From: Sneathiella sp.
Lineage (GTDB): Bacteria; Pseudomonadota; Alphaproteobacteria; Sneathiellales; Sneathiellaceae
DNA length: 60,379 nucleotides
Direction of reading: 5' to 3'
NCBI RefSeq assembly: GCF_002694385.1
Contig: NZ_NZMB01000012.1
Location: forward strand, 162,112-222,490
The position numbers and the translations under genes are program-made. Each line of letters opens with the position of its first letter. Position 1 is the first letter of the stretch. The notes under the pieces were generated by a model, which saw nothing but the letters and a program-made list of their open reading frames with translations, was not told the origin of the DNA and ran no database searches. Below are positions 1-60,379 of the stretch, piece by piece.

Positions 1-185
1 GCATAATCCGCATCACGCGCCTCGATCTGCTGCGCTTGCAGACGCTGGATTTCCCCATAAAGGGCGGCTTTCGATTTTTCAACCATGGCCAGCTGCGCCG
101 CTGGCAGGTGTGACACATCCTGCGCATTCAGATTATCCAGCCCGGTTTGCAGCTTTGTCAGCGCCTCTTCAAAACTATTTGTCAT
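1..185 (-). CDS. Hypothetical helical/coiled-coil protein, C-terminus cut by window edge
   Basis: Sixty-one codons are visible, beginning MTNSFEEALTKLQTGLDNL and running off the left edge in frame. The ATG (183-185) overlaps the stop of the upstream lipoprotein gene in an ATGA arrangement, so the two are translationally coupled. The visible part is rich in Glu, Gln, Lys, Ala and Leu with heptad-like spacing, suggesting a helix or coiled coil. No signal peptide or known domain is recognised. Function unknown; the only clue is coupling to the lipoprotein. Confidence 0.6.
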   Translation of the reverse strand, partial: MTNSFEEALTKLQTGLDNLNAQDVSHLPAAQLAMVEKSKAALYGEIQRLQAQQIEARDADY

Positions 186-1300
186 TTGTCCATCTCCTGT
201 TGCTCCTCATCATCCTGGGGGGTGCGTTGTGGCACAGCCTGTACGGCCGACACAGCAGATGTATTCGCCGACAATTCAACAATGGCTGACTTGACAGTTT
301 GCAGCTTTTCGCTGAGTGCTGTGGCCTGATCCACGAACAGGAGCGTGCGGGAGGAAGCCATGAGGGGAGCAGACAGCGACGAGGGCGTCTGATCGTGCCC
401 GAAGGCGGCCTCCATTGTCTTGTGGGCGGCAACCATGGCAATCAGCGCAGACTGGGTTTCCGCCAGCAGCTTATCTATTGTCTGGCCGAGCTTCTGCATT
501 CCGACAAGGCGCGTAACCGCCTCCCGCCGGTCCGCCGCGCTGCCTGCTCCGGCGCTGTTCATATAGGCAAGCCTGTCCTTCCAGACCGTCACATCAAACG
601 CGACCGCCGTCGCAATAATAGAGCGCAGACCACCCCGGCACAGTTTGAGGCTGCTCATATCAGCTTTCAAATCATTGGCAGGGACTGTAAAATTACATTT
701 GCCGGACTGATCGGCTGTCGCCCCGATATCGAAATAAAGCAAAAGAGCCGCTTTCTTCAGCGACTTGCCGCCCTTGTCAAGGATTGGCGCCAGGCGCCTG
801 TCCCGCTCCGGCAGCAGAAAAAACTGATCGAACAGACCAAGATCATCCACAAGCTGATCCGATTGCAGAAAGGACAGGGAATGGGACAGGCTGAAGCTGT
901 CGCTCGTCAGCGTTTTCAGCCCCTGCGCTGTGCCCGACATCTTGGCATATATGGCTTCAGGCGAATTTCCAGAACCGAGCGCCGCAAGCCCGGCGGCATA
1001 CCCTTCGAGCGCCGATAACAGATTCTCCCGTGCGGCAATATCGCGGGCACTGAACAGGGGTTTGAGATCGGTGCCCGGATTCCCGCCAAGGTCAAGCTGG
1101 AACAGCAGATTTTCCGTAAAACCGAGCGTATTGATTTCCTCAGCCAGCTCGAATTGCTGCGACACCACATCCGAAAGAGACATGACGCCACGGGCAAACT
1201 GCGCCATTTCCTCGGCGAGAGCTGTATCTTCCACAACCGTACATGCCGTCGTTGTGCTGAAGATTATAGCTAGCATAAAGACTCGAGGCAGCCGCTTCAT
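182..1300 (-). CDS. Putative lipoprotein of unknown function
   Basis: A 372-residue protein. The N-terminus is MKR followed by a hydrophobic stretch ending STTTAC, so Cys20 is a plausible lipidation site, although the -3 residue (Thr) makes the lipobox weak. The mature part looks almost entirely helical, rich in Ala, Leu, Ser and Gln, with two further Cys residues around positions 205-220 that could form a disulfide. The tail is acidic and Gln-rich (DDEEQQEMDK). It starts a two-gene unit with the partial gene 1-185 through an ATGA overlap. No family is recognised. Export to the cell envelope is inferred from the signal only. Confidence 0.65.
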   Translation of the reverse strand: MKRLPRVFMLAIIFSTTTACTVVEDTALAEEMAQFARGVMSLSDVVSQQFELAEEINTLGFTENLLFQLDLGGNPGTDLKPLFSARDIAARENLLSALEGYAAGLAALGSGNSPEAIYAKMSGTAQGLKTLTSDSFSLSHSLSFLQSDQLVDDLGLFDQFFLLPERDRRLAPILDKGGKSLKKAALLLYFDIGATADQSGKCNFTVPANDLKADMSSLKLCRGGLRSIIATAVAFDVTVWKDRLAYMNSAGAGSAADRREAVTRLVGMQKLGQTIDKLLAETQSALIAMVAAHKTMEAAFGHDQTPSSLSAPLMASSRTLLFVDQATALSEKLQTVKSAIVELSANTSAVSAVQAVPQRTPQDDEEQQEMDK

Positions 1301-1390
1301 GAATCCGCTCTGTTGTTACACTTGTTTCTTGTTAGTTAATTATAAGTTGTATATTATCAATATAATTTTCCTAATAATTGTATTTATACA

Positions 1391-1424
1391 CAAAAAAACT
1401 ACCGGTTTATGTAACCGGCAGTTT
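1391..1424 (-). terminator. Rho-independent terminator after htpG
   Basis: Read on the minus strand, arms AAACTGCCGGTT and AACCGGTAGTTT enclose a five-base loop (ACATA) and run straight into a T tract of about seven. It lies about 45 bases past the htpG stop and before the next minus-strand gene, so it should end the htpG transcript. Confidence 0.8.
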
Positions 1425-1470
1425 CGAGAAATTTGCAGTCCGACTGGATCAAGCCAGGCCGGAGACCCGT

Positions 1471-3351
1471 TCAGGCAGGTATCCCGCCTGCCATGAAATT
1501 GGCCATCCGCCGCGAGAATGCCGCAGGATCCGCGACAGGATCCCCTTCAATGATATGCGCCTGATCGAGAAGGAGCAGCGCGGCATCCTTCAGCGCCTCG
1601 GAGGACCCGTTCTTCCGCACACTGGACGCCAGTTTGCGGATCAGCATGTGGCGCGGGTTCAACTCCAGAATACGCAGATTTTCCATTGCGCCGCCAAGCT
1701 GCTTGTGCGCCTTCAGCATCTTTTCAAGATGAATATCCATATCCCCGTCATCAGCGACCAGGCAGACAGAGCTCCCCGTCAGCCGTGACGACACCCGCAC
1801 ATCTTTTACCTTGCCTTCCAGCGCCGTTTTGAATAGCGCAATCAGACTATCCATCTCGGCATTATCGACCGCAGGCGTTTCCTTGCCATCCGATTCTTTG
1901 TCAGCAAGCTTGTCAAGGTCCGCCGCGCCGCGGGTGACGGATTTGAAAGGCTTACCGTCAAATTCGGATATCCGGCTCAGCCAGAAGCTGTCAATGGCGT
2001 CCGTCAACAGCAGGACCTCTACTCCCTTGGCGGCAAAACCTTCGAGCTGCGGGCTGGACTTAAGCGCACCCAGATCATCGCCGGTAATGTAATAGATTGC
2101 ATCCTGCCCTTCTTTCATGCGGGAGATATAGTCCGCAAGGCTGGTTTTCTTGTCCGACGCCGTATTATTGAACAGGGCTATTTTAAGGATCCTCTCCCCA
2201 TTCACAGCGTCTTCATAGATACCTTCTTTCAGGACCGCACCGAAATTCTCCCAGAAGCCCGCGAAACCATCCGCCTCTTTGGTGGCTTTTTTCTCCAACT
2301 CCCCGAGAACCTTCTTGACCAGCCCGTTACGGATTTTCTGCAATACCGGATTATGTTGCAGCATTTCACGGCTGACATTGAGGGGGAGGTCCTCACTATC
2401 GACAACCCCGCGCAGGAAACGGAGATAGGCCGGAATAAGCTCCTCGCAATCATCCGTGATGAAAACCCGTTTCACATAGAGTTTGAGCCGGGATTTACGC
2501 TCCGGGTTGAACAGGTCAAACGGGGGTTGCCCCGGAATGAAAAGCAGCATTGTATATTCGATGCGCCCTTCGGCCCGACTGTGCAGTGTCAACCAGGGCG
2601 TATCAAATGCCTGCCCTGCATGACGGTAAAATTCCGTATACTGTTCTTCCGTTATCTCGGATTTGGCGCGGGTCCAGAGCGCACTCGCAGAGTTAAGCGT
2701 CTCCCCTTCTTCGGTTTCGCCATCCCCTTTCAGTACAACCGGAATGGCAATGTGATCCGCATATGTCTTGACGATCTGGCGGAGACGGGCAGGCTCCAGA
2801 TACTCCTTCGCTTCCTTGCGAAGATGCAGGACAATTGTCGTTCCGCGCCCGCTCCGCTCCGCGGGCTCTGTGGAAAAGCTGCCATGACCTTCTGACGTCC
2901 AGACCGTTGCGCCCTCCTCTCCCGCCTTGCGGCTGGTGACTGTTACCTTGTCCGCCACCATAAAGGCCGAATAAAACCCGACCCCGAACTGACCGATCAG
3001 CGTTACGTCTTTGACCGCATCACCGGTCAGCGCCGCAGAAAAGCGGGACGTGCCGGAACGGGCAATGGTGCCGAGATTGTCAATCATCTCCTGCTCCGTC
3101 ATGCCGATGCCATTATCCATGATCGTCAGAAGCTGCGCCTTTTCATCAACAGAAATGACGACTTTGAATTCCGGATCGTCCTTGATCAGCTCCGGCCGGG
3201 TCAATGCCTCATAACGCAGCCGGTCACAGGCATCGGACGCATTCGATATCAGCTCCCGCAGAAAGATTTCTTTCTCGCTGTACAAGGAGTGCGTCACAAT
3301 ATCCAAAAGTTTCGCGACTTCCGCCTGAAATTCATGTGTACGTTCTGTCAT
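1471..3351 (-). CDS. htpG: Molecular chaperone HtpG (bacterial Hsp90)
   Basis: Cytosolic ATP-dependent chaperone, 626 residues from the chosen start (E. coli HtpG has 624). The N-terminus MTERTHEFQAEVAKLLDIV and the GHKL ATPase motifs ELISNASDACDRLRY, DNGIGM and GQFGVGFYSAFMVADKV are all visible, followed by the middle domain and a C-terminal dimerisation region. The open frame extends upstream to 3462, but a promoter-like element at 3388-3416 lies inside that extension and the family begins at MTE, so the ATG at 3351 was chosen; ATGs at 3357 and 3369 are alternatives. It is single-gene, bounded by its own promoter and terminator. Confidence 0.96.
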   Translation of the reverse strand: MTERTHEFQAEVAKLLDIVTHSLYSEKEIFLRELISNASDACDRLRYEALTRPELIKDDPEFKVVISVDEKAQLLTIMDNGIGMTEQEMIDNLGTIARSGTSRFSAALTGDAVKDVTLIGQFGVGFYSAFMVADKVTVTSRKAGEEGATVWTSEGHGSFSTEPAERSGRGTTIVLHLRKEAKEYLEPARLRQIVKTYADHIAIPVVLKGDGETEEGETLNSASALWTRAKSEITEEQYTEFYRHAGQAFDTPWLTLHSRAEGRIEYTMLLFIPGQPPFDLFNPERKSRLKLYVKRVFITDDCEELIPAYLRFLRGVVDSEDLPLNVSREMLQHNPVLQKIRNGLVKKVLGELEKKATKEADGFAGFWENFGAVLKEGIYEDAVNGERILKIALFNNTASDKKTSLADYISRMKEGQDAIYYITGDDLGALKSSPQLEGFAAKGVEVLLLTDAIDSFWLSRISEFDGKPFKSVTRGAADLDKLADKESDGKETPAVDNAEMDSLIALFKTALEGKVKDVRVSSRLTGSSVCLVADDGDMDIHLEKMLKAHKQLGGAMENLRILELNPRHMLIRKLASSVRKNGSSEALKDAALLLLDQAHIIEGDPVADPAAFSRRMANFMAGGIPA

Positions 3352-3673
3352 GTCCATCCCGTAGTTCATAAAAACTGCTTTGCCGTTTATATGAACAATG
3401 CCACAATCGGGTTCAAGAAGAAAAAGCTGGATTTTTAGGGAGGGGAAATGAAAGAGGCCCACCCCGAGGGGCGCAAAAAATCGGGGCAGGCCGTTTACAG
3501 ATCATCATCAACTTTTCAGAGATAGAGCTGATCAGTACAATTATCATATAGCTATCTGGAATGATCGTTCAAGTATTATTTTCAGATTTTTGCATTTTCC
3601 TGCTGCTATTGCGTCACATCGCCGTCCGGATTGACGTCCTCCCGCTGAGACAACTGCGGAGACGGACCCCAAA
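3352..3673. other. Intergenic region between divergent htpG and gntR-family gene
   Basis: The gap holds the htpG promoter (3388-3416) and an imperfect GC-rich inverted repeat at 3456-3492 with outer arms GGCC and inner arms CCCCGA/TCGGGG. The AT-rich stretch 3530-3600 in front of the regulator gene probably carries that gene's promoter, but no convincing -35/-10 pair was found. No gene is seen. Confidence 0.5.
3388..3416 (-). promoter_or_regulatory. Probable htpG promoter (sigma-70 or sigma-32 type)
   Basis: On the minus strand TTGAAC and CATATA are separated by 17 bases, preceded by C to give CTTGAA, which also resembles the alphaproteobacterial heat-shock (sigma-32) -35 element. It is 37 bases upstream of the chosen htpG start. 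Heat-shock control is expected for the family; which sigma factor is used cannot be decided from sequence alone. Confidence 0.5.
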
Positions 3674-4402
3674 ATGCCCCATATCACACAAGCACAAGAT
3701 GATCGTGGCTACGCGCCGCCCAAACCACTGTATGAACAGGTCAAATCCTATGTCCTGGAGAATATTGAAAGCGGGGAGTGGCCGGCCTATTTTCAAATTC
3801 CTTCGGAACATATGCTGGTGCGTGAAATGGGTATTTCCAGGATGACGATCCATCGCGCCCTCAGGGAACTCACTCAAGCGGGGTATCTGGAGAGAATACA
3901 GGGCGTCGGCACATTTGTTGCCGCCCCGAAGAAGCAGCCGAAGATTCTGGAAATACGCGAAATTGATGACATCATCCGGGATCGCGGCGGCCGCCACCAG
4001 TGTGATATCCATTTTCTGCAAGGAGAGCAAATCGAGCATAAGGCCGCCACCTTGATGGCCATGAAACCTGGCGACGAGGTGTTCCGTTCCTATGTCGTGC
4101 ATCGGGAAGATGGCCTGCCGGTCATGCTGGAAGACCGCTACGTCAACCCCAGATTAGTGGCGGATTTTCTTGAGGCGGACTTCAGCCGTATGACGGCGGA
4201 CACATTCCTCGCCCGGAAATATGCCCTACTCTCTCACAGCCATGCCATTCAGGCGGCCGTGTCAAATGCCGAAATCAATCATTTTCTGGAGCTTGAAGCG
4301 ATCACGGCCTGTCTCGTGATCAATCGCAAAAGCTGGCTCGGCAATGAAATCATTTCCGCTGCCCGGCTGGTTCTTCCCGGAAACCGCATCCAGCTCGGTT
4401 AG
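3674..4402 (+). CDS. GntR-family transcriptional regulator, HutC-like (UTRA domain)
   Basis: A 242-residue regulator. An N-terminal GntR winged helix spans about residues 18-88 (PLYEQVKSYVLENI, IPSEHMLVREMGISRMTIHRAL, GVGTFVA). A C-terminal UTRA ligand-binding domain spans about 100-240. The segments LEIREIDDIIRDRGG, LEDRYVNPRLV and the C-terminal SAARLVLPGNRIQLG are close to HutC, the histidine-utilisation repressor that senses urocanate. No hut genes lie in the window, so the ligand and targets are open. It diverges from htpG. No strong ribosome-binding site precedes the ATG. Confidence 0.85.
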   Translation: MPHITQAQDDRGYAPPKPLYEQVKSYVLENIESGEWPAYFQIPSEHMLVREMGISRMTIHRALRELTQAGYLERIQGVGTFVAAPKKQPKILEIREIDDIIRDRGGRHQCDIHFLQGEQIEHKAATLMAMKPGDEVFRSYVVHREDGLPVMLEDRYVNPRLVADFLEADFSRMTADTFLARKYALLSHSHAIQAAVSNAEINHFLELEAITACLVINRKSWLGNEIISAARLVLPGNRIQLG

Positions 4403-4423
4403 TCTGCTGCGCTGGTCAATCTG

Positions 4424-5932
4424 TCAGACCACCGCGACCGCTGATTTTGGCAGGTCACTCTTGTTCAGACCCTTGGCTGAGGTCTTCCCCGCTCCCTTGG
4501 CGGAGGACGTATAGAGGTTCTTCAGGGCGTCAACGACCAGTTCCTTGCTGATATACGGATCGCTCCCCTGGTATTTACAGGCGGCAATAATCTGTTCGAC
4601 AATGAATTTCGGCTGATAGCAGGCCAGATCGAAGCTGTTGTTCACCTGCAGTTCCTCAATCACAATTTCCATGATATCGGCGGTAATCTCTAGACCACGG
4701 GACGCGCCGACCATCTTGAAAATTTCGAAATACTGCTCACGCGTCGGACCAACGGTTTCCAGCTTGTAGGGGATACGGCGCAGGAAAGCCGGGTCCATCA
4801 GATCATCCGGAGACAAGTTGGTCGAGAAAATCACCAGCTCGTCAAAGGGCAGCGAGAAGCTTTTCCCCGTGTGAAGTTTCAGATAGTCGATCCGGCTTTC
4901 CAGCGGCACGATCCAGCGATTGAGCAAATCTTCCGGACTGACAAGCTGACGACCGAAATCGTCGATGATGAAAGTTCCGTTGGAGGCCTTCACATGCAGC
5001 GGGGCCTCGTAATATTTGGCGTGGGCATTGAAGCTCAGATCCAGCATTTCAAGGGTCAGCTCACCGCCGGTAATGACCACCGGCCGCTCGCAGGGAACCC
5101 AGCGACCGTCAAATTCCTCCCGACGCAGACCGGCATTTTTCATCTTCTCCATGGAGAAGGCGCCAAAGCGCGGCTTGTGGATGGCCGGATCGAACACCTT
5201 GATGATCTGCCCGTCCACTTCGAAACAATAGGGGATATAGATGACATTGGCGAAAATATCGGCCACCTTTTCGGCGACCGTTGTCTTCCCGTTTCCGGGT
5301 GGCCCATAGAGCAGGATGCTCTTGCCCGCATTAATGCCCGGTCCCAGGCGACGGACAAAATCCTCGGCAATGATCAGATTCTTGAAGCTGTCCTCGATTT
5401 TATCCTGACTGACCCGCTCATTGGTGATTTTCTGCTGATTGATCCGCGCCTGATAGGCGTTCAGGGAAACCGGCGCCGGACCGACATACTGATTCTGCTC
5501 CAGCGATTCAATGGCGTAGCGCTTGCCCGTCTCGGTCATCACATAGCGGGTTTCGGAAAAGGTCGAATTATCGACATTACCAAGGGATTCGAGAAACTTG
5601 CGGTCCCCCGCTTCCTGAATAAGGCGGTTGACGACACCGAGGGGCAATTTGATTGCCGCAGACATCTCCGATGACGTTTCAAGGCTGTTGACATAGATAA
5701 GCTTGAAGAGAATACGCAGCAGGTTGGAGCTCGGGATACCCGTATCCTCAATGGTTTTCGGCGCCCGTGGAGCTTCATAAACAGCGCGGTCCAGCTGCTC
5801 CTGGGTCAGCGCTCCCAGCGCAACAAGATTTTCACCGAGACGGCCGCCATTTTCTTTCTGCCGGTGCAGGGCAATTTTTATATCCTCCGGCGTCACCAGA
5901 TTCTGCGCCAACAAGATATCACCGATGAGCAT
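4424..5932 (-). CDS. AAA ATPase with N-terminal MshEN/GspE-N-like domain
   Basis: A 502-residue cytosolic ATPase. Residues 1-55 (MLIGDILLAQNLVTPEDIKIAL, LGALTQEQL) look like the N-terminal domain of type II secretion/type IV pilus ATPases. A middle region about 65-160 looks winged-helix-like. The AAA module has Walker A GPPGNGKT (210-217), Walker B FIIDDFG (321-327), a sensor Asn in FSTNL (372) and paired Arg after PAFL (385-386). The tail is Lys/Ala/Ser-rich. It is not a GspE ATPase: the C-terminal Asp and His boxes and the tetracysteine are missing. The substrate is unknown. It diverges from the ACT-domain gene at 6163. Confidence 0.75.
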   Translation of the reverse strand: MLIGDILLAQNLVTPEDIKIALHRQKENGGRLGENLVALGALTQEQLDRAVYEAPRAPKTIEDTGIPSSNLLRILFKLIYVNSLETSSEMSAAIKLPLGVVNRLIQEAGDRKFLESLGNVDNSTFSETRYVMTETGKRYAIESLEQNQYVGPAPVSLNAYQARINQQKITNERVSQDKIEDSFKNLIIAEDFVRRLGPGINAGKSILLYGPPGNGKTTVAEKVADIFANVIYIPYCFEVDGQIIKVFDPAIHKPRFGAFSMEKMKNAGLRREEFDGRWVPCERPVVITGGELTLEMLDLSFNAHAKYYEAPLHVKASNGTFIIDDFGRQLVSPEDLLNRWIVPLESRIDYLKLHTGKSFSLPFDELVIFSTNLSPDDLMDPAFLRRIPYKLETVGPTREQYFEIFKMVGASRGLEITADIMEIVIEELQVNNSFDLACYQPKFIVEQIIAACKYQGSDPYISKELVVDALKNLYTSSAKGAGKTSAKGLNKSDLPKSAVAVV

Positions 5933-6036
5933 TCATCTATCTCCAGTTTTCTTCCATCCCGTCTCTGCTTGCATCAGAAAGGGCGGAGAATAGCAAATAA
6001 TCCCTAATTCAATGCCCTGATCATACCTTCTTTTCG

Positions 6037-6051
6037 TTAACGCAAGGTTAT
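6037..6051. promoter_or_regulatory. Possible CtrA-type site
   Basis: TTAA-N7-TTAT differs by one base from the alphaproteobacterial CtrA box TTAA-N7-TTAA. It lies in the 230-base divergent gap between the AAA ATPase and the double-ACT gene. One-mismatch CtrA boxes are common by chance, so this is a weak call. Confidence 0.3.
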
Positions 6052-6162
6052 CTGCGGTCGCGAATATATGCTGTTTACGGGAAGGTAAAAAAGCTGTTGT
6101 AATACCGAAGAGGGTTCGACGCAGACGGCGATGACCCGCAGAAACAGAAAAGTGAGGCCTGA

Positions 6163-6693
6163 ATGTCCACCTATAAAGCGCTTTTGTCAGTTTTCTCGAA
6201 AGACCGTGTCGGCCTGATATCGCTGCTGACCGGGCATCTTTTTGACAAGGGAATCAATCTTGGCGATACGTCCTTCGCCATCCTTGGAAAAGGCGGCGAA
6301 TTTACCAGCGTTATTGAAATTCCCCAGGAGCTGTCCGAGCAGGAACTCGTCCAGGAGCTGGCCTCGCTTGATGGCATGGCGGATGCGGACATCGACATCC
6401 GAAGGTTTGCGTTTGAGGAAGCGGAGACCCCACCTACTCAGATCACCCATCATATCCGCTGCGAAGGGCAGGATCAGCCCGGACTTCTGGCCCGGCTCAC
6501 GGAAGTTTTCATTGATTTCGATGCGAATATCGTCCGGCTCAAATCCGATCAGGTCGTCCAGAATGGAGAGACACGTTTCATCACGCTTTTTTCCGTCTAT
6601 ATTCCGGCAGAGCGTGTGGAAAGCTGTCTCGCCGCGCTCGGGAACACGGCGATACCGCTTGGACAGATGCTGACTTTCGAAGCCGCCGGATAA
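6163..6693 (+). CDS. Double ACT-domain protein, GcvR-like
   Basis: A 176-residue protein made of two ACT domains, about residues 5-75 (ALLSVFSKDRVGLISLLTGHL) and 95-170 (RCEGQDQPGLLARLTEVF, IVRLKSD). This matches GcvR, the glycine-cleavage accessory repressor, and related stand-alone ACT proteins that bind amino acids. No gcv genes are nearby, so an amino-acid-sensing role is all that can be inferred. GAGG five bases before the ATG supports the start. It converges with the membrane-protein gene at 6701, where a seven-base-arm inverted repeat (6693-6714) spans the junction. Confidence 0.8.
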   Translation: MSTYKALLSVFSKDRVGLISLLTGHLFDKGINLGDTSFAILGKGGEFTSVIEIPQELSEQELVQELASLDGMADADIDIRRFAFEEAETPPTQITHHIRCEGQDQPGLLARLTEVFIDFDANIVRLKSDQVVQNGETRFITLFSVYIPAERVESCLAALGNTAIPLGQMLTFEAAG

Positions 6694-6700
6694 CAGAAAT

Positions 6701-7063
6701 TCAGAGGTTTCTGTGAACCAGAACGGCAAACAGACTCACATTGATCAGCACCACGATGGATGAAACCGCGGCAATCGGCTCATATTCGGGGTATCCCGCA
6801 TAAATAAGCCCAATGCCAATTGTCAGCCCAATGACGGAAATATGCGACAGCCAGTATGTCAGCGCGGCGATCTTCGACACGGAGATCGGCGGCCAGCTTT
6901 TGTAAACCAGCCCCATCAGGGCCATGGTGACCCAGCCGAGCAGATTCAGATGCGCATGGGCAGGTATTTGCGAATGATCCTGCGTCATGGCCATATATAA
7001 CCCGAGAAGCAATCCGATAATCAGATAGATAACCGCTGATTTGATGAATTTTTCCGCAAGCAC
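6701..7063 (-). CDS. Small four-helix membrane protein, haem-copper-oxidase-subunit-I-like fragment family
   Basis: A 120-residue inner-membrane protein from a GTG start at 7063. That start was chosen because a strong ribosome-binding site (GGAGGAGG, 7070-7077) sits just upstream; the frame extends further but without such a signal. Four hydrophobic segments are evident. The motif HAHLNLLGW recalls histidine-bearing helices of cytochrome oxidase subunit I, and short proteins of this type are often annotated cytochrome oxidase-like. It lacks the other ligands of a full oxidase, so it is not a complete enzyme. The role is unknown. Confidence 0.6.
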   Translation of the reverse strand: MLAEKFIKSAVIYLIIGLLLGLYMAMTQDHSQIPAHAHLNLLGWVTMALMGLVYKSWPPISVSKIAALTYWLSHISVIGLTIGIGLIYAGYPEYEPIAAVSSIVVLINVSLFAVLVHRNL

Positions 7064-7185
7064 TTGCCCCCTCCTCCATAAAACGACAAATGCAGAATCA
7101 GGATGATTATGCGCATAATAGATGGCTCCTGATCGCAAAAAAATTCAACAGAATATTTTTAACCGATACTTTTTTATTGTCGCCA

Positions 7186-8313
7186 TTACAGACGGTCAAA
7201 CAGGGCATGAACGGCATCCAGAACCGATGCGCCGAGTTTTTTCGATCGCTCCGGCGACCAGCCATATTCCGGATCCGGATGATTGTCCGCGTCCTTGAAC
7301 GGCATTTCCAGCGTCATGGCAAGACAGCCAAAATATTCGCTCACATGATTGACGCAGATCGCCATATTTGCCTTGCCCTTGCGGGCGATCGGGTAACCAT
7401 GCTGTGTCTGGAAATCGGGGTTGATCTGTTGCCAGCTCCGTTTGAAATCAGTCAGTAGCCGATCTCTCTTTGGCGTCCAGTCCGGAATTCCCTGCGCCCC
7501 GGCGATAAAATTATAGGGCAATCCTTCATCCCCATGCACGTCAAGACAGAGATCAACGCCTGTCTCCCGCATTTTCTCGCGCACATGATAGACTTCCGGG
7601 CTGCGTTCCGGGTCCGGGTCCTGCCATTCCCGGTTCAGGTTGGCCCCCGCCGCATTGGTTCTGAGATTGCCAAGACGGCTGCCATCGGGGTTCATATTCG
7701 GCACCACATGAAAGCAGGCTTTTTCCAGCAGCAGGCGCGAAACGGCATCGGCCGGATCAAGCAGTCGACCCAGAAATCCCTCCATCCACCATTCGGCCAT
7801 CGTCTCGCCCGGATGCTGGCGGGCAATGAACCACAGGTTTTTCTTGCCCACACTCGCCTCACCGATTGTCAGCAGGTCGAGATCCTGCCCTTCCACCGTC
7901 GTCCCCAGCACAGTTAGCCGAACACAGGGCGATTGCAGCTCGCGCGCAATCAGATCCTGGTGCTGTTCCATCGTATAGGGGGCAAAATAGGCGTAATAAA
8001 CCGCATCCCGCGTCGGCCGGTGGCGGAGAACAAGCTCCCCGTCCCGATATTCCGTCTCGATACGGAACCAGTTTTTCCGGTCATAGGACGCCACAGCGCG
8101 ATATCCCTCCCATCCGCGCGTGTAAGACGCGTCGCCCGCGTTAGTGATCCGCAGGACACATTCAGTCTCCCGCGCTCCGCTCAGGCGGAAATAGAACCAC
8201 TGGAAAAAATCCGCTTTTGTGTCGGCGCGAATACGCAGACGGATATCTGTTGGCGCGGCGCTGTCATCGCATAGGATATTTCCACCATCGAATGCGGCGC
8301 TGATCCGGATCAT
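7186..8313 (-). CDS. M14-family zinc carboxypeptidase (cytosolic carboxypeptidase type)
   Basis: A 375-residue metallopeptidase without signal peptide. Residues 1-120 form the beta-rich N-terminal domain typical of cytosolic carboxypeptidases. The catalytic domain follows, with zinc ligands H167 and E170 in HPGE and H260 in DVHGDE, substrate-binding NLNREW (225-230) and catalytic Glu336 in TLEMPFKD. All key residues are intact. Relatives in animals remove glutamates from tubulin; bacterial substrates are unclear. AAGG upstream of the ATG supports the start. It lies alone between the small membrane protein and zntB, all on the minus strand. Confidence 0.88.
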   Translation of the reverse strand: MIRISAAFDGGNILCDDSAAPTDIRLRIRADTKADFFQWFYFRLSGARETECVLRITNAGDASYTRGWEGYRAVASYDRKNWFRIETEYRDGELVLRHRPTRDAVYYAYFAPYTMEQHQDLIARELQSPCVRLTVLGTTVEGQDLDLLTIGEASVGKKNLWFIARQHPGETMAEWWMEGFLGRLLDPADAVSRLLLEKACFHVVPNMNPDGSRLGNLRTNAAGANLNREWQDPDPERSPEVYHVREKMRETGVDLCLDVHGDEGLPYNFIAGAQGIPDWTPKRDRLLTDFKRSWQQINPDFQTQHGYPIARKGKANMAICVNHVSEYFGCLAMTLEMPFKDADNHPDPEYGWSPERSKKLGASVLDAVHALFDRL

Positions 8314-8370
8314 ACTGTTATTACCTTCCCTTGATTTCAGAGAGGCTCCTTCATCGGAGACGGATATCGT

Positions 8371-9342
8371 TCAGAACCATTTCAACTTTCTGAAGATGAG
8401 GATCTGCAAAATAACAAGCACAGTTAGTATTCCGCAGAATATGGCGAAGGCATAGGGGTACTGATCCCCTGGTATGCCCCCGACGTTAATGCCAAGCAAG
8501 CCTGTCAGGAACCCCAGAGGAAGGAATATGGCAGCAATAACCGAGAGGATGTAGAGGTTTCGGTTCAGCTTGTCCGCGATGATGTTGGCAAGTTCATCCT
8601 TGATGATCTGCGCCCGCTCCCGAATGGCATCAAGATCTTCGACATATCGCATGAGATGGTCATAATTCTCCTGCAAATGTCGGCGATGCGGCCCTTCCAG
8701 CCAGGAGAATTCGGCAAGCCGGAGCTGACCTATGGCATCCTTTTGCGGCGCCATATATCGCCGCAGCATGATGGCTTCCTTGCGGATACCGATGATCCGC
8801 TCACGCAGAGAGGTATCCGGATCTTCAAGAATTCTTTCTTCCACATCGTCCGTTTCCTCATCCAGCTCTGTCAGGACCAGAGCCATCCGGTCCGACAGAC
8901 GAGCCAGCAGCATATTAATAAATTCGCCCGCATCCCGTGGGCCCTTGTTCATGCGGATTCTATCCTCGACGTCATAGACGGCTTTCAGATTACGGCGCTG
9001 TACGCTGATGATGCGGGCCTTGTCAATCCAGAGGCGAATAGAGACCATATCTTCCGGATCGGCGTCTTCATTCAGATTCACCCCGCGCAGGATCAGCAAC
9101 GCCCCATCGCCTATTTCCGCGACGCGGGGACGGGTTTCCTCGGCAATCAGGGCATCGACAACAAAGGGATCGAGATAGGAAATTTCCTTGTCCAGCCAGG
9201 GCTTGGTATCGGGATGATTGCCATCAAGATGGACCCAGGCAAGATTGTCGTTTTTCAACTCGCGCGCAATAACCTTGTCACTGACGGACTTGCCGCCGCC
9301 CGCACCATCAAAATCATAGGCCAGCAGGATGGGGCTGCTCAT
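8371..9342 (-). CDS. zntB: ZntB/CorA-family metal transporter
   Basis: A 323-residue CorA-superfamily protein: a large cytosolic N-terminal domain with long helices, then two C-terminal transmembrane segments (about 262-282 and 295-318) joined by GLLGINVGGIPG. The GIN motif instead of GMN is typical of the ZntB branch, which carries zinc, rather than CorA magnesium channels. The ATG overlaps the stop of mscS-like 9339-10301 by four bases (ATGA), so the two membrane proteins are co-translated. The direction of transport is not evident from sequence. Confidence 0.88.
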   Translation of the reverse strand: MSSPILLAYDFDGAGGGKSVSDKVIARELKNDNLAWVHLDGNHPDTKPWLDKEISYLDPFVVDALIAEETRPRVAEIGDGALLILRGVNLNEDADPEDMVSIRLWIDKARIISVQRRNLKAVYDVEDRIRMNKGPRDAGEFINMLLARLSDRMALVLTELDEETDDVEERILEDPDTSLRERIIGIRKEAIMLRRYMAPQKDAIGQLRLAEFSWLEGPHRRHLQENYDHLMRYVEDLDAIRERAQIIKDELANIIADKLNRNLYILSVIAAIFLPLGFLTGLLGINVGGIPGDQYPYAFAIFCGILTVLVILQILIFRKLKWF

Positions 9343-10301
9343 TTCAATGCCTCCGGATTGCGGATCGTGATGTCCCGCTGCGGGAAAGGAATCTCGATAT
9401 TATACTCTTTGAATTTCCGCCAGATGGAAAAGAGGACATCGCTGCGGGGCTCCGCACGGCCGTCCAGTACATTTTCGATCCAGAAATACAGCGTAAAATT
9501 TATGGAGCTGTCGGCAAAGTCGATGAGAAAACAACATGCCGCAGGTTCCTTCAAGCAGCGGGGGTTCTCATTCGCCGCCTCAAGGATCAACCGTTGAGCC
9601 AGCGCCAGATCGGTCCCATAGGCAACGCCAACATTGATATCTATACGCGACCGGTTGTTGGTGAAAGTCCAGTTAGTCACCCGGTTTGTGATAAAATCCT
9701 CATTCGGGATCATGACCTCATATCCCTGATATGTTTCGATCCGGGTAAAGCGCGCCCCGATTTCCCTTACAAATCCGGTCGTACCGTCATTCAGCTCGAT
9801 AAGATCGTCTTCTTCAACCGATTTCTCGAACAGAAGGATAATGCCGCTGATAAAATTAGAGGCAATTTTCTGCAACCCGAAGCCGATGCCAATACCGACC
9901 GCCCCGCTGAACACCGTCAGCGCCGTCAGATTAATACCGAGGACGCCCAGGATGGACAGAAAGGCCATAAAATAGAGAATAATCTGGATCGCCTTGATAA
10001 TCAGCGATTTATTGCTCGCCCTGATGGTCCGGATCGCCTTGATCCGGGTCTCCAGCATATCCGACACAAGCCCGATGAACCAGAAAATCAGAACGATCAG
10101 AAAAATCGCCTTAACCAGCAGATAGGCGGAAAAGCGGACATCCCCGACATGAAAGGCAAAGTCGTCGGAATCGAGAAATTCTTTCAACGGGCCGAGATGG
10201 CCAAAATAGCCCAGCACGATAAACCCGATCACCAAAGCGACAAAAAGCAGCTTCGCCACCCAGGCACGCGGTTTAATCAGGGACATCCAGAATTTAAGCA
10301 T
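9339..10301 (-). CDS. Small-conductance mechanosensitive channel, MscS family
   Basis: A 320-residue inner-membrane channel. About four transmembrane segments lie in residues 15-150. The pore helix TM3 is Ala/Gly-rich (LTVFSGAVGIGIGFGLQKIASNFISG), followed by the MscS beta domain (FEKSVEEDDLIELNDGTTGFVREIG) and an alpha/beta C-terminal domain. Family role: release of solutes on hypo-osmotic shock. It is first gene of a two-gene unit with zntB. No strong ribosome-binding site is visible before the ATG. Confidence 0.92.
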   Translation of the reverse strand: MLKFWMSLIKPRAWVAKLLFVALVIGFIVLGYFGHLGPLKEFLDSDDFAFHVGDVRFSAYLLVKAIFLIVLIFWFIGLVSDMLETRIKAIRTIRASNKSLIIKAIQIILYFMAFLSILGVLGINLTALTVFSGAVGIGIGFGLQKIASNFISGIILLFEKSVEEDDLIELNDGTTGFVREIGARFTRIETYQGYEVMIPNEDFITNRVTNWTFTNNRSRIDINVGVAYGTDLALAQRLILEAANENPRCLKEPAACCFLIDFADSSINFTLYFWIENVLDGRAEPRSDVLFSIWRKFKEYNIEIPFPQRDITIRNPEALK

Positions 10302-10400
10302 AACGGCCGCTGTACTCCCGCCAATTCACAGGGGAATAATACCGCCAATAGGCTGTTTGGCTATCGTTTTTTAAACCGGCGCACGGCCGTCTGCCGAAAT

Positions 10401-10796
10401 TTAACGCTGCAATTCGACCATCAGTTCGGGATATTTCGCAACAAGCCGCAGCAGATTATTCATGGACTGAGAGATCGTGACCTTACCTGTTTCATATTTC
10501 TGAAAGGCGTTCGGACCACCGCCAAAAATCTGCCCGGCGCGCCGCTGCGACAGATTAAGATGAGTTCTCACTTCGCGAATTTTTTCCGGCGTCATGACAC
10601 CGAGATATTCCGCTTTCAGCTCTGCCTTGACACGTTCGACATCGTCCCAGGCGCTTTCCTCAACCATCCCTTCGCCGCATTCGGCGTTGGTGCAATATAA
10701 GCCGGGAAGATCGACATAACTTTGTAAATGTTTGTAATTAATTGCATATGTGCGAATTTGACGTTCGACGTCGCCGCCGCATAATGGACAAGCCAT
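10401..10796 (-). CDS. MqsA-like antitoxin/regulator without partner toxin
   Basis: A 131-residue protein: an N-terminal zinc-finger region with CPLCGG and a second C-x(5)-C pair (CTNAEC), then a helix-turn-helix (IREVRTHLNLSQRRAGQIFGGGPNAFQKYETGK) as in MqsA/YgiT-type antitoxins. The ATG at 10796 is preceded by GAGG at suitable distance; the frame can be extended four codons to a TTG. MqsA normally follows mqsR, but only 86 bases separate this gene from ureG and no toxin is found on either side. It may be a solitary regulator. Confidence 0.8.
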   Translation of the reverse strand: MACPLCGGDVERQIRTYAINYKHLQSYVDLPGLYCTNAECGEGMVEESAWDDVERVKAELKAEYLGVMTPEKIREVRTHLNLSQRRAGQIFGGGPNAFQKYETGKVTISQSMNNLLRLVAKYPELMVELQR

Positions 10797-10882
10797 ACTC
10801 TTCCTCAACCAAAATAATTTACCGTTTAAAAATGAGTGCGGTTGGTATCAACAGACTATGGCACCATTATGGCGTCAAATTC

Positions 10883-11524
10883 TTAATTTTGTTTTTCACT
10901 CTCCATAGGCCGGAGACCGCCCTTGTCGATAATGAAATTCGCGACGGCCGCAACCCCGTTGCCCGCCTTGATATTGGTGAAAACAAACGGCCGCTCGCCC
11001 CGCATTTTTCGTGAATCCCTGTCCATCACATCAAGAGACGCTCCCACATGAGGCGCCAGATCAATCTTGTTGATCACGAGCAGGTCGGATCGTGTAATCC
11101 CCGGGCCGCCCTTGCGGGGAATCTTGTCGCCGGCCGACACGTCAATCACATAAATCGTGATATCGGCCAGTTCCGGACTGAAGGTCGCCGCCAGATTATC
11201 GCCGCCGGATTCAATCAGGATCAGTTCCAGCCCCTTGAATTTTTCAGAAATATCGGCAACGGCCGCCAGATTGATGGAGGCATCCTCGCGGATCGCCGTA
11301 TGCGGACATCCCCCTGTTTCCACCCCGATGATCCGTTCCGGCGCCAAGGCGCCTGATCGGGTCAGAAATTCCGCATCCTCGCGGGTGTAGATATCATTGG
11401 TGATGACAGCAATATTGTAATGATCGCGCAGGAACTTGCACAGCGCATCGGTCAGCGCCGTCTTGCCTGATCCGACAGGCCCGCCGATGCCAACCCTCAA
11501 TGCTCCGTTATATGCTGATGTCAT
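10883..11524 (-). CDS. ureG: Urease accessory GTPase UreG
   Basis: Cytosolic SIMIBI GTPase that powers nickel delivery to urease. It has 213 residues. P-loop GGPVGSGKT (14-22), the nickel-binding Cys-Pro-His in [11 protein letters not shown], the [17 protein letters not shown] signature and the [11 protein letters not shown] guanine motif are all intact. Its ATG overlaps the ureF stop by four bases. It is the last gene of the urt-ure cluster. Confidence 0.98.
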
Positions 11525-12204
11525 GATCTGAATAACCTCGTATATTGTGTTTCATGCAGGGCCGAACACCAGTCAACCATCAGTGTCGCAGAGCCCAAAC
11601 CCTCAACTGTTGAATTCTCCGCCTCATTTGTCAGACGGGCCACCTCTCCGGCCAGTGCCGCAATGGCCCGCTGCCCGTCCGTCTGGCCGAGAGGGACAAG
11701 CCGCACCGCCGCAGACACCAGATTGGAGACAAAGCCGTGGAGATAGGCGGCAATCGTCTGGCTGAGCGGGATATCATGGTCCGCCGCGGCAATCCCGACA
11801 GCTACAGGATGTATAACTGGCCCCGACCAATATGCTTTCAGCTTTTCAAGTGACCGGGCCTCTTCGCTGATATCCATCATGACACTGATGAACGCCCGGC
11901 CCTGTTGCGTCGTTTCAAGGGCAATTTCCTTTGTCGGGGCATTGGCATGCCCGATTTCGGCAATATCTTTCAGCGCGGCCATATCCATTTTCTTTGTCGC
12001 GCGATATGCCGCGGCAAGCAGGATCGCATCCGAGCGACCGCCGCCAAATTCCAGAATATCGGCAATCCACGGAACCAGATCGTCCCGCCGCGTGATCAGC
12101 CCCGCCTCCACCGCATATTCAATGCCATGGCTGTAGGTATAGGCGCCCACAGGGAATGAAGGCGACATCCAGGACAGCAGATGAAACAGCGCGTTATTAT
12201 TCAT
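11521..12204 (-). CDS. ureF: Urease accessory protein UreF
   Basis: Helical chaperone (227 residues) that joins UreD and UreG in the urease activation complex. Hallmarks are [25 protein letters not shown] near the N-terminus, shown here in part, and a conserved C-terminal [19 protein letters not shown]. The frame extends upstream through ureE in another phase. The ATG at 12204 was chosen because the family starts just before LFHLLSW; ATG at 12210 is equally possible. It overlaps ureE by a few bases. Confidence 0.95.
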
Positions 12205-12724
12205 GGTCATGCGAATGGCGATGCTCATGATCGTGTGTATGAGAGTGAGAGTGAGAATGGGAATGCTCGTGGCTGTGCCCTTCCGTCTCCCCATGGCCGT
12301 ACGCGCCACCTTCGGGATTGAAGGGAGCCTGAAGCCGCGTGACCACCGCCCCCAGCACTGTCGCCATCTCTTCAATCACATGATCCTGACGTATCCGCAG
12401 GCGATCTCCCATCAACTGCGTTGGCAGATGGCGATTACCAAGATGCCACGCAACCCGCACCAGATGCCCGACATCCTGACAGGTGATGTCAACGACCGCC
12501 TCATCCTTCGCCCGAACCTGAATGCCGCGCCCATCTTCAAGAATGAGGATATCGCCGTCCCGCATGGTTTTCAGTTCCGGCAAATCCAGAAGAAACCTCT
12601 CCCCGCCATCCGTTTCCAGCTTCAGCCGACGACGGCGGCGATGGTCGAAATCAAGTGTGACCGTATCCACAACCTCACCGTCAAAATCGGCATCCGACGG
12701 GCTTATGTGTATTGCATGTTTCAT
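12197..12724 (-). CDS. ureE: Urease nickel metallochaperone UreE with His-rich tail
   Basis: A 175-residue nickel carrier. The N-terminal peptide-binding domain is followed by the metal-binding domain with WHLGNRHLP (93-101), including the conserved nickel-binding His. The tail from about residue 144 is a run of alternating His with Ser, Glu, Asp and Thr, about 15 histidines, typical of nickel-storing UreE. The repeated HS codons make a local simple-sequence tract in the DNA. It lies seven bases after ureC. Confidence 0.97.
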   Translation of the reverse strand: MKHAIHISPSDADFDGEVVDTVTLDFDHRRRRRLKLETDGGERFLLDLPELKTMRDGDILILEDGRGIQVRAKDEAVVDITCQDVGHLVRVAWHLGNRHLPTQLMGDRLRIRQDHVIEEMATVLGAVVTRLQAPFNPEGGAYGHGETEGHSHEHSHSHSHSHTHDHEHRHSHDHE

Positions 12725-12731
12725 AATCTTC

Positions 12732-14444
12732 TCAATACATAAAATAGCGTTGCGCCATAGGAAGGACAGTCGCCGGTTCGCATGTCAACAATTCCCCATC
12801 CGCATGCACCAGATAAGTTTCCGGATCAACGTCAATCTTTGGTGTCGCGCTATTATGAATCATGGATGCCTTGCCGATACCCGAGCGGGTATTTTTCACG
12901 GGCAGCAATTCCCGGTCGAGACCAAGAGCGCCTTTCAGGTCATATTGCAGGGACGCCTCGCTAACAAAGGTGACCGCATTTGCCGTCACGCTTTTGCCAA
13001 AGGCACCGAACATCGGCCGATAATGCACCGGCTGCGGGGTGGGGATGGACGCGTTGGGATCCCCCATGGGCGCCGCAACAATGGTGCCGCATTTCAGAAC
13101 CAGATCCGGCTTGACCCCGAAGAAGGCCGGCGACCAGAGCACAAGATCAGCGAGTTTGCCCGCCTCGACCGAGCCGACATACCCCGCCACCCCTTGCGCA
13201 ATGGCCGGGTTGATCGTGTATTTGGCAATGTAGCGCTTGACCCGGAAATTATCATTCTCACCGGTTTCCTGGGCAAGGCGACCCCGCTGCTTTTTCATCT
13301 TGTCGGCTGTCTGCCAGGTGCGGATAAGTACCTCACCCACCCGGCCCATCGCCTGGCTGTCCGAAGAAATGATCGAAAATGCGCCCATGTCATGCAGGAT
13401 ATCTTCGGCCGCAATCGTCTCCTTGCGGATGCGGCTTTCGGCAAAGGCCACATCTTCGGGAATATTCGGGTCCAGATGATGACAGACCATCAGCATATCG
13501 AGATGCTCATCAATCGTGTTGACGGTAAATGGGCGCGTCGGATTGGTGGAGGAGGGGATGACGTTCGGCTCCCCCGCCACCTTGATGATGTCAGGCGCAT
13601 GGCCACCGCCCGCCCCTTCCGTGTGAAAGGCATGTATTGTCCGCTTGTCAAAAGCGCGTACTGTATCCTCGACAAAACCGGATTCATTCAGCGTATCCGT
13701 ATGGATCAGCACTTGGATATCCATATCGTCGGCAACGGAAAGACAGCAGTCAATGGCCGCCGGTGTCGTGCCCCAGTCCTCATGGAGCTTGAGACCACAG
13801 GCACCAGCTTGAATCTGCTCTACCAATCCGTCGGGCAGGCTGGCATTTCCCTTGCCAAAAAAGCCGAGGTTCATCGGGAAGGCTTCCGCCGCCTGCATCA
13901 TCCGGCCGAGATGAAAGGCCCCCGGCGTACAGGTCGTTGCATTCGTGCCGGTTGCCGGCCCCGTACCACCGCCCATCATAGTGGTGACGCCGCTGTAGAG
14001 CGCCTCTTCAATCTGTTGCGGGCAAATGAAATGGATATGGACATCCAGCGCCCCTGCCGTAAGGATCTTCCCTTCTCCCGCGATCACTTCGGTGGACGGG
14101 CCGATGATGATTGTCACATCGGGCTGAATGTCCGGATTACCCGCCTTGCCGATGGCCGCAATCCGCCCATCACGCAGGCCGACATCCGCCTTGATAATCC
14201 CCCAGTGATCAATAATCAGCGCATTGGTTATGACCGTATCGACAGCGCCCCCGGCCCGCGTGACCTGGGACTGGCCCATGCCGTCACGGATCACCTTTCC
14301 GCCGCCAAATTTTACTTCCTCGCCATAGGTCGTGAAATCCTTTTCGACCTCGATAAACAGCTCCGTATCGGCAAGGCGCACCTTGTCGCCAACGGTCGGC
14401 CCGAACATGCCCGCATAGGCGCCGCGTGAAAAGGTTACCGCCAT
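12732..14444 (-). CDS. ureC: Urease alpha subunit
   Basis: Catalytic subunit (570 residues), hydrolysing urea to ammonia and carbamate. Nickel ligands are intact: H136 and H138 (VHIHF), carbamylated Lys219 (GLKLHEDWG), H248, H274 and D362 (SSDSQAMG). The mobile-flap Cys321-His322 is present too. Length is the family norm. It is translated one base after ureB. A 635-codon open frame on the opposite strand is a codon-bias shadow. Confidence 0.99.
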
Positions 14445-14445
14445 C

Positions 14446-14763
14446 TTATTCCCCCTTGTCCAACGGGCCCATCACGGCCTGATTAAACCCATAGATTGTC
14501 CGCGAGCCGGACAGCGCGACCAGTTTCACATCCCGTGTTTGCCCCGGTTCAAAACGAATGGCCGTTCCAGATGGAATGTCGAGGCGAAATCCCCGTGCTG
14601 CCGAACGGTCGAAGTCAAGCGCATTGTTGACTTCGGCGAAATGAAAATGGCTGCCGACCTGTATCGGCCGATCGCCCGTATTGGCAACTGTCAGTGTCAT
14701 GGACTGACGTCCGGCGTTGAGTTCAATGTCACCCTTGGCGGGAATAATCTCTCCTGGCTTCAT
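14446..14763 (-). CDS. ureB: Urease beta subunit
   Basis: Structural subunit of 105 residues, starting [19 protein letters not shown] with conserved [11 protein letters not shown] and GFNQAVMG near the end. The ATG at 14763 has AGGA at the right distance; an in-frame ATG at 14772 sits too close to that element. It lies between ureA and ureC with 10- and 1-base gaps, as in three-subunit bacterial ureases. Confidence 0.97.
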
Positions 14764-14773
14764 GCTGCGCATC

Positions 14774-15076
14774 CTATCGAATGGGGGCGTGGACGGTCAC
14801 CAGTTTGGTGCCATCGGGAAAAGTGGCTTCGACCTGTACGTCATGGATCATGTCGGCAATCCCGTCCATCACCTGATCGCGGGTCACCACAGTGCCCCCC
14901 TCACTCATCAAGGTGGCAACTGATTTGCCATCCCGCGCGCCCTCGACCACAAAGTCGGTAATCAAGGCAATGGCTTCTGGATAATTCAGCCTGACCCCAC
15001 GCGCCAGCCTCTCGCGCGCGACCATTGCCGCCAGCGAAACCATCAATTTATCCTTTTCCCTTGGTGTCAATTGCAT
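14774..15076 (-). CDS. ureA: Urease gamma subunit
   Basis: Structural subunit of 100 residues: [21 protein letters not shown] at the start, then [17 protein letters not shown] and the C-terminal [15 protein letters not shown]. Tandem ATGs occur at 15079 and 15076. The second gives the usual family start ([11 protein letters not shown]) and is preceded by GGTGG. Confidence 0.97.
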
Positions 15077-15088
15077 CATCCACCCCTG

Positions 15089-15991
15089 TCACATGTTTTC
15101 CCATACTTTCGGCAGCATTGCCGGATGTCCGGGCAAGGCCCGCCGCAGTTCAATGAGTATTCCGACCAGCGCCTTTCGCAAATCATATCCATTAGTGGCG
15201 ATCAGGCGCATAATAAGCAGGCACCCACGGCATGTCACCGCCGCCCGGACACCACAGTTGCGGGCTGCCGCCCGTGCCGTTTCCAGATACAGCTCCGCCA
15301 TATCATCGACGAGAAGCACTGTCGCCATCCCCCTCGCCCCATCGAGCAGGGCCGGATGCCGCGTCTTCGCCTGGATGTCACCCTCCAGCATGAAATTATC
15401 ATACCAGATCAATGCACCGTCATGATGGATACGCCAGCCATCCCGGATGCTGGCCGAACAGATCGTCTCCCCATGCGCCGTCCGTCCGAAGAGGGTTGCT
15501 TCCAGCGCCAGAAAGCGGCTGCCTTTTTCCAGATAGACAGTATTGATCCGTTTAAAGCGGCTTTGATCGAACAGGATGGTCTCCTGCGGCAGCCATTCCA
15601 GCGTCGCGCCGTCGGCAACCGTCATCTCCGCCTCGATGATCGCCGTGGTGCCAATGGAACGATATATTCGCTCCGCCGCCTGGCCGGAAACGGTCAACCG
15701 TGCCCCCGCCTCCAGCGAAATATCAAACGCCATATGATCGCCGCCTGTCAAACCCCCTGCCGTGTTGATCAGGACGGCTTCGGGATAATCCGGATTTTCG
15801 ACGGCCGGGAAGCGGACCCGTCCGCAGCCACGCTGATAAAGATGAGCAAGCGAAGAAACCGAATTGCGTTCCCTGAACCTCACCTCTACCCGGCCTTCCG
15901 ATCGGGCCAGCGCAGCAGGGGCGGCTAATATCGACGCGCCCGGCCTGTCGGACGGATCTGTATCAGACCGTAAGGTATTTTCGAACGTCAC
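15089..15991 (-). CDS. ureD: Urease accessory protein UreD
   Basis: Scaffold of the urease activation complex. From a GTG at 15991 it has 300 residues, and the visible motifs are LINTAGGLTGGDHM, TVSGQAAERIYRS and WLPQETILFDQSR. The frame is open farther upstream inside urtE but no ATG gives a sensible start, so the GTG overlapping the 3' end of urtE by 29 bases is preferred. This overlap ties the urea transporter genes to the urease genes in one transcript. Confidence 0.93.
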   Translation of the reverse strand: MTFENTLRSDTDPSDRPGASILAAPAALARSEGRVEVRFRERNSVSSLAHLYQRGCGRVRFPAVENPDYPEAVLINTAGGLTGGDHMAFDISLEAGARLTVSGQAAERIYRSIGTTAIIEAEMTVADGATLEWLPQETILFDQSRFKRINTVYLEKGSRFLALEATLFGRTAHGETICSASIRDGWRIHHDGALIWYDNFMLEGDIQAKTRHPALLDGARGMATVLLVDDMAELYLETARAAARNCGVRAAVTCRGCLLIMRLIATNGYDLRKALVGILIELRRALPGHPAMLPKVWENM

Positions 15992-16658
15992 TTTCCAGCA
16001 TATCCCTCTTCGCGCCCGCCAGCATGACTTCACCGCGATCCATGACGGCAAAGCTGTCGGCCAGGTCACGGGCGAACTCGAAATATTGTTCCACCAGCAG
16101 AATAGCCATATCTCCACGATCGCGCAGCAATTCTATGACCTTGCCGATATCTTTAATGATCGAGGGCTGAATTCCTTCCGTCGGTTCATCGAGAACAAGC
16201 AGCTTCGGACGCATGACCAGCGCCCGGCCGATGGCCAGCTGCTGTTGCTGCCCACCGGACAGGTCGCCCCCCCTCCGTTTCAGCATGTCTTTGAGGATCG
16301 GAAACAAATCGAATATTTCCGACGGAATGAATCTTTCCGCGCGGGGAAGAGCGGAAAACCCGGTTTTGAGATTCTCATGAACCGTGAGCAGCGGAAAGAT
16401 TTCCCTCCCCTGCGGGATAACGGCAATGCCTTCCCGCGCCCGCTGATGGGAAGTCATACTGGTGATATCCTTGCCATCCCAAATGATTTTACCGCCCGTG
16501 ACCGGATGCTGACCGACAATGGCGCGGAGTGTGCTGGTCTTGCCAACACCATTGCGACCGAGCAGCGACGTGACCTCTCCGCGCTTGACGGTGAGGGACA
16601 CATGACGCAGAGCCTGGCTGGCCCCGTAATGCAGATCAATATTTTCAACTTCCAGCAT
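15963..16658 (-). CDS. urtE: Urea ABC transporter ATP-binding protein UrtE
   Basis: ABC ATPase of 231 residues in the LivF branch. Walker A is in GRNGVGKTST, the signature is LSGGQQQQLAIGRAL, and Walker B is LLVLDEPTEGI followed by QPSIIKDI, the UrtE-type text. It works with UrtD on the cytosolic face of UrtBC. It starts two bases after the urtD stop. The 3' end overlaps ureD. Confidence 0.97.
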   Translation of the reverse strand: MLEVENIDLHYGASQALRHVSLTVKRGEVTSLLGRNGVGKTSTLRAIVGQHPVTGGKIIWDGKDITSMTSHQRAREGIAVIPQGREIFPLLTVHENLKTGFSALPRAERFIPSEIFDLFPILKDMLKRRGGDLSGGQQQQLAIGRALVMRPKLLVLDEPTEGIQPSIIKDIGKVIELLRDRGDMAILLVEQYFEFARDLADSFAVMDRGEVMLAGAKRDMLESDVRKYLTV

Positions 16659-16660
16659 TC

Positions 16661-17437
16661 TTAACGCCCCAGATAAACTTCGATAACCCGTGAGTTGTTC
16701 TGCACGGCTTCAAGGCTGCCTTCGGCAAGAACCGACCCTTCGTGCAGCACCGTCACCCGCGAGTTGAGGGCGCGGACGAACTCCATGTCATGCTCAACCA
16801 CGACAACCGAATGATTCGCTGAAATCTCGCGCAGCAGGATGGCCGTCTGCTCCGTTTCCGCATCGGTCATCCCCGCAACCGGTTCATCGACCAGCAGCAA
16901 ATCAGGGTCCTGCATCAGCAGCATACCGATTTCCAGCCACTGCTTCTGGCCATGGGACAGGCTGCCCGCCAGATTATTAACCTTGTCCGTGAGACGGATA
17001 ATCTTGAGAACCTCCATAATTCGCGCGACCTCCGCATCGGTGAGCGCCGCGAACAGGGTGCGCCTCACACCCTTGTCGCCTTTCAAAGAAAGTTCAAGAT
17101 TGTGAAAGACCGTCTGGCTTTCAAAAACCGTCGGCTTCTGGAATTTCCGGCCAATGCCGAGATTGGCGATAAACGCCTCGTCATGTTTTGTGAGATCAAT
17201 ATCGCCTTTGAAAAAGACCTCCCCCGTATCCGGCTTGGTTTTGCCTGTGATCACATCCATCATCGTTGTCTTGCCTGCGCCATTGGGCCCGATAATGGCC
17301 CGCATTTCGCCGGGCTCGATGACAAAGCTGAGGTTGTTGAGGGCCTTGAAGCCATCAAAGCTGACGCTGACGCCATCGAGATACAGGATTGAGCTGACTT
17401 CCTGAATTTTACGCTCATTCATTTGTGCTGCCATCAT
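16661..17437 (-). CDS. urtD: Urea ABC transporter ATP-binding protein UrtD
   Basis: ABC ATPase of 258 residues in the LivG branch. Walker A is [20 protein letters not shown], the signature is the UrtD-type LSHGQKQWLEIGMLL, and Walker B is LLLVDEPVAGMTDAE. Tandem ATGs (17437 and 17434) overlap the urtC TGA, so translation is coupled. The partner ATPase is UrtE. Confidence 0.97.
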   Translation of the reverse strand: MMAAQMNERKIQEVSSILYLDGVSVSFDGFKALNNLSFVIEPGEMRAIIGPNGAGKTTMMDVITGKTKPDTGEVFFKGDIDLTKHDEAFIANLGIGRKFQKPTVFESQTVFHNLELSLKGDKGVRRTLFAALTDAEVARIMEVLKIIRLTDKVNNLAGSLSHGQKQWLEIGMLLMQDPDLLLVDEPVAGMTDAETEQTAILLREISANHSVVVVEHDMEFVRALNSRVTVLHEGSVLAEGSLEAVQNNSRVIEVYLGR

Positions 17438-18612
17438 TCTTCTCTTACCGATGCGGGCGATCCGATATCCATTTTGCTCTGTCGCACCGCCCTGAATTTA
17501 TCCATCCATATTCCGGCAGTTCCAACGATGCCCTTCGGCAGGAACAGCGTCGTGAAAACGAATAATCCGCCCAGCATATAGAGCCAGGCCTCGGGAAAGG
17601 TGCCGGTAAAATAGCTCTTGCCCCAATTGACAATGAAGGCGCCCAGAACCGCCCCCCATAATGTGCCGCGGCCGCCGACGGCCACCCAGATCACCACCTC
17701 GATGGAATTGGCGGGGGAGAATTCGGAGGGGTTGATAATCCCCACCTGCGGCACATAGAGCGCCCCGGCGATCCCGGCGAGAACGGCCGAGACCACAAAA
17801 ACAAACAGCTTGTAATATTCCACCCGGTAGCCGGAAAAACGCGTCCGGCTCTCCGCATCTCGAATGGCGATCAGGACACGGCCGAGCCGGGACTGCGTAA
17901 TGAAGCAACAGACAAGATAGCCGAAAGCCAGCGCAACGATCGACGCCACGAACAGGCCAAGCCGCGTACTCGTTGCCTGTAAATCAAAACCCAGCAGGTC
18001 CTTGAAGTCCGTCAGGCCGTTATTACCGCCAAACCCCATATCGTTGCGGAAAAAGGCGAGCAGCAGCGCATAGGTCATCGCCTGCGTGATGATGGAGAGG
18101 TACACCCCCGTCACCCGCGATCGGAACGCGAACCATCCAAACACAAAAGCCAGCAACCCCGGTACGACAATGACCATCAGCATGGCAAAGGGGAACATGT
18201 CAAATCCGTGCCAGTACCAGGGAAGCTCCGTCCAGTTGAGGAACACCATGAAATCGGGCAGGAGCGGATTGCCATAGACCCCTCTGTCGCCAATCTGGCG
18301 CATCAGATACATGCCCATGGCATATCCGCCGAGCGCGAAGAAGGCGCCGTGACCAAGGCTGAGAATACCCGCATAGCCCCAGATGAGATCGACGCTGAGC
18401 GCCAGCAGCGCATAGCACAGATACTTACCCAGCAGGCTGACCATATACGTCGGCACATGAAAGGGCGAGTCCGGGGGAAGGAAGGTATTGCTCAAGGGAA
18501 CGAAGAGGGCGGCAACAAGAAGAATCCCCAAAAACGTCTTGCCGCCGCCCGGAAGGCCCGTCATGAGGGAAACAAACGGGCCTTGTTGTGATCTGCCTAT
18601 TACATCCGCCAT
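17434..18612 (-). CDS. urtC: Urea ABC transporter permease UrtC
   Basis: LivM-like inner-membrane permease of 392 residues with about nine to ten hydrophobic segments. The typical DLIWGYAGILSLGHGAFFALGGYAM segment (given here as a landmark near residues 75-98) and AVGGRGTLWGAVLGA near the C-terminus are present. It starts three bases after the urtB stop. Confidence 0.96.
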   Translation of the reverse strand: MADVIGRSQQGPFVSLMTGLPGGGKTFLGILLVAALFVPLSNTFLPPDSPFHVPTYMVSLLGKYLCYALLALSVDLIWGYAGILSLGHGAFFALGGYAMGMYLMRQIGDRGVYGNPLLPDFMVFLNWTELPWYWHGFDMFPFAMLMVIVVPGLLAFVFGWFAFRSRVTGVYLSIITQAMTYALLLAFFRNDMGFGGNNGLTDFKDLLGFDLQATSTRLGLFVASIVALAFGYLVCCFITQSRLGRVLIAIRDAESRTRFSGYRVEYYKLFVFVVSAVLAGIAGALYVPQVGIINPSEFSPANSIEVVIWVAVGGRGTLWGAVLGAFIVNWGKSYFTGTFPEAWLYMLGGLFVFTTLFLPKGIVGTAGIWMDKFRAVRQSKMDIGSPASVREE

Positions 18613-18615
18613 GGC

Positions 18616-20253
18616 TCAGTTCTCCACAGCGCGGCCTTTGAGGGCGAACAGGCCCCGCGGACGCTTTTGAATAAACAGAATGATAAAGATAAGGATGCAT
18701 ATCTTGGCCAGCACCGCCCCCGTATAGGGTTCGAGAAACTTGTTGGTGATCCCGAGGCTGAGCGCACCGACGAGCGTGCCCCACAGGTTCCCCACGCCGC
18801 CAAAGACCACGACCATGAAACTGTCGACGATATAGGATTGGCCAAGGTTGGGGCTCACATTGTCGATCTGGCTGAGGGCCACGCCTGCCATGCCGGCAAC
18901 ACCGGAGCCAAGCCCGAAGGTCATGGCATCGACCCAGCCAGTGCGGATCCCCATCGAGGAGGCCATTTTCCGGTTCTGCGTCACAGCCCGCATCTCCAGT
19001 CCAAAAGCCGTCTTGCGCAGGACCAGCATCAGCATCAGCAAAACGGCCGCCGCGAACAGGATAATGGCAATGCGATTGTAGGTAAGGGCCAGGCCGCCCG
19101 TGATTTCCCAAGCCCCGCTTAACCAGTCAGGAGACGAGACCTCCTTGTTGGTCGGGCCAAAAACTGTCCGTACGAACTGTTGCAGGATCAGGCTTATGCC
19201 CCAGGTGGCGAGCAGGGTTTCAAGCGGCCGCCCATAAAGAAAACGGATCACGCTGCGTTCAATCGCCATCCCGGCAAGACCGGCAACGATGAAGGCAAGC
19301 GGCACCGCCGCAATCAGCGAGTAAGTCAACATGTCCGGTGCGAAATTGCGGCACAGCTCCTGCACCATATATGTGGTATAGGCACCAATCATGACCATTT
19401 CGCCATGCGCCATGTTAATCACACCCATAACACCGAAAGTGATGGCAAGCCCGATCGCCGCGAGCAGCAGGACCGAGCCGAGAGAGATACCCTGGAAAAC
19501 ATTTTCGACAAGGCCCAGCATGGCGAGACGTTCTTCCACCTTGTCGAGAGCCTGACGTACTTTGGCAGCAAGCGCCTGATTTTCGGAGGACGGGTTTTCA
19601 GCTGCCGCCAGCCTGTTCAACTCGGCACTGAGCATGGATCTGACTTCGGGATCGGGCTGCTCGCCAAGAATGACGAGAGCGTCGGCCTGAACATCCGGCG
19701 TTTCCCCATGGGCAAAGTTGAGAGCCGCGAGCGCCCGGCGCATGACGGCCGCCACTTTCTCGTCCGTTTCCATCGCAAGCGCCTCCGTGAGCGGCGCGAC
19801 CATCTCGGCCGGCCTGCTTTTGAAGATCGCATTGGCGGCATTTATGCGGAGCGCGGGATCCTCATTCAAAAGCGTCAACCGCCCCAGCAGATCCTTGATC
19901 AAACCGCGCATCCGGTTATTAATTCGAATTTTTGATATTTCGGTGCGTTCAATCGGGCCAATCTCCTCGCCCGTTACCGCATCACTTGCTATTTGCCGGT
20001 CTCCATCTTTGACTAGGAAAACCAGCCGGTCATCTGCTTCGAGAGCATAAAGATCGCCACTCAAGAGTATTTCGAGCAGGCGCACCGACCTTTTATCGCC
20101 AGAGGCGGCAATCGCTTCCGTCGCCTGAATTTTATCACTGTAGCTTTTTGACAGCAGACCCTTTGCGGCATCCGCCAGATCCGCCTGCGCGGTTGCCTGA
20201 CCTGCCAAAAGACAGAAAAAGGCCGCAATGATGGTTTTGAGTATAATCCGCAT
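18616..20253 (-). CDS. urtB: Urea ABC transporter permease UrtB with periplasmic helical N-domain
   Basis: A 545-residue permease. A signal peptide (cleavage probably after AQA near residue 24) is followed by about 230 residues of helical HEAT-like sequence with Ala/Leu/Asp repeats. The LivH-type membrane domain follows from about residue 255 (GISLGSVLLLAAIGLAITFGVMGVINMAHGE, a landmark stretch cited in part). This extra N-domain is a known feature of UrtB versus other LivH permeases. The gene follows urtA after a 78-base gap holding a hairpin. Confidence 0.95.
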   Translation of the reverse strand: MRIILKTIIAAFFCLLAGQATAQADLADAAKGLLSKSYSDKIQATEAIAASGDKRSVRLLEILLSGDLYALEADDRLVFLVKDGDRQIASDAVTGEEIGPIERTEISKIRINNRMRGLIKDLLGRLTLLNEDPALRINAANAIFKSRPAEMVAPLTEALAMETDEKVAAVMRRALAALNFAHGETPDVQADALVILGEQPDPEVRSMLSAELNRLAAAENPSSENQALAAKVRQALDKVEERLAMLGLVENVFQGISLGSVLLLAAIGLAITFGVMGVINMAHGEMVMIGAYTTYMVQELCRNFAPDMLTYSLIAAVPLAFIVAGLAGMAIERSVIRFLYGRPLETLLATWGISLILQQFVRTVFGPTNKEVSSPDWLSGAWEITGGLALTYNRIAIILFAAAVLLMLMLVLRKTAFGLEMRAVTQNRKMASSMGIRTGWVDAMTFGLGSGVAGMAGVALSQIDNVSPNLGQSYIVDSFMVVVFGGVGNLWGTLVGALSLGITNKFLEPYTGAVLAKICILIFIILFIQKRPRGLFALKGRAVEN

Positions 20254-20290
20254 GGGGGTACCGGATGCTTGTATAGGTGAAAGGTGAAGG

Positions 20291-20311
20291 AGGGCGGTCA
20301 GGAACCGCCTC
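20291..20311 (-). terminator. Hairpin between urtA and urtB
   Basis: On the minus strand AGGCGGT and ACCGCCCT flank a five-base loop, giving a GC-rich stem of six to seven pairs in the 78-base gap. No T tract follows, so it is more likely to protect urtA mRNA or cause partial read-through than to stop transcription. Such hairpins are common after binding-protein genes of ABC operons. Confidence 0.5.
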
Positions 20312-20331
20312 TCCCGCTTATTCGCTCTCGA

Positions 20332-21618
20332 TCAGTACATCGGTTTTTCGCAGCCGCCGCAGACATAGGGATAGGTCCAGTCGGCAATCAGCTTCGCGCT
20401 TTCGGGGATGTAATCGCTCCAGGCGTCGCCCACGACAACATCGTCCGTCCGCCAGACCGTTTCGATCTGGCCGTTATCCTGAATTTCACCAATCAGAACC
20501 GGCTTCGACAGGTGATGGTTGGTATTCATGACAGCCGTGCCGCCGGTCAGGTTCTTGACCTTCTGGCCATACATGGCCTGACGCACCGCATCCACATCGG
20601 TAGTGCCTGCCTGCTTGACAGCCTGCGTCCACATCTTGAAACCAAGATAGGTGGCTTCCATCGGATCGTTGGTAACCCGCTTGTCATCGCCGATGAAGGC
20701 TTTCCATTGCTTGATGAAGGCGTCGTTTTCTTCGCTTTCAATGCTCATGAAGTAGTTCCAGGCGGCAAGATGACCAACGAGGGGGGTGGTATCAAGACCG
20801 GCCAGCTCTTCTTCACCAACGGAGAAGGCAACAACCGGTATGTCGGCGGCATCGATGCCCTGGTTCCCGAGTTCCTTGTAGAAAGGCACGTTGGCGTCAC
20901 CGTTGATGGTGGAAACCACGGCGGTTTTCTTGCCTTCAGAGCCGAACTTCTTGATATCGGAAACAATCGTCTGCCAATCGGAATGTCCGAAGGGCGTATA
21001 GCTGATCATGATATCCTCTTCGGCAACACCCTTAGATTTCAGGAAGGCTTCCAGGATCTTGTTCGTAGTGCGCGGATAGACATAATCGGTACCGGCGAGC
21101 ACCCATCGCTCAACGCTGCCGCCCTCTTCACTCATCAGATACTCAACCGCCGGGATTGCCTGCTGGTTCGGCGCGGCGCCCGTGTAGAACACATTGCGGG
21201 AGCTTTCCTCGCCTTCATACTGCACCGGATAGAAGAGCAGACTGTTCAACTCCTCAAAAACCGGCAGAACGGATTTACGCGATACGGATGTCCAGCATCC
21301 GAAAACCACGTCAACATCACTAACTTCGATGAGTTCACGCGCCTTTTCCGCAAACAGCGGCCAGTTGGACGCCGGATCAACGACAACCGCCTCTACCTTC
21401 TTGCCCAACAGCCCGCCATTCTTGTTCAGATCGTCAACCATCATGAGGACGGCGTCCTTCAACGTGGTTTCCGAAATTGCCATCGTGCCGGTCAGGGAAT
21501 GCAAGACCCCGACCTTGATCACGTCATCGGCCGCCTGAGCCGTGCCCAGACCGAGAGCGCTTGTTGCCAACATGGCAGCGCCCGTAAACACACCTGCGAC
21601 TTTGCGTAGTCCTAACAT
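20332..21618 (-). CDS. urtA: Urea ABC transporter substrate-binding protein UrtA
   Basis: Periplasmic binding protein of 428 residues. The signal peptide MLGLRKVAGVFTGAAMLAT is shown in part and ends in AQA. The mature protein opens with IKVGVLHSLTGTMAISE, the UrtA/AmiC-type start, and closes with PYVCGGCEKPMY. The ATG at 21618 has GGAGG (21628-21632) nine bases upstream; the frame runs on to 21672, but that would put the start close to the sigma-54 promoter and lacks a binding site. It is first gene of the urt-ure cluster. Confidence 0.97.
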   Translation of the reverse strand: MLGLRKVAGVFTGAAMLATSALGLGTAQAADDVIKVGVLHSLTGTMAISETTLKDAVLMMVDDLNKNGGLLGKKVEAVVVDPASNWPLFAEKARELIEVSDVDVVFGCWTSVSRKSVLPVFEELNSLLFYPVQYEGEESSRNVFYTGAAPNQQAIPAVEYLMSEEGGSVERWVLAGTDYVYPRTTNKILEAFLKSKGVAEEDIMISYTPFGHSDWQTIVSDIKKFGSEGKKTAVVSTINGDANVPFYKELGNQGIDAADIPVVAFSVGEEELAGLDTTPLVGHLAAWNYFMSIESEENDAFIKQWKAFIGDDKRVTNDPMEATYLGFKMWTQAVKQAGTTDVDAVRQAMYGQKVKNLTGGTAVMNTNHHLSKPVLIGEIQDNGQIETVWRTDDVVVGDAWSDYIPESAKLIADWTYPYVCGGCEKPMY

Positions 21619-21667
21619 TTGATGTTGCCTCCATAAGCCCATTGTTATTTTGCAGTGCATCAACAAG

Positions 21668-21684
21668 AGCAAAGGCCATGCCAG
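21668..21684 (-). promoter_or_regulatory. Sigma-54 (-24/-12) promoter of urtA
   Basis: The minus strand reads CTGGCATGGCCTTTGCT. Against the RpoN consensus TGGCACG-N4-TTGCW it differs only at the sixth base (T for C), with exact spacing of the GG and GC doublets. It is 50 bases upstream of the urtA ATG. RpoN is encoded at 55215-56759 in this window. Control by NtrC is inferred; no clear NtrC site was found upstream. Confidence 0.8.
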
Positions 21685-21896
21685 AAGTCGGTGTCCACGC
21701 GACGATCTATTTTAAGGCTATGATTTAAATGATTTTTTCAGAGCCAAGATAAAATTCTGCGAAATTTTTGGAGGTTGTCAGCACTCTGAAATGCCTTATT
21801 TTTAATCATTTATCCGCAAACTCCATCAAATGCAGTATATTTTGTCTATTTTATGTGCATTTTCGGTTTTCTTCTCCCTGCTCAACGACACGCCAA

Positions 21897-21912
21897 TGCT
21901 TCACGTGAAACA
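21897..21912. other. parS: parS-like centromere site (ParB binding)
   Basis: The sequence TGCTTCACGTGAAACA matches 15 of 16 bases of the bacterial parS consensus TGTTTCACGTGAAACA; only the third base differs. The core TTCACGTGAA is a perfect palindrome and the site is intergenic. ParB-type proteins load here and spread over flanking DNA for chromosome segregation; chromosomal parS sites usually cluster near the replication origin. parA and parB are not in this window. Confidence 0.72.
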
Positions 21913-22185
21913 TTTGTGGCGCTTTATCGGGCATCTAAGGGGCAAACAAGGGCCGTAATCGGGGAATCCTTCGCCCGGTCAGATCCGTCGCAATGAAACA
22001 CCGGGGAGAAAGAAAGAGCATATCTTGCGTGACAATAAAACCTCTGCGTGATAGAGAAAATGCCCCGCCGTCATTCATTAAACAATTTGCAATATATCCC
22101 GGTTTAAGTTGAATTACAGATTTTACGCGATTGGCAGCACGCCCTGGAAGGAGCCGGGCCGCCTGCGACATATCGAAAGTACAAA

Positions 22186-22938
22186 ATGAACATTCGTATT
22201 GATGCAAAAGTAACCACGGCTTTTCTCTTCGGCATTCTCGCTTTATTGGTTTTCGGCCATTTCTTCTCAGTTATTATGGCTTTCCGCTTCGGCTATCATA
22301 ATGATGTCATCTTCGATTATATAAATCTGGATGATGAAGAGAATCTGTCGACCTTTTTCTCGGCGTCCATGCTGCTCTTCTCCTCAATTCTGCTGTTCGT
22401 TATTTTTGCCTTTCACCGGCAGGACAAAAATGGAGAGTATAAATACTGGCTGGCTCTCGCGTTGCTGTTTCTGTTTCTCGCCATAGATGAAAGCTCAAAG
22501 GTGCATGAGAAGGTGATCGATGTCTATTGGGCGCTTTTCGGGCAGCATGAGAATTCAAAGGCGGATAATTACATCTGGGTGATTGCCTATGGCGGCTTCG
22601 CCCTCGTTATCGCCGCCGTCTATTTGCGCTTCGTTCTTTCCCAGCCAAGAAAAACCTGTCTCCTGATTTTTATCGCCGCTGCGCTTTATGTCGGCGGCGC
22701 TTTGGGAATGGAGGTTCTCGGCGCGCTTTATGTGGATCAATCATATTTCCGGGAAAGTGCCACATATGATTTTTCCCGGTTCAACGGCAAATATTTTCTG
22801 ATTTCCGGCACCGAAGAATCCATGGAAATGCTCGGGGTCCTGACCTTTATTTATACGCTGCTTGCCTATATTGAAACGAAATGGCGGGGATTATACATCA
22901 TCAACCGCCCGTCCAGTGGGAAAGCATCCCCAAGCTGA
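22186..22938 (+). CDS. Polytopic membrane protein of unknown function
   Basis: A 250-residue inner-membrane protein with about six hydrophobic segments (roughly 9-31, 58-80, 89-103, 127-148, 158-180 and 215-228). Charged residues sit within or next to membrane segments: LAIDESSKVHEK (D and E with HE five to six residues on) and GTEESMEMLG near the last helix. Such buried Asp/Glu/His sets occur in intramembrane metal-dependent enzymes, but no family is recognised. No strong ribosome-binding site precedes the ATG. It stands alone, divergent from urtA. Confidence 0.7.
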   Translation: MNIRIDAKVTTAFLFGILALLVFGHFFSVIMAFRFGYHNDVIFDYINLDDEENLSTFFSASMLLFSSILLFVIFAFHRQDKNGEYKYWLALALLFLFLAIDESSKVHEKVIDVYWALFGQHENSKADNYIWVIAYGGFALVIAAVYLRFVLSQPRKTCLLIFIAAALYVGGALGMEVLGALYVDQSYFRESATYDFSRFNGKYFLISGTEESMEMLGVLTFIYTLLAYIETKWRGLYIINRPSSGKASPS

Positions 22939-22968
22939 AGACCATTCCAGCGATGATCCGCCCGTCAG

Positions 22969-23388
22969 TCAGTCAAGCGCCACCTTGCCGCGGGCTTTCT
23001 TGATCACACCGCGCCGCTGTTTTGTCTGCAAGCGCCGGAGTTTAGATGAATATGTCGGCTTGGTCGGCCTGCGGAATTTGGGGGCGATGGCCGCCTGCCG
23101 GATCAGCAGGACAAGCCGTTCCAGTGCGGCCTTGCGATTGCGATCCTGAGAGCGGAACTCGTCCGCCGTCAGGACAAGCACGCCCTCCTTTGTCATGCGT
23201 TGCCCGGCCAGCTTCTTCAGCCGGGCAAATATCGCGGGGGTCAGATTGGGACTCCGCCCGGCATCGAAACGGAGTTGCACGGCCGTTTCAACCTTGTTGA
23301 CATTCTGCCCGCCCGGACCGGACGCACGGATAAAGCTTTCCGTGATTTCGCTGTCATCCAGGGTAATATGTCCGTTGATCCTGATCAT
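22969..23388 (-). CDS. arfB: Alternative ribosome-rescue factor ArfB (peptidyl-tRNA hydrolase)
   Basis: A 139-residue class-I release-factor-like protein that frees peptides from stalled non-stop ribosomes. The catalytic GGQ (26-28, in ASGPGGQNVNKVET) is present. The basic C-terminal tail (RRLQTKQRRGVIKKARGK) that enters the empty mRNA channel follows, and the stop-codon-reading domains of true release factors are absent. Length is normal for ArfB/YaeJ. It converges with the gene at 22186. Confidence 0.95.
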   Translation of the reverse strand: MIRINGHITLDDSEITESFIRASGPGGQNVNKVETAVQLRFDAGRSPNLTPAIFARLKKLAGQRMTKEGVLVLTADEFRSQDRNRKAALERLVLLIRQAAIAPKFRRPTKPTYSSKLRRLQTKQRRGVIKKARGKVALD

Positions 23389-23458
23389 GCGTTCCGGTTA
23401 ACCGAAAGAAAGGGCGAAAGCAAGCCCCAAGCCGTCCATTACTGCGCAGCCCCACCTG

Positions 23459-23692
23459 TTAGTCGAGATAGCTGCTGATCTCATCCTTCAAGGCGAGCCG
23501 TTGACGGCGGAGCTGCTTTTCATATCCCTCATCGGCGGGGTCAACCTTGGTTTCGATGCGGTGAATCTCGCGATTTACCGAATGATACTCCTCCGTCAGC
23601 TTTGCAAAATGCGCATCAGATTGCGTCAAGGAACTAATCCGATCTTTCGCGTCGGGAAATTCCTCGGCTAGTTCATGGGGGACATGTGACAT
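23459..23692 (-). CDS. YdcH/DUF465 family small protein
   Basis: A 77-residue protein starting MSHVPHELAEEFP, then a helical hairpin rich in Glu, Arg and Lys (HFAKLTEEYHSVNREIHRIE, LRRQRLALKDEI). This is the DUF465/YdcH pattern, common in alphaproteobacteria and without an agreed function. The ATG at 23692 has GAGG eight bases upstream; the frame can be extended nine codons without that support. Confidence 0.88.
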   Translation of the reverse strand: MSHVPHELAEEFPDAKDRISSLTQSDAHFAKLTEEYHSVNREIHRIETKVDPADEGYEKQLRRQRLALKDEISSYLD

Positions 23693-23883
23693 GGCAATAT
23701 CCTCATTGATCCATAACATTCGTCTATTTTTTACACCTATGCATATTCAAGCCGGAAACAAGCGGCGCAGCATTGATTAAACGCAAATCCCGGACAGAGA
23801 GGCTTACGATCCCGGCTCTTTCATTATAAGATGATCCTTCCCCGATATGGACAGACATCACAGAAGGAAGGCTGCCCCTCGCG

Positions 23884-24306
23884 ATGACCCTCGAAACCGA
23901 TACGCGCCCGCCGCCCGACGGCTTTGTCCGCAGCCTGCACCGCGGCCCCTTCTCCCTGCATAACGGCCCTGTCTTTCACAAGATCGATGGAGACCGTTTC
24001 TGGCATGGCCTGTTTATTACGGAACGACACAGCAATTCACGCGGACGCCTGCATGGCGGCATGATGACCGCCTTTGCCGATGGTCTACTGGCGACCGCCG
24101 TCGCGCGGGCCAATACGGCAATGGCTGTCACCGTCAACCTCAACTGCAATATCTGCGCGGCGGCCGACATCGGTGACTGGCTGGAAGGCACGGCGCGCCA
24201 GACCAGCGCTGCCGACGGCTTCGCCTTCGTCGAGGCGGAGGCCTGGGTCGGCGAGAAGATCATCTTCAACGCCACCGGCGTTTTCCGATTTCTGGAGAAA
24301 CGGTAA
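23884..24306 (+). CDS. PaaI-type hotdog-fold thioesterase
   Basis: A 140-residue cytosolic protein with the 4HBT hotdog signature RGRLHGGMMTAFADGLLATA, followed by VTVNLNCNICAAADIGDWLEG. Family members hydrolyse acyl-CoA thioesters; the substrate cannot be told. Spacing to AAGGAAGG (about 14 bases) is long, so the start is not certain. It ends just before a terminator and convergent tRNA-Gly. Confidence 0.85.
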   Translation: MTLETDTRPPPDGFVRSLHRGPFSLHNGPVFHKIDGDRFWHGLFITERHSNSRGRLHGGMMTAFADGLLATAVARANTAMAVTVNLNCNICAAADIGDWLEGTARQTSAADGFAFVEAEAWVGEKIIFNATGVFRFLEKR

Positions 24307-24310
24307 AATC

Positions 24311-24344
24311 AAAAAAGCCCCGCCATCTCTGGCAGGGCCTTTTG
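24311..24344. terminator. Bidirectional terminator between thioesterase gene and tRNA-Gly
   Basis: AAAAAAGCCCCGCC and GGCAGGGCCTTTT form a GC-rich stem with a six-base loop, one mismatch/bulge, an A run on the left and a T run on the right. It can serve the plus-strand thioesterase gene and the minus-strand tRNA. Confidence 0.75.
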
Positions 24345-24350
24345 AAATAA

Positions 24351-24425
24351 TGGAGCGGGCGAGGCGATTCGAACGCCCGACCCTAACCTTGGCAAGGTTA
24401 TGCTCTACCCCTGAGCTACGCCCGC
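24351..24425 (-). tRNA. tRNA-Gly (anticodon GCC)
   Basis: Seventy-five bases on the minus strand with encoded CCA. Acceptor arms GCGGGCG/CGCCCGC pair fully, the D arm reads AGCTCAGGGGTAGAGC, the anticodon arm TAACC-TTGCCAA-GGTTA shows GCC, and the T arm contains GTTCGAATC. No intron and no variable-arm expansion. Confidence 0.97.
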
Positions 24426-24454
24426 TCGAGCGGCAACATCAGTTGCGAGGCGGG

Positions 24455-24482
24455 ATAATACGTAATTAGTCCCCGATTGCAA
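24455..24482 (-). promoter_or_regulatory. Promoter of tRNA-Gly
   Basis: On the minus strand TTGCAA and TATTAT are 16 bases apart, and the -10 box ends 30 bases before the tRNA 5' end. The good match fits a stable-RNA promoter, but it is a visual call. Confidence 0.55.
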
Positions 24483-24584
24483 GCGTGTTTTTCGAAAATT
24501 CCCGCTTTTGCCATTTCTTTATTTTAACCTCCTTGAAGAGCCGTTAATTTCCCGCATGCATGGAAATACATAAGGAACGGAAAA

Positions 24585-25085
24585 ATGCCTGCAACACCCG
24601 AAGATCTGCTCGCCAGACTGGACGCACTTGGAATCATCCATGAAACATATCACCATGTGCCGGTCTTCACCGTCGAGGAAGCGCAGGAGCATACCGGACA
24701 TATCCCCGGCGGCCATTGCAAGAACCTGTTTCTGAAGGACAGGAATGGCGATCTCTATCTCGTCGTCTGCCTGCAGGAAACCGCCGTCGATTTGAAAGCT
24801 TTCCGACCGCTGGTCGGGGCGAAGAACCTCAGCTTTGGCAAGCCCGAGCTGCTCTATGACACCCTTGGTGTCGAGCCGGGCTCCGTCACGCCGTTTGCGC
24901 TGATCAATGACACCGGACAGGCTGTGAAGGTGGTGCTTGAGGAGAAAATGATGGCCTGTGAGCATCTCAATTATCATCCCCTGATCAACAGCATGACGAC
25001 CCGGATCACCCCTGCCGATCTCGATGCGTTCATCCGGGCCTGCGGACATCAACCAAGGGTCCTTGCGCTTCCGGAGAGAGACTGA
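24585..25085 (+). CDS. proX: Prolyl-tRNA editing protein (ProX/YbaK family)
   Basis: A 166-residue free-standing editing domain. The pattern matches ProXp-ala/PrdX proteins that hydrolyse Ala-tRNA(Pro): HVPVFTVEEAQEHTGHIPGG, then HCKNLFLKDRNGDLYLVV and GVEPGSVTPFALINDTG, and a C-terminal HPLINSMTTRI. AAGGA before the ATG supports the start. It is a single gene divergent from tRNA-Gly. Confidence 0.92.
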   Translation: MPATPEDLLARLDALGIIHETYHHVPVFTVEEAQEHTGHIPGGHCKNLFLKDRNGDLYLVVCLQETAVDLKAFRPLVGAKNLSFGKPELLYDTLGVEPGSVTPFALINDTGQAVKVVLEEKMMACEHLNYHPLINSMTTRITPADLDAFIRACGHQPRVLALPERD

Positions 25086-25240
25086 TTTTCCGGTGCATCT
25101 TGACTGTTACTCCCCCCGGCCTAAATCATCCACAGGACCACTTAACAAAACCGCCGGATGGTGCTATCCCATGATGCGGCATCGGCTTGCCTGAGGGCGC
25201 GCTCCTATTGCAATAAGAACGGATTTGGTAAACAGGACTG

Positions 25241-26146
25241 ATGGAAACTCTGATTAGCGAGAGCGCCGGTACGGGCGACAATTTGATCAAGGACGGCTCG
25301 ACACAGACCTTCATGCAGGATGTGGTGGAAGCCAGCAAGGAACGGCTTGTTCTTGTGGATCTCTGGGCCCCCTGGTGCGGCCCCTGCAAACAGCTTGGTC
25401 CGATTATCGAAAAAGTGGTGAAGGGCGCCAAAGGCGCTGCCTCGCTGGTCAAGATCGACATTGATCAGCATCCGCAGATTGCCCAAAGTTTGCAGGTCCA
25501 GTCCATTCCGGCCGTTTTCGCCTTCAAGGATGGACGGCCCGTTGACGGCTTCATGGGCGCTCTGCCGGAAAGCAAGGTGAAAGAATTTGTCGAACGGCAT
25601 GCGGGCCCCATTGGCCCGTCTCCTGTTGAGCAGGCTTTTGCTGCCGGAAGCGCCGCGCTTGAGGCGGGCGAGACGGATGTGGCGCTGACCGCTTTTGCGA
25701 AAATTCTTGAGCTGGAGCCGGATAATGTCGAGGCAAAAGCCCAGCTTGCACGGGTTTATGTCAAACTCGGTGAAATCGACGCAGCAAAAAGTCTGATGGA
25801 GACCATTGCCGATAACCAGAAATTCGCACCTGCCGTGAGCGCGGCTCTCGCCGCCATTTCCATGGCGGAAAATGCTGCAAATGCCGGTGAGCTGGAACCG
25901 CTCCGCCAGCGGGTCGAAGAAAACCCCAATGACCTCGATGCGCGTCTGCAATATGGCCGCGCCCTCGTCGGGCATGGCAATTATGAGGCGGGCGGCGAAG
26001 AGTTTCTTGACATCATTCGCCGCGACCGTGACTGGAACGAGGCGGCGGGACGGCAGGAGTTGCTCAAGCTGCTGGACCTGATCGGTCCCGCGAACCCGCT
26101 GACCAAAAGTCTCCGCCGACGGCTTTCATCGCTTTTGTTCTCATGA
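25241..26146 (+). CDS. ybbN: YbbN-type thioredoxin-TPR protein
   Basis: A 301-residue cytosolic protein with a thioredoxin domain (about 20-125) and an intact CGPC site in WCGPCK (Cys46, Cys49). A TPR-like helical half follows (LAKILELEPDNVEAKAQLAR and YGRALVGHGNYEAG). Family members act as (co)chaperones/holdases. The E. coli homologue has SxxC, so the CGPC here suggests redox activity. It heads a tight run with the LON-domain, Trm112 and DUF971 genes; the stop overlaps the next ATG. Confidence 0.93.
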   Translation: METLISESAGTGDNLIKDGSTQTFMQDVVEASKERLVLVDLWAPWCGPCKQLGPIIEKVVKGAKGAASLVKIDIDQHPQIAQSLQVQSIPAVFAFKDGRPVDGFMGALPESKVKEFVERHAGPIGPSPVEQAFAAGSAALEAGETDVALTAFAKILELEPDNVEAKAQLARVYVKLGEIDAAKSLMETIADNQKFAPAVSAALAAISMAENAANAGELEPLRQRVEENPNDLDARLQYGRALVGHGNYEAGGEEFLDIIRRDRDWNEAAGRQELLKLLDLIGPANPLTKSLRRRLSSLLFS

Positions 26147-26802
26147 CCGATACGGGCGCGAATACGGGGCTTGAAGAGCTCCCTCCGGTTTTGCCGATCT
26201 TCCCGCTGACCGGCGCGCTCCTGCTCAGTAACGCCCACCTGCCTCTCAATATTTTCGAACCCCGCTACCTCGCCATGGTGCAGGACGCCATGGCGACGCA
26301 CCGCCTGATTGGCATGGTCCAGCCGCGTGATCCAAACTCCCGGCTGATGGAACCGGAGATATTCCGCATCGGCTGCGCGGGAAAAATCTGCGAATACGGC
26401 CAGCTTCCGAACGGCATGCTGCGCATTACCCTGGAAGGGTTATGCCGCTTTGAAGTGATTGAAGAGCTTGATGTCACAACGCCCTATCGACAGGTCAATG
26501 CCGCATACGAAAAATTCCGTCACGATATGGAACCCCTTCAGGGCAACCATGTCAACCGTCAGGCGCTGCATGATGCCCTGCAACATTTTCTTGAATTCGA
26601 GGACGGCGCCAGCGACTGGCAGACGCTTGACAGTCTCGAAGATGACAGCCTGATCAATTCCCTCTGCATGATTTGTCCTTTCTCGCCGGTGGAAAAGCAG
26701 GCGCTGCTTGAAGCCCAGGATGTCTGCATCAGGGCCGAATTGCTGATCAGCCTTCTGCATATGATGATACAGCAGGTGGAAACCCACCGAACGTTGCAGT
26801 AA
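26143..26802 (+). CDS. LON-domain (substrate-binding domain) protein
   Basis: A 219-residue protein consisting of only the N-terminal domain of Lon protease: [30 protein letters not shown] with RLIGMVQP and [15 protein letters not shown], cited in part. There is no ATPase or protease part, so it cannot be a protease. Such stand-alone domains follow YbbN in many alphaproteobacteria. ATGA overlap with ybbN. Role unknown; substrate or adaptor binding is a guess. Confidence 0.92.
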
Positions 26803-26824
26803 TCCCCGTTTGAAAGAAACCTCC

Positions 26825-27028
26825 ATGACCGACACCAAAGCACCGGCCGTTGATCCGAAACTTCTCGAAATTCTCGTCTGCCCGCTGAGCAAAGGGCCGC
26901 TTGTCTTTGACCGCGAGAACAATGAATTGATCAGCAAAACCGCGGGGCTCGCCTATCCCATTCGCAATGGCATTCCCATCATGCTGGTAGATGAAGCGCG
27001 CGAACTGGATCCATTGAGCGAAAAATGA
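26825..27028 (+). CDS. Trm112-family protein (YcaR-like)
   Basis: A 67-residue protein with [36 protein letters not shown] and DEARELD, the Trm112/UPF0434 pattern. In eukaryotes and archaea Trm112 activates methyltransferases; in bacteria the role is less clear. The usual zinc-binding Cys set is reduced to one Cys. ATG at 26825 fits the family; the frame opens at a TTG at 26810. Confidence 0.92.
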
Positions 27029-27408
27029 GCGGTGAAATCTACGACCGGGCCGGGCGGCCCAAACCAACGGAAGTCCGTCTGAAACAGCAGGAGAAAACGC
27101 TGATCATCACTTTTGAAGATGGCAACAGCTTTCATCTTCCCGCCGAATTGCTCAGGGTTGAAAGCCCGTCCGCCGAGGTGCAGGGGCACGGCGCCAGTCA
27201 GAAGCAGATAGTCGCCGGACGGCGGCATGTCGGCATCATGGGGCTGGAGCCGGTCGGCAATTACGCCATCCGCCTGAAATTCGACGATCTGCATGACACC
27301 GGCCTGTTCTCATGGGCCTATCTTTATGAACTTGGCCTGAAACAGGACAGCCTCTGGCAGGGGTATCTCGACAACCTTGAAAAGGCGGGCCTCAGCCGCG
27401 ATCCGTAA
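27025..27408 (+). CDS. DUF971 protein (gamma-butyrobetaine hydroxylase N-terminal-like)
   Basis: A 127-residue protein: [59 protein letters not shown] and SWAYLYELG. It is the small zinc/iron-binding-type domain found at the N-terminus of butyrobetaine hydroxylases, here alone. The ATG overlaps the trm112-like stop. In proteobacteria DUF971 proteins are linked with Fe-S or P-loop assembly factors, but the function here is undetermined. It converges with the UbiH-like gene. Confidence 0.9.
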
Positions 27409-27423
27409 CGGGCCGCGCACGCG

Positions 27424-28641
27424 TTAGAGCGCCTCTCCCCGCAGCAGGCGCGGCATCTTGCCAACCGTGCCGCGCGCATGTTCCATGAAAAAGCCTTTCA
27501 GCCGCGGCATTTTATTGACGGCGGCAAGGCCAATGTCCCGCGCCAGGCGAACCGGAGCGACGTCATTGGTGAAAAGCCGGTTGAGCCCGTCCGTAATGGC
27601 CAGCAGGGTGATGCTGTCAAAGCGCCGCCAACGCTGGTAATCCTCCAGCGGCATCGCGCCGCCGATATCCTGACCGAGCCGCGCGGCGTCGATCACCACC
27701 TCCGCCAGTGCCGCCACATCACGCAGGCCAAGGTTAAGTCCCTGTCCCGCAATCGGATGCATGCCATGGGCCGCATCGCCGATCAGCGCCAGCCGCTCCG
27801 CCACATAGCTTTCCGACTGATGCAGGGTGAGCGGATAGCTCCAGCGCGGGCCGACTACTTTCAGCGCGCCGAGATAGTCGCCAAAGCGCTTGGCCATCTC
27901 CCGCTGGAATTCAGCCTCCGGCAGCGCCATGATCACTTTCGCCCGCTCCGTTGGTTCTGTCCAGACGAGGGAGGAACGATTACCCGTCATCGGCAGAATG
28001 GCAAAAGGACCCGGTTTCAGGAACCGTTCCTGTGCAACCCCGTGATGGGGAATTTCATGGGCCACGGTGCAGACAATCCCCATCTGATCATAGGACCAGC
28101 CGACTGTTTTGATCCCCGCCGACTGGCGCAGCGGTGAATTCCGCCCATCTGCCGCCACAAGCAGCCGCGCCCGCACTGTCCCGCCGCCCACAAGCCGCGC
28201 CGTCACGCCGGAAGAACCGCGGATCACCTCTTCGTATTCCGCAGGCGCCATGACTGTCAGCGTCGGAATTTCGCCCGCCCGCCTGTACAGCGCCTCCCGC
28301 AAATGCCGGTTTTCGACCATATGGCCGAACGGCTCATCCCCAAGCTGCCGATGGTCATAATGCAGAAAGCATTTTGACGGGCCATCCGTGATGCGGATAT
28401 CGAGCATGGGCTCTTTTTTGCGTACATAGTCCCAGACACCGGCGGCCCGCAGCAGGTTACGCGAGGCATGAGCAATGGCGGAAACACGCCCGTCAAATTC
28501 TGCGTCGAGAAGATGCGACGGTTCTTCGCGCTCCAGAACCACCACTTTCAAACCCGCTGCCGCAACCGCGATGGCGAAGGGAAGGCCGTTCAGCCCGCCG
28601 CCAACAACCAGGATATCCGCATCAATATGTTGCTTTGCCAT
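27424..28641 (-). CDS. UbiH/Coq6-type FAD monooxygenase
   Basis: A 405-residue flavoprotein with N-terminal FAD-binding GxGxxG (VVGGGLNGLPFAIA), the middle RARLLVAADGRNSPLR motif and the second FAD motif GDAAHGMHPIAGQGLNLG. Family members hydroxylate the ubiquinone ring; which position is not readable from sequence (UbiH, UbiL, UbiM possible). The ATG at 28641 has GGAG close upstream; the frame extends 15 codons more without support. Confidence 0.88.
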   Translation of the reverse strand: MAKQHIDADILVVGGGLNGLPFAIAVAAAGLKVVVLEREEPSHLLDAEFDGRVSAIAHASRNLLRAAGVWDYVRKKEPMLDIRITDGPSKCFLHYDHRQLGDEPFGHMVENRHLREALYRRAGEIPTLTVMAPAEYEEVIRGSSGVTARLVGGGTVRARLLVAADGRNSPLRQSAGIKTVGWSYDQMGIVCTVAHEIPHHGVAQERFLKPGPFAILPMTGNRSSLVWTEPTERAKVIMALPEAEFQREMAKRFGDYLGALKVVGPRWSYPLTLHQSESYVAERLALIGDAAHGMHPIAGQGLNLGLRDVAALAEVVIDAARLGQDIGGAMPLEDYQRWRRFDSITLLAITDGLNRLFTNDVAPVRLARDIGLAAVNKMPRLKGFFMEHARGTVGKMPRLLRGEAL

Positions 28642-28712
28642 TCTCTCCACCACCAGATGAATTCTTCCAGGTCCGTCTTGCCACAAAGTGGATATAGTCC
28701 TAATCTCATGTC

Positions 28713-30080
28713 ATGACAAAGCCCTGGCATGAGATGACGGCCCTTGATCTGGGCCATCTTATAGAGGATGGATCGATTGATCCAACTGATCTTGCGCAAT
28801 ATTTTCTGGACCGGATCAAAACCACCGACCCGGATGCGAAAATCTTTGTACGCCTGACGGAAGAACGGGCGATGGGTGAGGCGAAAGCCGCCGCACTTCG
28901 CGCCCGGCGTAAAGAGCGGCTGAGCCCGCTGGATGGTGTGCCCCTTTCATGGAAAGATCTGTTCGATACGGCGGGCGTGGCGACGGAAGCGGGTACGAAG
29001 CTGCTTCAGGGACGCACGCCCGATACGGATGCCGCCTGCCTGACGCGGGCCACCCGCGCCGGGCTAGTCTGCCTTGGTAAAACCAGCATGCCGGACGTTG
29101 CCTTTTCCGGCCTTGGCCTCAATCCCTGGACTGGCATTGCGCCCAACCCTTACGACCGCAAGACGGAAAGAGTAACGGGTGGCTCGTCGGCAGGGGCCGC
29201 ACTGTCAGTTGCCCTTGGCCTTGCGCCCGCCGCGATCGGCTCGGATACGGCCGGGTCCGTCAGAATACCCTCCGCCTGGTGCGGCCTGACGGGGTTTAAG
29301 CCCACCTTCGGGCGCATCTCGCTGGACGGTGCCGTCCCGCTTTCCTATACGCAGGACAGCATCGGCCCCCTCACGCGCGATGTTGCGGATGCCAGCCTGC
29401 TTTACAGCATTCTCTCCGGCACGCCCGCTGCGGATCTGAGCGGCGCGTCCCTGCAAGGCGTCAAAATCCTGCGCGCCACCAGCCAGTTCGATGACCTTGC
29501 CGATCCCGCCATCACGGCCCGGATCGGCGATGCTCTTGCGCTGCTTGAAGCGGCGGGCGCAGAGGTGACGGACGGCGCAATCCCGGCTTTTGACGACGTT
29601 ATTGCCCTGTCTTCGCGGCACGGCACACCGGCGGCCATTGAAGCCTGCATGATGTATCGCGACCTGATCCGCGCAAAACCGGGAGACATGTACGGCCCGA
29701 TTGCCGAACGTATTCTGGCCGCCGAAAAATTTTCCGCCATCGACGCCGCCGCGCTTTATCGTGGCATGGAGCGGCTGACGCAAGAGTATCTCACGCAAAC
29801 GGCGGGATTTGATCTGGTCGTCGGCCCGACACAGCCGGAGCATCCCCCCGCGATTGCCCCGCTCCTTGAAGATATTGATGCTTTCCTGCGCGCCTCGCTG
29901 ATGTCGATCAGCCTAACCCGGCTTGCCAACCTGCTGCGGCTTTGCGCCATCACCCTGCCCTGCGGTAAGGATCAGGGGCTGCCCGTTGGCCTGATGCTCA
30001 TGGCGCCCGGCAATGCCGAAGGTAAGCTTCTGCGCCTTTCCGCTGCTGCTGAAATGGCCCTCACTCCCCTGAATGTCTAA
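28713..30080 (+). CDS. Amidase (amidase-signature family)
   Basis: A 455-residue hydrolase with the Ser-cisSer-Lys triad in place: Lys81 (SWKDLF), Ser158 (GGSSAGAA) and nucleophile Ser182 (GSDTAGSVRIPS). It resembles GatA in the core, but no gatB/gatC is near and the N-terminus is that of free amidases that split carboxamides into acid and ammonia. Substrate unknown. It sits upstream of glnK-amtB on the same strand, separated by 200 bases with a separate sigma-54 promoter. Divergent from the UbiH-like gene. Confidence 0.85.
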   Translation: MTKPWHEMTALDLGHLIEDGSIDPTDLAQYFLDRIKTTDPDAKIFVRLTEERAMGEAKAAALRARRKERLSPLDGVPLSWKDLFDTAGVATEAGTKLLQGRTPDTDAACLTRATRAGLVCLGKTSMPDVAFSGLGLNPWTGIAPNPYDRKTERVTGGSSAGAALSVALGLAPAAIGSDTAGSVRIPSAWCGLTGFKPTFGRISLDGAVPLSYTQDSIGPLTRDVADASLLYSILSGTPAADLSGASLQGVKILRATSQFDDLADPAITARIGDALALLEAAGAEVTDGAIPAFDDVIALSSRHGTPAAIEACMMYRDLIRAKPGDMYGPIAERILAAEKFSAIDAAALYRGMERLTQEYLTQTAGFDLVVGPTQPEHPPAIAPLLEDIDAFLRASLMSISLTRLANLLRLCAITLPCGKDQGLPVGLMLMAPGNAEGKLLRLSAAAEMALTPLNV

Positions 30081-30112
30081 AATTTATGCATCTTTGCCAT
30101 TTTGATTAAAAT

Positions 30113-30149
30113 TTGTGCAATTAAATATTGCATCTGCACAGTGCGCAAG
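30113..30149 (+). promoter_or_regulatory. Possible NtrC enhancer half-sites upstream of glnK
   Basis: TTGTGCAA (30113-30120), TTGCATC (30128-30134) and GTGCGCAA (30141-30148) lie 56-92 bases before the -24 element. They resemble halves of the NtrC site (TTGCACC...GGTGCAA), but spacing does not match the classical 17-base site. Position and context are better support than the sequence. Confidence 0.35.
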
Positions 30150-30204
30150 CTCCCTAAAATTTTAACCTTCTGATAATAAAAGAAAAATATCTCCAGCCCT
30201 CTTC

Positions 30205-30220
30205 TGGCACGGGTCTTGAA
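30205..30220 (+). promoter_or_regulatory. Sigma-54 (-24/-12) promoter of glnK-amtB
   Basis: TGGCACGGGTCTTGAA has a perfect -24 half (TGGCACG) and correct N4 spacing to TTGA, so the -12 GC is GA here. It is 61 bases upstream of the glnK ATG. glnK-amtB is a classic NtrC/RpoN target in proteobacteria, which supports the call despite the imperfect -12 half. Confidence 0.72.
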
Positions 30221-30262
30221 GAACAAGATCTGAAATCGGGTATTTCGTCCCGGTCAAAATAA

Positions 30263-30619
<357 letters not shown>

Positions 30620-30629
30620 GAGATTATCG

Positions 30630-31955
30630 ATGCGTAAATCAACATTAATGAAAACAACCGCAACAACCGCAGCGATCTTTGCACTGATCGGTGCCGCTCC
30701 GGCCTTTGCGGAGGTTGAAACAGAAACAGCCTATGTTCTGAATACCTTCTCCTTCCTTATCAATGGCGCGCTCGTCATGTGGATGGCGGCCGGCTTCGCC
30801 ATGTTGGAAAGCGGGCTGGTCCGCTCCAAGAATACGGCGACGATCTGCCTCAAGAATATCGCCCTTTACGCCATTGCCGGTATTACCTTCTATCTGGTCG
30901 GTTATAACCTCATGTATATGGATGTCAGCGGCTTCATCGGCTCTTTCAGCCCCTTCTGGAGCCCGGATGACGCCGAAGCACTTGCAGGCACCTTCGCCAG
31001 CGACGGCTACTCCGCTTCCTCCGACTGGTTCTTCCAGATGGTGTTCGTGGCGACGGCAGCCTCCATCGTTTCCGGAACGCTGGCCGAACGGACGAAGCTG
31101 TGGTCTTTCCTGGCCTTTGTCGTCCTGCTGACGCTGATCATCTATCCGATCCAGGGTTCCTGGACATGGGGCGGCGGCTGGCTCTCTGAAATGGGCTTCT
31201 CCGACTATGCCGGTTCCACAATTGTGCATTCCGTCGGCGGCTGGGCGGCTCTGACCGGCGCTATCATCCTCGGCGCGCGTAAGGGCAAATATACCGCGGA
31301 TGGCCGGGTCAACCCGATCCCGGGCGCCAATCTCCCTCTCGCCACGCTTGGCACATTCGTTCTGTGGCTCGGCTGGTTCGGCTTCAATGGCGGCTCCGTG
31401 CTGGCTCTTGGCTCGGCGGCGGCAGCCATCGAAATGGCCAATGTTTTCGCCAATACCAATATGGCGGCCGCAGGCGGTGTCGTTGCCGCGATGATCGTCA
31501 CGCAGATCCTATACAAAAAGGTCGATCTGACGCTGGCCCTCAACGGCGCCATCGGCGGTCTTGTCTCCATCACCGCAGAACCGGCTGATCCGACGATCGG
31601 CATGGCGATCCTGATCGGTGCTGCTGGCGGTGTGATCGTCGTTCTTGCCGTTCCGCTGCTCGACAAGCTGAAAATCGACGATGTTGTCGGCGCCATTCCC
31701 GCCCATCTTCTGTGCGGCATCTGGGGCACGATTGCGGTCACCTTCTCCGATGCGGACGCGACGCTGGTCACCCAGCTGACCGGTATCATCGCTGTTGGTA
31801 TCTTCGTTATCGTCCTCAGCTCGATCTTCTGGCTGCTTCTGAAGTACACGATCGGCATCCGGGCGAGCGAAGAGGATGAGGTCAACGGCCTCGACAAGGC
31901 AGAACTCGGCCTTGAAGCCTATCCGGAATTCGGTCAGGGCTCCAAGAGCATGTAA
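30630..31955 (+). CDS. amtB: Ammonium transporter AmtB
   Basis: Trimeric ammonium channel of 441 residues. A signal sequence (MRKSTLMKTTATTAAIFALI, then APAFA) is followed by eleven membrane segments. Conserved features include ALVMWMAAGFAMLESGLVRSKN, the DYAGSTIVHSVGGWAAL pore His segment and the second pore His in IPAHLLCGIWGT; each is intact. AGGAG eight bases before the ATG decides the start over an earlier in-frame ATG inside glnK. Cotranscribed with glnK; a terminator follows. Confidence 0.98.
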   Translation: MRKSTLMKTTATTAAIFALIGAAPAFAEVETETAYVLNTFSFLINGALVMWMAAGFAMLESGLVRSKNTATICLKNIALYAIAGITFYLVGYNLMYMDVSGFIGSFSPFWSPDDAEALAGTFASDGYSASSDWFFQMVFVATAASIVSGTLAERTKLWSFLAFVVLLTLIIYPIQGSWTWGGGWLSEMGFSDYAGSTIVHSVGGWAALTGAIILGARKGKYTADGRVNPIPGANLPLATLGTFVLWLGWFGFNGGSVLALGSAAAAIEMANVFANTNMAAAGGVVAAMIVTQILYKKVDLTLALNGAIGGLVSITAEPADPTIGMAILIGAAGGVIVVLAVPLLDKLKIDDVVGAIPAHLLCGIWGTIAVTFSDADATLVTQLTGIIAVGIFVIVLSSIFWLLLKYTIGIRASEEDEVNGLDKAELGLEAYPEFGQGSKSM

Positions 31956-32008
31956 CCCGATCTGAAACGGCCTGCGGGGATCACCGTCCGCGCAGGCAAC
32001 CCGACAGC

Positions 32009-32057
32009 AAAGCCCGAATTTCCGATCTCAGGATCACCGGAATTCGGGCTTTTTCTT
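32009..32057 (+). terminator. Rho-independent terminator after amtB
   Basis: AAAGCCCGAATT and AATTCGGGCTTT form an eleven-pair stem extended by CCG/CGG with a single bulge, loop about 13 bases, then TTTTCTT. It ends the glnK-amtB transcript. A second, weaker GC stem (GCCTGCG/CGCAGGC) lies just before it. Confidence 0.85.
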
Positions 32058-32144
32058 ATCCCCCTGCCAAGCCGCTTGTATCCCTTTGGCTCTTCCCCTA
32101 AATTCGGGGGCCAATTATCCCTTTGCTACCGGTATTCAGGGCAT

Positions 32145-33338
32145 ATGATCAATTCCGAACTGTCCCATTTGCGCGGCTCACCATTTGGCGCCCTGCGCAG
32201 TCTGCTTGACCCGCTTCCCCCTGCGCCCGGACTGGAGCCGGTTCTGCTGACCATCGGAGAGCCGCAGCACAAACCGCCGCAACTGATGATCGACGCACTC
32301 CGGGCCAATGAGCATCTGTACGGCAAATATCCGCCCATTGAAGGCACCGCCGACTTACGCGCGGCGATAGCGGGCTGGCTGCGCCGCCGCTATGCCCTGC
32401 CGGAAGATATGGTCGATCCGGACCGGAATATCGCTCCCGTCAATGGCACCAAGGAAGCGCTCTATATGATCGCCTCCGTGATTACCGAGCGGGCCGCGAC
32501 CGGCGCGACCAAGCCCGCAATCCTGTTGCCGACGCCTTATTACCATGTCTATCATGCCGCCGCGATCATGGCCGGGGCAGAACCGGTATTCCTTCCGGCC
32601 GGTGCGGAGACCCATTTCTTTCCGGACCTTGACGCACTGGACCCGGCGCTGCTCAATCGAACCTCTGCCTTTTATTTGTGCAACCCGTCAAACCCGCAAG
32701 GAACTGTCGCCAGTGCCGAGTATCTCAGGAAAGCCCTCTCCCTTGCCCGCAAGCATAATTTCATGCTGATCGTTGATGAGTGCTATTCGGAAATTTACGA
32801 CACAACGCCCCCCACCGGTATTCTTGAAATCTGCCGCGAGGAAGGCGGAACGCTTGACCATGTCATGGCGTTTCATTCGCTCTCCAAACGGTCCAGCGCC
32901 GCGGGCTTGCGCTCCGGGTTCTGCGTTGGCGAAGCATCCCTGATCAAGACTTTTTTACATCTGCGCAGCTTTGCCGGCGCCGCCTCCCCGCTTCCGGTCT
33001 GTGCGGCCGCGGCCGCCCTCTGGAATGACGATACACATGTTGCGGAAAACCGCGCGCTCTATCACCAGAAATTCGATATGGCGGAGGAAATCTTTGGCTC
33101 CCGCTTCGGATTTTACCGGCCTGAAGGCGGGTTCTTCCTGTGGCTCAATGTCGGCGACGGGGTCGAGGCGGCAAAACGCCTGTGGACCAAGGCCGCCATC
33201 CGCGTCCTGCCCGGCCGTTATTTAAGCGTAGCCGGAGCCGACGGCATCAATCCGGGAGACCCCTACATCCGTGTTGCACTTGTCGCAACGCCCGAAAGCA
33301 GCAAAGAGGCTTTAACTAGGCTGGCCGATAGCTTATAG
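32145..33338 (+). CDS. PLP-dependent class I/II aminotransferase, DapC-like
   Basis: A 397-residue fold-type-I aminotransferase with PLP-binding Lys248 in FHSLSKRSSAAGLRSGF, NPSNPQG and the DECYSEIY motif. The N-terminal text LRGSPFGALRSLLDPL with IGEPQHKPP fits alphaproteobacterial enzymes annotated as succinyldiaminopimelate aminotransferase (lysine and peptidoglycan precursor synthesis). No dap genes are adjacent, so the substrate is inferred. ATG at 32145 follows AGGG; an upstream extension to 32076 lacks support. Confidence 0.8.
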   Translation: MINSELSHLRGSPFGALRSLLDPLPPAPGLEPVLLTIGEPQHKPPQLMIDALRANEHLYGKYPPIEGTADLRAAIAGWLRRRYALPEDMVDPDRNIAPVNGTKEALYMIASVITERAATGATKPAILLPTPYYHVYHAAAIMAGAEPVFLPAGAETHFFPDLDALDPALLNRTSAFYLCNPSNPQGTVASAEYLRKALSLARKHNFMLIVDECYSEIYDTTPPTGILEICREEGGTLDHVMAFHSLSKRSSAAGLRSGFCVGEASLIKTFLHLRSFAGAASPLPVCAAAAALWNDDTHVAENRALYHQKFDMAEEIFGSRFGFYRPEGGFFLWLNVGDGVEAAKRLWTKAAIRVLPGRYLSVAGADGINPGDPYIRVALVATPESSKEALTRLADSL

Positions 33339-33347
33339 AATATCCGT

Positions 33348-35723
33348 ATGATGTCTAAATCCAAAAGCTCCAAATCAGTATCTATATTACCCAGCGGAAG
33401 TGTGGATTTTTTACACCGACGGCTTGTTGAACTGGGCGGATTTGTCCTGCTGCTGCTGGCGCTGGTCTGCACCCTTGCGCTGGTCACCTACTCCGCTGGC
33501 GATCCGAACTTCAATCACGCCACCTCCACTCCGCCGAGCAATCTGTTGGGCAGCGCCGGGGCGCATCTCGCCGATCTGCTGTTGCAGACCCTTGGCTTTG
33601 GATCTATCGCGCTCATTCTCGGGCTTATCGCCTGGTCCTGGCGGGTCATATCTCATCGGGGCTTGCGCTGGGGCTGGATACATCTTGCGGTGCTGCCTTT
33701 CGGCCTGTGCCTGACTTCCGCCACACTTGCCGCTCTTCCTGTCTCTGACGCTTGGCCGCTCAATGCCGGTTATGGCGGCATTGTCGGCGACGTGATTTTC
33801 AACTCCATTATTGTTACTGGGCAGAAAATCGGCGTTACCCTCCATCCGGCCATACTGGGGCCGATCCTGCTGCTGCTGACAGTGGGCCTCCTGCTGGTCT
33901 CCTTTGGCGTTTCCCCCCGGGAATGGCGAACCATCGGCGGCACCATCGCCCGCATATTCCGCACATTTCTGGCCGTTCCCGCCTATCTTCGCCAGCTCGG
34001 CGAGCGTCGCCGGGAGACCAGGGAGTTCAGTAACGACGACAGGCCGGAACCAGCGCCGCGCAAGAAGAAATCCTTGCTCAAGAAAGAGAAAAAACCTGAA
34101 GTCCGCAAAACGCCGGAACCGCAGATTGAACAACGCAAGACGGCAACGGCCGTCGGCAAACGGGTCGCCGCCGAAAAGCAGCCCGCGCTCGACCTTGGTC
34201 CCGCCGGGGAATACCAGCTTCCTCCCCTCGATCTTCTCGCCCTGCCCGATGCAAAGCTTGTCTCCAAACCGGTGAGCGAAGAGGCGCTTTCCAAGAATGC
34301 GCGGCTGCTGGAATCGGTACTGGATGATTACGGGATCAAGGGGGAGATCAGCCGTGTCCGGCCCGGCCCGGTTGTGACCCTGTATGAACTGGAGCCCGCG
34401 CCGGGCCTGAAAAGTTCCCGCGTTATTGGTCTTGCCGATGATATCGCCCGCTCCATGAGTGCGATTTCAACCCGTATTGCCGTTATCCCCGGCCGCAACG
34501 CCATCGGAATCGAGCTTCCAAACCAGCGGCGCGAAACCGTATTCTTGCGTGAACTGCTGTCCGCCGCCGCCTATGAGAGCACCAATTCAAAGCTGACGCT
34601 GGCCCTTGGCAAGGATATCGGCGGCGATCTGGTGGTGGCCGACCTTGCCCGGATGCCGCATCTGCTGATTGCGGGGACGACCGGCTCCGGTAAATCGGTC
34701 GCCGTCAATACCATGATCCTGTCCCTGCTTTACCGCCTATCGCCCGAAGAATGCCGCTTCATCATGATTGATCCGAAAATGCTGGAGCTGTCCGTCTATG
34801 ACGGTATCCCGCATCTGCTGGCCCCGGTCGTGACCGAACCCGGCAAGGCCGTGGTGGCGCTTAAATGGGCGGTCAAGGAAATGGAAGACCGCTATCGCAA
34901 GATGGCCGAGCTTGGCGTGCGCAATGTTGATGGCTATAACCAGCGTATCCGCGAAGCACAGAAAAAGGGCGAAGTGCTCAAACGGACCGTGCAGACCGGA
35001 TTTGATTCAGCGTCGGGCGAACCTGTGTTCGAAGAACGGGCGCTTGATACGGAGCCCCTGCCCATGATCGTCATTATCGTCGATGAAATGGCCGATCTGA
35101 TGATGGTTGCGGGCAAGGATATCGAGGTCGCTGTCCAGCGCCTCGCCCAGATGGCGCGTGCCGCCGGCCTGCATGTGGTCATGGCGACGCAGCGTCCATC
35201 CGTTGACGTGATCACCGGTACCATCAAGGCCAACTTCCCGACCCGTATCAGCTTTCAGGTAACGTCCAAGATCGACAGCCGGACGGTACTGGGTGAACAG
35301 GGCGCCGAACAGCTTCTCGGGCAAGGTGACATGCTGTACATGCCGGGCGCAGGGCGTGTGCAGCGTGTGCATGGCCCCTTCGTTTCCGACGAAGAGGTGG
35401 AACAGGTGGTCAGCTTCCTGAAATCACAGGGCGAACCCGATTACAAGCAGGAAGTCACGGAAGAGGATCAGGGCGAGTTTGACGGGATGATGGGCGGCGG
35501 TGCAGGCGGTGGCTCCGGCGACGAGCTTTATGACCGGGCCGTCGAGCTGGTCTGCCGGGAGCGCAAGGCCTCCACCAGCTTTGTCCAGCGTCACCTTCAG
35601 ATCGGTTATAACCGCGCCGCGCGGATCATCGACCAGATGGAAAAAGAAGGGGTGATCAGCTCCGCCAACCATGTGGGCAAACGGGAGGTCCTCGCCCGGG
35701 ATATCGATGACCGGGAATACTGA
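33348..35723 (+). CDS. ftsK: DNA translocase FtsK
   Basis: A 791-residue division/chromosome-segregation motor. Four N-terminal transmembrane helices (about 25-200), a short charged linker (about 225-290, rich in Lys/Arg/Pro) and the motor with Walker A GTTGSGKSV near residue 443 and Walker B in PMIVIIVDEMADLMM. The C-terminal gamma winged helix (about 725-785) that reads KOPS sites ends DIDDREY. The linker is much shorter than in E. coli, as usual in alphaproteobacteria. Confidence 0.98.
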   Translation: MMSKSKSSKSVSILPSGSVDFLHRRLVELGGFVLLLLALVCTLALVTYSAGDPNFNHATSTPPSNLLGSAGAHLADLLLQTLGFGSIALILGLIAWSWRVISHRGLRWGWIHLAVLPFGLCLTSATLAALPVSDAWPLNAGYGGIVGDVIFNSIIVTGQKIGVTLHPAILGPILLLLTVGLLLVSFGVSPREWRTIGGTIARIFRTFLAVPAYLRQLGERRRETREFSNDDRPEPAPRKKKSLLKKEKKPEVRKTPEPQIEQRKTATAVGKRVAAEKQPALDLGPAGEYQLPPLDLLALPDAKLVSKPVSEEALSKNARLLESVLDDYGIKGEISRVRPGPVVTLYELEPAPGLKSSRVIGLADDIARSMSAISTRIAVIPGRNAIGIELPNQRRETVFLRELLSAAAYESTNSKLTLALGKDIGGDLVVADLARMPHLLIAGTTGSGKSVAVNTMILSLLYRLSPEECRFIMIDPKMLELSVYDGIPHLLAPVVTEPGKAVVALKWAVKEMEDRYRKMAELGVRNVDGYNQRIREAQKKGEVLKRTVQTGFDSASGEPVFEERALDTEPLPMIVIIVDEMADLMMVAGKDIEVAVQRLAQMARAAGLHVVMATQRPSVDVITGTIKANFPTRISFQVTSKIDSRTVLGEQGAEQLLGQGDMLYMPGAGRVQRVHGPFVSDEEVEQVVSFLKSQGEPDYKQEVTEEDQGEFDGMMGGGAGGGSGDELYDRAVELVCRERKASTSFVQRHLQIGYNRAARIIDQMEKEGVISSANHVGKREVLARDIDDREY

Positions 35724-35801
35724 CGGCGCGTAAAATACTGGCAATTCCTCTGGGCATCGCCCATATCAGGAAAAGCAGACCCTGAAATCCGAAGTGAGAA
35801 C

Positions 35802-36419
35802 ATGCAGTACATGCCCAAGCCCCTTTATGCGTTTTTTGCGTTGATGATCATGGTGGTCGGGATGACGCCTGCCCATGCAGCCCTGAGTGATGACGACAAG
35901 GCGCAGATTGCCCGTGCCGAAGCCTATCTCGATACGCTCAAGACCTTCAAGGCCGACTTCCTGCAGATCGACTCCTCCGGTGGCATCGCGGAGGGTGATG
36001 TCTATATGCGCAAACCCGGCCGCATGCGGTTTGAATATAAACCGCCTGCGCAAATTCTGGTGGTTGCGGACGGGCTCTGGCTTGTCTTTCACGACAAGGA
36101 GCTGAAAGAAACGACCCGTCTGCCGCTAGTCGCAACGCCGGTCAATATCCTGCTGAAAGAGAATGTCTCACTAAGCGGGGATGTGACGGTAACGGATGTC
36201 CAGCATGACGCCGGAACGCTGCGGATAAGCATTGTCGATACGGAAAACCCGGACGAAGGTAACATCGTGTTGATCTTCAGCGACAAACCCTTCGAGCTAC
36301 GCCAGTGGCTCGTCACCGATGCGCAAGGACAGGTCACCAGCATCAGCCTCGGCAAGATCGAAAAGAACGTCCAGTTGAAACCGGAACTCTTCACCTTCTT
36401 CGACAGCGATTACGAATAA
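35802..36419 (+). CDS. lolA: Outer-membrane lipoprotein carrier LolA
   Basis: A 205-residue periplasmic carrier that moves lipoproteins from LolCDE to the outer membrane. The signal peptide ends in AHA (about residue 26). The mature part has FKADFLQIDSSGGIAEGDVYMRKPGRMRFEY, cited in part, typical of the family. It follows ftsK, the usual order. GTGAG just before the first ATG favours 35802 over an ATG three codons on. Confidence 0.93.
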   Translation: MQYMPKPLYAFFALMIMVVGMTPAHAALSDDDKAQIARAEAYLDTLKTFKADFLQIDSSGGIAEGDVYMRKPGRMRFEYKPPAQILVVADGLWLVFHDKELKETTRLPLVATPVNILLKENVSLSGDVTVTDVQHDAGTLRISIVDTENPDEGNIVLIFSDKPFELRQWLVTDAQGQVTSISLGKIEKNVQLKPELFTFFDSDYE

Positions 36420-36483
36420 ACATGAACGGACCATCAAATCCATGTTAGATATCCTGTAAGCTGCAAGGATAGACGAGCCCGAT

Positions 36484-37077
36484 ATGGATTATGACGCCGA
36501 GTTTGATGACGACCTCCCCGATATCGAGGATTACCCGACCCTGCGGTCGGTCGTCCGCTTCAACAAGCTGATCCCGGCCGTTGCTTGGTTTTCCGCCATT
36601 GGCGAGCCGCTCGCACGATCTGTATTTCCGATTGCGCGCGCCTATATGGACACTCTCGGCTTTCCCGCCGCATATGTTGCGGAAGTGGCGGATTGGGAAG
36701 ATGCGGCCTATGCCGCCGCCAATCCCGAGTTTAACAGCGACTGGTGGGAAGCGGAGGAACAGCTTCGCATGGCGCTCACCGATGCGGCCCTCGAACTCAT
36801 GAGCGAGGAAGACCTCACCCTTGCCCTCACCCATGTTTCCGCCACCGCCTCCAAAGTCATCACAGACGCCTTTGAAGCCGTCACTGATGATGCGGGGATT
36901 GATGATCAGGAGCTTGTCCGCGCCGCCATTGGTTCGGCCGTCCAGGCCTGCCATCAGGCTGCCCTCGTCCTCGCGGCAGGGGAAGAGGATGACCATCCCT
37001 TCGCACTCAAATACCGGCTGTATGAGCAGGGCCACTGGCCGATTGCGCTGACCGGCGGCAGTTTCCATATTTTCTGA
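36484..37077 (+). CDS. Hypothetical acidic protein
   Basis: A 197-residue cytosolic protein, strongly acidic at the start (MDYDAEFDDDLPDIEDYP), then helical with many Ala, Glu and Trp residues. It has no signal peptide or membrane segment and no recognised domain. It lies between lolA and a PhyH-type dioxygenase gene, 20 bases apart from the latter, so the two may share a transcript. Function unknown. Confidence 0.7.
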   Translation: MDYDAEFDDDLPDIEDYPTLRSVVRFNKLIPAVAWFSAIGEPLARSVFPIARAYMDTLGFPAAYVAEVADWEDAAYAAANPEFNSDWWEAEEQLRMALTDAALELMSEEDLTLALTHVSATASKVITDAFEAVTDDAGIDDQELVRAAIGSAVQACHQAALVLAAGEEDDHPFALKYRLYEQGHWPIALTGGSFHIF

Positions 37078-37097
37078 AAGACAGGCGAAACAGAGAT

Positions 37098-37919
37098 ATG
37101 ACAGCAACAGACACCCCGCCCGCTCAATTTTATGGCGTCCTCCGCCAGGATAATCCCGCCTCCCGCCACGCGGAAATTGCCGAGCAAATCCGCCGCCTGG
37201 GATATGCTCTCCTTGATTCCGGCTTTACAAAGGACGAGCTTGCCGCCATTTCCGATGATTTCAATACCACCCGCGCGCGGTATGTCGAGAAATGGAATGT
37301 GGAAAAATTAAAACAGGCAAACGAATTTCACACGATCCGAGCGGCTGTGACGCATGGCGGGCCCGCCTTTTTAAAACTCATCATGAATGCAAATTTGCAT
37401 GCAGTTCTTGGCCAGTTGATCGAAGGGAAATATTTCCTCAACCAGCAGAACGGAATCGTTAATCCGCCCGGGGAAACATACAATCAGGCCATCTGGCACC
37501 GTGACCTGCCGTATCAGCATTTTACATCCAGCAGACCGCTCGCCATCAATGCGCTGTTCTGTGTCGATGATTTCACCCGCGAAAATGGCTCCACTTTCGT
37601 GCTGCCCGCCTCCCATAAAAGCGAAAGCTTCCCCTCCGACAGCTATATCCGCGATCATGCCCTACAGATAGAGGCAAAAGCCGGGCAATATATCCTGCTC
37701 GACTGCATGACTTTCCATGGCGGCGGCTTTAATAGCACCCAAAAGGAACGCCGCGCCGTCAACCATCTTTTCAACATTCCCTATTTCAAGCAGCAGATCA
37801 ATCTCCCGCGTGCTATGGATGCCGCCAGCCTGACTGATGCGGAACGGGAAATGCTCGGCTTCGTCTATCAGGAACCGGGCTCAATCGAAGACTATTTGGC
37901 CGCCCGCAGCGGAAAATAA
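37098..37919 (+). CDS. Phytanoyl-CoA dioxygenase (PhyH) family protein
   Basis: A 273-residue Fe(II)/2-oxoglutarate oxygenase. The metal triad is visible as His134 and Asp136 in IWHRDLPYQ and His207 in CMTFHGGG. Arg219 downstream is a candidate 2-oxoglutarate ligand. The family hydroxylates diverse small molecules (lipids, ectoine, secondary metabolites), so the substrate is unknown. Possibly cotranscribed with the acidic hypothetical gene. Confidence 0.82.
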   Translation: MTATDTPPAQFYGVLRQDNPASRHAEIAEQIRRLGYALLDSGFTKDELAAISDDFNTTRARYVEKWNVEKLKQANEFHTIRAAVTHGGPAFLKLIMNANLHAVLGQLIEGKYFLNQQNGIVNPPGETYNQAIWHRDLPYQHFTSSRPLAINALFCVDDFTRENGSTFVLPASHKSESFPSDSYIRDHALQIEAKAGQYILLDCMTFHGGGFNSTQKERRAVNHLFNIPYFKQQINLPRAMDAASLTDAEREMLGFVYQEPGSIEDYLAARSGK

Positions 37920-38014
37920 TCACATGACTAATGCCGTCGGGCGTTCATCCCGGCCGTATGAATGAGACAAGGGCATAACCGCCGATACGCCCGCCAACCG
38001 ATAGAGGATTACAA

Positions 38015-38818
38015 GTGAGACTAGCCACCTGGAACATCAACTCCGTCCGCGCCCGCCTTGACCATGTGGAGCAGTTCGTCACCCACCACCAGCCGGATAT
38101 TCTCTGCCTGCAGGAAACCAAGGTGACCGACCATGACTTTCCCCTCAAGGCTTTTACGAAGCTGGGCTATGAGCATTCCCTGATTGCGGGACAAAAAAGC
38201 TATAACGGCGTCGCCATCTTCTCCAAACTGCCGTTCGCGCCCGCCGAAACCAGACTGTGGTGCGGCCGGGATGACAAACGGCATATTGCAATAACGCTGG
38301 AAAACGGGGTGGAGCTGCATAATTTCTATGTCCCGGCCGGAGGCGATATCCCGGATATCACCCTCAATGACAAATTTGCTCACAAACTGGATTTCATGAC
38401 GGAAATGAGCGACTGGTTCGCCGCCCGTCGGTCGGATAACAACCGGATAATTCTTGTCGGGGATCTCAATGTCGCGCCCTTTGAGACAGATGTCTGGAAT
38501 CACAAGCAGCTTCTGAAAGTCGTCAGCCATACCCCGATCGAGGTGGAGCATATGGCGCGTATTTATGCATCTCATGACTGGATCGATGCCATGCGCCATT
38601 TTGTGCCGGAGCCCGAGCCGCTTTATTCATGGTGGAGCTACCGGGCGAAAGACTGGCGCGCCTCCAATCGCGGACGGCGGCTGGATCATGTCTGGATCAC
38701 GCCCGCGCTCAAACCGCATCTCAAGGCCATGCAGATTTCCACAGAGGCGCGGGATTGGGAAAAGCCCTCCGACCATGCGCCAGTAATTGTCGATTTCGAG
38801 TTTGCGGATTTGAAATAA
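38015..38818 (+). CDS. xthA: Exodeoxyribonuclease III / AP endonuclease
   Basis: A 267-residue base-excision-repair nuclease. Motifs MRLATWNINSVRARL, LCLQETKVTDHDFP, GDLNVAPFETDVW and SDHAPVIVDFEF give the metal-binding Asn, Glu, Asp and His. The start codon is GTG with GAGG seven bases upstream. Confidence 0.96.
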   Translation: MRLATWNINSVRARLDHVEQFVTHHQPDILCLQETKVTDHDFPLKAFTKLGYEHSLIAGQKSYNGVAIFSKLPFAPAETRLWCGRDDKRHIAITLENGVELHNFYVPAGGDIPDITLNDKFAHKLDFMTEMSDWFAARRSDNNRIILVGDLNVAPFETDVWNHKQLLKVVSHTPIEVEHMARIYASHDWIDAMRHFVPEPEPLYSWWSYRAKDWRASNRGRRLDHVWITPALKPHLKAMQISTEARDWEKPSDHAPVIVDFEFADLK

Positions 38819-38870
38819 TCCGGCTTGCTTATTGCTTGCCCTTTGCGGGGAAGGCCGGAATAATCCGCAA

Positions 38871-40073
38871 ATGACGACTGTCGAGACATCGCAAAGCGAT
38901 ACGGAATTATCTCATCGGCTGCTGGTTCTGGCCTCCCTGATGATGACCGTTGCCGCCCTTTTGTGGGGCGCTATATTCGCCTGGTTCGGGGAATATGCGG
39001 CCGCCGCCATCCCCTGGGCTTTTGCCGCCATTTCCTTTGTCATGCTCGTCTTTTGCCGTCATGAAAAAGGCTATCCACTCCTGAGGACAAGCCAGCTCCT
39101 GCTTTCTCTCCTCATGCCGTTTCTGCTGATGTGGGAGCTGGGCGGCTTTATCAATTCATCAGCGGTTGTCATCTGGTCACTGACCAGCCCGATGGGAGCC
39201 CTCATCTTCTCGGGACGGAAGCAGGCGGGCTATTGGTTTCTTGCCTTTCTCCTTCTGATCGGACTTGGCGCCCTCATCGACCTTCAGCCATATCATGACA
39301 ATTTCCGCCTGCCTGATCATCTGATCACCCTGCTCTTTGTCATGAATTTGACCGGCGTCTCCCTCGTTGCCTTTATTCTTCTCACCTATTTTCTTGGTCA
39401 GAAAGACCGAACGCTCACCCTGTTATCCGCCGAAAGACGCCGCAGTGACGGGCTGCTACGCAATATGCTGCCGGAAGCCATCGGCGAACGGCTGAAACAC
39501 AAGCAGCACCCTATCGCGGACCGGCTCGACAATGTAACGATCCTGTTTGCGGATATCTCCGGCTTTACCAGCTATGCCATGCACCGCAAGCCCGAAACCG
39601 TTGTCAGTTTCCTCGACAAGGTTTTTTCAAGATTTGATGAGATGTCCACTGCGCGCGGCCTTGAAAAAATCAAAACGATCGGGGATGCCTATATGCTGTG
39701 CGGTGGCCTCACCAATGATGCGGCAGCAGGTGCCCGCGAGGCCGCCGCGTTTGCGCTCGACGCCATGGCCTATGTCAACACCCTCGCAGGGGAGGAGCAT
39801 AACGAGCTCGGTCTCAGGGTCGGCCTCAATACGGGCCCGGTTGTGGCGGGCGTGATCGGGCAAAGCAAATATTCCTATGATATCTGGGGTGATGCGGTGA
39901 ATGTCGCCGCCAGGCTTCAGCAGGCCGCACAAACAGGCGATATCCTCCTCTCTGACAAGACAGCAGGCTTTTTAGACGATCATTTTTCTATTGAATTACA
40001 AGGGGAAATGGCGCTTCGCGGCCACACACCCGTAAAGACATACCGATTACTGGGTGAAATTACCGACGCTTAA
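38871..40073 (+). CDS. Membrane-bound class III adenylate cyclase
   Basis: A 400-residue enzyme. Six hydrophobic segments occupy residues 18-175, joined by a short helix (LLSAERRRSDGLLRNMLPEAI) to a catalytic domain from about 218. Metal-binding Asp228 (FADISGF) and Asp272, adenine-specifying Lys268 (IKTIGD) and Asp337 (YDIWGD), and transition-state Asn344 and Arg348 are all present, so cyclic AMP is the expected product. The membrane part may sense a ligand; no known sensor domain is recognised. The frame opens earlier at a TTG; ATG 38871 was preferred. Confidence 0.9.
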   Translation: MTTVETSQSDTELSHRLLVLASLMMTVAALLWGAIFAWFGEYAAAAIPWAFAAISFVMLVFCRHEKGYPLLRTSQLLLSLLMPFLLMWELGGFINSSAVVIWSLTSPMGALIFSGRKQAGYWFLAFLLLIGLGALIDLQPYHDNFRLPDHLITLLFVMNLTGVSLVAFILLTYFLGQKDRTLTLLSAERRRSDGLLRNMLPEAIGERLKHKQHPIADRLDNVTILFADISGFTSYAMHRKPETVVSFLDKVFSRFDEMSTARGLEKIKTIGDAYMLCGGLTNDAAAGAREAAAFALDAMAYVNTLAGEEHNELGLRVGLNTGPVVAGVIGQSKYSYDIWGDAVNVAARLQQAAQTGDILLSDKTAGFLDDHFSIELQGEMALRGHTPVKTYRLLGEITDA

Positions 40074-40134
40074 GACTTGCTCCCTGTCGTCGCATACGGC
40101 AGAGTTTCCCTCAACTATAACATGGGAGACAAAC

Positions 40135-40932
40135 ATGGCAGGGGCACAGCAAAACACAGGGCGACTTCAGGGAAAGGTCGCCCTTTTGACGGGGGCGGCA
40201 TCGGGCATTGGCAAGGCGACGGCTCTCCGGTTTGCCGAAGAAGGGGCAAAAGTCGCCCTCAGTGATATTGAACCCGAAAAGGGCGCCGCGCTCGTCGCAG
40301 AAATGACGGCCGCTGGACATGATGCTTTTTATCAGGACCTCGATGTGACAAATCCTCAAGAATGGCAGCAGGTTGTCGATGCCGTAAGCCATCGCTGGGG
40401 GAAGCTGGATATTCTGGTCAATTCCGCCGGGATAGGCCGGGCCAAGGGTCTTCTTGATATGACCTACGATTTCTGGCAGAACACAATGCGCATCAATATG
40501 GACGGCACCTTCCTTGGCACACAGGCGGCGGTGGACCGCATGAAAGACGGAGACGGCGGATCCATCATCAATATTTCATCGGTTCTTGGAATCTCCGGCA
40601 TGACGAACCTGACAGCCTATTGCGCCAGCAAGGGGGCCGTGCGCCTCTTTAGCAAGGCCGCCGCCATCGAATGCGCCGAGAAGGGATATAAAGTGCGGGT
40701 AAACTCCGTACATCCCGGCTATATCGAAACGCCCATGGTGATGCGACGCTTCGACAAGATCGCCACCAATGACCGGGAGGCGGAGGAAACCCGCCTGAAA
40801 CAGTCCCACCCCTTGGGGCGGCTCGGCAAAGCAACCGAGATTGCCGATATGATCCTGTATCTGGCGTCGGATGAAGCGGCCTTTGTCACGGGCGCGGAAT
40901 TTGTTATCGACGGTGGATATCTCGCAAGGTGA
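40135..40932 (+). CDS. Short-chain dehydrogenase/reductase (SDR)
   Basis: A 265-residue classical SDR. Cofactor motif TGAASGIG (19-26), Asp in position for NAD preference (LSDIEP), NSAG (96-99), and catalytic Ser148/149, Tyr162 and Lys166 (AYCASK) are intact; the end VTGAEFVIDGGYLAR is typical. It resembles cyclopentanol/3-alpha-hydroxysteroid-type dehydrogenases. Substrate unknown. GGGAG precedes the ATG at 40135; upstream in-frame extension overlaps the cyclase gene. Confidence 0.88.
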   Translation: MAGAQQNTGRLQGKVALLTGAASGIGKATALRFAEEGAKVALSDIEPEKGAALVAEMTAAGHDAFYQDLDVTNPQEWQQVVDAVSHRWGKLDILVNSAGIGRAKGLLDMTYDFWQNTMRINMDGTFLGTQAAVDRMKDGDGGSIINISSVLGISGMTNLTAYCASKGAVRLFSKAAAIECAEKGYKVRVNSVHPGYIETPMVMRRFDKIATNDREAEETRLKQSHPLGRLGKATEIADMILYLASDEAAFVTGAEFVIDGGYLAR

Positions 40933-40937
40933 TCTGA

Positions 40938-41426
40938 CTAGAGCTGGCGGTAGAGGTGATAGCGCCCCGCCGCCACGCCGTCGGGCAGCGGCCAGGGCTG
41001 CCAGTTAGCCACATCAAAAGGCTGATCGCTGACGATCACCGCGCCGGGTGCCAGCAGCTTTGGCAAACTATGTGCGAGCATCCGGGCAAGCGCCACGCTC
41101 GCTTCCTTGTCACCGGAGCCAATGTCACAATGGGCGAGCACGGCTTTCGATTTCATATGTTGAAGGGCCTTCGGCACCGTCTCCAGAAAGTCGCCGACAA
41201 TCATATGCTCCGTATCCGGGATACAATCGGGATGGGCCTTCACATGACGGTCAAACACATAGATATCGCGATCCGGCAACAGGCTGCGGAGATGATCATA
41301 GGTACGGCCATTGCCAAGGCCCAGCTCTATCACGCTGCCGGATGTGTCTTTGATAATTGCCGCCGCAAAATTTAGGCAATCCCGTTGGGCATTCATCCGC
41401 CGGATAAAACTGTCAAGCCTACTCAT
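40938..41426 (-). CDS. Small SAM-dependent methyltransferase
   Basis: A 162-residue Rossmann methyltransferase with motif I VIELGLGNGRTYDHL, motif II-like IYVFDRH and motif IV-like AVLAHCDIGSGD. It lacks a substrate-recognition insertion, so the target is unknown. Its ATG overlaps the queG stop by four bases and follows GGGGGTAAAG, so it is translated with queG. Confidence 0.78.
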   Translation of the reverse strand: MSRLDSFIRRMNAQRDCLNFAAAIIKDTSGSVIELGLGNGRTYDHLRSLLPDRDIYVFDRHVKAHPDCIPDTEHMIVGDFLETVPKALQHMKSKAVLAHCDIGSGDKEASVALARMLAHSLPKLLAPGAVIVSDQPFDVANWQPWPLPDGVAAGRYHLYRQL

Positions 41427-42580
41427 TCTTTACCCCCGCTACTTAATCTCCACTCCTCGCGGACATCGTGGTCCGACTCATTATCGTATAGCCTATCACG
41501 TAACTGCCAAAATTGAGAACCCTCCGCAATCCGGCCAAGCGCCCAGACCGCCGCAAGCCGGACAATCGGTGAGGGATCTTCCAGCAAATTTTCAATGAGA
41601 GGCAGATATTCCCCGTCTTCACTATTGCCGATGGCAATCAGGACATTGCGGACAAACCGATTGCGTCCGAGCCGTTTGACCGGCGATTTGGAAAAGAGCG
41701 CCCGAAAGGCCGGATCATCCAGGACCGCCAGTTCCGCCAGCATCGGGGCCGTCAATTCCGGCCGTGGTTCAAACCCAAGTTCGGAGGCTTTTTTCGCATA
41801 TTTGTTCCAGGGGCAAACAGCCAGACAATCATCGCATCCATAAATCCGGTTGCCGATCAGAGGGCGCATTTCGCGATCAATATGCGCTCTTGTCTCGATT
41901 GTCAGATAGGAAATGCAGCGCCGGGCATCCAGTTGATAGGGCGCCGGGAAAGCTTTTGTCGGGCAGACATCGAGACAAGCAGAGCAGGAGCCACAACCAC
42001 CATGTCCCGGCGGATCGGGCATGATTTCATGAGTTGTGAAGATACTCCCAAGAAACAGCCAGGAGCCAAACTCGCGACTAACGAGATTGGTATGCTTGCC
42101 CTGCCAGCCGAGCCCGGCCGCCGCCGCCAGCGGCTTTTCCATAACCGGCGCAGTATCCACGAAGACTTTTACATCGCCGCCATACTCACGGACAAGACGG
42201 CGCGCCATGCTTTTCAGCTTCTTTTTGAGAATATCGTGATAATCGCGGCCCTGCGCGTAAACGGAAATGATACCCCGGTCCGCGTGCGCCGCCAGTTCCA
42301 GCGGGCTCATTTCCGGGCCATAGTTGAGACCCAGCATGATGACAGAGCGCACCTCCGGCCACAATGCCTGTGGATGGCGTCGACGGTCCGCCTTCTCGGC
42401 GATCCAGTCCATATCCCCCTGCCGGTCCAGCGCAATGAATTCATCAAGGCGGCGGCCCGGCAGATCGCCGAAGTCGGCGGCGGCAAAACCGACGGTATCA
42501 AACCCCTCTTCCCTCGCCAGACGGCGGAGCAGACCCGCAGTCAGACCCTTTTTTTCCGGATCAGAAGTCGAGGTCGGCAT
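41423..42580 (-). CDS. queG: Epoxyqueuosine reductase QueG
   Basis: Cobalamin- and Fe-S-dependent enzyme for the last step of queuosine synthesis in tRNA. From ATG 42580 it has 385 residues. Two 4Fe-4S motifs (CGSCSACLDVCPTKAFP and CDDCLAVCPWN) and a HEAT-like C-terminal region (PSPIVRLAAVWALGRI) are present. The start overlaps the 3' end of the gst gene by 20 bases. The frame extends upstream in gst but without family similarity. Confidence 0.95.
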   Translation of the reverse strand: MPTSTSDPEKKGLTAGLLRRLAREEGFDTVGFAAADFGDLPGRRLDEFIALDRQGDMDWIAEKADRRRHPQALWPEVRSVIMLGLNYGPEMSPLELAAHADRGIISVYAQGRDYHDILKKKLKSMARRLVREYGGDVKVFVDTAPVMEKPLAAAAGLGWQGKHTNLVSREFGSWLFLGSIFTTHEIMPDPPGHGGCGSCSACLDVCPTKAFPAPYQLDARRCISYLTIETRAHIDREMRPLIGNRIYGCDDCLAVCPWNKYAKKASELGFEPRPELTAPMLAELAVLDDPAFRALFSKSPVKRLGRNRFVRNVLIAIGNSEDGEYLPLIENLLEDPSPIVRLAAVWALGRIAEGSQFWQLRDRLYDNESDHDVREEWRLSSGGKE

Positions 42581-43229
42581 AATGGGACGGGGCGGGCATT
42601 CCGGGCAGGTTATCCGCCAGAATGGCGCGGAAACTCGGTCGGGATTTTGCGCGGGCGTACCAGATTTTGGCGGTTGGATGCTGTTCCCACGGCACATCAC
42701 CCAGATAATCAACGCTGGAAAGCTGCGCGGCGGCGGCGATATCGGCGAGAGTAAAATCATCCCCCGCCAACCAGGAGCGTCGCTCCACCAGATAGGTGAT
42801 ATATTCCAGGTGGTAATGGATATTATGATGGCCCGCGCGGATCGCCGCCGTGTTTGGCGTGCCCGTGCGGGTCAGCCGCTTCATGATCTTTTCTTCGACC
42901 AGATTATCCGTCACTTCGAAATAGAATTTGCGGTCAAACCAGCCGATCAGACGGCGCGCCTCGGCCCGCTCCACCCGATCTTTCGGAAGTAGCGGGACTT
43001 CCTTGTATGTTTCTTCCAGATACTCACAGATCGACTGGCTGTCGGAGAAGACAATATCGTTCTCATCGACCAGCACCGGTACTTCACAGGCCGGATTACG
43101 GGCCAGGAATGCCGGTCGTCGCTCCCACGGCTTTTCAATTTTAAGGTCGAATTTGAGGCCCTTCTCCGCCATGGCCAGCCGGACTTTACGGCAGGCGGGA
43201 GAAATCCAGAAATGATAGAGTGTTCGCAT
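42561..43229 (-). CDS. Glutathione S-transferase family protein
   Basis: A 222-residue two-domain GST. The N-terminal thioredoxin fold shows ISPACRKVRLAMAEKGL, EVPVLVDEN and the cis-Pro/glutathione region SDSQSICEYLEE; the helical C-domain has the LAGDDFTLADIAAA motif. The candidate catalytic residue is Ser10 or Cys13 near the N-terminus. Substrate unknown. It overlaps queG, so the order gst-queG-methyltransferase is one unit. Confidence 0.88.
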   Translation of the reverse strand: MRTLYHFWISPACRKVRLAMAEKGLKFDLKIEKPWERRPAFLARNPACEVPVLVDENDIVFSDSQSICEYLEETYKEVPLLPKDRVERAEARRLIGWFDRKFYFEVTDNLVEEKIMKRLTRTGTPNTAAIRAGHHNIHYHLEYITYLVERRSWLAGDDFTLADIAAAAQLSSVDYLGDVPWEQHPTAKIWYARAKSRPSFRAILADNLPGMPAPSHYADLDF

Positions 43230-43314
43230 GGGGCGACATTACCCCATGAGAGATAAATGGAGAATAGGCTGTTTGCAGGATTTTGCTAAAAATCTTGCAA
43301 CCCGCCCCGTTCAG

Positions 43315-43587
43315 TCAGTTGATGGGATGAATCAGCAGCTTTTCACTCTGCTTCAGAAGCCGGGCGCATTCGTGGCGGATGCGATCAAACATCTCGGCCA
43401 CACGGATTTTGCCCTGCTGGTCAAGGTGCGTGACCTGACTTTGCGCCACATCCGGCGCCTCTTCGCCATAGATCAGGATATAGCGCCGGGCCGCCCATTT
43501 GACATCTTCGGGGTTGATGATGGGATCAGCACAGGATGCGGACAGGCCCTCCGGCGCCGGTGAGGTGGAAATTGTTGACGAATCCAT
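43315..43587 (-). CDS. Small protein of unknown function behind a sigma-54 promoter
   Basis: A 90-residue cytosolic protein. The first 30 residues are Ser/Pro/Ala-rich and probably unstructured. The rest is helical: VKWAARRYILIYGEEAPDVA, then IRVAEMFDRIRHECARLLK. This half resembles short alphaproteobacterial proteins with an AAxxxIxxHGEDA-type pattern and no assigned function. ATG 43587 has AGGAG eight bases upstream. A perfect -24/-12 element (43629-43644) and a palindrome (43607-43620) lie in front. Downstream of gltB on the same strand, but separated by a terminator, so it is its own unit. A nitrogen-stress role is inferred. Confidence 0.75.
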   Translation of the reverse strand: MDSSTISTSPAPEGLSASCADPIINPEDVKWAARRYILIYGEEAPDVAQSQVTHLDQQGKIRVAEMFDRIRHECARLLKQSEKLLIHPIN

Positions 43588-43606
43588 GTCTGCTTCTCCT
43601 GACGAC

Positions 43607-43620
43607 TGCAAATATTTGCA
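43607..43620. promoter_or_regulatory. Perfect 14-base palindrome at the predicted start of transcription
   Basis: TGCAAATATTTGCA is its own reverse complement and spans the position expected for the +1 of the sigma-54 promoter, 20 bases before the ATG of the small gene. It could be an operator or a weak RNA hairpin. No binding protein is assigned. Confidence 0.5.
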
Positions 43621-43628
43621 TGAAGAGA

Positions 43629-43644
43629 AGCAAACCGCGTGCCA
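43629..43644 (-). promoter_or_regulatory. Perfect sigma-54 (-24/-12) promoter
   Basis: The minus strand reads TGGCACGCGGTTTGCT, matching every defined base of TGGCACG-N4-TTGCW. It is 42 bases upstream of the ATG of the 90-residue protein, with the expected start near 43618. It is the best sigma-54 element in the window. Confidence 0.85.
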
Positions 43645-43732
43645 CTATCGGATATCAGATAATACCGGTTTTCCGCAGTTCTTTATACGCAGACGCCCGG
43701 AATTCTCTGCTGGTGGGCAGAAATTTCCTGAT

Positions 43733-43761
43733 AAAAAGCCGGAGAATTTCTTCCCCGGCTT
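43733..43761 (-). terminator. Rho-independent terminator after gltB
   Basis: On the minus strand AAGCCGG and CCGGCTT form a seven-pair stem with a 11-base loop followed by TTTATC. It lies 23 bases after the gltB stop and separates gltDB from the small sigma-54-driven gene. Confidence 0.82.
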
Positions 43762-43783
43762 GTAATGGGCGACAGGTTGATCG

Positions 43784-46700
43784 TCAGGCGGATTGCTGCG
43801 CCATCTCATCTGACAGCGGTTGCGCCAGCTTGTTGATCATTTCCTTCGGGCAGACCTGATAGAAATGCTCCCGCTCCCAGCTCCAGTTGGCCAGCAGGGA
43901 TTCGGCAAACGGCGACTGGGTATGTTCCACGTGATCCGCGATCATGCCTTTCAGCACCTCTTCCCAGTGACGGGAGGCAAGCCGCTGATAAACAACCGAT
44001 TCGTCATTGATATGCACCGGCAGCAGATTATCCGCATCATAAATAAATGCCATTCCCCCGGTCATACCGGCGGCGAAATTATCGCCCACCGATCCCAGAA
44101 TGGTCACCATGCCACCGGTCATATATTCACAGCCATTGGTGCCGCAGCCTTCCACGACGGAGATTGCACCGGAATTGCGCACGGCATAGCGTTCCCCGGC
44201 CTGTCCCGCCGCGTAAAGATAGCCGGATGTCGCACCATACAGAACCGTGTTGCCGATAATGGCGTTTTCATTCCATTTCAGCGGGCTGGAGGTGAGCGGC
44301 CGGACAACAATAGAACCGCCGGACAAGCCCTTGCCGCAATAGTCATTGGCATCGCCCAGAACTTCCAGTTTCAGCCCCTGCACAGCGAACGCGCCAAGCG
44401 ACTGACCGGCGGAGCCCCGCAGACGCACCGTGATATGACCAGGCTCCAGCCCGCGCATACCGAAAGTGCGGACGATCCGCGAGGAGAGCTTCGTCCCGAT
44501 GGCGCGATGCGTATTGCGAATGCTATAGGCAAGCTGTTTCTTTTCCCCGCCCTTGGTGAAAACACTGGCCGCATCCAGAATCATCTGCGCGTCCAGCGTT
44601 TCCGGAACCGGGATCGGCCCCTGATTGACGCAATAGCGTGGATTGTTGCCTGCATCCGCCTCGGCAAGAAGCGGATTGAGGTCGAGATCATCCAGATGCG
44701 CAGATCCACGGCTGACCTGTGAGAGCAGGCTGCTGCGACCGATGATTTCCTGCAATGACCGGAAGCCGAGCTGCGCCAGAATTTCACGCACCTCTTCCGC
44801 AAGGAAGCTGAAAAGGTTGACGAGCTTGTCGGCGTTCCCCTCATACTTCTTGCGCAGTTCCTCATCCTGCGTACAGATGCCGACCGGACAGGTGTTGGAA
44901 TGACACTGCCGCACCAGAATACAGCCCAGCGCCACCAACGCGCCCGTACCAAGCCCGTATTCCTCACCGCCCATCATCGCACTGATGACGATGTCGCGGC
45001 CGGTCTTCATGCCCCCGTCGACGCGCAGCAGAACGCCGTGGCGTAGCTTGTTGAGGGTCAGCACCTGATTGACTTCCGGCAAGCCCATTTCCCATGGCAC
45101 ACCGGCATATTTGACCGATGTCTGCGGGCTTGCACCCGTTCCGCCGGAATTGCCGGAAATCATGATCACGTCGGCTTTGGCCTTGGCGACGCCTGCCGCC
45201 ACAGTGCCGATGCCCACTTCCGCCACCAGCTTCACGCAGACACGCGCATCCGGATTGATCTGCTTGAGATCATAGATAAGCTGCGCCAGATCCTCGATCG
45301 AGTAGATATCATGATGCGGCGGCGGGGAGATGAGTGTCACACCCGGCGTCGAATTCCGCAGGCGGGCAATCATTTCCGATACCTTGAAGCCGGGAAGCTG
45401 TCCGCCTTCACCGGGTTTCGCCCCTTGCGCGATCTTGATTTCGATCTCTTCGCAGTTATTCAGATATTCCGCCGTCACGCCAAAGCGGCCTGATGCGATC
45501 TGCTTGATTGCCGAGTTGGCGTTATCGCCATTCGGCTTTGGCTTGAAGCGCGCGACATCTTCGCCGCCTTCACCGCTGTCCGACTTGCCGCCGATCCGGT
45601 TCATGGCAATAGCGAGGGTTTCATGGGCCTCCGGGCTGAGTGCCCCGAGGCTCATGGCGCCGGTCACGAACCGCTTGCGGATTTCCGTAATACTCTCCAC
45701 CTCGTCAATCGGGATGGGTTTGCGCGGTGACTTAAAGTCCAGCAGATCCCGCAGATTGACAGGCGCCATCTTGCGCAGCCCTTCGCTATACTTTTTGTAA
45801 AGCGAATAGCTGTCCTTTTCGACGGCAGTTTGCAGAATATGAATCAGCTCTCCGTCAAAGGAATGTACTTCACCGGAGGCGCGATAGCGGTAGATTCCGC
45901 CAACTGGCAGACTGATGACATCGCTGCGGAACGCCTTTTCCTGCTGCTCCAGAATCTTGTGCTGGATGCCCGGCAGGCCGATGCCGGAAATGCGCGACGG
46001 CATGCCCGGGAAAAACTCGGCAACCAGCGCCCGCGACAGGCCGACAGCTTCAAAATTATAACCGCCGCGATAGGAGCTGATGACCGAAATGCCCATTTTC
46101 GACATAACCTTGAGCAGGCCCTGATTGATTGCCTCCTTTGCGCGGGCAAGGCAGGCTGAAACATCAAGCCCCGGAAACAAGCCACGGTCATGCCGGTCAA
46201 CGATTGATTCCTGAAGCAGATAGGCATTCACCGTTGTCGCGCCAACGCCGATCAGCACCGCAAAATACTGCACATCCAGACATTCACCGGAGCGAACATT
46301 GATCGATGTAAAAGTGCGCAGCCCCTCATTCACCAGATGCGTATGCACACCCGCCGCCGCCAGAATAGACGGGATTGGCGCCCGGTTCAGGCCGATATTC
46401 ATATCATTCAGAATGAGATGCGCACAGCCGCCCCGGACTGCGTTTTCAGCATCCTTGCGGATACGACGCAACGCAGTCGAGAGAGCTTCCGGCCCGTCGG
46501 CGATATCAAAGGTGCAATCAATCTCCTGCGCCGTGTTCCCCATGTAGACCTGCATGGCTTCAAATTCACCATTGGTCAGGACCGGGGATTCGAGCGCCAG
46601 AATTTCCGCCTGGCTCTTGTCCTCGTCAAGGATGTTGTTGAGGTTGCCAAGACGTGTTTTCAAGGTCATGACGCTGCGTTCACGCAGGCTGTCAATCGGC

Positions 46701-48346
46701 GGATTGGTCACCTGGCTGAAACGCTGGCGGAAATAATGATGCAAACCGCGATACTGCTTGGACAGAACGGCCAGCGGGGTGTCATCGCCCATGGAGCCGA
46801 CGGCTTCCTTGCCATCCTCCGCCATCGGCTGGATGATCAGCTCCAGGTCTTCCAACGACCAGCCGGCCGAAAGCTGCCGCTTACGCAGTTCCTGACGGTC
46901 AAAGCGGCGGACCTCTTTGGCGCCGGCAATCTTACTGCCCAGATCGACAGTATTTTCGATCCACTTGTCGAAGGGCTGGGAATTCGCCAACCGGTCTTTC
47001 AGTTCGCGGTCGAAATAAAACCGGCCCTTCTTCAGATCGACACCGATCATCTGGCCGGGGCCCACCCGCCCCTTGCGCACAATCTTCATTTCATCAACCG
47101 GCACCATGCCGGTTTCCGAGCCGACAATCAGCATGTTGTCCTGCGTCAGGGTATAGCGAAGCGGCCGGAGACCATTACGGTCAAGCCCGGCAATAACCCA
47201 GCGGCCATCCGTCGCGCAGATGGCGGCGGGTCCATCCCACGGTTCCATGACCGAGTTGCAATAGGCGTAAAGCGCCTTGTGCTTGACCGGCATATTTTCC
47301 TTGTTGCCCCAGCTTTCCGGGATCAACAGGGTTTTCGCCATCGGCGCGCTGCGACCGGCGCGGACCAATACCTCGAACACCGCATCCAGCGCGGCGCTGT
47401 CGGACCCGCCCGCCTGAATAATCGGCTTCACATCGTCGGAGCGGTCTCCGAACGTGTTGGAAACCATGCGGATTTCATGGCTTTTCATCCAGTTGATATT
47501 GCCGCGGATGGTATTGATCTCGCCGTTATGCGCGAGCATACGGAACGGCTGCGCCAGATTCCAAGTGGGGAATGTATTGGTCGAATAGCGCTGATGATAG
47601 ATGGCAAAGCTGGAAACAAACCGCTCATCCAGTAGATCGGGATAGAAGCTGGAAAGCTGTTCCGCCAGGAACATGCCCTTATAGATGATCGACCGGCAGG
47701 ACAGCGTGCAGATATAAAATCCGCTGATATGCGCGGCCAGCACGTTCTTCTCGATCCGCCGCCGGATGATATAAAGATCCCGTTCAAATTCATCATCGTC
47801 AACACCGCGCGTGTTGGCAATCATGATCTGCTCGATCTCCGGACGAGTCGCATTGGCCTTTTCGCCGATGATCGTTGCATCAACGGGAACCTGCCGCCAG
47901 CCATAGATATAATACCCGAAAGCGAGAATCTCGCTTTCAACAATCGTGCGGCAGGTCTCCTGCGCTTCGAAGTTGGTTTTCGGCAGGAACACCATGCCAA
48001 CGGCCAGCTTGCCGTCAATCGGTTCATGCCCGGTGCGCATGATATGTTCCTTGAAGAAATCATGCGGGATCTGGACATGGATGCCGCAGCCGTCGCCCGT
48101 CTTGCCATCCGCATCGACAGCACCACGGTGCCAGACCGCCTTCAAGGCGTCAATGCCCGCTTCGACCACAGCGCGCGAGGGTCTGCCGTCAATCGCCGCC
48201 ACCAGGCCAACGCCACAATTGTCCCTTTCCTCCGCCGGGTCATACATGCCGTTTTCGGCCAGAAAGGCAGCGTTATCCGTCCAGGATTTGACGAATGCTT
48301 CGCCTTGCGAGAGACCCGCCGACAGATTCTTGATGTTTTTCGTCAT
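43784..48346 (-). CDS. gltB: Glutamate synthase (NADPH) large subunit
   Basis: A 1520-residue enzyme making two glutamates from glutamine and 2-oxoglutarate. A propeptide of 43 residues precedes the nucleophile Cys44 (ERDNCGVGLVAA) of the class-II glutaminase domain (about 44-430). The central domain, FMN/synthase domain (GEGGQLPGFKVSEMIARLR, SGGTGASPQTSVKYAG) and 3Fe-4S cysteines (CHSNTCPVGIC) follow, then the C-terminal beta-helix with repeated Gly-rich turns. It is 18 bases downstream of gltD. AAGGTGG lies ahead of the ATG. Confidence 0.98.
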   Translation of the reverse strand: MTKNIKNLSAGLSQGEAFVKSWTDNAAFLAENGMYDPAEERDNCGVGLVAAIDGRPSRAVVEAGIDALKAVWHRGAVDADGKTGDGCGIHVQIPHDFFKEHIMRTGHEPIDGKLAVGMVFLPKTNFEAQETCRTIVESEILAFGYYIYGWRQVPVDATIIGEKANATRPEIEQIMIANTRGVDDDEFERDLYIIRRRIEKNVLAAHISGFYICTLSCRSIIYKGMFLAEQLSSFYPDLLDERFVSSFAIYHQRYSTNTFPTWNLAQPFRMLAHNGEINTIRGNINWMKSHEIRMVSNTFGDRSDDVKPIIQAGGSDSAALDAVFEVLVRAGRSAPMAKTLLIPESWGNKENMPVKHKALYAYCNSVMEPWDGPAAICATDGRWVIAGLDRNGLRPLRYTLTQDNMLIVGSETGMVPVDEMKIVRKGRVGPGQMIGVDLKKGRFYFDRELKDRLANSQPFDKWIENTVDLGSKIAGAKEVRRFDRQELRKRQLSAGWSLEDLELIIQPMAEDGKEAVGSMGDDTPLAVLSKQYRGLHHYFRQRFSQVTNPPIDSLRERSVMTLKTRLGNLNNILDEDKSQAEILALESPVLTNGEFEAMQVYMGNTAQEIDCTFDIADGPEALSTALRRIRKDAENAVRGGCAHLILNDMNIGLNRAPIPSILAAAGVHTHLVNEGLRTFTSINVRSGECLDVQYFAVLIGVGATTVNAYLLQESIVDRHDRGLFPGLDVSACLARAKEAINQGLLKVMSKMGISVISSYRGGYNFEAVGLSRALVAEFFPGMPSRISGIGLPGIQHKILEQQEKAFRSDVISLPVGGIYRYRASGEVHSFDGELIHILQTAVEKDSYSLYKKYSEGLRKMAPVNLRDLLDFKSPRKPIPIDEVESITEIRKRFVTGAMSLGALSPEAHETLAIAMNRIGGKSDSGEGGEDVARFKPKPNGDNANSAIKQIASGRFGVTAEYLNNCEEIEIKIAQGAKPGEGGQLPGFKVSEMIARLRNSTPGVTLISPPPHHDIYSIEDLAQLIYDLKQINPDARVCVKLVAEVGIGTVAAGVAKAKADVIMISGNSGGTGASPQTSVKYAGVPWEMGLPEVNQVLTLNKLRHGVLLRVDGGMKTGRDIVISAMMGGEEYGLGTGALVALGCILVRQCHSNTCPVGICTQDEELRKKYEGNADKLVNLFSFLAEEVREILAQLGFRSLQEIIGRSSLLSQVSRGSAHLDDLDLNPLLAEADAGNNPRYCVNQGPIPVPETLDAQMILDAASVFTKGGEKKQLAYSIRNTHRAIGTKLSSRIVRTFGMRGLEPGHITVRLRGSAGQSLGAFAVQGLKLEVLGDANDYCGKGLSGGSIVVRPLTSSPLKWNENAIIGNTVLYGATSGYLYAAGQAGERYAVRNSGAISVVEGCGTNGCEYMTGGMVTILGSVGDNFAAGMTGGMAFIYDADNLLPVHINDESVVYQRLASRHWEEVLKGMIADHVEHTQSPFAESLLANWSWEREHFYQVCPKEMINKLAQPLSDEMAQQSA

Positions 48347-48364
48347 ATCGTCACCACCTTTTTA

Positions 48365-49807
48365 TCAGGACGCCAGCGCCCGCTTTTCACTTGCCGCTCT
48401 CTTTTCCAGATATTGATGCACGGAAGCCGCTGCATCCCGGCCATCGCGAATGGCCCAGACCACGAGGGACGCCCCGCGGACAATATCGCCAACGGCAAAC
48501 ACGCCGTCGAGATTGGTCATCGCCGTTTTGAAATTCACCGAAATTGTGCCCCAGCGCGACACGTCCAGCTTCGGTTCATTGAACAGGGTCGGAATATCCT
48601 CCGCATCGAAACCCAGCGCCTTGATGGCAAGATCGCAGGGAATATCATGCTCCGAACCGTCGATTTCCACCGGCACCTGACGGCCCGTTGAATCGGGAAT
48701 ACCTAAATGCATGTCAATCGCCCGGACGCTGGTCACCGATGTGTCGCCGAGAAACGCCTTCGGCGCGGAGAGCCAGACAAATTCGACACCCTCCTCTTCC
48801 GCATTGACCACTTCCCGCAATGATCCGGGCATATTCTTGCGATCCCGCCGGTAAAGGCATTTGACGGACTTTGCGCCCTGACGCACGGCTGTCCGGACAC
48901 AGTCCATTGCCGTATCACCGCCGCCAATGACCACAACATTTTTGCCCGTCGCATTCAGCGTGCCATCCTCGAATGCAGGCACATCATCGCCAAGACCCTT
49001 GCGATTCGATGCCGTCAGATATTCCAACGCCGGGACAATACCGCCAAGGCCGCTGCCCGGCACCGCGATATCCCGCGACTTGTACACGCCCGTGGCGATG
49101 ACAATGGCGTCATGGCGCTCTCGCAGCTCAGCAAGGGTTGCATCGCGGCCTACTTCGAAATTCAGATGAAAGGTGATGCCGCTGTCCTGCAGCAGGCGGG
49201 AGCGGCGTTCGACAACTTCCTTTTCCAGCTTGAAGCCCGGGATTCCATAAATCATCAATCCGCCTGCCCGGTCATAGCGGTCATAGACATGCACCTGATA
49301 GCCCTTCTTGCGCAATTGATCCGCCGCCGCAAGCCCGCCCGGCCCCGCGCCGATCACCCCGACCGACTGCTCGCGTTCAACGACAGGCTTGGTCGGCTTC
49401 ACCCAGCCATTTTCCCAGGCCGTATCGGTAATATATTTTTCCACCGCACCGATGGTGACGGAATTGAAGCCCTTTTCAATCACGCAGGACCCTTCGCACA
49501 GGCGGTCCTGCGGGCAGATACGGCCGCAAATCTCCGGGAAATTATTGGTTGCCTGGCTGACTTCATATGCTTCTTCCAGCCGCCCGGCCGCCGTCATCAT
49601 CAACCAGTCGGGAATGTTATTCTGGACAGGACAATGAACCTGGCAGAAGGGAATGCCGCATTGTGAACAGCGGCTTGCCTGTTCTTTCGCCCGATCCTGA
49701 TCAAACTCGTCATAGATTTCATTGAAATCCTGCCGACGGTTGTCAGCCGCCCGCTTGGGCGGCATCTTTTTTTCGAGCGATACAAATTTCAGCATTTTTT
49801 CTGTCAT
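48365..49807 (-). CDS. gltD: Glutamate synthase (NADPH) small subunit
   Basis: A 480-residue FAD enzyme that passes electrons from NADPH to GltB. N-terminal 4Fe-4S cysteines occur in CSQCGIPFCQVHCP, the FAD dinucleotide fold in VGVIGAGPGGLAAADQLR, and the NADPH fold in NVVVIGGGDTAMDC. ATG 49807 was chosen (GGGA upstream); ATG at 49795 is possible and an extension to 49831 is unlikely. It is first in the gltD-gltB operon. Confidence 0.96.
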   Translation of the reverse strand: MTEKMLKFVSLEKKMPPKRAADNRRQDFNEIYDEFDQDRAKEQASRCSQCGIPFCQVHCPVQNNIPDWLMMTAAGRLEEAYEVSQATNNFPEICGRICPQDRLCEGSCVIEKGFNSVTIGAVEKYITDTAWENGWVKPTKPVVEREQSVGVIGAGPGGLAAADQLRKKGYQVHVYDRYDRAGGLMIYGIPGFKLEKEVVERRSRLLQDSGITFHLNFEVGRDATLAELRERHDAIVIATGVYKSRDIAVPGSGLGGIVPALEYLTASNRKGLGDDVPAFEDGTLNATGKNVVVIGGGDTAMDCVRTAVRQGAKSVKCLYRRDRKNMPGSLREVVNAEEEGVEFVWLSAPKAFLGDTSVTSVRAIDMHLGIPDSTGRQVPVEIDGSEHDIPCDLAIKALGFDAEDIPTLFNEPKLDVSRWGTISVNFKTAMTNLDGVFAVGDIVRGASLVVWAIRDGRDAAASVHQYLEKRAASEKRALAS

Positions 49808-50111
49808 CGGGCATTCCCATTTCGAGCGCACAGAGCCGCGTTCAACAATGAATCATGAACGTCAGGCGCACTTACCAATCAGTCAGGTTATATTTATTCC
49901 GCCCCTCACGACAGCACGGCACAGACGAAGAGGCATTCGGAATCATTCTAAAGACCGACGTATTGGATAACGCAAAATTTAGGGGATGACCAGCGAAAAA
50001 TGATATTTATGTCAAAGTAGCTGACATATTTTTTTACTTCATTATCATTTTGCCTTCATTTTTTATCAACAATGTCATGGCGCTCATATTAATAGGTCCG
50101 AATCGGACTTA
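49808..50111. other. Intergenic region upstream of gltD
   Basis: This 304-base, AT-rich gap should contain the gltD promoter and holds a TATGTCA inverted repeat (50008-50028) and most of a long hairpin (50083-50121). A TTGACA hexamer occurs on the minus strand inside the inverted repeat, but the matching -10 is poor. No sigma-54 element was found here, and no gene. Confidence 0.5.
50008..50028. promoter_or_regulatory. Operator-like inverted repeat upstream of gltD
   Basis: TATGTCA and TGACATA form perfect seven-base arms with a seven-base spacer. It lies about 200 bases upstream of gltD and near the end of the NDUFA9-like gene, which reads the same way. The symmetry suits a dimeric regulator; identity unknown. 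Confidence 0.45.
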
Positions 50112-50121
50112 TTAATATGAG
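50083..50121 (-). terminator. Long near-perfect hairpin at the 3' end of the NDUFA9-like gene
   Basis: Arms CTCATATTAATA (50083-50094) and TATTAATATGAG (50110-50121) pair perfectly, then one G-U type pair, then GTCCG/CGGAC, with a three-base loop AAT: 18 pairs in 39 bases. The hairpin includes the last codons and TAA stop of the gene at 50112. No T tract follows on the minus strand, so it may act as terminator, mRNA-stability element or protein site. Confidence 0.65.
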
Positions 50122-51062
50122 ACATGCGTCAGACCGCCCCCTCGCCGGTATCGCCTCAGATATTCGGGGACAACGGCATCGATTGACGCCGCCGTGATTC
50201 CCAGCGTATCCAGATTGGGAAAATCGCCCTTCGCCACATTATCATATTTCAGCAGCGCGACCTGATCAGCGGTCAGCGGCGGCCGTCCCGGCAATAGGGA
50301 CATGACAGCCCCCATCGCGCGCATGACGCCGAACGGCACCGGCAACAGCAGGCATTTCCGTCCCGTAAATTCCAGAACCTTTTCCATCAGTTCCCGGAAA
50401 CTGTAGACATCCGGCCCGGTCAGCTCGTAAGTCTTGCCCCGCGCCGCGGGCGTTTCAATGATCCGGACAATGGCGTCGGTCAAATCTTCGACCCAAATCG
50501 GCTGCATCTTCGATTCCCCGCCCCCGGCGAGAGGAAAAGCCGGCGCCAGGGACAGAATGCCGGCGAAGCGGTTGAAGAAGTCATCATCATTTCCAAACAC
50601 CACAGACGGGCGAAGAATGGTTGCCTCCGGAAACTCGGCCTTTGCCAGCTCCTCACCGACGGCCTTGCTGCGGGCGTAAGCCGCTTCATGATCCTTTGAG
50701 ACCCCGAGAGCTGACATATGTATGAGTTGAGCAACCCCGGCCTTGCGGGAGGCGGCGGCGATACGCTCCGCCGCATCAACATGCAGACGGCCAAAGTTCT
50801 GCGCCCCCTTCTCGAAAAGGATGCCGACAAGGTTGATCACAACGTCGGCCCCGGCAACCGCGCGTTCAACTGACGCCTGATTCCGGACATTGGTTTTAAA
50901 GCCGACAATCTGACCGACATTCCCCTGGGTCATCAAGGGCGCCGCGCTTTCGGTATCGCGCACCGCAATGCGGACCTGATACCCTTTGGCCGCAAGACGC
51001 CCCACCAGATGACGGCCGATAAAACCGGATCCTCCGAAAATGGTTATCAATTGACCCGACAT
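50112..51062 (-). CDS. NDUFA9-like NAD(P)-binding epimerase-type protein
   Basis: A 316-residue atypical short-chain dehydrogenase. The N-terminal cofactor motif ITIFGGSGFIGRHLV is intact, followed by VINLVGILFEKG and YARSKAVGEELAK (Tyr-x-x-x-Lys retained). Alphaproteobacterial relatives correspond to the NDUFA9 (39-kDa) subunit of mitochondrial complex I. No nuo genes are in the window, so complex I association is family-based only. GAGG precedes the ATG. Confidence 0.85.
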   Translation of the reverse strand: MSGQLITIFGGSGFIGRHLVGRLAAKGYQVRIAVRDTESAAPLMTQGNVGQIVGFKTNVRNQASVERAVAGADVVINLVGILFEKGAQNFGRLHVDAAERIAAASRKAGVAQLIHMSALGVSKDHEAAYARSKAVGEELAKAEFPEATILRPSVVFGNDDDFFNRFAGILSLAPAFPLAGGGESKMQPIWVEDLTDAIVRIIETPAARGKTYELTGPDVYSFRELMEKVLEFTGRKCLLLPVPFGVMRAMGAVMSLLPGRPPLTADQVALLKYDNVAKGDFPNLDTLGITAASIDAVVPEYLRRYRRGGGLTHVSY

Positions 51063-51195
51063 TGTTTTTTCCTCTCGTCAAAGGCAGCGGACAGGCGATG
51101 TCCAATTTGTCCTGTTTTATGCCATTATCTACCCGCATAAAATAGGCTCGCCAAGAGCAAACCACAAAATTCTTTGAAAGTTTCGACGAAGTTAG

Positions 51196-51224
51196 TTGAC
51201 ATCCGTCCAACTGCTTTATATCAG
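51196..51224 (+). promoter_or_regulatory. Promoter of tRNA-Leu
   Basis: TTGACA and TATCAG are separated by 17 bases, and the -10 box ends 15 bases before the tRNA 5' end. The -35 is perfect; the -10 is only fair. Confidence 0.55.
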
Positions 51225-51239
51225 AAGCAACGACGAGAT

Positions 51240-51326
51240 GCCCAGGTGGCGGAATTGGTAGACGCGCTAGCTTCAGGTGCTAGTTTCTGTATGGAAGTGG
51301 AAGTTCGAGTCTTCTCCTGGGCACCA
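51240..51326 (+). tRNA. tRNA-Leu (anticodon CAG)
   Basis: Eighty-seven bases with a long variable arm and encoded CCA. Acceptor arms GCCCAGG/CCTGGGC pair, the D region reads TGGCGGAATTGGTAGACGCG, the anticodon arm CTAGC-TTCAGGT-GCTAG shows CAG, and the T arm contains GTTCGAGTC. The long arm and sequence identify a class II leucine tRNA. Confidence 0.96.
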
Positions 51327-51393
51327 ATTTCAGCATATATTTACGGTTATGCTCCTATCCTTCAGACTGCGCTGGCCGTACCGGAGGATGACT

Positions 51394-52008
51394 ATGGCGA
51401 TATATGTGCATCAGGGCGACCTGCCCGATGACGTCGATCTCGGCCCCGAGATTGCAATCGACAGCGAAACCATGGGCCTGCTGCCGCAACGCGATCGGCT
51501 CTGCCTGGTCCAGCTTTCCGCCGGCGATGGCAATGCCCATCTCGTAAAGTTCGACGGGAAAAGCTATGCGGCGCCGAATCTGTCCCGTCAACTGGCTGAC
51601 CCCGAGCGGCTTAAAATCTTTCATTTCGGCCGTTTCGATATCGCCGTTATCGAACATTACCTCGGCGTGACCTGCACGCCCGTTTACTGCACCAAGATCG
51701 CCTCGCGGCTGGTGCGGACCTATACGGACCGCCACGGCCTCAAGAATCTGTGTCAGGATCTCCTCGGTATCGACATTTCCAAACAACAGCAATCCTCCGA
51801 CTGGGGCGCCGCAGAATTATCTGATGCGCAGAAGGAATATGCGGCGTCGGATGTACTCTATCTGCATCGTATCCGGGAACAGCTTGATGCGATGCTCAAG
51901 CGCGAGGGGCGGCACGAGTTGGCCCGGCGTTGTTTCGATTTTCTGCCGACCCGCGCCCGGCTGGATCTGGAAGGCTGGCCGGAAACCGATATTTTCGCCC
52001 ATAGCTGA
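51394..52008 (+). CDS. Ribonuclease D-type 3'-5' exonuclease (short form)
   Basis: A 204-residue DEDDy exonuclease: Asp23 and Glu25 (AIDSETMGL), Asp82 (HFGRFDIAVIEHY), Tyr149 and Asp153 (YAASDVLYLHRI). It lacks the HRDC domains of full-length RNase D, as in many alphaproteobacterial paralogues. GGAGG six bases before ATG 51394 decides the start; the open frame runs back into the tRNA. It lies 67 bases after tRNA-Leu and may be cotranscribed with it. Confidence 0.9.
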   Translation: MAIYVHQGDLPDDVDLGPEIAIDSETMGLLPQRDRLCLVQLSAGDGNAHLVKFDGKSYAAPNLSRQLADPERLKIFHFGRFDIAVIEHYLGVTCTPVYCTKIASRLVRTYTDRHGLKNLCQDLLGIDISKQQQSSDWGAAELSDAQKEYAASDVLYLHRIREQLDAMLKREGRHELARRCFDFLPTRARLDLEGWPETDIFAHS

Positions 52009-52032
52009 ATAGAGACAGGCCCGCTATTAACC

Positions 52033-52061
52033 TTGTGAAGAAGACGCAATTTTCTTATATA
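52033..52061 (+). promoter_or_regulatory. Promoter upstream of kdsD-lptCAB
   Basis: TTGTGA and TATATA with a 17-base spacer; the expected start of transcription is near 52068. This fits a leader of about 70 bases to the chosen kdsD ATG. Confidence 0.55.
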
Positions 52062-52137
52062 TTGAGAGACTTCAGCGATGGAGTGTCAGCCCGGCCATAA
52101 GCACATCGGGAAATGTAACCAGACGACGGATCGATTA

Positions 52138-53139
52138 ATGACAATTTCGAAGGAAGCGGTGACAGCCAGGGTTGATGAAAACCCGGATATCGTTGCCGCC
52201 CGGAAAGTCCTGAAAACGGAGGCGGAGGCGCTCCTGCAACTTCAGGATGACCTCGATGCAGAATTCGTCAAGGCGCTTGATTACATATTTGCCGCAAAAG
52301 GCCGGGTTATCGTCAGCGGCATGGGGAAGAGCGGTCATATCGGGAACAAGATCGCTGCCACCCTCGCCTCCACCGGCACTCCCGCTCAATTTGTGCATCC
52401 CGCCGAGGCCAGCCATGGCGACCTGGGCATGATCACCAACAATGATGTCGTCCTCTGTCTTTCAAATTCAGGCGGCACGAAAGAGCTGAGCGATATCATT
52501 GCCTACACCCGCCGGTTCAATATCCCGCTGATTGCGATCGTGGGAAAGGCCGACAGCACGCTTGGCCGACGCGCGGATGCTCTCCTGCTCCTTCCTGATG
52601 TACCGGAGGCCTGTCCCATGGGCCTTGCGCCGACGACCTCGACAACCGTCACGTTAGCGTTAGGCGATGCGCTGGCCGTTGCGCTTCTTGCCCGTCGCGG
52701 TTTCAATGCAGAGAAGTACCGGGTTTTTCATCCGGGCGGCAAGCTTGGCGGATCGCTAGTCAAGGTCGAAGACCTCATGCATACGGGCGATGCCATGCCG
52801 CTCGTCCCGGAGGGCACCCCGATGAGCGAGGCGCTGATCGAAATATCGGCGAAAAGTTTCGGCTGTGTCGGGATCTTGAGTTCGGAACAGGCGCTAATCG
52901 GCATTATCACGGACGGCGACCTACGCCGTCACATGGGTGCTGATCTTCTGGAAAAATCCGTCAGCGAGGTCATGACCAGAAACCCGCAAACCATCCGGCC
53001 AACTGCGCTGGCGGGGGAGGCGCTCGCCCAAATGAATTCTACGGGGTTTAACGGCATCACCTGTCTTTTTGTTGTGGAGAACGGCATACCAATCGGCGTG
53101 ATCAGCGTCCATGACTGCCTGAGAAGCGGGGTTGTATAG
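52138..53139 (+). CDS. kdsD: Arabinose-5-phosphate isomerase KdsD/KpsF
   Basis: First enzyme of KDO synthesis for lipopolysaccharide, 333 residues. An N-terminal SIS sugar-isomerase domain (GRVIVSGMGKSGHIGNKIAATL, cited as landmark; LGLAPTTSTT-type region) is followed by two CBS domains (from about 220: LVKVEDLMHTG, and SVSEVMTRNPQTI). The family start is near MTISKEAV; an in-frame ATG at 52078 is possible but leaves almost no leader after the promoter. It heads the lpt run. Confidence 0.94.
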   Translation: MTISKEAVTARVDENPDIVAARKVLKTEAEALLQLQDDLDAEFVKALDYIFAAKGRVIVSGMGKSGHIGNKIAATLASTGTPAQFVHPAEASHGDLGMITNNDVVLCLSNSGGTKELSDIIAYTRRFNIPLIAIVGKADSTLGRRADALLLLPDVPEACPMGLAPTTSTTVTLALGDALAVALLARRGFNAEKYRVFHPGGKLGGSLVKVEDLMHTGDAMPLVPEGTPMSEALIEISAKSFGCVGILSSEQALIGIITDGDLRRHMGADLLEKSVSEVMTRNPQTIRPTALAGEALAQMNSTGFNGITCLFVVENGIPIGVISVHDCLRSGVV

Positions 53140-53142
53140 AAG

Positions 53143-53820
53143 ATGAAGCCCGCGGATGCCATACCACCGGAAGAAAAAATCTCGAACAAAACCCTGTCGG
53201 GCGCGAAGGATTTCCTTGGAACGCCATCGCTTGTCGAAGCGAAATTCAACGCCCGCTACAGCCATTTTGTATCCATTATAAAATTCATTCTTCTTGGGCT
53301 TGCAATCCTGTTGATTGGCCTTGCTTTTATCCTGCCAAATCTCGATCAGCCGGAGGGCTTCACCCTTGATTACGCTGATGTGACGGTTTCCGATGACGGG
53401 CTGACCATGAAAAACCCGCAGTATGTGGCCAGCGATATCAACGAACAGCAATATGTGGTGACAGCCGATACGGCAACACAAAAGTCGCCGACAGCGACCC
53501 TGGTTGCCTTGAAAAACCTCCAGGCCGATATCACCCTGACCAGCGGGGACTGGATTTCCATCACCGCCCCCGAGGGAGAACTCAATACGGAGACCGGCAT
53601 TCTCGATCTTTATGGTAAAATCGACATATTCAGTGATAGCGGCAACCAGCTTGCCGCCAACTCGGCCCGGGTCGATCTGAAACAGCAAACTGTTGTGAGC
53701 CAGAACCCGCTCAAAGGGCATGGTCCGCTCGGCACGATTGAGGCCGACAGCCTTGCCGCAGACCAGATAACTGGTAACATACGCTTCGACGGCAATGTCA
53801 AGCTCACCATCAACCCCTGA
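53143..53820 (+). CDS. lptC: LPS export protein LptC
   Basis: A 225-residue bitopic inner-membrane protein of the lipopolysaccharide bridge. A cytosolic N-tail (about 45 residues) precedes one transmembrane helix (about 47-68) and a periplasmic beta-jellyroll region (LTMKNPQYVASD, LDLYGKIDIFSDSG). Sequence is weakly conserved; context between kdsD and lptA supports the name. It starts three bases after kdsD. Confidence 0.9.
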   Translation: MKPADAIPPEEKISNKTLSGAKDFLGTPSLVEAKFNARYSHFVSIIKFILLGLAILLIGLAFILPNLDQPEGFTLDYADVTVSDDGLTMKNPQYVASDINEQQYVVTADTATQKSPTATLVALKNLQADITLTSGDWISITAPEGELNTETGILDLYGKIDIFSDSGNQLAANSARVDLKQQTVVSQNPLKGHGPLGTIEADSLAADQITGNIRFDGNVKLTINP

Positions 53821-53841
53821 ACGGCCACGAAAGACCCCCTT

Positions 53842-54396
53842 ATGAAGAAGCTGACCCATGGATTGAAATCGCTGCTTCCTGCCATTGCGCTGTCACTGGT
53901 GATCGGCCTTCCGGCAGCCATGGCGCAATCCCAACCCGGCGGCGGTTTTGACAGCAATCAGCCCATTGAAATCACAGCCGACTCACTGGAAGTTCAGCAG
54001 GCCGAGCAGATCGCTATATTTGAGGGCAATGTACAGGTCATCCAGGGCGAAATCCGCATGCGCGCGGCGCGGCTGATCGTTCATTATTCGGACCAAAAAC
54101 AGCAAAATCAGGGGGAGCCCGCCAATATCCGCCAGATTGACGCCATCGGTGATGTTTTTATCTCCAACCCGCGTGAAACGGCTCAAGGTGACAAAGGCGT
54201 TTACCGGGTGACAAATAAACAAATTGATTTAACGGGAAATGTGGTATTAACCCAAGGTAAGAATGTGTTGCGCGGCGACAGTCTCACCCTCAATCTGGCC
54301 ACCGGCCAGAGCCGAGTGGAAGGCGGAACGGGCACGAATGGAAACCAGGGCCGCGTGAAGGGGATATTCGTTCCTGAAGAAAAAGCCGGCGAGTAA
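53842..54396 (+). CDS. lptA: LPS transport periplasmic protein LptA
   Basis: A 184-residue periplasmic protein. Signal peptide ending AMA (about residue 29), then the OstA/LptA jellyroll ([40 protein letters not shown] and [19 protein letters not shown]-like segments). It polymerises or bridges LptC to LptD. Lies between lptC and lptB. Confidence 0.94.
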
Positions 54397-54410
54397 AGTA
54401 TGAAACACGG

Positions 54411-55184
54411 ATGACGACAGGTATACAACCTCCCGATAATCGTCCCCGGCTGGTCGCCGAGAATACGGGGCTGCGGGCACAGAATATTGGCAAAGCCTTC
54501 AAGAAACGCCCTATACTCCGCGGGGTGGATATCACCGTCAACCGGGGCGAGGCGGTCGGCCTTCTGGGGCCGAATGGCGCGGGCAAGACGACCAGCTTTT
54601 ATATCATTTCCGGCCTGCTACGCCCCGATTATGGCACGATATATCTTGATGGCCGCGATGTGACCGAACTGCCGATGTATCGCCGGGCGCGTCTTGGCAT
54701 CGGATATCTGCCGCAGGAAGCCTCCATCTTTCGCGGCATGAATGTGGAGCAGAATATCCGCGCCGTTCTGGAACTGATCGAAACCGACCGCGAAAAACGC
54801 GAGGCCATGCTGGAAGGGTTGCTGGCGGAATTTTCCATCTCGCATCTTCGCCGCACACCCGCCATTGCGCTTTCAGGCGGTGAACGGCGACGTGTTGAAA
54901 TTGCCCGGGCGCTTGCCGGCAAACCCAACTATATCATGCTCGACGAGCCGCTGGCCGGGATTGACCCGATCGCCGTCGGCGATATTCGCGATCTTGTTTC
55001 CCATCTCAAGGATCGCGGAATTGGCGTTCTGATCACCGAGCATAACGTACGCGAAACGCTTGATATCATTGACCGTGCATATATTCTTAACGAAGGACGT
55101 GTCATAAAAGAAGGCAATCCGTCGGAAATCGTGTCCGACGAAGGAGTAAGACGCGTTTATTTGGGGGATCGCTTCAATCTCTAG
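54411..55184 (+). CDS. lptB: LPS export ABC transporter ATPase LptB
   Basis: A 257-residue ABC ATPase that drives LptFG. Walker A GPNGAGKT (53-60), Q-loop region [13 protein letters not shown], signature [16 protein letters not shown] and Walker [14 protein letters not shown]. The tail [13 protein letters not shown] is typical of LptB. A short N-terminal extension of about 20 residues is present. Lies 14 bases after lptA. Confidence 0.97.
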
Positions 55185-55214
55185 GCTACAGAGACTGACG
55201 GGATCGGGAGAAAA

Positions 55215-56759
55215 ATGGCGCTAACGCCCAGACTTGATCTAAGACAGAGCCAGCAGCTTGTCATGACGCCGCAGCTGCAACAGGCCATCAAGCTGTTGCA
55301 GCTCTCTAATCTGGATCTCGCGGCATATGTCGAGCAGGAGCTGGAAAAAAACCCCCTCCTCGAACGGGCTGATAGCCTGTCGGGGGACGATGACTATCTG
55401 TCATATGATGAGGGAACCGATTTTGATAATGACGCGGAAGCGCCTCCTCTGGAAGAGTGGCGCGTCTCTGACGACATCCCTCTTTCCGCGGCCGAAAACA
55501 CCGCAATCGATACTGATTACGATAATATCTATACCAATGACGCTGCCAATGATGCGCCGGGTGACAGCATCGCCGCGGATGCCGCCAATACGGGGTATCT
55601 CGCCGCCAGTACGGGAAGCGCCTCCTATTCCGGCACCGACCTCAGCCTTGAAAATACCTTGAGCGACGATCTCTCTCTCCAGGATCATCTGTCGCAGCAA
55701 ATGGCCCTGCTTTCCCTATCGCCGACCGACAAGATAATCGCCGCCTATCTGATCGACCTGGTCAGCGAAGCGGGCTATTTTCTCGGCGACCTTCATGAGA
55801 TTGCCGACAACCTGGGATGTCCGCACCAGCGTGTCTTTGAGGTGCTGGAGAAGCTGCGCGGACTTGAACCCACTGGCGTCTTTGCCGCCAATCTCGCCGA
55901 TTGCCTCGCCCTGCAGCTGAAAGAAAAGAACCGCTATGATCCCGCCATGGCGACCCTGCTTGATCATCTCGAAATGTTGGCAAATGGCAATCTCAGGGGG
56001 TTGCTCGATATTTGCGGCGTTGATCAGGAAGACCTCGCCGAAATGATCTCGGAAATCAAGGCGCTGGACCCGAAACCCGGCCTGAAATATGGCGGCGAGG
56101 TTGCCCAAACGGTGGTTCCCGATGTGTTCGTCCATCGCCGTCCGGATGGGGGCTGGCATGTGGAACTGAACAGCGAAACCCTGCCCAAGGTCCTTGTCAA
56201 CAACCGCTATCATTCGATTATCAGCAAAAAATCAGGCGGCCGGGAAGAGAAGGAATTTCTATCTGAATGCCTTAATTCGGCAAACTGGTTGGTAAAATCA
56301 CTGGATCAACGGGCACAAACCATCCTGAAAGTGGCAACCGCCCTGGTGGAAGAGCAGGAGATGTTCTTCACACAGGGGATCGAGTTTCTCCGCCCGCTTA
56401 ATCTCAAAACCATTGCCGAAGCGATTTCCATGCATGAAAGCACGGTCAGCCGGGTGACATCCAACAAATATCTGGCGTCATCGCGCGGGGTGTTTGAGAT
56501 GAAGTATTTCTTCACCTCGGCCATCGGCTCCACCTCGGGCGGCGATTCCCATTCTGCGGCGTCCGTCCGCCACCGGCTGAAACAGCTTGTGGATGATGAG
56601 GCGCCAAACCGCATATTGTCCGATGACAAAATCGTTGAATTGATGAAACTTCAGGGGATTGATATTGCACGGCGTACCGTTGCGAAGTATCGTGATGCTA
56701 TGAATATACCGTCTTCCGTAGAACGCCGAAGACTGAAAAAGCAGTTGATTGCTTCCTAG
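55215..56759 (+). CDS. rpoN: RNA polymerase sigma-54 factor RpoN
   Basis: A 514-residue sigma factor. Region I is Gln/Leu-rich (LDLRQSQQLVMTPQLQQAIK); region II is acidic (about 55-140, many Asp/Glu); the core-binding and helix-turn-helix parts follow (AISMHESTVSRVTSNKYL), and the RpoN box ARRTVAKYRD lies at 485-494 (usual ending E; D here is conservative). It recognises the -24/-12 elements found before urtA, glnK and the 90-residue gene. Confidence 0.98.
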   Translation: MALTPRLDLRQSQQLVMTPQLQQAIKLLQLSNLDLAAYVEQELEKNPLLERADSLSGDDDYLSYDEGTDFDNDAEAPPLEEWRVSDDIPLSAAENTAIDTDYDNIYTNDAANDAPGDSIAADAANTGYLAASTGSASYSGTDLSLENTLSDDLSLQDHLSQQMALLSLSPTDKIIAAYLIDLVSEAGYFLGDLHEIADNLGCPHQRVFEVLEKLRGLEPTGVFAANLADCLALQLKEKNRYDPAMATLLDHLEMLANGNLRGLLDICGVDQEDLAEMISEIKALDPKPGLKYGGEVAQTVVPDVFVHRRPDGGWHVELNSETLPKVLVNNRYHSIISKKSGGREEKEFLSECLNSANWLVKSLDQRAQTILKVATALVEEQEMFFTQGIEFLRPLNLKTIAEAISMHESTVSRVTSNKYLASSRGVFEMKYFFTSAIGSTSGGDSHSAASVRHRLKQLVDDEAPNRILSDDKIVELMKLQGIDIARRTVAKYRDAMNIPSSVERRRLKKQLIAS

Positions 56760-56810
56760 GGAGGGATGCAGAAAATGCAATCACCACGCCAAATCCCCAT
56801 TTCATTTCGC

Positions 56811-56844
56811 GTGTATTGACATTGCAATACACAAAAACTATGGT
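56811..56844 (+). promoter_or_regulatory. hpf promoter overlapped by an inverted repeat
   Basis: TTGACA (56816-56821) and TATGGT (56839-56844) are 17 bases apart in front of hpf. A perfect inverted repeat, GTGTATTG and CAATACAC with six-base spacer (56811-56832), covers the -35 box, so a bound regulator would block polymerase. The repeat could instead be a weak rpoN hairpin, but no T tract follows. Confidence 0.55.
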
Positions 56845-56913
56845 CCCGCCCTCATATGGCTTTGAATGCCTGTGTGGCGGATTTTGGTCTCACTTCAGGA
56901 ATGGATCTTTGTG

Positions 56914-57516
56914 ATGCATGTGATTGTTAAAGGTAAGCAGATTGATGTCGGCGATGCCCTGCGAGAGCATATTGAAGCGAGCCTGGAAAATGGCGTTTCA
57001 AAATATTTCGACAATGCCATTGACGCCCAGGTCACTCTGAGCCGGAAAAATCATAATTTCCACACCGAATGCAGCGTCCATATCGGTTCCGGCATTGATG
57101 TCACGGCATCGGCCGACCATGCGGACCCTTACGCCAGCTTTGATTCGACCCTTGAACGCGTCGAGAAACAGCTTCGACGTTACAAGCGGCGTCTGAAAAG
57201 CCATCATGGCAAAGAGCGCTATCAGGCTAAGCTGGCCTTCGCCGCCCAGAGCTATGTTCTCGCCCCCGAACCGGAAGACGAACGGCCGGAAGAGGAAACG
57301 CAGGATGACTGGCAGCCCATGATCATTGCCGAAAGCAGCGCCGATATCCCGGATTGCTCCGTAGGGGAGGCCGTGATGCGGATGGACCTCGCAAACCTGC
57401 CTGCCATGATGTTCCAGAATTCCAAAACGAAGGAATTGAACGTTGTCTACCGGCGTCCTGACGGCAACATTGGCTGGATCGATCCGCGAATCGAAAAACC
57501 GGGCAAGTCGGTCTGA
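56914..57516 (+). CDS. hpf: Ribosome hibernation-promoting factor, long form
   Basis: A 200-residue protein that stores ribosomes as inactive dimers in starvation. N-terminal S30AE domain (1-105: HVIVKGKQIDVGDALREHI, YFDNAIDAQVTLSRKNHNF), a charged linker (PEDERPEEETQDD) and the C-terminal dimerisation domain (AVMRMDLANLPAMMFQN, VVYRRPDGNIGWIDPR). This is the long HPF form. Start ATG 56914 fits the family. Located between rpoN and ptsN. Confidence 0.96.
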   Translation: MHVIVKGKQIDVGDALREHIEASLENGVSKYFDNAIDAQVTLSRKNHNFHTECSVHIGSGIDVTASADHADPYASFDSTLERVEKQLRRYKRRLKSHHGKERYQAKLAFAAQSYVLAPEPEDERPEEETQDDWQPMIIAESSADIPDCSVGEAVMRMDLANLPAMMFQNSKTKELNVVYRRPDGNIGWIDPRIEKPGKSV

Positions 57517-57561
57517 CTCCCGTGCTTTTTGCCGTTATAATGACCTACTGGTTCAGCTACC

Positions 57562-58038
57562 ATGGAAATTAGCGATCTTATTCAGCCGCATACGGTCTTT
57601 GCGGACGTGAAAGCTACAAGCAAGAAACAGGCATTGCAGGAGCTGGCGCGGCGAGCGGCAACGATTACCGGCTGCCCGGAGCGCGATATCCTTGATGTCT
57701 TAATCGAGCGTGAACGCCTCGGCACCACCGGGATCGGCAAGGGAATTGCCATCCCGCATGGAAAAATATCAGGAATTGACAAAGTGCATGGCATCTTCGC
57801 CAAGCTTAGCCACGGCGTGGATTATGACGCCATGGACAATATGCCGGTCGATCTGCTGTTTCTTTTGCTGGCACCGGAGAGTGCCGGTGCCGACCACCTG
57901 AAGGCACTCGCCCGGGTGTCCCGCACCCTGCGCGACAAGGGGCGATGCGAAAAGCTGCGCGGCAGCCATGACGCCGACGCTCTTTATGCCATCCTGACAG
58001 AAGAAGCGCCACAGCCAGACGCCCAGGCCAAGTCCTGA
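57562..58038 (+). CDS. ptsN: Nitrogen PTS enzyme IIA (EIIA-Ntr)
   Basis: A 158-residue phosphocarrier with active His66 in GIGKGIAIPHGK and the downstream LFLLLAPESAGADHLKALAR motif. In the Ntr phosphotransferase chain it links nitrogen status to potassium transport and other targets. It follows rpoN and hpf, the classical arrangement. No clear ribosome-binding site precedes the ATG. Confidence 0.96.
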   Translation: MEISDLIQPHTVFADVKATSKKQALQELARRAATITGCPERDILDVLIERERLGTTGIGKGIAIPHGKISGIDKVHGIFAKLSHGVDYDAMDNMPVDLLFLLLAPESAGADHLKALARVSRTLRDKGRCEKLRGSHDADALYAILTEEAPQPDAQAKS

Positions 58039-58053
58039 TCCGCCGCTTGCTAT

Positions 58054-58272
58054 TTAATTGATAAGAAACGCCTCGAAATCATTCTGACGTGCAACGACGA
58101 GCGCCGCCGCCGCTGTCTTTTCCTCACCAAGCCGCTGACCATTGGCCGCAAATATGCGGAAAACAATCGAGCCATTCTCCGTTACCGGGCGAATATAGGC
58201 CATATCCATTGATCCCAGCATTCCGAATGCCGCAGGACTCAAATGGCGAAGTGTGGCTTCCTGATATAACAT
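58054..58272 (-). CDS. DUF1150 family protein
   Basis: A 72-residue protein: LRHLSPAAFGMLGSMDMAYIRPV, then FRIFAANGQRLGEEKTAAAALVVARQNDF (both cited in part), the DUF1150 pattern found in alphaproteobacteria beside small heat-shock genes. AAGGAG eight bases before the ATG. It follows hsp20 after 32 bases and shares its transcript. Function unknown. Confidence 0.9.
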   Translation of the reverse strand: MLYQEATLRHLSPAAFGMLGSMDMAYIRPVTENGSIVFRIFAANGQRLGEEKTAAAALVVARQNDFEAFLIN

Positions 58273-58304
58273 TTCCAGAACTCCTTAACGCGACCCCATG
58301 AATA

Positions 58305-58763
58305 TTAGTCAATAAATTCCGACGGATTGACCGTCTTCATTTCTTTTTTTGAATTTTTCCGATTAATCGCTATCTGACGGCTTTCGACTTTCGGCGTCGG
58401 CAGCTCCAGATCAATATGGAGCAAGCCATTTTCTATTTCGGCGCCTGCAACCTCCAGCCCTTCTGCAAGAACAAATTTACGCTGGAACTGGCGGGCCGCA
58501 ATACCCCGATGCAGAAATACGCGGTCTGTTTCATCCCGTTGCTTACCATGTATGATCAGCTGGCTTTGTTCCAGCGTTATTTGCAAGTCATTTTCCGTAA
58601 ACCCGGCAACAGCAAGGGTAATACGCAGGCGGTTATCACCCATCTGTTCAATATTATAGGGGGGATATCCGTCGCCCGATGTTTTTGAAAGCTGGTCAAG
58701 CATCTGCTCAAAGCGGTCAAAGCCCAGCATCAGCGGATGATTGAACGACAGGGGACGCGGCAT
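58305..58763 (-). CDS. Small heat-shock protein, Hsp20/alpha-crystallin family
   Basis: A 152-residue ATP-independent holdase, IbpA-like. N-terminal PLMLGFDRFEQMLDQLSK with YPPYNIEQMGDNRLRITLAVAGF; alpha-crystallin domain about 35-130, including the beta-strand GLLHIDLELP. The C-terminal IxI-type anchor is Ile-Ala-Ile (QIAINRK). A strong AAGGAGGAGG precedes the ATG, masked in a probable RNA thermometer. Confidence 0.95.
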   Translation of the reverse strand: MPRPLSFNHPLMLGFDRFEQMLDQLSKTSGDGYPPYNIEQMGDNRLRITLAVAGFTENDLQITLEQSQLIIHGKQRDETDRVFLHRGIAARQFQRKFVLAEGLEVAGAEIENGLLHIDLELPTPKVESRQIAINRKNSKKEMKTVNPSEFID

Positions 58764-58844
58764 CTGATTCCTCCTCCTTATGAGCGAGATGTCTGCCGAC
58801 CGGTCACCGGCAGCAGCGGTGAATAGCCCAATAAGGCGTTATCG
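58764..58844 (-). promoter_or_regulatory. Probable ROSE-type RNA thermometer in the hsp20 leader
   Basis: The leader between the predicted transcription start and the hsp20 ATG can fold into an upstream hairpin (CTGCCG/CGGCAG, 58793-58813) and a final hairpin in which UCGCU (58783-58787) faces the ribosome-binding AGGAGG (58770-58779). UYGCU opposite AGGA next to the ATG is the defining mark of ROSE elements, which open on heating and are typical of alphaproteobacterial small heat-shock genes. Confidence 0.65.
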
Positions 58845-58850
58845 CTTAGT

Positions 58851-58879
58851 TATGTAAGGATTGTGCAGCGGGGCATCAA
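58851..58879 (-). promoter_or_regulatory. Promoter of hsp20-DUF1150
   Basis: On the minus strand TTGATG (preceded by C, giving CTTGATG as in sigma-32 -35 boxes) and TACATA are 17 bases apart. The leader would be about 80 bases, the right size for a ROSE element. Confidence 0.5.
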
Positions 58880-58951
58880 GGCGGGCTTTTACAATTTTAA
58901 TACGCGGGGTATAACAGCCTCACATTTTCGACAAGAACAGGATAGGACGTA

Positions 58952-60379
58952 ATGAGCATCGACCCGCAAAAGCAGGACTTGAAAATAGGTGTTGTCGGCG
59001 CCGGAGCCATGGGGCGCGGCATCGCCCAGGTATCCGCGGCAGGCGGCATGTCTGTCTATATCTTTGATGCAGCCGATGGCGCCGCCGCAGCGGCGCGGGA
59101 TTTCATCGCCTCAATGATCGAACGGTCCGTCGAAAAGGGCCGCATGGACAAGGCCGAGGGAGCAAGTGCTGTCTCCCGTCTCAATGTGGCGGAAAACATG
59201 GAAGGCCTTTCCGATTGCGACGTGGTAGTGGAAGCCATTGTTGAGAATCTCGACATCAAGCAGAAAGTATTCCGGCAGCTTGAGGAAATTGTCCGCCCGG
59301 ATACAATCATCGCCTCCAATACCTCCAGCATCCGCATTTCTTCCATCGCCTCCGCCTGCACACACCGCGAACGCATTGCCGGACTGCATTTCTTCAACCC
59401 TGTGCCGCTGATGAAACTTGTTGAGGTCATCAACGGTACGGATACGAGCGAGGAGGTGACCAGCGCCCTTGAAGTCATCGGCAAGCGCATGGGCCGTGTT
59501 CCGGTTGTCGTCAAGGATGCCCCTGGCTTTCTTGTCAATCTCGGCGGACGGTCCTACACAACCGAAGCCTTGCGGATTGTCTCCGAAGGGGTGGCAACGC
59601 CGTTTCAGGTGGACGCCATCATGCGGGAGGCCTGCGGCTTTCGTATGGGCCCGTTCGAGCTGATCGACCTCACCGGTATCGATGTCAATTTCCCGGTCAG
59701 CCAGATCATCTACAACGGCTATTTCCAGGACAAGCGCCTTTCCACCTATCCGCTGCATGAAAGCATGATGGAAGCAGGCCGTCTGGGCCGCAAGACCAAA
59801 GCCGGCTTTTACAAATATGAGGAGGATGGCACGATCCTCCGCCCCGAAGTTGATGAGAAGATCACCGCAGAACCGGCCCGCCGCGTTGTTCTCGCAGAAC
59901 GCTCCACCGCACTTGAAACGCTGCTGCGCGACCTTGGCGTGACCATTCTGGCAGAAGATGACGGCAAGGCCCCGATCCTTGCCGATCCCATCGGCGAAGA
60001 TTGCACCGCGCTCGCCGTTCGTCTTGGCATTGATGCCAAGCGGCTTGTCGCCATTGATACGCATACAGGTGTTTTTTCCCGGGCAACCATCATGGCTGCA
60101 CCCGGTGTCAATGAGGACATCGTGCAATCGGTCATGGCCATGCTGAAGGCCGTCTCCGGCGGGGTGACCCGGATCAAGGACAATCCCGGGTTTGTCGCGC
60201 AGCGTATTCGCGCCATGATCGCCAATCTCGGCTGTGAAATGGCGCAGATCGGCGTTGCCACTCCGGAAGATATCGACAAGGGGATGAAGCTTGGTCTCAA
60301 CTATCCCTTAGGCTCGGTCGAGCTCGCGGAACATCTCGGCACTCGCAATTGCCTGAAAATCCTCGAAACCATCCAGAAG
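58952..60379 (+). CDS. 3-hydroxyacyl-CoA dehydrogenase, PaaH/long type (3' end cut by window edge)
   Basis: The first 476 residues are in frame to the right edge, with no stop. NAD-binding GAGAMGRGIAQ (16-26), Glu94, Ser122-Asn123 and catalytic His146 in GLHFFNPVP are intact. Two successive 3HCDH C-terminal domains follow (KDAPGFLVN near 190, KDNPGFVAQR near 410), as in the long PaaH-type enzymes acting on 3-hydroxyadipyl-CoA or similar, rather than short FadB2-type ones. AGGA four bases before the ATG. A 338-codon frame on the opposite strand is a shadow. Confidence 0.93.
   Translation, partial: MSIDPQKQDLKIGVVGAGAMGRGIAQVSAAGGMSVYIFDAADGAAAAARDFIASMIERSVEKGRMDKAEGASAVSRLNVAENMEGLSDCDVVVEAIVENLDIKQKVFRQLEEIVRPDTIIASNTSSIRISSIASACTHRERIAGLHFFNPVPLMKLVEVINGTDTSEEVTSALEVIGKRMGRVPVVVKDAPGFLVNLGGRSYTTEALRIVSEGVATPFQVDAIMREACGFRMGPFELIDLTGIDVNFPVSQIIYNGYFQDKRLSTYPLHESMMEAGRLGRKTKAGFYKYEEDGTILRPEVDEKITAEPARRVVLAERSTALETLLRDLGVTILAEDDGKAPILADPIGEDCTALAVRLGIDAKRLVAIDTHTGVFSRATIMAAPGVNEDIVQSVMAMLKAVSGGVTRIKDNPGFVAQRIRAMIANLGCEMAQIGVATPEDIDKGMKLGLNYPLGSVELAEHLGTRNCLKILETIQK

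Follow-up and report, generated by a model that had tools for sequence, protein, structure and literature searches.

A conserved small gene between gltB and fzlA in Sneathiella is probably a member of the FlbD/sigma-54 flagellar regulon

Introduction

In the genus Sneathiella, a gene for a protein of 90 amino acids stands beside gltB and behind a promoter element of the sigma-54 type. The locus raises the question of which sigma-54 activator switches this gene on, and with which cellular program. The initial annotation pointed to nitrogen: the gene was taken to be probably a new small member of the nitrogen-limitation response, and its product was suggested to act, perhaps as adaptor or inhibitor, on GltBD, GlnK or AmtB. 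We analysed the gene, its promoter and its neighbours in the window (the whole stretch of DNA under analysis, 60,379 nucleotides of a Sneathiella sp. contig, to which positions given without a locus name refer) and in related genomes. The name X is used here for the 90-aa protein encoded at 43318-43587 on the minus strand. A literature search on X or its promoter in Sneathiella found nothing in titles and abstract openings, which is no proof that neither has been described.

The reading favoured here, with a probability of about 0.75, places X in the late flagellar regulon under FlbD and sigma-54, driven through a candidate FlbD repeat. On this reading a conserved gene first placed in the nitrogen response would instead belong with the flagellar genes.

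The sigma-54 promoter of gene X

The following features define the gene and its promoter.

43629..43644, minus strand: sigma-54 -24/-12 promoter element TGGCACGCGGTTTGCT, a perfect match, kept in 23/23 loci
43596..43600, minus strand: ribosome-binding site AGGAG of gene X, read directly from the sequence
43315..43587, minus strand: gene X, an ORF found in 24/24 genomes, for a 90-aa protein with a disordered N-terminus, a two-helix hairpin and the C-terminus -IN

As read from the window, the perfect element is TGGCACG-CGGT-TTGCT on the minus strand (43644-43629). It is the sole perfect match to TGGCACGN4TTGCW in the window, where about 0.01 would be expected by our own arithmetic. When up to two mismatches are allowed, 9 matches are seen against 11.4 expected, which is chance level. 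A looser element pattern, run over the whole genome, gave 32 matches compared with 13 in a reversed control, or approximately 2.5-fold. Because such a pattern is only partly specific genome-wide, the case for the X promoter is made by conservation and not by the match.

A -24/-12 element lies above X in 23/23 Sneathiella loci with upstream DNA; the 24th X locus ends at a contig end before the promoter, and promoter counts are accordingly given for 23 loci. The element has no mismatch in 4 loci, one in 13 and two in 6, and its GG and GC are retained in all 23, in intergenic DNA that, judged by eye, has diverged across these loci. We consider the conserved sigma-54 promoter of X to be genuine on these grounds, and the perfect promoter claimed in the initial annotation is thus confirmed by an exact match as well as by conservation. 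The check proposed with that claim asked whether the element and the proximity to gltB are retained among homologues; it was run and came out positive on both counts, as X homologues keep the element in 23/23 loci and have gltB upstream in 22/24. The ATG start codon of X, at 43587, is located 41 bases below the element, and the stop codon ends at 43315; the claimed 90-aa ORF with a ribosome-binding site (AGGAG) below the element is borne out.

The protein encoded by gene X

Protein searches found X in 24/24 Sneathiella genomes, the source genome of the window included, and in 0/36 others. One of these 36 (G024) holds a diverged copy beside fzlA that is visible to a profile only. Outside Sneathiella, the X profile gave 17 matches in 385 genomes, all of them weak (best E 9e-4). 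In the alignment of the 24 sequences, 17/90 columns are invariant. Substitutions at codon positions 1, 2 and 3 number 3060, 2487 and 7139 over 171 pairs, as counted for residues 21-90 in the 19 ungapped orthologues among the 24. This codon-position pattern is that of a coding gene and indicates that X is under coding selection.

An AlphaFold2 model of X (mean pLDDT 81) contains helices at residues 26-57 and 61-85, which form a confident two-helix hairpin, and a floppy stretch of approximately 20 residues at the start, where residues 1-17 fall below pLDDT 50. The disordered N-terminus and helical C-terminal half described earlier from the sequence agree with this model. No significant match to X was found in Pfam, NCBIfam, PHROGs or PADLOC, and the PDB yielded nothing usable by sequence and no match with E < 0.001 by fold. 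The earlier description of an uncharacterised small protein beside gltB therefore stands, in that X is a real coding gene for which the family databases gave nothing significant.

An upstream repeat shared with flagellin promoters

The region above the element contains a further conserved feature.

43716..43728, minus strand: candidate FlbD site GGAAATTTCTGCC, an inverted repeat of 13 bp that begins 84 bp upstream of the -24 element; repeat present in 23/23

A repeat of the form GG[CTA]A-N5-T[GTA]CC occurs in 23/23 X promoters and starts 74-122 bp above the element, compared with a mean of 0.49 loci and a maximum of 4 in dinucleotide shuffles of these promoters. A scoring matrix was trained on the X promoter sites only and then applied to 19 flagellin and 19 glnK promoters, all of which are sigma-54 promoters of the genus Sneathiella. 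Within the window, the matrix gives its top score (17.3) to the repeat above X and its next best score (15.0) to a place at 29723. The runner-up lies inside a long ORF, approximately 480 bp above the glnK element, and has no sigma-54 element nearby.

The mean best score of the flagellin promoters was 9.65, against 1.21 (sd 0.93) in shuffles, of which 0/200 scored as high. For the glnK promoters the mean best score was 3.26, and 4/200 shuffles were as high. The two sets differ with a Mann-Whitney p of 7e-6, which is nominal because the sequences are related, and a score of 9 is reached by 12/19 flagellin promoters versus 1/19 glnK promoters. The X repeat and the glnK palindrome described below were both first spotted by eye in the sequences in which they were later counted. 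Since the repeat was picked in this manner in the X promoters, only the scores of the X matrix on the flagellin and glnK promoters count as independent tests.

In the flagellin promoters, the sites occur in tandem, with a spacing peak at 19 bp (12.5 versus 2.3 for the next best, among spacings of 8-39). The tandem partner is weak at X, where a score of at least 4 at spacings of 18-21 was found in 7 cases across the 23 loci. Above other sigma-54 elements of the source genome, the matrix scores 12.4 at flagellin (named by Pfam), 10.8 at fliK (named by Pfam Flg_hook), 18.7 at a gene on L126 and 1.0 at urtA. A further high score, 11.3 and presumably due to chance, falls above a sigma-54-like match that lies within a long ORF (L129). 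Poor scores and no good repeat were found at L122 and L124 (MinD-like), which lie behind sigma-54-like matches.

Two of the genes behind such elements deserve a short description. The gene at L126:1116-1463 (minus strand) encodes a 116-aa protein with no Pfam match, and the repeat with the score of 18.7 is located at -120 above its sigma-54-like element; it is possibly another FlbD-regulon gene. At L116:700-1482 (minus strand), a diguanylate cyclase (GGDEF) gene stands behind a sigma-54-like element with weak repeats at -120, -97 and -84.

A second genus of the Sneathiellaceae has a similar arrangement. At L233:3070-3640 of the sister genus (genome G024), the gltB-X-fzlA order is kept and X is strongly diverged. 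A sigma-54 element, TGGCGCGCTCCTTGCG, lies above the X homologue, together with a near-repeat, GGCGAATCTTGCC, at -86 with a score of 10.8, in which the strict pattern is broken by one base (GGCG for GG[CTA]A).

Absence of the glnK-type site from X promoters

The position of gltB upstream of X in 22/24 loci and the sigma-54 elements that urtA and glnK have within this window are what an NtrC-switched nitrogen-limitation gene, perhaps with a product that serves GltBD, GlnK or AmtB as adaptor or inhibitor, would lead one to expect. Both of these further -24/-12 elements, which had been reported with that of X, exist, but the one at glnK reads TTGAA and not TTGC. In Sneathiella glnK promoters generally, the -12 element is mostly TTGAA or TTGTA rather than TTGC.

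The glnK promoters (window 29990-30290 and L173-L193) contain a 17-bp palindrome approximately 100-132 bp above the element. Within 4 mismatches of TGCCTAA-N3-TTAGGCA, it is present in 19/19 glnK promoters, in 0/19 flagellin promoters and in 0/23 X promoters, and 38/380 shuffles reach 4 mismatches or fewer. This palindrome may be the NtrC site of Sneathiella, and we treat it as a candidate. The pattern TGC-N11-GCA was found in 9/19 glnK, 0/19 flagellin and 0/23 X promoters. The classical NtrC consensus TGCAC-N5-GTGCA occurs 17 times in the window against 27 expected, which is not above chance, and GCAC-N5-9-GTGC is found in none of the X, flagellin or glnK promoter sets.

Upstream of X, the boundary with gltB is marked as follows.

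43784..48346, minus strand: gltB, glutamate synthase large subunit, upstream neighbour outside the unit (NCBIfam NF008730 over cut-off)
43733..43760, minus strand: terminator-like hairpin plus T-run in the interval between gltB and X, which it separates, read from the sequence

A similar hairpin with a T-run is present in most of the 23 loci (by eye). Control of X by NtrC was rejected, as the glnK-type palindrome is missing and the type of site present is common to X and flagellin promoters. With the terminator-like hairpin between gltB and X, these data make a nitrogen-limitation gene very improbable. The membership of X in the nitrogen-limitation response, as first proposed, gains no support from promoters with 0/23 glnK-type palindromes and a repeat shared with flagellin promoters, and nothing was found in favour of an adaptor or inhibitor of GltBD, GlnK or AmtB.

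Assignment of the repeat to FlbD

FlbD is the activator of flagellar assembly. The source genome encodes three full sigma-54 activators (bEBPs), namely NtrC, NtrX and FlbD, as well as four weaker activator-domain matches (E 3e-7 to 7e-4). The GAFTGA motif is present in NtrC and FlbD and absent from NtrX. FlbD passes the equivalog cut-off of NCBIfam NF050807 (772 bits versus 750) and NtrC passes that of its own NCBIfam model, whereas NtrX, in a stretch with masked bases, falls just under its cut-off (571 of 600 bits). In this genome, ntrC lies by an NtrB-like kinase gene, and flbD lies between MotA- and FlhA-family genes. The position of FlbD beside motA and flhA recurs in 11/11 further genomes (10 Sneathiella and the sister genus).

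Since NtrC and FlbD are the sole full activators with GAFTGA and no glnK-type site is present at X, the repeat above X can be assigned by elimination to FlbD, for which we infer it to be a candidate site. Among 10 further Sneathiella genomes, searched at E 1e-20, 4 encode only three bEBPs and 6 encode one or two more; the elimination is incomplete in these 6.

The downstream neighbours fzlA and queG

Downstream of X, on the same strand, two further genes follow.

43230..43314, minus strand: X-fzlA gap of 85 bp, in which inspection by eye shows no clear intrinsic terminator (24 gaps read)
42561..43229, minus strand: fzlA, homologue of a GST-fold FtsZ-binding cell-division protein (phmmer to 5nr1_A)
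41423..42580, minus strand: queG, which overlaps fzlA at the latter's end; the start codon is our choice (NCBIfam TIGR00276 QueG over cut-off)

The gene directly below X is a glutathione S-transferase by Pfam and matches the FtsZ-binding protein FzlA (5nr1_A) over its full length (phmmer, E 5.5e-66, residues 2-222). It follows X on the same strand in 24/24 loci, with a gap of 61-90 bp in 23 and of 146 bp in one. Most of the 24 gaps have no clear terminator by eye, and some have T-runs or hairpins; as clear terminators are few, read-through from X into fzlA is possible. A CTATTCT block, possibly the -10 element of a promoter of fzlA itself, occurs in 19/24 gaps, and this conserved promoter-like block weakens the idea of read-through. 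Directly before the fzlA start, GGGG-N5-10-CCCC is found in 13/24 loci (window 43230-43245, GGGGTAATGTCGCCCC, where the spacer is N8). Its position is that expected of the ribosome-binding site of fzlA, and translational control or a leaderless start is possible there.

This arrangement bears on the view that the sigma-54 unit is mainly an extra, flagellum-dependent promoter for fzlA (and queG), with X as a minor passenger or leader gene. The constant order of X and fzlA, mostly without a clear terminator, fits this view, as do the Caulobacter fliX mutants, which turn filamentous according to PMC3930126. However, X is itself under selection, with 17/90 invariant columns and a coding substitution pattern, 19/24 loci have the promoter-like block between the two genes, and T-runs or hairpins occupy some of the gaps. 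A passenger role for X is decidedly unlikely on this evidence.

The wider history of the locus was followed in 54 fzlA loci from 51 other alphaproteobacterial genomes, three of which contributed twice. Within the fetched stretch, gltB lies above fzlA in 12/51 genomes, one of these calls being weak (42% over 91 residues), and X is absent in 11 of the 12; at L230, a 52-bp interval with no gene in it separates gltB from fzlA. An X homologue between the two genes was found in 1/51, namely in G024, which represents the one further genus of the family in this set. By this comparison the pairing of gltB with fzlA seems to predate X. Since gltB lies above fzlA without X in other genomes, X has probably been inserted between two long-standing neighbours, or been retained there, and the 11 genomes without X also speak against a nitrogen function read from the proximity of gltB.

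Relatives of X in the DUF6961-like proteins

Profile comparison with hhalign aligned X to DUF6961-like profiles without gaps over 61 columns, with a probability of 87.7 and a score of 32.2. The score was matched by 0/200 column shuffles (maximum 18.5), and the reversed profile reached 11.7. X is on this basis a diverged relative of the DUF6961-like small proteins of the alphaproteobacteria. The L233 homologue, which has LN at its C-terminus, is matched by both profiles, that of Sneathiella X and that of the DUF6961-like proteins, and bridges the two groups. The C-terminal residue is N or H, preceded by a hydrophobic residue, in all 24 X proteins; 19/30 DUF6961-like proteins also end in N or H, 16 of the 19 after A, I, L, M or V. 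The relationship is a distant one: X does not reach the curated cut-off of DUF6961 (Pfam PF22284), one of the 24 members matching at E 0.016, and DUF6961 has no match over cut-off in the source genome. A search of the source genome (G000), G005 and G012 with the DUF6961-like profile at E 0.001 returned nothing, X included, and X is thus far diverged. Nine DUF6961-like matches occur in a single alphaproteobacterial genome (G040, e.g. L081), several of them on one contig.

DUF6961-like proteins are found in 54/240 genomes of the class by profile search. Among 30 of their genes, two have a sigma-54 element with 2 mismatches; the remaining 28 have none below 3 mismatches, and no gene has one below 2. 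As these relatives mostly have no element, sigma-54 control seems particular to the X lineage, and the relatives lend no functional support to the flagellar reading. The five flanking proteins scanned around DUF6961-like genes (HNH, M78 peptidase, SHOCT, ion channel, none) reveal no neighbour in common. A literature search returned no paper naming DUF6961, and we know of no function for any DUF6961-like protein.

It could be argued that X has a DUF6961-like housekeeping function unrelated to motility and is, in the Sneathiellaceae, merely timed by the flagellar program. The spread of the relatives over 54/240 genomes and the 28/30 genes without an element are in keeping with this. A housekeeping function has no positive support, however, as no DUF6961-like member has a known function, and the failure of the DUF6961-like profile to detect X at E 0.001 marks X as far diverged. 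We regard such a function as somewhat unlikely.

Proposed mechanism and significance

In the FlbD reading of X, the activator would become active after the early flagellar basal structure is completed, would bind the inverted repeat that starts 74-122 bp upstream of the -24 element and would then activate the sigma-54 promoter of X. This promoter would yield X, a small two-helix-hairpin protein, late in flagellar assembly, and transcription may continue from X into fzlA and queG. The binding of FlbD to the repeat and an expression of X that tracks flagellar assembly are both inferred from sequence. In Caulobacter, according to PMC7064773, FlbD acts only after the MS ring-C ring-export complex forms, and it does so through FliX. 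Should the same timing hold in Sneathiella, synthesis of X would fall late in assembly.

With respect to the role of X, we tentatively suggest that the protein serves the checkpoint of flagellar assembly as a small adaptor or regulator, plausibly acting toward cytokinesis through FzlA. A bearing on division is plausible because fzlA adjoins X, and a link of X to cytokinesis through fzlA is possible. The main alternative role is an ordinary motility accessory function. A more specific, and unlikely, proposal is that X and its FlbD-driven promoter form a lineage-specific device which couples flagellar assembly to cytokinesis. Once the checkpoint is passed, FlbD would raise X, and fzlA by read-through, and X would act on FzlA/FtsZ or on division timing. 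The filamentous fliX mutants of Caulobacter (PMC3930126) indicate that flagellar regulators touch division, and such a device, if real, would be a direct molecular embodiment of the FliX/FlbD-cytokinesis link described for that organism.

Beyond the gene itself, the analysis provides candidate sites for both sigma-54 activators, FlbD and NtrC, of a little-studied genus. Moreover, a flagellum-type promoter directly before a cell-division gene makes a link between flagellum and cytokinesis testable at one locus.

Comparison with known systems

The likeness of this locus to FzlA is that of a neighbour, as X is a different, helical protein of 90 amino acids that is unmatched to FzlA. DUF6961 and DUF6961-like proteins resemble X in size and in the N/H ending of the C-terminus; they differ from it in that X has a sigma-54 promoter, while 28/30 relatives have no element with fewer than 3 mismatches. 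With the NtrC/sigma-54 nitrogen regulon, X shares the sigma factor and the -24/-12 element, and it adjoins gltB, but it has no glnK-type upstream palindrome. Unlike the known members of the FlbD/sigma-54 flagellar regulon of Caulobacter and other alphaproteobacteria, X corresponds to no known flagellar protein, and its gene stands between gltB and fzlA. X has in common with this regulon the sigma-54 element together with an upstream repeat of the flagellin-promoter type, and Sneathiella has FlbD itself, encoded between motA and flhA.
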